Virus record (IMG/VR): IMGVR_UViG_3300042539_000959
Span: 1-21,457 of that record
Direction: 5' to 3' (one strand)
Source of the DNA: a virus
Length of the DNA: 21,457 nt
In this document: in pieces, positions 1-21,457 of the stretch
Position numbering within the stretch: the first letter of the stretch is position 1
How the letters are laid out: the number at the start of each line of letters is the position of its first letter
The notes under the pieces: model-generated
Told to the model about the DNA's origin: nothing
What the model saw: only the letters and a program-made list of their open reading frames with translations
Database searches by the model: none
Made by a program: the position numbers and the translations under genes

Positions 1-216
1 GCGTGGATATGCTCTTAACCTCAAGGGTCGAACAGGTGCAGCAGGCTGGCGATGGGTGGACGCTGGTTAGGCAAACGGCGATAAGGAGATGCAGGTCTCC
101 CGCCTCTTACCCTTTCCGAATAAGCCCATTGGTCAGTTCCAGGAAAAAACCCCTGGATTCCGGCAGGTAGCGAGATTGCATACTATTTATGGGCCTGGGG
201 TGCGCTTGTACCTGTC

Positions 217-242
217 GCGTTTCGCAGTTGCCTGCAAAACGC
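217..242 (-). other. GNRA-loop hairpin downstream of the recombinase gene
   Basis: Read on the - strand, an 11-bp stem (one G-U wobble) is closed by the tetraloop GCAA, about 30 bases past the recombinase stop codon. No T-run follows, so it is not a standard intrinsic terminator. It could stabilise the 3' end of the recombinase mRNA, help Rho-type termination, or be part of a recombination site. The stem is seen in the sequence; the role is inferred. Confidence 0.5.
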
Positions 243-271
243 TGTCTGGTTGTAGTCTTGCTTGCGTCAGA

Positions 272-859
272 TTAAGCAGTCTTGAGATACCTGTAGACAG
301 TTCTACCGCTGACTCCAAGGATTTTCGCTACTTCATCGATAGATAAACCTTTCTCGATAAGCTTCGGCGCCTTCGATATGTCAACGCCAGCTTTGACAGC
401 GCCCTTTTTCCTACCTTGGTAAATTCCTTTCTCCTTCGCTGCGGCGATACCTGCTGCCTGTCGCTCCCTTCGGGTGTTGGTTTCCATCTCGGCAACAGCA
501 AACAGCACCGCAGCGATAAGCTGACCGATCGTACCAGTGAAATCGATCTGTTGAGAAGTTGAAACCACTCGAATACCTTTCCTGCACCACGAACAGAGGG
601 TGTCTACTCCATCCTGTAGAGATCTCGAGAGTCGATCGAGCTTGTAGACAACCACGGTTTTGATTGCGCCATTGAAGATATCGCGCTGAAGTTGTTCAAG
701 TTGAGGTCTCGCAAGCGTTTCGCCGCTCTCCTTGTCGATGTACCAAATCACCGTATCTGGATTGATACCGTTTCCAGTGAGCCACTTGGTAATCTCGCGC
801 TTTTGACCAGCAAGATTCTGTTCAGCCGTACTAACTCGAACGTAAACCGCCACACACAT
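272..859 (-). CDS. Small serine recombinase (resolvase/invertase family)
   Basis: This 195-residue protein has the usual size and layout of the resolvase/DNA-invertase family, which cuts and rejoins two DNA sites through a phosphoserine link. The nucleophile motif YVRVST gives Ser10 with Arg8. Arg51 lies in a LARPQL stretch and the KLDRLSR motif spans residues 73-79. The long E-helix with RRERQAAGI follows near residue 130. A C-terminal helix-turn-helix (about 172-192) would bind the site. The open frame extends upstream to 1000, but the ATG at 859 is chosen because the catalytic domain begins there and GGAGGT lies six bases before it. It is transcribed away from the phage late genes and has its own likely promoter. 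It lacks the large C-terminal part of serine integrases, so inversion or resolution is more likely than classic integration, though its target is not known. Confidence 0.93.
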   Translation of the reverse strand: MCVAVYVRVSTAEQNLAGQKREITKWLTGNGINPDTVIWYIDKESGETLARPQLEQLQRDIFNGAIKTVVVYKLDRLSRSLQDGVDTLCSWCRKGIRVVSTSQQIDFTGTIGQLIAAVLFAVAEMETNTRRERQAAGIAAAKEKGIYQGRKKGAVKAGVDISKAPKLIEKGLSIDEVAKILGVSGRTVYRYLKTA

Positions 860-864
860 AGCAA

Positions 865-870
865 ACCTCC
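865..870 (-). promoter_or_regulatory. Ribosome-binding site fixing the recombinase start
   Basis: GGAGGT on the - strand lies six bases upstream of the ATG at 859. No comparable site precedes the in-frame ATG at 1000, and the upstream 47 codons do not resemble the family, so this site decides the start. Confidence 0.8.
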
Positions 871-905
871 TGAATTGAAAGAAACAATCGAACCATGCGC
901 AAAGA

Positions 906-933
906 AGAATATGCGCTCTGTTAGTACAGTCAA
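906..933 (-). promoter_or_regulatory. Putative sigma70-type promoter for the recombinase
   Basis: On the - strand, TTGACT (928-933) and TATTCT (906-911) are separated by 16 bases, about 47 bases upstream of the recombinase ATG. A second TTGACA lies 24 bases further upstream (952-957) but has no good -10 partner. ATGCGC occurs at 895-900 and again at 911-916, overlapping the -10. The match is by eye only. Confidence 0.4.
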
Positions 934-962
934 GTAGGGTGGTATCCAAAATGTCAAGATAG

Positions 963-990
963 TTGCAATATCGGGGCAAAGAGTTATATT
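963..990 (+). promoter_or_regulatory. Putative sigma70-type promoter for the small-gene cluster
   Basis: TTGCAA (963-968) and TATATT (985-990) are separated by 16 bases. Transcription would begin near 997, about 40 bases before the first ATG of the three-gene cluster at 1037. It is back to back with the recombinase promoter, so one regulator could control both. Confidence 0.45.
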
Positions 991-1002
991 CATTGCGCAA
1001 TG
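991..1002. promoter_or_regulatory. Perfect palindrome CATTGCGCAATG at the predicted transcription start
   Basis: A perfect 12-base palindrome follows the -10 box directly and covers the likely +1. That is a typical operator position for a dimeric repressor. No regulator is identified; the zinc-ribbon/HTH protein at 1440..1736 is one candidate by proximity only. Confidence 0.35.
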
Positions 1003-1036
1003 TTTCAGGTTGTCGATCTTTTCAAAGGTATATGTC

Positions 1037-1165
1037 ATGAAGAACGGAAGGTGTTGGCAAGGATACGAACCTGTGAAAAGCAAGAAGCCTTACAGTCAAG
1101 GGAGTTGCAAGAAGTCTTCGTCGACGAAGAAAACACAATCAAAGCCGAAACCGAAGGGAAAGTGA
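1037..1165 (+). CDS. Small basic Cys-containing phage protein (42 aa)
   Basis: A 42-residue reading frame begins with ATG at 1037, preceded by AAAGG eight bases upstream, and ends in TGA at 1163-1165, two bases before the ATG of the next gene. The product begins MKNGRCWQGYEPVK and then becomes rich in Lys, Ser and Pro, with two cysteines (6 and 24) around a GYEPV...KPYSQGSC core. The composition looks like a real, short phage protein rather than random frame, and the near-zero spacing points to translational coupling. It explains why the longer overlapping frame starting at 1000 is not the right reading. Its function is unknown; a nucleic-acid-binding peptide is possible from the charge. Confidence rests on composition, ribosome-binding site and packing. 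Confidence 0.7.
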   Translation: MKNGRCWQGYEPVKSKKPYSQGSCKKSSSTKKTQSKPKPKGK

Positions 1166-1167
1166 TC

Positions 1168-1440
1168 ATGCCGAAGAAATCGCCAGCTTGGACTCGCAAA
1201 GAAGGTCAAAACCCAGAGGGCGGTTTGAACGCTAAGGGTAGAGCCTCTGCCAAAGCGCAAGGGATGAATCTCAAGCCTCCTGTGTCGAAGGAGCAGGCGA
1301 AGAAAAGCCCTGCTGACGCTGCAAGGCGCAAGAAGTTCTGCGCTAGGATGGAAGGCATGAAGCGAGAGTTGACCAGTGAGAAAACTGCTCGCGATCCCAA
1401 AAGCAGAATCAACAAGTCTCTGAAGAAATGGGACTGCTGA
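1168..1440 (+). CDS. Conserved basic phage protein, DUF6321-like
   Basis: This 90-residue protein reads like a family widely found in phage genomes: an N-terminal KSPAWTRKEGQNP block, a GLNAKGRASAKAQGMNLK block, then RRKKFCARMEGM and a C-terminal SRINKSLKKWDC. I recall it as DUF6321, but that name should be confirmed by a profile search. It is very rich in Lys and Arg, with a single Cys in the middle and one at the end, which suggests nucleic-acid or virion-DNA contact. No activity is established. The ATG at 1168 is preferred over the in-frame ATG at 1000 because it follows AAGGGA by eight bases, starts exactly where the conserved region starts, and sits two bases after the stop of the preceding small gene. 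The next gene overlaps its stop. Confidence 0.85.
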   Translation: MPKKSPAWTRKEGQNPEGGLNAKGRASAKAQGMNLKPPVSKEQAKKSPADAARRKKFCARMEGMKRELTSEKTARDPKSRINKSLKKWDC

Positions 1441-1736
1441 TGCGCCGAACGGTTGTTCCTGCTGGATCGAAATACGGAAACTTGACGGTGATTCGCGAAC
1501 ACTACTCGACAGGCAAGCGAAAATTCCTGTGCAAGTGTTCGTGTGGAAACGAAGTCGAGGTGAGGCTCGATCACATACAAAGCGGACACACCTCGTCGTG
1601 CGGAAGTTGCGGAATTGAGCACGCTGGCAAGAAAATGAGCCTCAAGCAATGGGCTTTTGCCTACGGAATCAAGGAATCGACGCTCAGGGCAAGACTCAAG
1701 ACGATGAGCATGCAAGAGGCTCTTGAAAGGCGATGA
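1440..1736 (+). CDS. Zinc-ribbon plus helix-turn-helix DNA-binding protein
   Basis: The 98-residue product has an N-terminal KYGNLTVIRE strand common in phage HNH/AP2-type proteins, then a Cys cluster CKCSCG (Cys31, 33, 35) and SCGSC (Cys54, 57) able to hold zinc. A C-terminal segment (about 66-96, MSLKQWAFAYGIKESTLRAR) looks like the small helix-turn-helix found beside HNH or AP2 nuclease domains. No HNH or AP2 catalytic part is present, so it appears to be a DNA-binding protein with the nuclease missing. The start at 1440 overlaps the previous stop (TGATG). An in-frame ATG at 1428 is possible and would add four residues. It is last in the small-gene cluster and could regulate the divergent promoter region or the late promoter that follows, but this is inferred. 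Confidence 0.75.
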   Translation: MRRTVVPAGSKYGNLTVIREHYSTGKRKFLCKCSCGNEVEVRLDHIQSGHTSSCGSCGIEHAGKKMSLKQWAFAYGIKESTLRARLKTMSMQEALERR

Positions 1737-1742
1737 TGGCTG

Positions 1743-1770
1743 TTGACATCAAAAAGTCGTCGGTTATAGT
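1743..1770 (+). promoter_or_regulatory. Strong consensus promoter upstream of the terminase region
   Basis: A perfect TTGACA (1743-1748) and TATAGT (1765-1770) are separated by 16 bases. This is the best sigma70-like match in the window. Transcription would start near 1777 and meet an intrinsic terminator at 1807-1840. It starts seven bases after the stop codon of the preceding gene. Confidence 0.6.
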
Positions 1771-1776
1771 AATTGC

Positions 1777-1840
1777 ACCTTACTCCATTGTGAGCAAGTC
1801 TCCTGTAGGCTGCGTGACGAAAGTTGCGTAGCCTTTTTTT
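1777..1840 (+). ncRNA. Possible small RNA or leader/attenuator (about 64 nt)
   Basis: This is the short transcript that would run from the promoter at 1743-1770 to the terminator at 1807-1840. It ends in the terminator hairpin and contains no good translated frame of its own. It may be a phage small RNA, or the leader of the late operon where RNA polymerase stops unless an antiterminator acts. The boundaries are predicted from promoter and terminator only. Confidence 0.4.
1807..1840 (+). terminator. Intrinsic terminator before the terminase gene
   Basis: An 11-bp stem with three wobble pairs (arms 1807-1817 and 1824-1834) and a six-base loop is followed by a run of seven T (1834-1840). It closes the small-gene cluster and would also end any transcript begun at the 1743-1770 promoter. 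Confidence 0.87.
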
Positions 1841-1919
1841 ATGCACAAAGCCCTCGGGAACCCGATGTTTTCCGATACCCTTAGCGTCGGTGAGTTCCCT
1901 GGGGCAAAAACAAGGTTGA

Positions 1920-3833
1920 ATGTCGGTAATGTCATCGCTGTATTACGATCTAGTTCCAAAAGATCCTGTAGAAAACCTCGAGTGGCGTATCGCTTGCAGG
2001 GAGCGAGCCTTGGTCGATGAGCGATTCCGAAGTGCTTTGCTACAAGCATGCGAGACAGACGTTCTGTTCTTCTTCGCGTTTGCCCTATGGGTGCATGAGC
2101 CTAGAGCAAAAGTCAAAACCAAGCCGTTCATCCCGTGGAAGCACCAAGAGGCGGTGATCCTGGCTATGGATGACGCGATCACCGAGGCGATGGCTACTGA
2201 GCATCCAGTGTCGGTGACTATCGAGAAGAGCCGAGCTCAAGGCGGAACCTACACGTACCTCGGAGTGCAGATCCGTAGGGCGCTCACCGAAAAGGGGTTT
2301 TCATCAGGTCTTGTTACTCGAAACGAAAAGACGGTCGATTCGAAGGATCCGTCAGCGGTGATGAACAAGCTTTCGGACATGCTCGACAAGCTGCCGGTAT
2401 GGATGATGGACGGCAAACCATACGAAAGGAACATCACCGACCATACGATTAGGATCCCAAAAACCGATGCGATATGGATCGGGTACTCTGCGACAGCCGA
2501 CGTTGCGCGGGGCGGTAGAACCACGCTCTTTGCGTTCGACGAAGTTGGATCGGAGGAGTTCATTGCCAATGGAATCGATTACAGGATCATGAGCTCGGTG
2601 GCTCACGTTACCAACTGCATATTCCTCTGTTCGACGTTCGGTGCCGATACGGGTGTGTTTTACGAGTCGGCAACCGATCCGGACAACACAAGAGTCTACG
2701 CACTTGATTGGAAGGAGAACCCAGAACACGCAAAGCTGGCTTACATCAAAAAAGACGGTGTTGTGACGGCAATCAACCCAGACGAGCAGGAGCAGGTCGA
2801 AAAGTACGTTTCTACGCACGAGAGGGAGTTGCGAGCGATCGAAAGGAGAGGGCACAAGATTGAAGGCAAGTTCAGATCGCCCTGGTACGACTCTCACTGC
2901 CTGCTTCCTGGGGCTACTCCGCGGTACATCGCACGCGAGCTCGACATGGATGCCAAGGGATCCTCTGGTAAGGTTTTCTCGCCAGATCTGCTCGATCGGA
3001 TGAAGAAAAACCACGGAAAGAAGCCTGTTTGGAGAGGAACGCCGATATTTGACAGCGAAACGCTCGAGCTCAAGGGTTTAGTCCCCAGGGACGATGGGCC
3101 ACTGTCGCTGTGGTTCAAGCCTGGGATAGACAACAGTCCACCACTTGGGCCGTTTGCGATCGCTTGCGACATTGCCTCTGGTGGTGTCGGCGCCTATTCA
3201 TCCAACTCGGTAGCCTCTGGTATCGATTACCGCACAGGCGAAGAAATTCTCGAGTATGTCATCAAGGGGCTTGAGCCACGGCCATTCGCTAGGATGGTCG
3301 TCGGCTTGTGCCTTTGGATGCGCAAAGCATTGCTTGGCTGGGAAGACTCAGGTGTCTCGGGAGGTTTTGCCAAAGAGGTCGTCGAAGTGTGCAACTACGG
3401 AAACGTCTTCTATCGAGACGTTACGCAACTCGGATCGCAGAAAAAGTCCAGGAAGGCTGGTTTTCCTTGCAGGGATGCCGACAAAGCCGATATGTTTGAA
3501 CAGTTTGCCTTGGCGATGGAAAAGGGCGATTACACTCCAAGATCGGAAGAAATGCTCAAGGAGTGCGGCGAGTACGAGTGGGAAAACGGGAGGATCATCC
3601 ACTCTCCAACGAAGAACAAGGGTGCGACCGAAAAGAACCACGGAGACCGAGCGATCGCTGCTGCTGGTGCTTGGTTGGTGTTTTCTGGTGAAAATTTGGA
3701 TTCTAAAGTTGACAGCGATATTGAAAACGGACAAATTCCAGAGTATGGTAGTTTTTTATGGAGAGAACGTCAGGAACGACGAGTAGTCAGTTCTGGCAGC
3801 CCGAAGTTCGGAATACGTGATGTATTGCGATAG
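1920..3833 (+). CDS. terL: Terminase large subunit (DNA-packaging ATPase/nuclease)
   Basis: The 637-residue protein has both halves of a terminase motor. In the ATPase half, a deviant Walker A KSRAQGGT lies at 103-110, Walker B LFAFDE at 203-208, and a coupling motif CSTF at 237-240. In the RNase H-like nuclease half, the metal-binding acids are likely Asp417 (IACDIASGG), Asp476 (GWEDSG) and Asp576 (HGDRAIA). It would drive DNA into the prohead through the portal and cut the concatemer. No small subunit is recognised in the window, so it may lie upstream or be one of the small genes. ATG 1920 follows AAGG by four bases; an in-frame ATG at 1929 is an alternative. The portal gene follows after one small gene, the usual order. 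Confidence 0.96.
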   Translation: MSVMSSLYYDLVPKDPVENLEWRIACRERALVDERFRSALLQACETDVLFFFAFALWVHEPRAKVKTKPFIPWKHQEAVILAMDDAITEAMATEHPVSVTIEKSRAQGGTYTYLGVQIRRALTEKGFSSGLVTRNEKTVDSKDPSAVMNKLSDMLDKLPVWMMDGKPYERNITDHTIRIPKTDAIWIGYSATADVARGGRTTLFAFDEVGSEEFIANGIDYRIMSSVAHVTNCIFLCSTFGADTGVFYESATDPDNTRVYALDWKENPEHAKLAYIKKDGVVTAINPDEQEQVEKYVSTHERELRAIERRGHKIEGKFRSPWYDSHCLLPGATPRYIARELDMDAKGSSGKVFSPDLLDRMKKNHGKKPVWRGTPIFDSETLELKGLVPRDDGPLSLWFKPGIDNSPPLGPFAIACDIASGGVGAYSSNSVASGIDYRTGEEILEYVIKGLEPRPFARMVVGLCLWMRKALLGWEDSGVSGGFAKEVVEVCNYGNVFYRDVTQLGSQKKSRKAGFPCRDADKADMFEQFALAMEKGDYTPRSEEMLKECGEYEWENGRIIHSPTKNKGATEKNHGDRAIAAAGAWLVFSGENLDSKVDSDIENGQIPEYGSFLWRERQERRVVSSGSPKFGIRDVLR

Positions 3834-3868
3834 GATTCAAGGATAAAACCTGAAAGAAGTGGCGTAAG

Positions 3869-4042
3869 ATGGAAGCCGAGTTGAACGAAAAGCTGGATCA
3901 GGCGATTGCAAAGATGGCAGACCAAGCAAAGGCTCAGCCCGATGCTCAAAAGGCTCTGCATTTTTCTCAGTCTGCTTTGAATCTCGCACAAACAAAGTCG
4001 GTGCTTGAAGGTGCCAAGTCGGCATCTGCGACCAAGAAGTAA
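3869..4042 (+). CDS. Small helical protein between terminase and portal (57 aa)
   Basis: A 57-residue frame starts with ATG at 3869 and ends in TAA at 4042. It sits alone in the gap between terminase and portal, where many phages carry a short helical protein. The sequence is rich in Ala, Lys and Gln and predicted entirely alpha-helical, with a core AQKALHFSQSALNLAQ that resembles such small phage proteins. The upstream GAAAGAAG is a weak ribosome-binding site, so it may depend on translation of terL, which ends 35 bases earlier. Function is unknown. Support comes from position, clean helical composition and lack of any competing frame. Confidence 0.72.
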   Translation: MEAELNEKLDQAIAKMADQAKAQPDAQKALHFSQSALNLAQTKSVLEGAKSASATKK

Positions 4043-4089
4043 ATCCATCGCCAAGTAGGCGAAGTGGTGCAATAGGCTGGAGATAAAAC

Positions 4090-4132
4090 CCAGTCGAAAT
4101 TGACCGGAATAATCCGAAGTTAATTCGACTGG
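4090..4132 (+). promoter_or_regulatory. Stem-loop covering the portal ribosome-binding region
   Basis: A perfect 9-bp inverted repeat (CCAGTCGAA at 4090-4098, TTCGACTGG at 4124-4132) encloses a second small hairpin with CGGA/TCCG arms and an ATAA loop. The outer 3' arm ends two bases before the portal ATG, so folding would hide the ribosome-binding site. It could limit portal translation or be an RNase III processing site, as used in T7-like late mRNAs. No T-run is present. Confidence 0.6.
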
Positions 4133-4134
4133 TA

Positions 4135-5925
4135 ATGTTTGACCTATCAAACCCTGAAAAACGAAGCAGACTTCTAAAAGCGATTCGCTCGTCTCGCGAT
4201 GCGATGGAGCCATTCCGTCGCGTCCGCAAAGAGCTGATCAGGGATTATGTCGGTTCTTGGTACGCCGAATCAGGCGCAGAGAACAAGACTCTGGTCAATC
4301 TGATGAACCAGACGGCACGTATCTATACGGTTGCCCTCGCCGCCAACAATCCGAGCGTGTTGGTGTCTACCTCAAGAATGGAAATGCTTCCGTTCGCAAG
4401 GCGTTTTGAGGTAAATCTCAAGAAGCTTATCAGCGACATGGCTCTCGACAAGACTTTTCGAGCCATCGTTATGGATGCTTTCTTTTGCCTTGGCTGTGGC
4501 GTAGTCATGATGCGAGACACTGACACTCGCTTCCATGGATTGCTTGAAGCCGAGGAAGATGTTTGGCTCGATCCAGGTGAGCCGTGGTTCAATCGAGTGT
4601 CGATCGACGATTTGATACTCGACATGCCAGCACGAGAACTCAGCAAGATGCGGTATTGCGGTCATCGCTACCGAGCTGACTACGAAAAGGTGATGGATGA
4701 GCCTGGGTACGACAAGAAGGTCAAAGACAAGCTGAAACCAACCTCCAGGCAGCATCAGGATTCCGTCGGTGCGGTCAGAGACATTGGATCCGACTGGGGT
4801 AGCGCCGAGGATGACGATCTGAAGGATATGGTTTGGTTGATGGACGTTTGGATCGCGGAGAACAACTCCATTGCGACCATGGTGTGTGATCAGCAAGATT
4901 TACCGCCTCTAATCGAGCGCGATTGGATCGGATCGCAAGCTGGCCCGTACAAGTTCCTGTCTCTAGGGGACACTCCTGACAATGTGATACCAACGTCTCC
5001 GGCGATCAACTTAAAGGGGATGCACGATCTACAGAACCGCTTACACAGGCGAATGGAGGATGATTCTGACTCCCATCGCAAGGTGAATATCTATCCACCA
5101 GGGATGGAAGACGACGCGGAGCGAATCAGGACATCAGAGCGCAATGGTTGGTACAGAGGTCGAAGTCCAGATCAGATCAAGCAGTTTGAGGTGGGTGGTA
5201 TCGACCAAAGAGACATGGCTTTGGCGACCTTCTTGCAGTCGGAATACGATCGATTCGCTGGAAACCTTCAGGCAATGGGTGGGCTTGGGCAGCAGGCATC
5301 GACACTCGGTCAGGAAGAACTGATTCACGGAAACGTATCGAAGAACGTAGCGGACATGCGAATGTCGGTAGTTTCGTTCGCTTCGGATTGCATCTTGGAT
5401 CTTGGTCGTCTTATGTGGGAGGATTCGACACTTGAGCTCAAAACCTCTATGCCTGTTGGTAACACTGGTATCGAAGTTAATTCAGATTGGACTCCAGGTT
5501 ACAGGGAAGGAATCTTTGATGATTATGAGTTCCGAGTGGAACCATACTCCATGGTTTTCAAGACTCCCGAGCAGAAACTCCAAGAACTCTTTCAGGTGTT
5601 GCGTGAGATCGCACCGCTTTGGCCGATGTTCCAGGCATCGGGAGCCTCGATTGACGCAGAGGCAATTGTTGACGAGATCGCAAGACTAAAGAACCGACCA
5701 GAGTTCAAGCGATTCATCACGTTTGCGAACCCTTCGGACATGCTAGGTGGCGACGAAAACACGATTCGCCAGTCTCCGACGACAACCAGGGAGACAATCC
5801 GAAGGAACATCAGTAGTGGTGGCACAGAAGCCGCCAGGAACAACGCATTGATACAAACCTTGATGGGCGGAAACCCGCAAATCAATTCGCAACAAAGAAA
5901 CTCGATGTTGCAGGGGGCTGGATGA
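4135..5925 (+). CDS. Portal protein
   Basis: This 596-residue protein follows the terminase and precedes scaffold and capsid genes, the standard portal position. It has the expected long helical N-terminus, a polar acidic middle and a Gln/Asn-rich flexible C-terminus. A stretch near 355-410 (SPDQIKQFEVGG, then LATFLQSEYDRFAGNLQAMGG) resembles the stem/crown helices of portals in short-tailed phages. The portal is a dodecameric ring at one capsid vertex through which DNA passes and to which the neck proteins bind. The start at 4135 has only a weak ribosome-binding site (ACTGG), buried in the stem-loop just upstream. The length suits a podovirus-type portal. Identification is by order and overall sequence character, since portals lack short diagnostic motifs. 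Confidence 0.88.
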   Translation: MFDLSNPEKRSRLLKAIRSSRDAMEPFRRVRKELIRDYVGSWYAESGAENKTLVNLMNQTARIYTVALAANNPSVLVSTSRMEMLPFARRFEVNLKKLISDMALDKTFRAIVMDAFFCLGCGVVMMRDTDTRFHGLLEAEEDVWLDPGEPWFNRVSIDDLILDMPARELSKMRYCGHRYRADYEKVMDEPGYDKKVKDKLKPTSRQHQDSVGAVRDIGSDWGSAEDDDLKDMVWLMDVWIAENNSIATMVCDQQDLPPLIERDWIGSQAGPYKFLSLGDTPDNVIPTSPAINLKGMHDLQNRLHRRMEDDSDSHRKVNIYPPGMEDDAERIRTSERNGWYRGRSPDQIKQFEVGGIDQRDMALATFLQSEYDRFAGNLQAMGGLGQQASTLGQEELIHGNVSKNVADMRMSVVSFASDCILDLGRLMWEDSTLELKTSMPVGNTGIEVNSDWTPGYREGIFDDYEFRVEPYSMVFKTPEQKLQELFQVLREIAPLWPMFQASGASIDAEAIVDEIARLKNRPEFKRFITFANPSDMLGGDENTIRQSPTTTRETIRRNISSGGTEAARNNALIQTLMGGNPQINSQQRNSMLQGAG

Positions 5926-6248
5926 TGAGCACAGTCAAATACAAGTACAAAGGCAAGTTTGTCACCGAGCAAGAGCTTGAGAAGCTTGTTCCTCGGAAGC
6001 CAGATTGGCTCGAGAGACCAGCCATGGCGGCAAACACCTACACCGAGCACAACCCGCTTGTTTCAGATGGGTGCGGTGTCATGAAAAGCCAAGTGGGCGA
6101 AACTCGAGATCTGATCAAAAAGCACAGGATTCAAGGTGCCGCTGTGATGGATAGCGGTCAGGTGCGATTCACAAGTAGACGCGCACGCAACGAATTTCTG
6201 CGAATGCGCGGTTTCAGGGATTTAGACGGAGGCTATGGGGATGAGTGA
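5922..6248 (+). CDS. Small conserved phage protein ending in DGGYGD
   Basis: The 108-residue product has a basic N-terminus (KYKYKGKFV) and a C-terminal half of the type found in small proteins lying between portal and scaffold in many phages: a CGV...QV.E.R segment, FTSRRARNEFLRMRG and a final DLDGGYGDE. Relatives are sometimes called FmdB-like regulators when a zinc ribbon precedes this part. Here there is only one Cys, so no zinc ribbon is evident and that label should not be transferred. ATG 5922 overlaps the portal stop; ATG 5925 is equally possible and better spaced from AGGGGG at 5912-5917. It overlaps the next gene as well. Its role is unknown; head assembly is the natural guess from position. 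Confidence 0.75.
   Translation: MMSTVKYKYKGKFVTEQELEKLVPRKPDWLERPAMAANTYTEHNPLVSDGCGVMKSQVGETRDLIKKHRIQGAAVMDSGQVRFTSRRARNEFLRMRGFRDLDGGYGDE
6228..6232 (+). promoter_or_regulatory. Ribosome-binding site deciding the scaffold start
   Basis: GGAGG ends two bases before the ATG at 6235 but eight bases before the in-frame ATG at 6241, so initiation at 6241 is preferred. Confidence 0.7.
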
Positions 6249-7206
6249 TACTGTCGAATTGAACGAAGACATGACGAGCGATGAAATCAAGGAATACGCG
6301 AACACTGTCACTGAAGAGGTGGCAAGAGAGCGTATGGGTGATCGCAAGTCGAATGCGGAAATCATCACTGACACCGCATCGATCAACAAAACACCTGCTG
6401 AGGAAAATTCCAGCAGTTCCGCCGATGATGATGATCAAGGCGAGGTTTCCGGCGACGAGTCGCGTGCCCCCAAGTGGGTCAACGACAAGGTGATAGCCGA
6501 GGTTGCCGCGTATGGCATTGACGAGTCTGACTTGTCGGATTTTGCCAGCCGCGAGGAGTTGGATAAGGCTTTGAAATTGCTTGACAAGAAGGCGTTCGAG
6601 GCTGGACGCAAGGCGTTGGCTGACAGCGACGAAGGCTCGACTCGAAACGAGAAAGGTCAATTCAGCAAGAAAGAAGCCAAGCAAGAAGATGCTGCCGGAA
6701 AGGATAGCAATCGGTATGAGGTTTCGCTTAGCAAGGATCTCTATGACGATGAGATCGTCGACGAGTTTACTCGATTGCGTGATCATTACGAATCACGACT
6801 TTCGGTGCTCGAAGCGAGGTTTGCTGATGTGAACGCTCAAGCCGAAGAGCAACAGTTCGACAGCTACGTCGATCAACTTGGGTTTTCCGATCTTTTCGGG
6901 AAAACCGGGAGTGAATCCGACGAAGAACTCGAGCGGCGCAGAGAACTTCACGTTGCTGTCAAAGCGCAATTGATTGGTCTTGAGCGCCTCGGTCGTCCTG
7001 CGGAACTAAACGATAAGCTAGTTGGTCGTGTAGCCAACATGGTTTTCGCGGACGAAATCACCAAGAAACGTTTGAAACAGCAGACCAAAAAAGTCTCAAG
7101 GCAGAGCCAGCTTCGTCAGGGTGGAAGCCCGACAAGACCTCAGCCTCCACGCGAAGATCCTCGCGAGGAAGCAGATCGGCTCTATCGAGAGCTCGAAAGG
7201 TCGTAA
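6241..7206 (+). CDS. Scaffold-like head assembly protein
   Basis: This 321-residue protein directly precedes the major capsid gene. It is highly charged, with an acidic, disordered N-terminal third (including an SSSSADDDD run), a helical middle with RLRDHYESRLSVLEARFADV likely to form a coiled coil, and a basic, Arg/Gln/Pro-rich C-terminus. This is the profile of phage scaffolding proteins, whose basic C-terminal helix contacts the capsid protein while the rest guides shell assembly and is then expelled or cleaved. There is no protease motif in it. The chosen start at 6241 is set by GGAGG at 6228-6232. It overlaps the preceding gene by eight bases, and the capsid gene follows after 19 bases. 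Assignment is by position and composition. Confidence 0.8.
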   Translation: MSDTVELNEDMTSDEIKEYANTVTEEVARERMGDRKSNAEIITDTASINKTPAEENSSSSADDDDQGEVSGDESRAPKWVNDKVIAEVAAYGIDESDLSDFASREELDKALKLLDKKAFEAGRKALADSDEGSTRNEKGQFSKKEAKQEDAAGKDSNRYEVSLSKDLYDDEIVDEFTRLRDHYESRLSVLEARFADVNAQAEEQQFDSYVDQLGFSDLFGKTGSESDEELERRRELHVAVKAQLIGLERLGRPAELNDKLVGRVANMVFADEITKKRLKQQTKKVSRQSQLRQGGSPTRPQPPREDPREEADRLYRELERS

Positions 7207-7225
7207 CCAGTAAAGGAGTTGCCAA

Positions 7226-8344
7226 ATGGCACTATCGATTGAGCAAATTGACGATTTCGTCAGCAGTATTCACCAGAAGTTCGCTGGTGAGGAGATGCTT
7301 GCAGCACAGGACTTGTCCTTGTCGTTGCAGGAGTACAAGTATGCTTCGCGTCTTTTCTCGGGCAACCTGAAAAAAGACACGATGAGTACGTCGCAGTGCA
7401 AGTGGAAGGTCAAAGTCAACACCAACGACAACTTCCAAACGGTCGGATTGTATCACCGAGACTCATCGACTCGCGTGAACACTCTGGACGAAGGCGAGTT
7501 GAAGTGGGCGTTGACCACGAACAACTACCACTACGACATCGACGAAGAGATCTTCCGCACCGGCGGAAGGCAGATCTACGATTACATTGAGGACATGGAA
7601 CGTGACCTCATGACATCGTTCTACACGGGCATGGAAGACTTGGTGTTTGGCCCTGGGCCGACTGCACCAACTCAGACACCGTTCTCGGTCGCATCGTTGC
7701 TCTGGTGGATCACCGCCACGAACGACAGCGTGACGGAGAACAACGCTCCGGAAGGGTTCAACGGCTTCGAGCCTGTTGGTTGGAGTGCTAACGGTGTTGG
7801 AGGTATCTCCTGCACCCAGTATCCACAATGGCGAAACCGCACGTTCCCCTACACTTCGGTGAGCCGCAGTGATTTTGTCGAGAAGGTTATCAACTCGATG
7901 GATCTTTGCCAATTTACGCCTCCTGTTCAGCGTCCTGACATCGTTAGCCAAAAGCGAAGCGATTGGGAATTGCTGACCACTCACAGCGTCTTGGCTTCGG
8001 GTCGTCGATTGCTCCAACTCGGCAACGATAACATCGGGGACGACATGGCTGCTCACAGCGGAACCGTGTATGTCCGTGGTGTTCCGATGACCTGGGTTCC
8101 AGCTTGGACGAACCCAAACAGCGTCAATGCTCGCACCGATGGTGTCATCCTCGGCGTGAACTGGGCGACCTTCAAGGCTTACTACGCTGCCGGTCGGCAA
8201 ATGCGTAAGCGAAAGGCGTTCCAGCACCCAGAGATGAGCAACGTTCGCGTTCGCTGCATGGACGACTCGGTTCAAATGGTTTGCTTCAATCGCCGTGGAA
8301 ATTTCCGTGGTTATTGCACTCAAACCGTTACTGAAACCGCGTAA
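7226..8344 (+). CDS. Major capsid protein
   Basis: The 372-residue product follows the scaffold gene and has a strong ribosome-binding site AAGGAG eight bases before its ATG, as expected for the most abundant virion protein. The sequence mixes an N-terminal helix, a central region with many Trp, Tyr and Asn, and a C-terminal part with a recognisable HK97-like character (GTVYVRGVPMTWVPAW, then GVILGVNWATFKAYYAAG, then QHPEMSNVRVRCMDDSVQM). It forms the icosahedral shell. No N-terminal delta domain is obvious, consistent with a separate scaffold protein. A stable hairpin follows the stop codon. The HK97 fold is an inference from context and pattern; structure prediction would settle it. Confidence 0.87.
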   Translation: MALSIEQIDDFVSSIHQKFAGEEMLAAQDLSLSLQEYKYASRLFSGNLKKDTMSTSQCKWKVKVNTNDNFQTVGLYHRDSSTRVNTLDEGELKWALTTNNYHYDIDEEIFRTGGRQIYDYIEDMERDLMTSFYTGMEDLVFGPGPTAPTQTPFSVASLLWWITATNDSVTENNAPEGFNGFEPVGWSANGVGGISCTQYPQWRNRTFPYTSVSRSDFVEKVINSMDLCQFTPPVQRPDIVSQKRSDWELLTTHSVLASGRRLLQLGNDNIGDDMAAHSGTVYVRGVPMTWVPAWTNPNSVNARTDGVILGVNWATFKAYYAAGRQMRKRKAFQHPEMSNVRVRCMDDSVQMVCFNRRGNFRGYCTQTVTETA

Positions 8345-8348
8345 TGTC

Positions 8349-8371
8349 TTTGCTGACATGATGTCAGCAAA
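8349..8371 (+). other. Perfect hairpin after the capsid gene
   Basis: A perfect 10-bp stem (TTTGCTGACA / TGTCAGCAAA) with a three-base loop starts four bases after the capsid stop codon. No T-run follows, so it is more likely an mRNA-stabilising or processing structure than an intrinsic terminator. A second, weaker stem (CGTCTT at 8383-8388 with AAGACG at 8398-8403) follows it in the same 144-base gap. Confidence 0.6.
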
Positions 8372-8488
8372 GCGTTTGCAACCGTCTTTCGGCGGGTAAG
8401 ACGTTAAGCACCACCCGTCACTTTTTTACCTGGGAAAACGCTCACCCATAGCTGAGACAATCCCGCAACTTTCCATAAAGGGAAAATT

Positions 8489-9340
8489 ATGCTTACTTTT
8501 GACGAACTTGACATCGGATACCTTCCAAGTGGGAGGTTGTGGAAGAATTTTCCTGCTCCATTCCGGCTTAATCCGCTCGGCGGCCCTGACTATGGTCAGT
8601 CTGGGAACCCTCTTTTTGGGTTCTTTGACAACTTCCATTCGTTCCAGGCTACCACGGCAGAAGGCCCGTATCGAATCCTTGAGGGAACTGGCTGTTCGAT
8701 CGAGCAGATCGCTGACACCGCCACCGAAAAGGGCTTGATTCAGCTTGCGATCGACGGAAATGCCGCAAACGACGAAGCTGTCTTGCAGTGGGGTCGCGGT
8801 TTGGGTGCTCCGTTCTTGCTCGCCAACAACGACTTGGTGTTCGAGACTCGACTTAGCGTCAGCGCAATCACTGCTGCTAAGTGGTCGTGGGCAGTTGGTC
8901 TTGGCGAAGTTAGTATGGGCGCGACGGATGGATTGTTTGCCGACACCACTGGTGCTCTGGCTGACAAGAACTTCCTCGGGTTCGTGCATCTTCAAGCCGA
9001 GGGGGCTGCTGTCGACGGTTCTTACAAGGCAGACGGTCAAACGTTCCAAGACGGTGCCACCAAGACGAAGCTCAACGCGATCGCCACAATGGTCGCTGAC
9101 ACCTACGTCAAGCTTGGCTTCCGTTACAGGGCTATGCCGAAGACCGTTGAGTATTTCGTCAACGGTTTTTTGGCTGGAACTGCTTCGGCTCCTGCTCGCC
9201 TCACGGCTTCTGAGATCGATGCGGCAACTTTCCCAGACGATGTGCTTCTTGCTCCGATCATCGGAATCAAGGACATTGCTGGCAACGCCGCGTTGAACAT
9301 GAAGGTCGACTGGATCGCTTGCGCTCAAATGCTGACCTAA
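8489..9340 (+). CDS. Lectin-fold-like virion protein next to the capsid gene
   Basis: This 283-residue protein is mostly beta-strand in character. Segments such as DLVFETRLSVSAITAAKWSW (115-134), YVKLGFRYR (206-214), VEYFVNGFLAG (220-230) and the final MKVDWIACAQ match the pattern of concanavalin A/laminin G-like sandwich proteins that several phages encode just after the capsid gene. There is no signal peptide. It may decorate the capsid or bind glycans, as lectin-fold capsid proteins do, but binding residues are not identifiable here. It has a good ribosome-binding site (AAAGGG, seven bases before ATG 8489) and a strong terminator after its stop, so it ends the head operon. The fold assignment is an inference from pattern. 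Confidence 0.7.
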   Translation: MLTFDELDIGYLPSGRLWKNFPAPFRLNPLGGPDYGQSGNPLFGFFDNFHSFQATTAEGPYRILEGTGCSIEQIADTATEKGLIQLAIDGNAANDEAVLQWGRGLGAPFLLANNDLVFETRLSVSAITAAKWSWAVGLGEVSMGATDGLFADTTGALADKNFLGFVHLQAEGAAVDGSYKADGQTFQDGATKTKLNAIATMVADTYVKLGFRYRAMPKTVEYFVNGFLAGTASAPARLTASEIDAATFPDDVLLAPIIGIKDIAGNAALNMKVDWIACAQMLT

Positions 9341-9361
9341 GCGTCTCTGTTTGAGATTTAC

Positions 9362-9394
9362 GGGGGGCAGGTAGGTGCCTGCTCCCCTGTTTTT
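9362..9394 (+). terminator. Intrinsic terminator at the end of the head operon
   Basis: A 10-bp GC-rich stem with one G-U wobble (arms 9362-9371 and 9378-9387) and a six-base loop is followed by TGTTTTT. It separates the head genes from the accessory cassette that begins with the protease. No clear promoter is visible between it and the next ATG, so later genes may depend on read-through. Confidence 0.87.
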
Positions 9395-9423
9395 CTTCGC
9401 AATCATCATTTTCGAGATCTAAC

Positions 9424-10353
9424 ATGCAAGACACAAGTCCTCCTGTTTATCTGCCACCAGATTTGGTCTCTGGTGTTCAGCTTTTCGCTGCTCCGGAAAA
9501 CCTATGGCACTTGCCAAAGGCGATCTTTGAGCCGATTTGGAAGCGAGGAACAGGTGCAAACATTCGTGCGGCTATCCTCGACACTGGAATGAACTCTCAC
9601 GACCTGCTCCCAGAGCCAGTGGAGGCGAAGTCGTTCATCCAGGGTGAAAACTGGAGAGATGGAAACGGGCATGGAACCCATTGCGCCGGAACTGTTCTTG
9701 GAAGGGACGGTATCGGACTGGCTCCAGCTGCCTCGCTTATGGTCGGCAAGGTTTTGTCCAATCGCGGTAGTGGTTCGTCTGAAGCGATCGCTCGGGGGAT
9801 CCGATGGGCCGCGGACAATGGTGCCGATGTGATATCGATGTCGCTCGGATCGGACAGTCCTTACGCTCCGATGCAAGACGCATTGAAATACGCATGGGGC
9901 AAAGGATCGATTGTCGTGTCGGCTGCTGGCAATGCAGGATTCACCGGCAGGCAAAATACGATTGGATATCCAGCCAAATATCCAGAATCGCTTTGTATCG
10001 GTGCATACCGACAAGATGGAGAGCGAGCATCGTTTTCTTCTGGCGGTCGCGAGCTTGATATGTGCTGCCCAGGTCAGGACATTATTTCATGCTCGACCAC
10101 CAATGGCTACCGAGCCATGTCTGGCACAAGCATGGCGACCCCATTTGCGGCGGGTTTGCTGTGCCTCATTGTTGAATTGATGCGACGAGAGGGGCAGGCG
10201 GCATTCACTGGTGTTGAGGCTGTCAGGGCTTTCCTTACGCAATACACCCAGGACAAAGGCAATCCTGGACATGACCCATACTGGGGGTTTGGGATACCAA
10301 AGACCCAAGACATCATCGCCGCACTTGTAAATGATCAGATCACGTTTCTGTAG
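9424..10353 (+). CDS. Subtilisin-family (S8) serine protease encoded in the virion region
   Basis: The 309-residue protein keeps the complete subtilase catalytic set: Asp53 in AAILDTGMN, His83 in NGHGTHCAGT, oxyanion Asn170 in SAAGNAG and nucleophile Ser236 in SGTSMATPFAAG. It is close to a minimal S8 catalytic domain (about 40-305). There is no signal peptide and no inhibitor-like propeptide, so it would fold in the cytoplasm and is not built for Sec export. Possible roles are proteolytic maturation of head or tail proteins, a virion-carried enzyme for host envelope proteins, or a lysis enzyme. Most phage head proteases belong to other families (S14, S49, S78, U9/T4-type), so an S8 member here is unusual. 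The ATG at 9424 has only a weak ribosome-binding site. A strong terminator lies just upstream. Confidence 0.92.
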   Translation: MQDTSPPVYLPPDLVSGVQLFAAPENLWHLPKAIFEPIWKRGTGANIRAAILDTGMNSHDLLPEPVEAKSFIQGENWRDGNGHGTHCAGTVLGRDGIGLAPAASLMVGKVLSNRGSGSSEAIARGIRWAADNGADVISMSLGSDSPYAPMQDALKYAWGKGSIVVSAAGNAGFTGRQNTIGYPAKYPESLCIGAYRQDGERASFSSGGRELDMCCPGQDIISCSTTNGYRAMSGTSMATPFAAGLLCLIVELMRREGQAAFTGVEAVRAFLTQYTQDKGNPGHDPYWGFGIPKTQDIIAALVNDQITFL

Positions 10354-10386
10354 TTTAGGTTTATCAATTTAGGAAAGGTTTTTACT

Positions 10387-10770
10387 ATGCCGTGCGAAAG
10401 CAAATTCACCTCGGATGTCTCCCTCTCTTGCGTTCTCAGCTTGGTAGCTGACATTCGCAAAGGGGTGACCACGCAAACCATCACTCAAGCGTTATGGATC
10501 GCTGGTTGCTTGGTTACGAAACTTGCCCCATCGGATGCGTCCAGCGACACACCCGAAGCCGGAACCATGTCCTGCGAGAGTCTTGAAAGCTTGCTGGACG
10601 ATCTTGAGTGTAAGTGCAATGAACTCGAGTCTGTTTCAATCGCTAGCAGTATTCCGTCTGCCGGAACTCAGGGTTGGGAGGTTTTGATTCCAGTTATTTT
10701 TGAGATTATCAAAATGATCATCGAAAACCGAAAGAAGAAGCAACAGCCAGCACCAGAGCCTAAGCCCTAG
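10387..10770 (+). CDS. Cys-rich protein with C-terminal hydrophobic helix (127 aa)
   Basis: I do not recognise this family. The N-terminal half has a hydrophobic/amphipathic segment (about 11-48) and six Cys in all (3, 15, 41, 63, 75, 77). The middle is acidic (ESLESLLDDLECKCNELES). Residues 97-113 (WEVLIPVIFEIIKMIIE) form a hydrophobic or amphipathic helix followed at once by a strongly basic, Pro-rich tail (NRKKKQQPAPEPKP). That end resembles a membrane anchor with a positive-inside tail, so a role at the membrane, such as a lysis accessory protein, is possible but unproven. AAAGG precedes ATG 10387. It sits 33 bases after the protease gene and before a secreted protein gene. Confidence 0.72.
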   Translation: MPCESKFTSDVSLSCVLSLVADIRKGVTTQTITQALWIAGCLVTKLAPSDASSDTPEAGTMSCESLESLLDDLECKCNELESVSIASSIPSAGTQGWEVLIPVIFEIIKMIIENRKKKQQPAPEPKP

Positions 10771-10791
10771 TCTCTGTTTTTTGAAACTCAA

Positions 10792-10816
10792 AAAGCGATG
10801 CGATGTGCATCGCTTT
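10792..10816 (+). other. Perfect hairpin between accessory genes
   Basis: A perfect 10-bp stem (AAAGCGATGC / GCATCGCTTT) with a five-base loop lies between the Cys-rich and the secreted protein genes, 34 bases before the latter's ATG. On the + strand no T-run follows. Read on the - strand it is followed by a short T-run and would look more like a terminator, though no - strand gene is near. It could be an mRNA-processing or stabilising structure. Confidence 0.5.
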
Positions 10817-10849
10817 GCATGCAGCACCGCAAGCCAAGTACAGGAAACC

Positions 10850-11554
10850 ATGAGAACACTGCTTCTTTTTTTAATGCTGGCAGTGCCAGCGATCGGACAA
10901 GAACTCAAAGCTTCGATTAAGGGGCCAGCGACGGCTCTTGCTGGAACGCTGGTGTTCCTTTCGCACGAGGATGCGGTTGGAGACAACAAGGTTTGGATTA
11001 TCCCAGATGAACTCAAGTCGCAGTCGGCCTCATGCGGCGCAAATGTGTTCTTCTCGATACCAACGGCTGGAAAGTACCAATTCGGTCTGATTGTTGCCGA
11101 CAAGCAAGCAAACATTGCCTACAGTTGGCACACGATTAACGTCACCGCTTCAGCGATCCAGCCCACTCCTACGCCAACGCCATCACCAAATCCAACTCCG
11201 CAGCCCAACCCAGTTGCTCCGAATTACGAGTCGATACGCCTCACTTCAAAAGCGGCGGTTGACACTCTTCAGGACGCAGGTACGACATCGCTTCTTGCGA
11301 GTTCGCTTACGAATTTACTCCCTAAGCTGCCGCAATACTTACCTGATGCAAAAGGCATGGTAACAAGCACGATTGAAACTTGTTTTGGAATGCGGCAACC
11401 AACCAGCAGGAACAAAGACTGGTTAAACGTCTGGAGGATCCCTGTGGATAAGGAAATTGCAAAATCCAACCCTCAAACAACTGAAGAATACAAAGAGTGC
11501 TTGAAGGCCGTCATTCGAGGACTCTGCGTCAACGGAAGCTGCCCAAACCCATAG
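10850..11554 (+). CDS. Secreted protein with Ig/PKD-like domain and Pro-rich linker
   Basis: Starting at ATG 10850 (AGGAAA just upstream), the 234-residue product has a clear signal peptide, MRTLLLFLMLAVPAIGQ, with likely cleavage near residue 16-17. Residues 17-99 look like an Ig/PKD-type beta-sandwich (SIPTAGKYQFGLIVAD, then AYSWHTINVTAS). Residues 104-124 are a Pro/Thr/Asn linker, and 126-234 form an unrecognised helical domain with Cys residues near the end (GLCVNGSCPNP). A longer in-frame start at 10781 is rejected because it places the signal peptide internally and runs through a perfect hairpin. A phage late gene with this host-like secreted design is unusual. It could act in the periplasm during lysis, alter the cell surface against superinfection, or be a captured host gene. 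Confidence 0.8.
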   Translation: MRTLLLFLMLAVPAIGQELKASIKGPATALAGTLVFLSHEDAVGDNKVWIIPDELKSQSASCGANVFFSIPTAGKYQFGLIVADKQANIAYSWHTINVTASAIQPTPTPTPSPNPTPQPNPVAPNYESIRLTSKAAVDTLQDAGTTSLLASSLTNLLPKLPQYLPDAKGMVTSTIETCFGMRQPTSRNKDWLNVWRIPVDKEIAKSNPQTTEEYKECLKAVIRGLCVNGSCPNP

Positions 11555-11579
11555 TCGCCATTTTACAGAAAGATTAGCC

Positions 11580-11936
11580 ATGAGTATCGATTGGACAAGT
11601 GTTGCTCAGTTTGTTCAAGCAGTAGGAATCCCGTTCGCCTGCCTGATTCTATTTGTTGGGCCGTTTCTATGGATGTTTATAAAATACGGACCAAGAATCG
11701 CCGAAGCCCATATAGCGTTTATGAGCTCAGCGACAGTGACTCAGGAAAAAAACGCGGATACGCTTGCAAAGCTAGAATCAACAGCAACAAAGGATCAGCA
11801 GTCGCACAGCGCGACTCATCACGCTATTGGGCTTGTCGCTGAAGCTGGTATCGCAACGCTTGATGGTAATCATCAAGCGGCAAGGACGAAGCTTGAAAAA
11901 GTAGAAACGGTTTTGTTTCAAAAGGGACTGTCGTGA
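11580..11936 (+). CDS. Single-span membrane protein, possible holin
   Basis: The 118-residue protein has one strong N-terminal transmembrane segment (about 14-35, VGIPFACLILFVGPFLWMF) followed by a basic residue and a long polar, helical tail with Ala, Lys, Glu and His. Size and layout fit one-span holin-like proteins, which open the inner membrane at lysis. However, no endolysin of a standard family is seen next to it, so the assignment rests on topology alone. It may instead be a membrane partner of the next gene. The ribosome-binding site is weak (AAAGA). Its stop overlaps the GTG start of the desaturase gene by four bases, so the two are likely translated together. Confidence 0.68.
   Translation: MSIDWTSVAQFVQAVGIPFACLILFVGPFLWMFIKYGPRIAEAHIAFMSSATVTQEKNADTLAKLESTATKDQQSHSATHHAIGLVAEAGIATLDGNHQAARTKLEKVETVLFQKGLS
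11921..11926 (+). promoter_or_regulatory. Ribosome-binding site supporting a GTG start
   Basis: AAAGGG lies six bases before GTG 11933, an ideal spacing. The first in-frame ATG (11945) is 18 bases away and would shorten the first membrane segment. Confidence 0.7.
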
Positions 11937-12472
11937 TTTACCTAATGATCGAGTGGATCCTGTTTATCATTCTGTCGTTCCTCGCGGCTGACTTCATCGC
12001 CGGTGTTTTCCATTGGTGGGAAGATAGCTACCTTGACCAAGATACCCCTATCTTTGGCAGGCTCATCGGCGGGCCAAACCAACTCCACCATAGCGATCAG
12101 TATGCATTCCTAAAGGGCTCTTATTGGTATCGCAATTACACAACAATCATTCCATCGATGTTGGGTTGCGTCTTGTGCTTATGCTTCGATGCGACGCAAG
12201 ACGCGTGGCTTACGTTTTTGTTCTTGTCCCAAGCCAACCAGATCCATGCTTGGGGGCACAGCAAGGGAAAGAACGGCTGTTTGGTATCGATGGCTCAACG
12301 GATCGGTTTGCTTCAATCGTGCAAGCATCATGCCGAGCATCATCGTTCGCCCTATCATATCCGATACTGCGTTATGTCCCCGATTCTTAATCCGATCCTT
12401 GATGCGATCGGTTTTTGGCGGTATGTCGAGTATGTTGTTTTTGTTACCACAAGAATTGAGGCAAGAGCATGA
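11933..12472 (+). CDS. CarF/PEDS1 (Kua)-type lipid desaturase
   Basis: The 179-residue membrane protein matches the family of plasmanylethanolamine desaturases (bacterial CarF, animal PEDS1/TMEM189), which make the vinyl-ether bond of plasmalogens using a di-iron centre. The matching features, in order, are an AADFIAGVFHWWED block (Asp20, His27, Asp31) after a first membrane helix, LHHSD (His52, 53), NQIHAWGH (His105, 109), KHHAEHHRSPYH (His132, 133, 136, 137, 142) and a C-terminal NPILDAIGFWRYVEY. All the His clusters expected to bind iron appear present. At 179 residues it is shorter than CarF (about 280). GTG 11933 is the start because AAAGGG precedes it by six bases. It overlaps both neighbours by four bases, so it is firmly inside the phage operon. 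The actual substrate is unknown. Confidence 0.87.
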   Translation: MIYLMIEWILFIILSFLAADFIAGVFHWWEDSYLDQDTPIFGRLIGGPNQLHHSDQYAFLKGSYWYRNYTTIIPSMLGCVLCLCFDATQDAWLTFLFLSQANQIHAWGHSKGKNGCLVSMAQRIGLLQSCKHHAEHHRSPYHIRYCVMSPILNPILDAIGFWRYVEYVVFVTTRIEARA

Positions 12473-13041
12473 GCGACCAACCATTGATTGAAAAGCTGAA
12501 TGAATCTCAGCACGTAAACTTAAGCGACCAAGCGGCTGCTGATGCGATCAACCTGCTGATGGTTACGATTCCGGTCAACGCTCCGATCGGTGCGATCATC
12601 AAGTATGCTGTCGACAATGGCATCTACGGCAAGGTTAATGCCGATGCTTTCGACGCCTCCCTCCCTAGAGATCAAAGGATTGCGATTTGGAATATCAAGG
12701 GTTGGGTTGACAATCCAAGCAACCCATCGGAGGTTGCCGACATGACCTCGCAAACAGCAGCAACTATGATTGCTGATTTGGTTCGGTTTGGCTACGCAAC
12801 CGAGAGTCACGCTCAAGATCTCGCCGGGATGGGATTCAAAACCGTTCGGTGGGTCGATCATCATGGGTATGGTACTCAATCCGCTCATTCGGTTCGAGTT
12901 ATCCGCGACATCATTAACGGCGAGACAGCCAAGCGAGCTCTGTGGACGCAGCAAAATATCGATCGGTATAACGCGACTCAAGCAAAAATCGACCAACACA
13001 AACATGGTGATGAGGATCTGGTGATAAGTGGCAATCTCTAG
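12469..13041 (+). CDS. Unknown phage protein (190 aa)
   Basis: I do not recognise this family. The 190-residue product is soluble and mixed helical. Residues 1-100 have a repeated alpha-helical look (AAADAINLLMVTIPVNAPIG, then a GWVDNPSNP turn). Residues about 95-145 include a His-containing stretch SHAQDLAGMGFKTVRWVDHH, and a charged C-terminal helix follows. No signal peptide or membrane span is seen. Its ATG overlaps the desaturase stop (ATGA), and its end overlaps the next gene by 14 bases, so it is translated in the same chain. Position before beta-rich virion genes suggests a virion or neck role, but nothing in the sequence proves it. Confidence 0.75.
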   Translation: MSDQPLIEKLNESQHVNLSDQAAADAINLLMVTIPVNAPIGAIIKYAVDNGIYGKVNADAFDASLPRDQRIAIWNIKGWVDNPSNPSEVADMTSQTAATMIADLVRFGYATESHAQDLAGMGFKTVRWVDHHGYGTQSAHSVRVIRDIINGETAKRALWTQQNIDRYNATQAKIDQHKHGDEDLVISGNL

Positions 13042-13696
13042 AGTCGGTTCAGCATCCGCACAAGCAACTACAATCACAATCCCGACTCATCAAAGCGGGG
13101 ATCTGATTCTTATTTGTGCCAACAGAAATAATACCACAGCTCCGACGATCCCTAGCGGATGGATCGTCATGTCTAACACTGGTGCGAGTGGAGTTTCGTC
13201 AGCAATAGGTTGGAAGCTAGCTCAATCCACAAGCGAGACAAGCGGAACATGGACTAATACCTCGGTTATGCATTGCGCGGTTTATCGTGGAAGCACTGGA
13301 GTATTGGTGGTTTCCTCGTCAATTTCTGGTGCTGTTGGCACTTCAACTTCTGTCAGTTATGCAGCGACAGCAAACGGCTTGGTTTATCGTTCTGGAGTTG
13401 ATGACAATTGGTACATAGGTACAGGTATTCAGCTAAATTCCACCAACAGCCTTGAGACGGCTCCAAGTGGCATGGCCAATGTTAACTTCGAGTCATCAGC
13501 GGGTGTCTGGAAATCAGTGCTCCACGACACCAATGCGAGCCAACTGAGCAACTGGTCGGCAGCAAATACAACGGTGACTACATCAGCAGCTTACATAACT
13601 CGGGTCTTGCAGTTGTTTGAGTTTGACGGGCCTGCGTTTGGTGGCGGCGGCGGAATATTTTTCCGGCCAGGAATGAGCGGAGGGATGAGCGAATGA
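13028..13696 (+). CDS. Beta-rich virion protein, likely tail or fibre
   Basis: The 222-residue product is rich in Ser, Thr, Gly and Ala and looks all-beta. An early SGDLILICANRNNTTAPTIP segment followed by GWIVMSNTG and SETSGTWTNTSVMHCAVYRG matches a single-domain beta protein common among phage tail genes. It ends in a Gly-rich tail (FGGGGGIFF). There is no signal peptide. The GTG at 13028 is used because the first strand of the domain begins there and no ATG is close; GAGG lies about 12 bases upstream. It overlaps the preceding gene by 14 bases and the next by four (ATGA). A role as a tail appendage or capsid fibre is likely. Ligand is unknown. Confidence 0.75.
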   Translation: MAISRVGSASAQATTITIPTHQSGDLILICANRNNTTAPTIPSGWIVMSNTGASGVSSAIGWKLAQSTSETSGTWTNTSVMHCAVYRGSTGVLVVSSSISGAVGTSTSVSYAATANGLVYRSGVDDNWYIGTGIQLNSTNSLETAPSGMANVNFESSAGVWKSVLHDTNASQLSNWSAANTTVTTSAAYITRVLQLFEFDGPAFGGGGGIFFRPGMSGGMSE

Positions 13697-15240
13697 GACG
13701 TAAAATCAAGGCTGGTTTAACATCGCTTTCGCTTCCTGTTATCGTCTACGATACCACATCAACCACGGGTGGTGGCTTGAGCGGATTGACGCATACGACA
13801 AGCGGTCTTATTCTTGAATATCGAAGACAGGGCCAGTCGTCCTGGACGCAGCTTGGCGTCGGTACTGGCCTGGTTTCAAAGACGCTTGGGAGTTACGTCT
13901 CAGGGGGTATCGTCGCCAGTGGATCTAGGGTGGGACGGTACGAGATTGATATACCTGACGCAGCTATCGCGGCGGGTGCTCGGATGGTCGAGGTATGCCT
14001 GAGGGGTGCTGCAAACATGCACCCAGTTGACATCGAGATCGAGCTTGATGCGGTCGATTACCAGGATGCGACGGCGTTTGGGTTGTCGAGGATCGATCAG
14101 ACAATCGGAAGCCGAGCGACGCAAACCAGCGTTGACGCGATCGATGATTTTGTAGATACCGAAGTGGCGGCAATTAAGGCTAAAACCGATTTGATTGTGG
14201 CATTTCCGGCTAACTTCAATCTACTTGTGATTGATAACAGCGGTAGCATTTCGCGGGTCACGCTGGTCGACGAGTTGGACGCTGGTGCATTGACGGCCAA
14301 CGAAGCAGGGGCTCCGATAGCGAATATTGTATGGGATGAAGTGCTGACCGGCGCGACTCACAACATTGCATCCTCAGCCGGGCGACGAGTGCGACAGCTT
14401 GCTAATGTCATTGTTCGGGCCGGGGCAGCACAGGGGCCAGGGACGGGCAATAATCAAATCCAGCTTGATGCGGGCGCAAGTGCGACTAATGGCGAGTACG
14501 ATCCTGGATTGATATTTATCGAGACTGGAACAGGTGCAGGGCAGGCTCGGCTCATTTTGCAATACAACGGCTCGACCAAGGTTGCGACAGTCGATCGAGA
14601 CTGGCGAATCAATCCCGACAATACCAGCGAATTTGTTATTCTTGCAGATGCAGGCCGGAACTCGGTGAATGAAGGGTTAGCACAAGGTGGGTCGACGACC
14701 ACGATAACGCTTAACGCAAGTGCATCAGCAAGTGACGATGCTTACAACGGGCAGCTAGTGTTTATCCGCAGCGGAACCGGTCAGGATCAAGTTGGGCTTG
14801 TCGAGGATTATGTCGGCTCAACAAAAGTTGCCACGATCCGAACAAGATCGGCGACAGGTCAATGGGCGACTGTGCCAGACGCGACATCGGCATATATGAT
14901 GATTCCGAACCTGACCTTCACAGTGAGTGAAATTCAGTCGGGCTTGGCTACTAGCACAGCGTTGGCCGCCGTGGCGACCAACGTGACAGCCTTAGTTAAT
15001 CGAATCCCCGAAACCCTGTTTGCAGGGATTACATCGCTAGCCAAATGGCTAGGAGTATTGGCAGGCAAGACTGCCGATGCGACCACCCGAGGCGAAATCA
15101 ACTTGACCCCAGCGGGGGCAAGTTACAACGAGACGACCGATTCGCTCGAAGCGATCCGTGACGTTGGTGGAGTTGGCGGTGGTGGTGCTGGGGGTGTCAC
15201 TAATATCACGGTTGAAGATAGAAGCATAACGCTGGAGTAA
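13693..15240 (+). CDS. Tail/baseplate fibre protein with two internal beta repeats
   Basis: The 515-residue protein begins with a beta domain (about 1-120) that resembles the N-terminal anchoring domains of BppU-type baseplate fibres: an early SLSLPVIVYDTTS strand, then LEYRRQGQ, GRYEIDIPD and MVEVCLRGA. A helical linker (130-170) follows. Residues 253-318 and 336-404 are two copies of one module with shared pieces (SGTG or TGTG, then GSTKVAT, then W and a DxTS turn). The C-terminal part is helical, then Gly-rich (GGVGGGGAGG). It is likely a trimeric fibre attached to the tail. It overlaps its upstream neighbour by four bases and ends two bases before the adaptor gene. Confidence 0.78.
   Translation: MRRKIKAGLTSLSLPVIVYDTTSTTGGGLSGLTHTTSGLILEYRRQGQSSWTQLGVGTGLVSKTLGSYVSGGIVASGSRVGRYEIDIPDAAIAAGARMVEVCLRGAANMHPVDIEIELDAVDYQDATAFGLSRIDQTIGSRATQTSVDAIDDFVDTEVAAIKAKTDLIVAFPANFNLLVIDNSGSISRVTLVDELDAGALTANEAGAPIANIVWDEVLTGATHNIASSAGRRVRQLANVIVRAGAAQGPGTGNNQIQLDAGASATNGEYDPGLIFIETGTGAGQARLILQYNGSTKVATVDRDWRINPDNTSEFVILADAGRNSVNEGLAQGGSTTTITLNASASASDDAYNGQLVFIRSGTGQDQVGLVEDYVGSTKVATIRTRSATGQWATVPDATSAYMMIPNLTFTVSEIQSGLATSTALAAVATNVTALVNRIPETLFAGITSLAKWLGVLAGKTADATTRGEINLTPAGASYNETTDSLEAIRDVGGVGGGGAGGVTNITVEDRSITLE
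14449..14904 (+). repeat. Two-copy protein module repeat in the fibre gene
   Basis: Residues 253-318 and 336-404 of the 13693..15240 protein align by eye. Both run from a QIQLDAGAS / TITLNASAS strand, through a GTGxxQxxLxxxYxGSTKVAT core, to a DxTSxx end. The copies differ at many positions, so the duplication is old. Confidence 0.65.
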
Positions 15241-15242
15241 TT

Positions 15243-16496
15243 ATGTCTCGCGTCATAAGAAAAGTTTTTAAGGTTGACGGCGTTCCAACTAACGTAACGT
15301 CAGCGTTGCTTTCCGATCCAACCGGGACGTATGGTGTTAAGCGAAACGACACCAACGCTGTTGTTGTTGCTGACGGGACAGCAATGACTCTAGTGTCTAC
15401 TGGAACCTACCAGTATGAGTTTACTGATGCGGTGAATGTCGCTTACACGGCGTATGTCGAGTTTGTTTACGACGGCGCAACTTATCACTTTGAGTTGGAC
15501 TTCCCAGCTAGAACGAGCGCGACAGGTGGCGGCCCGATTAACTATTCGATCTTGGTAAACAGGGTCGGGCACTATCTTTTCGGCGCAGAGGCAGGTGCAT
15601 CCTTCACTCAGGAGCAGCTTACCAGGATCGGCTATTGCATCACTGACGGTCTTCGTCGTGTTTACGCAGCGCATGATTGGTCGTTTTTCAAGCCTCTGGT
15701 CGATGTCACGACCACTGCCCCGTATGCAACTGGGACGGTAACGATCGCCTCGGGCGTGGTAACGCTCGTCGGCGGGACTTTCCCTTCATGGGCGGCTAAT
15801 AGCATTCTTAGGATAAACAACAAGTATTACTCGGTAGCAAGTCGGCTGAGTAACTCTCAAATATCTCTGGATGACACGACCGTTACGGTATCGAGTGCAT
15901 CGGCGTACCAGATCGCCAGAACCGATATCCCGATGGATGTTGCGTTTGATTCGGTCGCCAATGACAGCGAGTTGACGTACTACCCAGGGCCAGACCAGTG
16001 GTTTCCGTCTGTTTGCAATCGGCATGACGCGACAATCAGGAAGCTTGAGACAACAAACCCTGAGTTTGGTCGTCCCGCTTATTACTCGGTCAGAACCGAC
16101 AGATTCGACCCAAACGTCGGGAGTCGCAAATCGCTGGCGTTTTATCCGGCTCCGGATGCGGCTTACGTGCTCCGAGTTCCAATGATTTTGCGTCCCGTAG
16201 ACCTGAGCGATGCAAATCCGTACCCAATTGGGGGGGAAATGCTCAGCCAAGTGTTCCTGGAGGCTTGCTTGGCTGCCGCAGAGCACAATTACGAGGAAAG
16301 AGAGCATGTCCACGAGAAAAGATACTTGGAAATGATTGCTCTGGCGATCAGGAATGATCAGGACAGGTCGAGCCCTACGAGTTTGGGTCAAGATATGCCT
16401 CGTGGAACTTATAGCAAATTCAGCGTTTTCGATTACAATTACCGCAGTCGCGAGCAACGCATAGGCAGACTGACAATCGAAGGAGATCCGCAGTGA
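15243..16496 (+). CDS. Probable head-tail adaptor (gp4-like) fused to an N-terminal Ig-like domain
   Basis: The 417-residue protein seems to have two parts. Residues about 1-90 form a beta sandwich-like domain (YGVKRNDTNAVVVADG, then GTYQYEFTD, then AYVEFVYDGATYHFELDF) similar to fibre-anchoring or Ig-like domains. From about 98 on, the pattern INYSILVNRVGHYLFG, IGYCITDGLRRVYAAHDWSF, a beta insertion (TVTIASGVVTLVGG), a DIPMDVAF segment and a helical C-terminus with LEACLAAAEHNYEE matches adaptor proteins that plug under the portal in short-tailed phages. It would join portal to tail and seal the head. The fusion is notable. Its stop overlaps the GTG of the next gene by four bases. Confidence 0.72.
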   Translation: MSRVIRKVFKVDGVPTNVTSALLSDPTGTYGVKRNDTNAVVVADGTAMTLVSTGTYQYEFTDAVNVAYTAYVEFVYDGATYHFELDFPARTSATGGGPINYSILVNRVGHYLFGAEAGASFTQEQLTRIGYCITDGLRRVYAAHDWSFFKPLVDVTTTAPYATGTVTIASGVVTLVGGTFPSWAANSILRINNKYYSVASRLSNSQISLDDTTVTVSSASAYQIARTDIPMDVAFDSVANDSELTYYPGPDQWFPSVCNRHDATIRKLETTNPEFGRPAYYSVRTDRFDPNVGSRKSLAFYPAPDAAYVLRVPMILRPVDLSDANPYPIGGEMLSQVFLEACLAAAEHNYEEREHVHEKRYLEMIALAIRNDQDRSSPTSLGQDMPRGTYSKFSVFDYNYRSREQRIGRLTIEGDPQ

Positions 16497-16816
16497 CAAC
16501 CGCACGGTACAGCAATTCAATCGAAAATCTGGACATTGGCACCACTCTTTCCGCAAGCGATGAGATCATCTACGGCGACTTTGAAAGAGGTATGGTTCAC
16601 ATACCCTCCGGATCCTCGCTGACGACACTTACTTGGTATTCCAGCATCAGCGCAACTGGAACTTACCTTGCAGCTTACACCGAGTCTAACTCTGCTATCA
16701 CCACAACGGTTGCGGCTGGTCGATCGTATCCGATCCCAGAAGCGTTGGCTGGTGCAAGGTTCTTGAAGATCACAGGCAATGCCGCTGGCGTTGTTGGGGT
16801 TACGTTGAAGGATTAG
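16493..16816 (+). CDS. Small beta-sandwich virion protein (107 aa)
   Basis: The 107-residue product is all-beta in character, with GDFERGMVHIPSGSSLTTLT, an SISATGTYLAAYTES turn and a final LAGARFLKITGNAAGVVGVTLKD strand pair. This is the pattern of small discoidin-like or neck-associated phage proteins. GTG 16493 overlaps the adaptor stop, and AGGAG lies seven bases before it, so the GTG start is well supported. It sits between the adaptor and another small beta protein, so a neck or decoration role is likely. No catalytic residues are seen. Confidence 0.75.
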   Translation: MTTARYSNSIENLDIGTTLSASDEIIYGDFERGMVHIPSGSSLTTLTWYSSISATGTYLAAYTESNSAITTTVAAGRSYPIPEALAGARFLKITGNAAGVVGVTLKD

Positions 16817-16837
16817 TTTTTTTCCAAGGGGAAAATC

Positions 16838-17233
16838 ATGTCGGCTCATAACGATTTACACGAATTGCTCATGGCGTTTATGCCTGGAGGCCCAGGTAGA
16901 GTGCCTTTGGTCGCTTCTGCCACCGGAACCAAGATGTCGGATGAGGCTTTCATTCAGATGGTTATCCCGACTTGGGGTAACGCGAATAACATTCTCATTT
17001 TGCCTGCTCCGGTTCCCGGTAGGATTGTCATTGTCGCTGGCGCTGCCACTGGCGGTGAGTTGCGAACGACGGATCCGGCAACGATCGCGATCAACGGTGG
17101 TTCTGGTGCTAACGCTGAGTCAGCAGTCGCGGCAAACCAGATGGTCGTTCTGTTTTGCGAGTCTGCTACCTCGTGGAAGGCGCTAACGATCGCTAGCAAC
17201 GGAACCGTAGCGGGTCTTGAAGCTGCCGCGTAA
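16838..17233 (+). CDS. Small Gly/Ala-rich beta virion protein (131 aa)
   Basis: The 131-residue protein has a short helical N-terminus (HNDLHELLMAFMPGGPG) then a beta-rich domain: GNANNILILPAPVPGRIVIV, AGAATGGELRT, and MVVLFCESATSWKALTIASN. This order resembles small trimeric phage head or tail decoration proteins that expose a beta domain. AAGGGG lies eight bases before the ATG. A TTTTTTT run at 16817-16823 precedes it but lacks a clear hairpin, so it is not called a terminator. Function is inferred from position and fold pattern only. Confidence 0.74.
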   Translation: MSAHNDLHELLMAFMPGGPGRVPLVASATGTKMSDEAFIQMVIPTWGNANNILILPAPVPGRIVIVAGAATGGELRTTDPATIAINGGSGANAESAVAANQMVVLFCESATSWKALTIASNGTVAGLEAAA

Positions 17234-17241
17234 TTGATGAC

Positions 17242-18489
17242 ATGGCTACAAGCAAAGAGATACTTTTCCCATCGGGCGTTAATCGTCGCCTGTCTTTTCG
17301 CCAAAGCGCAGGCAGGCGGGAGAGGTATTTTTGTCCTTGGGCCGTGAATTGCAGAACGGAAGATTTCCAAGGTCGCCTTCGCGGTGGCTCTTGGGTTCAG
17401 GCTGGTGCTTCGACCGTCCCTGCAACCGAAGATCGGTATTTGACCGATAGCGCTGGTAATAAGATAACCGACTCAAGCGGCAACAGGATTGTCGTTAGTA
17501 CAGGTGTTGCGGCTGTTCACAGTGGTGGTACGGTTTACGTGACTCCAGGTGCTAACGCTCCAAATAGCCATCCTTCGCAGTGCATCTACCGAGATCGCTT
17601 CATTCGTCCTTCTGGAAGGGCGATTTTCGCTAGTCGGCAATCAAACCATACCGATTGGTCGCTCAGCGCTGATGTCAGCGATTTGATGCGTCCATTCGTC
17701 ATGCAGTTGTCCGAAGCTGGTGAACTAGGGTCTGATGTGGTTTCGCTGATTCCACACAAAGATGCCTATTTGCTGGCGGCAACAAGCGGTTCACTATGGG
17801 TTGTCCAGGGTGATCCGGTTGCAGACGGAACGCTTCGAAACATCTCGCGGGAAGTCGGCATGGTCGGTGCAAAGGCTTGGTGCCGTGATCATCTCGATCG
17901 ATACTACTTCCTTTCGTCGCATGGTCTTTACACGGTGTCGGCTTCTGGCGACGGCTTGCAGGCGTTGTCCGAGGATGCGATTCCTGAGCATCTGACGAAC
18001 GTTACGAACGTTAATACGGTGCTCGAGTACGATCACGAATCGAGAGCCGTTTACATTCACATACCGTCTGCAGCGGTGTCCTGGATGTTTGACACGGAAA
18101 GGCAGGAGTTCTGGCCGTTCAAGGTTGGGCACTCAGGATCCTATGTCGCGATCGGGCCGGTGCTGATGGGAAACGGAAGCACCTATGGAAGACTGATCCA
18201 ATTGCACGGTATCACCGCCTCTGGTAGTGTGAACGTGACTTGGAGAGTTATGGTTGCTGACACGGCTGAGCAGGTCAGCATCAACGCCAAGGCGGCTATT
18301 GAGGCATTGATTGCAGGGACTACGCCTGCGGCTGTCCACAGTAGCGGAACTTGGACTGCGGGAGTAAATCACCGTAGCTACCCAAGAGCCAGGGGAAAAT
18401 ACATGATCCTTCTTTTGTCTGCTCCAAGTGGGAATTGGGCGTGGGAAGGTGCAAACGCAGTGGTAGAGCCCTCTGGGGCGTGGAGATAG
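17242..18489 (+). CDS. Probable stabilization/tail-hub protein (P22 gp10-like)
   Basis: The 415-residue protein has the look of a beta-propeller hub. Repeated strand-turn units run through the centre: VSLIPHKDAYLLAATSGSLW, VQGDPVADGTLRN, GMVGAKAWCRDHLDRYYFLS and GLYTVSASGDGLQALSEDAI. A later stretch, SWMFDTERQEFWPF, is typical of the phage stabilization protein family (P22 gp10 type), which plugs the tail below the adaptor and holds DNA in. The N-terminus is basic (NRRLSFRQSAGRRERYF). The ribosome-binding site is poor, and the ATG is eight bases after the upstream stop, so it may be translated by coupling. The next gene starts two bases after its stop. A tail tube protein such as T7 gp12 is an alternative. 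Confidence 0.7.
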   Translation: MATSKEILFPSGVNRRLSFRQSAGRRERYFCPWAVNCRTEDFQGRLRGGSWVQAGASTVPATEDRYLTDSAGNKITDSSGNRIVVSTGVAAVHSGGTVYVTPGANAPNSHPSQCIYRDRFIRPSGRAIFASRQSNHTDWSLSADVSDLMRPFVMQLSEAGELGSDVVSLIPHKDAYLLAATSGSLWVVQGDPVADGTLRNISREVGMVGAKAWCRDHLDRYYFLSSHGLYTVSASGDGLQALSEDAIPEHLTNVTNVNTVLEYDHESRAVYIHIPSAAVSWMFDTERQEFWPFKVGHSGSYVAIGPVLMGNGSTYGRLIQLHGITASGSVNVTWRVMVADTAEQVSINAKAAIEALIAGTTPAAVHSSGTWTAGVNHRSYPRARGKYMILLLSAPSGNWAWEGANAVVEPSGAWR

Positions 18490-18491
18490 AC

Positions 18492-20630
18492 ATGCCTGAT
18501 GTAAGTTTTGCAGATTGGGTGGCTGGTCTTGCGGTCGATACGCTCACAGGCCCAGAAAAGATCCCGTTGCTCGACGGAACCTCGTCGCGTCATGCCACTG
18601 CGGCTTTGCTTGCTGCTTTTGCGGTCGATCAGCTTCACCAAGCATCGGTGATCACAACCCTCGCCGACACCGATGAGATAGTCGCCTTTCAGTCGGATGT
18701 GGAAAAGATCCTTACAGCGCAGAATTTCTTCAATTGGGTGGTTGATAAGCTCGAAGCGATCGACACAAGTACCACTATCGTCTCGGGCGATAAGTTGGTA
18801 TTCAATGATGGGGGTATCCTCAAGCAAATCGACATTGATAATGTCAAGGCGTTTCTCGATTCCTCGGTGACGGCTCTCGGGGCAGAGATCGCCGGTCTAG
18901 CCTCTGCCACACTGGCTGATTCGGATCAGTATGTCGTGGCTCAGTCGACGACAGCAAAAAAGACTACGTTTTCAGCGATCGCAGCTCGCGTCCACTCTCA
19001 ATTCCTGGCTTACACGGCTAGCTTGCCGGCCATCGCAACCCTCGCAGACGGTGACACCTTCTATGCGAGCGACAGTGGTGTAGCGAGCAAGGTTACTGCC
19101 TCGACGATTGCCACCTACGTGCAAGGCAAGGTTGGTGCTGATGTTGTATCTGGCGCCTGGGATACCTACTCGGCGCTGGGGGCGGCAGCAAACGCTACTG
19201 ATGTGTTCTTGCTCGAGCGAAGCGGTACTGGCAGGACAGCTACGGGTGCGAATATCGCCTCGTATGTGGTCGGAACGCAAAACAGTGCAGCCAGTGCCGT
19301 GGCGGCGGTTGCTGGCGACAGTTTCTTGATATTCCGATCGGGAACCCAGCTTAAATTGGACGTTGGTCTACTTTCGACTTATGTCCTGGCTTCTGGGTGG
19401 TCGGCTACAAGCGGGAATCCAGTCGCTACTGGCGACAAGGTGATCATTGGTCGCGGCGGAGTTACCTACAGTGTCACAGTGGATCAACTCAAGACGTTTG
19501 TCAGCGCGGGTGTTCAGGCTGGCGTTTTGGATCTCACAGGTCTTTCCTCTGCTTCTCTTGCATCTGGATCGCTTTTCCTGGTTGGGGATAGCACGACACC
19601 TAAGAAAGCGACATTGGCAGAGCTCGAAACGAAGCTTTGGACGGACTACCAAACTTACGTCTCTGGTTTGACGGCACTCACAACGCTCGAGGACGCTGAC
19701 ACGTTTTACGTGATCGAAGGGACTACACCAAAGAAGATTACTGGCGCAAACATCGCCTCCTACATCGAAACGGAGATGTGGGACAAGGCAGACGCAAGTC
19801 CAGCGGTTCAAGCTGGTGACGACCTTTGGATGCGAAGATCGACGACAAGCTACAAATTGGACGTTGGGGCTCTGGCTACCTACGTGGCTGGTATTGTGAC
19901 TAGCAGTATTGATGTTGGTAGCTTGAGCAGCGCGTCTCTCTCCGACGGTGATCTGTTCCTTGTGGATGAAGGGGCGACAAACACAAAGGTGACTCTCGCA
20001 AACCTTCGATCGCACTTTTGGTCGGAGTTTTTAATATACGTCAACGGTCTTACTGGTGCGGTTTCAGCGGCAGACACAGATGTCTTGTATCTGATCAATG
20101 GAATTGCTCCGCTAAAGCTTACGGTAGGAGATCTGTGGGACACTCGATTCCTAACTGACGCAAAGGCTATAAAACTCGACGACTTTGCGACTCCAGACGA
20201 CAACACAGACCTGAACGCAACATCAGCCTGTCACGGATTGCTTCCGAAGTTGAGCAATAACACAAGGCAATTTATGCGTGGAGACGGTACGTGGGCTCCA
20301 TACGCTAGCGTTACGGCTGTCTCTACGGCTTCCACTGGAAGTACACACCTGGACGCTGCGGCTTTGTCGGCGACCAACACGACGTTTATCACCTCGGACA
20401 GTGCGGCTAAGGGTGTCAAGCTCCCAACGGGTGCGGCTGGAGACATTATGGAGGTGATCAACAACAGTGCGATCGCCGCAAAGCTATACCCAGCATTAAA
20501 CGGTGCGATCAATGGGCTTGCGACCAATGCGGCAGTAGTGATACCAGCCAGCAAGGGTGTGAGGTGTTTCTGCTCTGCGGCAGACACATGGACGGTCTTT
20601 GACATGACAGCTCGGGCAACCACTGCTTAA
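18492..20630 (+). CDS. Repeat-built tail fibre protein (712 aa)
   Basis: ATG 18492 (GGAGAT six bases upstream) is chosen over an in-frame ATG at 18435 that lies inside the previous gene. Residues about 18-545 are a chain of roughly 12 or 13 units of about 43 residues. Each has a D-x-hydrophobic strand (LADTDEIVAF, LADSDQYVVA, LADGDTFYAS, LSDGDLFLVD), a short turn, a KKxTxANI-type strand-helix and a helix ending near a Tyr. After them comes HGLLPKLSNNTRQFMRGDGT, a phage fibre joint that precedes the host-facing end. Residues 603-712 form a C-terminal beta domain that may bind the host receptor. It is thus a long, likely trimeric fibre. No chaperone or self-cleaving C-terminal domain is seen. 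Confidence 0.85.
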   Translation: MPDVSFADWVAGLAVDTLTGPEKIPLLDGTSSRHATAALLAAFAVDQLHQASVITTLADTDEIVAFQSDVEKILTAQNFFNWVVDKLEAIDTSTTIVSGDKLVFNDGGILKQIDIDNVKAFLDSSVTALGAEIAGLASATLADSDQYVVAQSTTAKKTTFSAIAARVHSQFLAYTASLPAIATLADGDTFYASDSGVASKVTASTIATYVQGKVGADVVSGAWDTYSALGAAANATDVFLLERSGTGRTATGANIASYVVGTQNSAASAVAAVAGDSFLIFRSGTQLKLDVGLLSTYVLASGWSATSGNPVATGDKVIIGRGGVTYSVTVDQLKTFVSAGVQAGVLDLTGLSSASLASGSLFLVGDSTTPKKATLAELETKLWTDYQTYVSGLTALTTLEDADTFYVIEGTTPKKITGANIASYIETEMWDKADASPAVQAGDDLWMRRSTTSYKLDVGALATYVAGIVTSSIDVGSLSSASLSDGDLFLVDEGATNTKVTLANLRSHFWSEFLIYVNGLTGAVSAADTDVLYLINGIAPLKLTVGDLWDTRFLTDAKAIKLDDFATPDDNTDLNATSACHGLLPKLSNNTRQFMRGDGTWAPYASVTAVSTASTGSTHLDAAALSATNTTFITSDSAAKGVKLPTGAAGDIMEVINNSAIAAKLYPALNGAINGLATNAAVVIPASKGVRCFCSAADTWTVFDMTARATTA
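18543..20126 (+). repeat. Tandem array of about 43-residue (about 129-base) units in the fibre gene
   Basis: The D-x-hydrophobic strand recurs at residues near 57, 97, 141, 184, 232, 273, 312, 356, 399, 440, 483 and 526, a spacing of 39-48 residues. An identical 14-base string (AAATTGGACGTTGG) at 19353-19366 and 19854-19867 shows that some units are still similar at DNA level, so unit gain or loss by recombination is plausible. Confidence 0.8.
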
Positions 20631-20645
20631 CGAAAGGGTTTAATC

Positions 20646-21457
20646 GTGTCGACAGAAAACGACGTTAACAAAGTACCAGAGATTAACCCAAATCAAACTC
20701 TGCCTCTCGTTGTGCCGAGAGTCGTAAACCCTTTCGTCTCGATTGCGCAATGGTTTGCTACTCAAACAATCAGCGACGTTCCAGAGAACGTCATGGGTTG
20801 GCTTGTTGCTCAGGGTTTCGAGATTACCAATATCCGTCAGGACAACACCACTGTCCCTCCGACTAACTATTTCTCGGTCAAAAAGGAGGGGCTTACTCCA
20901 TCTGGTGTCTTGTTGAGTTTGTGCAACTCCTTCACGCTCGAAGCGAATAACGCCAGGACTGCAAATCAGACACGTTACAACGATGTTTTGGCAAGCATGA
21001 CAAACATGGTGGATAGCTCCCATCAGCAGTTTGATGCACAAATTGACGAGCAGAACGCACAGTCTGGAGTGTTTTTGGCAGATCTCGACGAATACATGGC
21101 AGTGATCGAGACGATGATCACAGACAATCAGGCTCAGGTTGTCATTGACGCAAACAACGCCAAGATTGCCCTAGATGAAATGCTTACGCGGCTTGGCGAC
21201 CTGGAAACCAATGCCAGCGACAACGCTGCGGATATCGAGGCTCTTTTCGCTGAGCAAAGCACAAATCTTGCGACTTATGTCAACAACTACAACAGCAGGC
21301 TTGCTGAGTTGGATCAAAACTTCGCGGCTTATCTGGGTGATGTGCTTTCGAAGATTTCTTCTCTCGACAGCACCCTGGATAGCCACATAGCAGAATACGA
21401 TCAAGCGTTTGCGATACTTTCCGACAATTACACGGCGCACGCAGCAAGTATCGATGC
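20646..21457 (+). CDS. Coiled-coil virion protein, partial at right edge
   Basis: From GTG 20646 (AAAGGG seven bases upstream) the frame stays open to the end of the window, giving at least 270 residues. The first 60 or so contain a Pro/Val-rich stretch and a compact domain (SIAQWFATQTISDVPENVMG, then a TNYFSVKKEGLTPSG turn). From about residue 100 on the sequence is one long helical coiled coil with regular hydrophobic spacing and many Asp, Asn, Gln and Ala (for example DEQNAQSGVFLADLDEYM and ADIEALFAEQSTNLATYV). This is typical of phage tail or fibre shaft proteins. Its C-terminus, which would show whether it carries a receptor-binding or enzymatic domain, is not in the window. Confidence 0.85.
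   Translation, partial: MSTENDVNKVPEINPNQTLPLVVPRVVNPFVSIAQWFATQTISDVPENVMGWLVAQGFEITNIRQDNTTVPPTNYFSVKKEGLTPSGVLLSLCNSFTLEANNARTANQTRYNDVLASMTNMVDSSHQQFDAQIDEQNAQSGVFLADLDEYMAVIETMITDNQAQVVIDANNAKIALDEMLTRLGDLETNASDNAADIEALFAEQSTNLATYVNNYNSRLAELDQNFAAYLGDVLSKISSLDSTLDSHIAEYDQAFAILSDNYTAHAASID

Follow-up and report, generated by a model that had tools for sequence, protein, structure and literature searches.

A putative trans-acting small RNA gene at the head of the late operon in a group of uncultured phages

Upstream of the late operon of phage lambda, the promoter pR' is followed by the terminator tR', and the product of this arrangement is a short RNA, 6S. The 6S RNA has been reported as an Hfq-dependent phage small RNA (sRNA), its function unexplored (PMC12197685). 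VpdS of phage VP882 and PreS of lambda are phage-encoded RNAs that are thought to base-pair in trans, and VpdS affects both phage and host mRNAs (PMC12197685). The sar RNA of P22 is antisense to ant and blocks translation initiation of this phage gene (PMC12197685). Trans-acting phage sRNAs are few and are known mostly from enterobacterial and Vibrio phages; our literature search found no paper on the RNA described here or on phage sRNAs in Planctomycetes.

The locus analyzed here resembles that of lambda 6S in its genomic place, and adds to such a leader a conserved pairing core with evident predicted targets in the phage. Comparison among relatives makes it probable, with good confidence, that the element encodes a trans-acting phage sRNA of about 64 nt that represses translation of non-structural genes. 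Like VpdS and PreS, the RNA is encoded in a phage genome and is proposed to base-pair in trans. However, those two bind Hfq, come from proteobacterial phages and have tested targets, whereas this RNA has a single core complementary to the Shine-Dalgarno regions of several genes of its own phage, lies at the start of the late operon and belongs to no Rfam family. It is a short phage RNA, as are sar and lambda OOP, and its target position is similar to that of sar, but the genes of sar and OOP overlap their target and are read from the other strand; the predicted targets of the present RNA lie elsewhere, are several in number and could pair over 8-13 bases. No ORF of at least 40 codons in the window starts at an antisense copy of the core, as a cis-encoded antisense RNA of the sar or OOP type would have it, and the predicted targets are located from 0.5 to tens of kilobases away from the RNA gene. 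The RNA is a new family of a generally known kind.

The window, by which we mean the whole 21,457-nucleotide stretch of viral DNA that was analyzed, contains the RNA gene between two protein-coding genes on the same strand:

1428..1736, plus strand: HNH endonuclease-like gene, directly upstream of the RNA gene and outside it
1743..1748, plus strand: -35 element TTGACA of the small RNA promoter, seen in the sequence and kept in relatives
1765..1770, plus strand: -10 element TATAGT of the small RNA promoter, separated from the -35 element by a 16-base spacer
1777..1840, plus strand: predicted small RNA of about 64 nt, its start placed from the position of the -10 element
1779..1794, plus strand: 5' stem-loop CUUAC-UCCAUU-GUGAG, which folds in every type
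1794..1803, plus strand: conserved core GCAAGUCUCC (GCAAAUCUCC in most types), the predicted pairing region
1807..1840, plus strand: intrinsic terminator, a 12-pair hairpin (1807-1834) with T7 (1834-1840), supported by covariation
1920..3833, plus strand: terL (PHROG terminase large subunit, 3.4e-6), the first gene past the terminator and not among the predicted targets

The promoter at 1743-1770 matches 11 of 12 consensus bases, compared to 9 for the runner-up in the window, so that the TTGACA-N16-TATAGT promoter of the initial annotation is confirmed as the best of the window by two matches. The terminator is also located where it had been placed (1807-1840) and ends in the seven T described, but its hairpin has 12 pairs rather than 11. 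Because counts of such patterns in a single sequence are at chance level (15 promoter-like sites across the window against 13.2 expected, and 22 terminator-like sites against 19.4), conservation is the test against chance. By that test the arrangement first noticed, a promoter followed after 37 bases by a terminator before terL, is real, being conserved in about 35 related viral contigs.

Relatives were gathered by a TerL search, which gave 66 loci from viral contigs, and a TerL alignment added more; the element was then located upstream of terL and by pattern scans of the viral collection. Those scans also returned many chance matches, consisting of coding sequence without a -10 element or terminator, which were discarded by inspection or with a covariance model. 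The covariance model recovers the tested representatives and found no other convincing copy; one match in L031/L172/L253 (24 bits), downstream of terL, was rejected as an ordinary-looking terminator that lacks the core. A degenerate copy of the RNA gene is present in L266. In the relatives, the element reads TTGACA, 16-18 bases, a -10 element, a short hairpin, GCAAATCTCC and a terminator, and the RNA genes fall into 11 sequence types:

Type A: the window, L002-L008, L026 and L027; core GCAAGTCTCC
Type B: L009-L011
Type C: L012
Type D: L013-L022
Type E: L028
Type F: L034-L036 and L038
Type G: L041 and L042
Type H: L044 and L048
Type I: L100
Two further types, found later: L224 and L229

The -35 element is TTGACA in all other types except one, L224, where it is TTGACT. 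Comparison with related phages for conserved structure had been proposed as a check, and the layout of promoter, core and terminator does recur upstream of terL, the intervening sequence having otherwise diverged; the promoter spacer and the sequence of the terminator differ between types. The HNH endonuclease-like gene upstream is replaced by other sequence in L005, L006, L016 and L017, and L038 has two genes separating terL from the RNA gene. The element is therefore a unit of its own. Two TerL relatives, L170 and L171 (67% and 51% identity), occur in Pirellulaceae and Planctomycetaceae MAG contigs; solely through these two Planctomycetota contigs is a planctomycete host suggested, and the phage group probably infects Planctomycetota.

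The predicted 64-nt RNA of the window folds with -23.2 kcal/mol (z -3.95), and none of 200 dinucleotide shuffles was as good. Across types the RNA is 57-69 nt long and always has the same architecture, in which a short 5' hairpin and the terminator hairpin flank an unpaired core, GCAA(A/G)UCUCC. In the 5' stem, a U-G pair of the window is C-G in L003, and the 5' hairpin of type F has GCC/GGC in place of GCUC/GAGC. The terminator helix is paired in 97.2% of cells although its arm sequences vary between types, with compensatory changes on both sides in 10 of its 12 pairs; its covariation score of 0.646 compares with 0.358 for shuffled alignments, and was reached by none of 500 shuffles. Among 12 representatives, the core is invariant but for one base. 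Folding of these 12, which cover all types, leaves AA(A/G)UCUCC mostly unpaired (mean probability 0.78-1.00), and in the window AAGUCUCC at 1796-1803 is predicted to be unpaired with a mean probability of 0.92.

It is scarcely credible that the region instead encodes a small protein. An ORF of 32 aa (1733-1831) does exist, overlapping the stop codon of the upstream gene and ending in the terminator stem. However, it was found in type A only, has no family match and starts upstream of the promoter's own transcription start site. The conserved core also falls in different reading frames in types A, B and D and is thus not coding. The element is accordingly best read as an RNA gene and not as a small ORF. 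The covariance-model search against known RNA families that the initial annotation had called for found no Rfam family at gathering or relaxed thresholds. The best matches, SdsR_RyeB and OmrA-B, reached 16.0 and 14.2 bits against gathering scores of 38 and 40; this RNA, which is a member of neither, is like them only in the general layout of a terminator hairpin at the end. A search for tRNA and tmRNA found none.

Sequences complementary to the core make up the Shine-Dalgarno region of further genes in the same phages, in the form GGAGATTTGC-N1-4-ATG. In 14 records with the RNA, the core complement GGAGAYTTGY occurs in 47 copies, compared to 2 for the reversed control, and most copies outside the RNA genes lie 8-15 bases before a start codon. 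With gene calls made as simple ORFs, no other GGAG context is as frequent at the gene starts of RNA-carrying phages as GGAGATTT; it is found there at 51 of 595 GGAG starts, as opposed to 3 of 357 in relatives that lack the RNA (Fisher p 5e-8, a value that ignores relatedness). When one record per type is taken, the ATTT continuation of GGAG is found at 41 of 460 starts. The complement is also distributed unevenly within genomes: it is present at 1 of 95 GGAG starts in the late operon (the 21 kb downstream of the RNA gene) versus 51 of 365 elsewhere (p 8e-5, again ignoring relatedness). The bases beyond GGAG are explained by the core and not by 16S rRNA. Predicted targets include the serine recombinase (resolvase), a phage exonuclease, a YqaJ recombinase, a MazG-like protein, an SbcC-like ATPase and unknowns. 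In L224/G026, a type that stood outside the formation of this idea, GGAGATTTGC precedes the exonuclease and GGAGATTTTC the recombinase.

A count of duplex energies over all gene starts did not separate the real core from shuffled cores in most genomes; this count is uninformative because each gene offers many alternative starts, which yield low energies by chance. Duplex energies are informative only for ranking known targets, and the signal lies in exact complementarity at the Shine-Dalgarno position. In a different reading, the RNA would mainly hit host mRNAs, mimicking the 16S anti-Shine-Dalgarno sequence CUCC to damp host translation, and the phage sites would be by-products. The core does contain CUCC, but by-products would not yield GGAGATTTGC with its bases beyond the Shine-Dalgarno match. 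Nor would they yield the contrast between late and other genes, or that with phages lacking the RNA, and we consider this reading improbable.

The window, which holds mostly late genes, has one predicted target, the divergent recombinase:

272..859, minus strand: serine recombinase (resolvase/invertase) of 195 aa, divergent neighbor of the RNA gene and predicted target (Pfam Resolvase 1.3e-34; PHROG DNA invertase 4.6e-52)
857..870, minus strand: predicted target site GGAGGTTTGCTATG, comprising the ribosome-binding site and start codon of the recombinase

This site forms 13 contiguous pairs with the RNA, two of them G-U, at -18.5 kcal/mol, the best duplex among the 24 genes called in the window. 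A complement of 8-10 bases is kept at relatives of the recombinase in types A, B, C, E, F, H and I and in L224, if G-U is allowed in type A. The type D recombinase has GGAGATATTTCGATG, with 6 contiguous pairs only. In L227-like phages, GGAGATTTGCGATG is kept at the recombinase, and no RNA gene was found in the 73 kb record; at 1050-1130 of L227 two sites, GGAGACTTG and GGAGATTTGC, lie 27 bases apart before the recombinase. Separately, a box GGATACCACCCTACTTGAC, which may be an operator, is located at the -35 element of the recombinase promoter (929-950, minus strand, in the window); slightly altered versions of it are present in types A, B, E, H and I.

The one variable base of the core offers a further comparison. 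Type A has G at this place (AAGUCUCC) where other types have A (AAAUCUCC). Of the starts that have a site, 3 of 11 carry GGAGACTT in the type A record G004 and 0 of 33 in other types (p 0.012), with few independent events behind this value. The exonuclease and the GIPGVP gene have GGAGACTT in type A, and their orthologues in phages with the core AAAUCUCC read GGAGATTTGC. Most type A targets retain U opposite the changed base, and pairing there would need G-U. A look by eye at whether the base before GGAG changes with the RNA is suggestive at most.

By itself, a base change shared by core and targets would equally suit a protein of altered specificity, and it may be asked whether the 10-mer serves a phage regulator as an operator in the DNA, its overlap with ribosome-binding sites and its presence in the RNA gene being coincidental. 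Such an operator would also be a recurring non-coding sequence in one orientation, as is found here. However, the excess of GGAGATTT lies at start codons, where 51 of 83 copies have the spacing of a Shine-Dalgarno sequence, and a considerable share of the other copies are the RNA genes themselves. In type F the 5' hairpin is kept as RNA though the DNA half-palindrome GAG..CTC is lost, and in type A both U and C occur opposite the core G, as RNA pairing would allow. An operator is thus very unlikely to account for these sites.

The preferred reading remains that of a trans-acting sRNA, and the small RNA gene proposed in the initial annotation is backed by the conserved architecture, the compensatory changes and the unpaired core with its matching target sites; the targets themselves had been missed. 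The gene stands alone, with its own promoter and intrinsic terminator, and its conserved, accessible region is complementary to several mRNAs encoded elsewhere. In the mechanism that we propose, a strong sigma-70-type promoter would start the RNA and the intrinsic terminator would end it just before terL. The unpaired core, 5'-GCAA(A/G)UCUCC, would be presented between the two hairpins and would pair with GGAGAUUUGC, the Shine-Dalgarno region plus adjacent bases, in the mRNAs of several non-structural genes, among them the divergent serine recombinase, the exonuclease, and other DNA-metabolism and unknown genes. Such pairing would mask the ribosome-binding site, and the effect, as predicted from the sites, is most likely repression of translation rather than activation. 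Late structural genes, which have no site, would be spared. We infer transcription of the small RNA from its predicted signals. The likeliest timing appears to be an early-to-late shut-off; constitutive repression in a carrier state is also possible, and is conceivable because the promoter is close to consensus.

The other half of the original interpretation was a late-operon leader, in which, as at lambda pR'-tR', a late promoter is followed by an attenuator terminator that a phage antiterminator opens so that terL and the head genes are expressed; the short RNA would then be merely the terminated leader. As in lambda, promoter and terminator lie directly upstream of the late operon, whose genes have the same orientation. 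The element is directly before terL in most types, with as few as about 24 nt between terminator and start codon. A pure leader, though, would leave unexplained the invariant unpaired core and its complement at the ribosome-binding sites of other genes. Moreover, the -35/-10 spacer and the terminator sequence are without conservation, no Q-type antitermination site was recognized, and in L038 the element is separated from terL by two other genes. We regard this explanation as unlikely in its pure form, and retain a late-leader role as a possible second role of the sRNA, with which it is compatible. The gap of about 24 nt in type D leaves no room for a promoter of terL's own, so that terL must there be read through this terminator, either from this promoter or from one further upstream. 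Position and the lack of room in several types suggest that the RNA doubles as the late operon's terminated leader.

If both roles hold, an RNA-based switch from early to late expression can be tentatively envisaged. Firing of the late promoter would give packaging and head genes by read-through, together with a short RNA that, acting at Shine-Dalgarno sequences, shuts off early genes of recombination and DNA metabolism, and the multi-gene regulon would be kept through a shared 10-base site. One 64-base RNA, in place of a repressor protein, would then shut off a set of the phage's genes. Both the RNA and its target list were derived purely by comparing uncultured phages; the core and sites are short and known, which makes the idea directly testable in a surrogate bacterium. 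In other phages, too, the short RNAs made from terminated late leaders, lambda 6S among them, may be worth examining for functions.

Some minor observations concern the genes and sequence around the element. The 146-aa protein encoded at 1000-1440 of the window, of unknown function, has several PHROG family matches, which in longer families fall at the C-terminal end, and at its 3' end the gene is about 75% identical to cyanophage genes at the DNA level. Between the terminator and the start of terL, a second long hairpin (1850-1909) is absent from L007, L008 and L027; in the near-identical phages L003, L004, L005 and L026 both of its arms are swapped together, from CGGGAAC/GUUCCC to ACCAAC/GUUGGU, with pairing kept. 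The TerL match is about 2.8 kb long, rather than 1.9 kb, in L044 and L048 (TerL at 4001-6808) and also in L029 and L052, which suggests an insertion in terL, either an intron or an intein.
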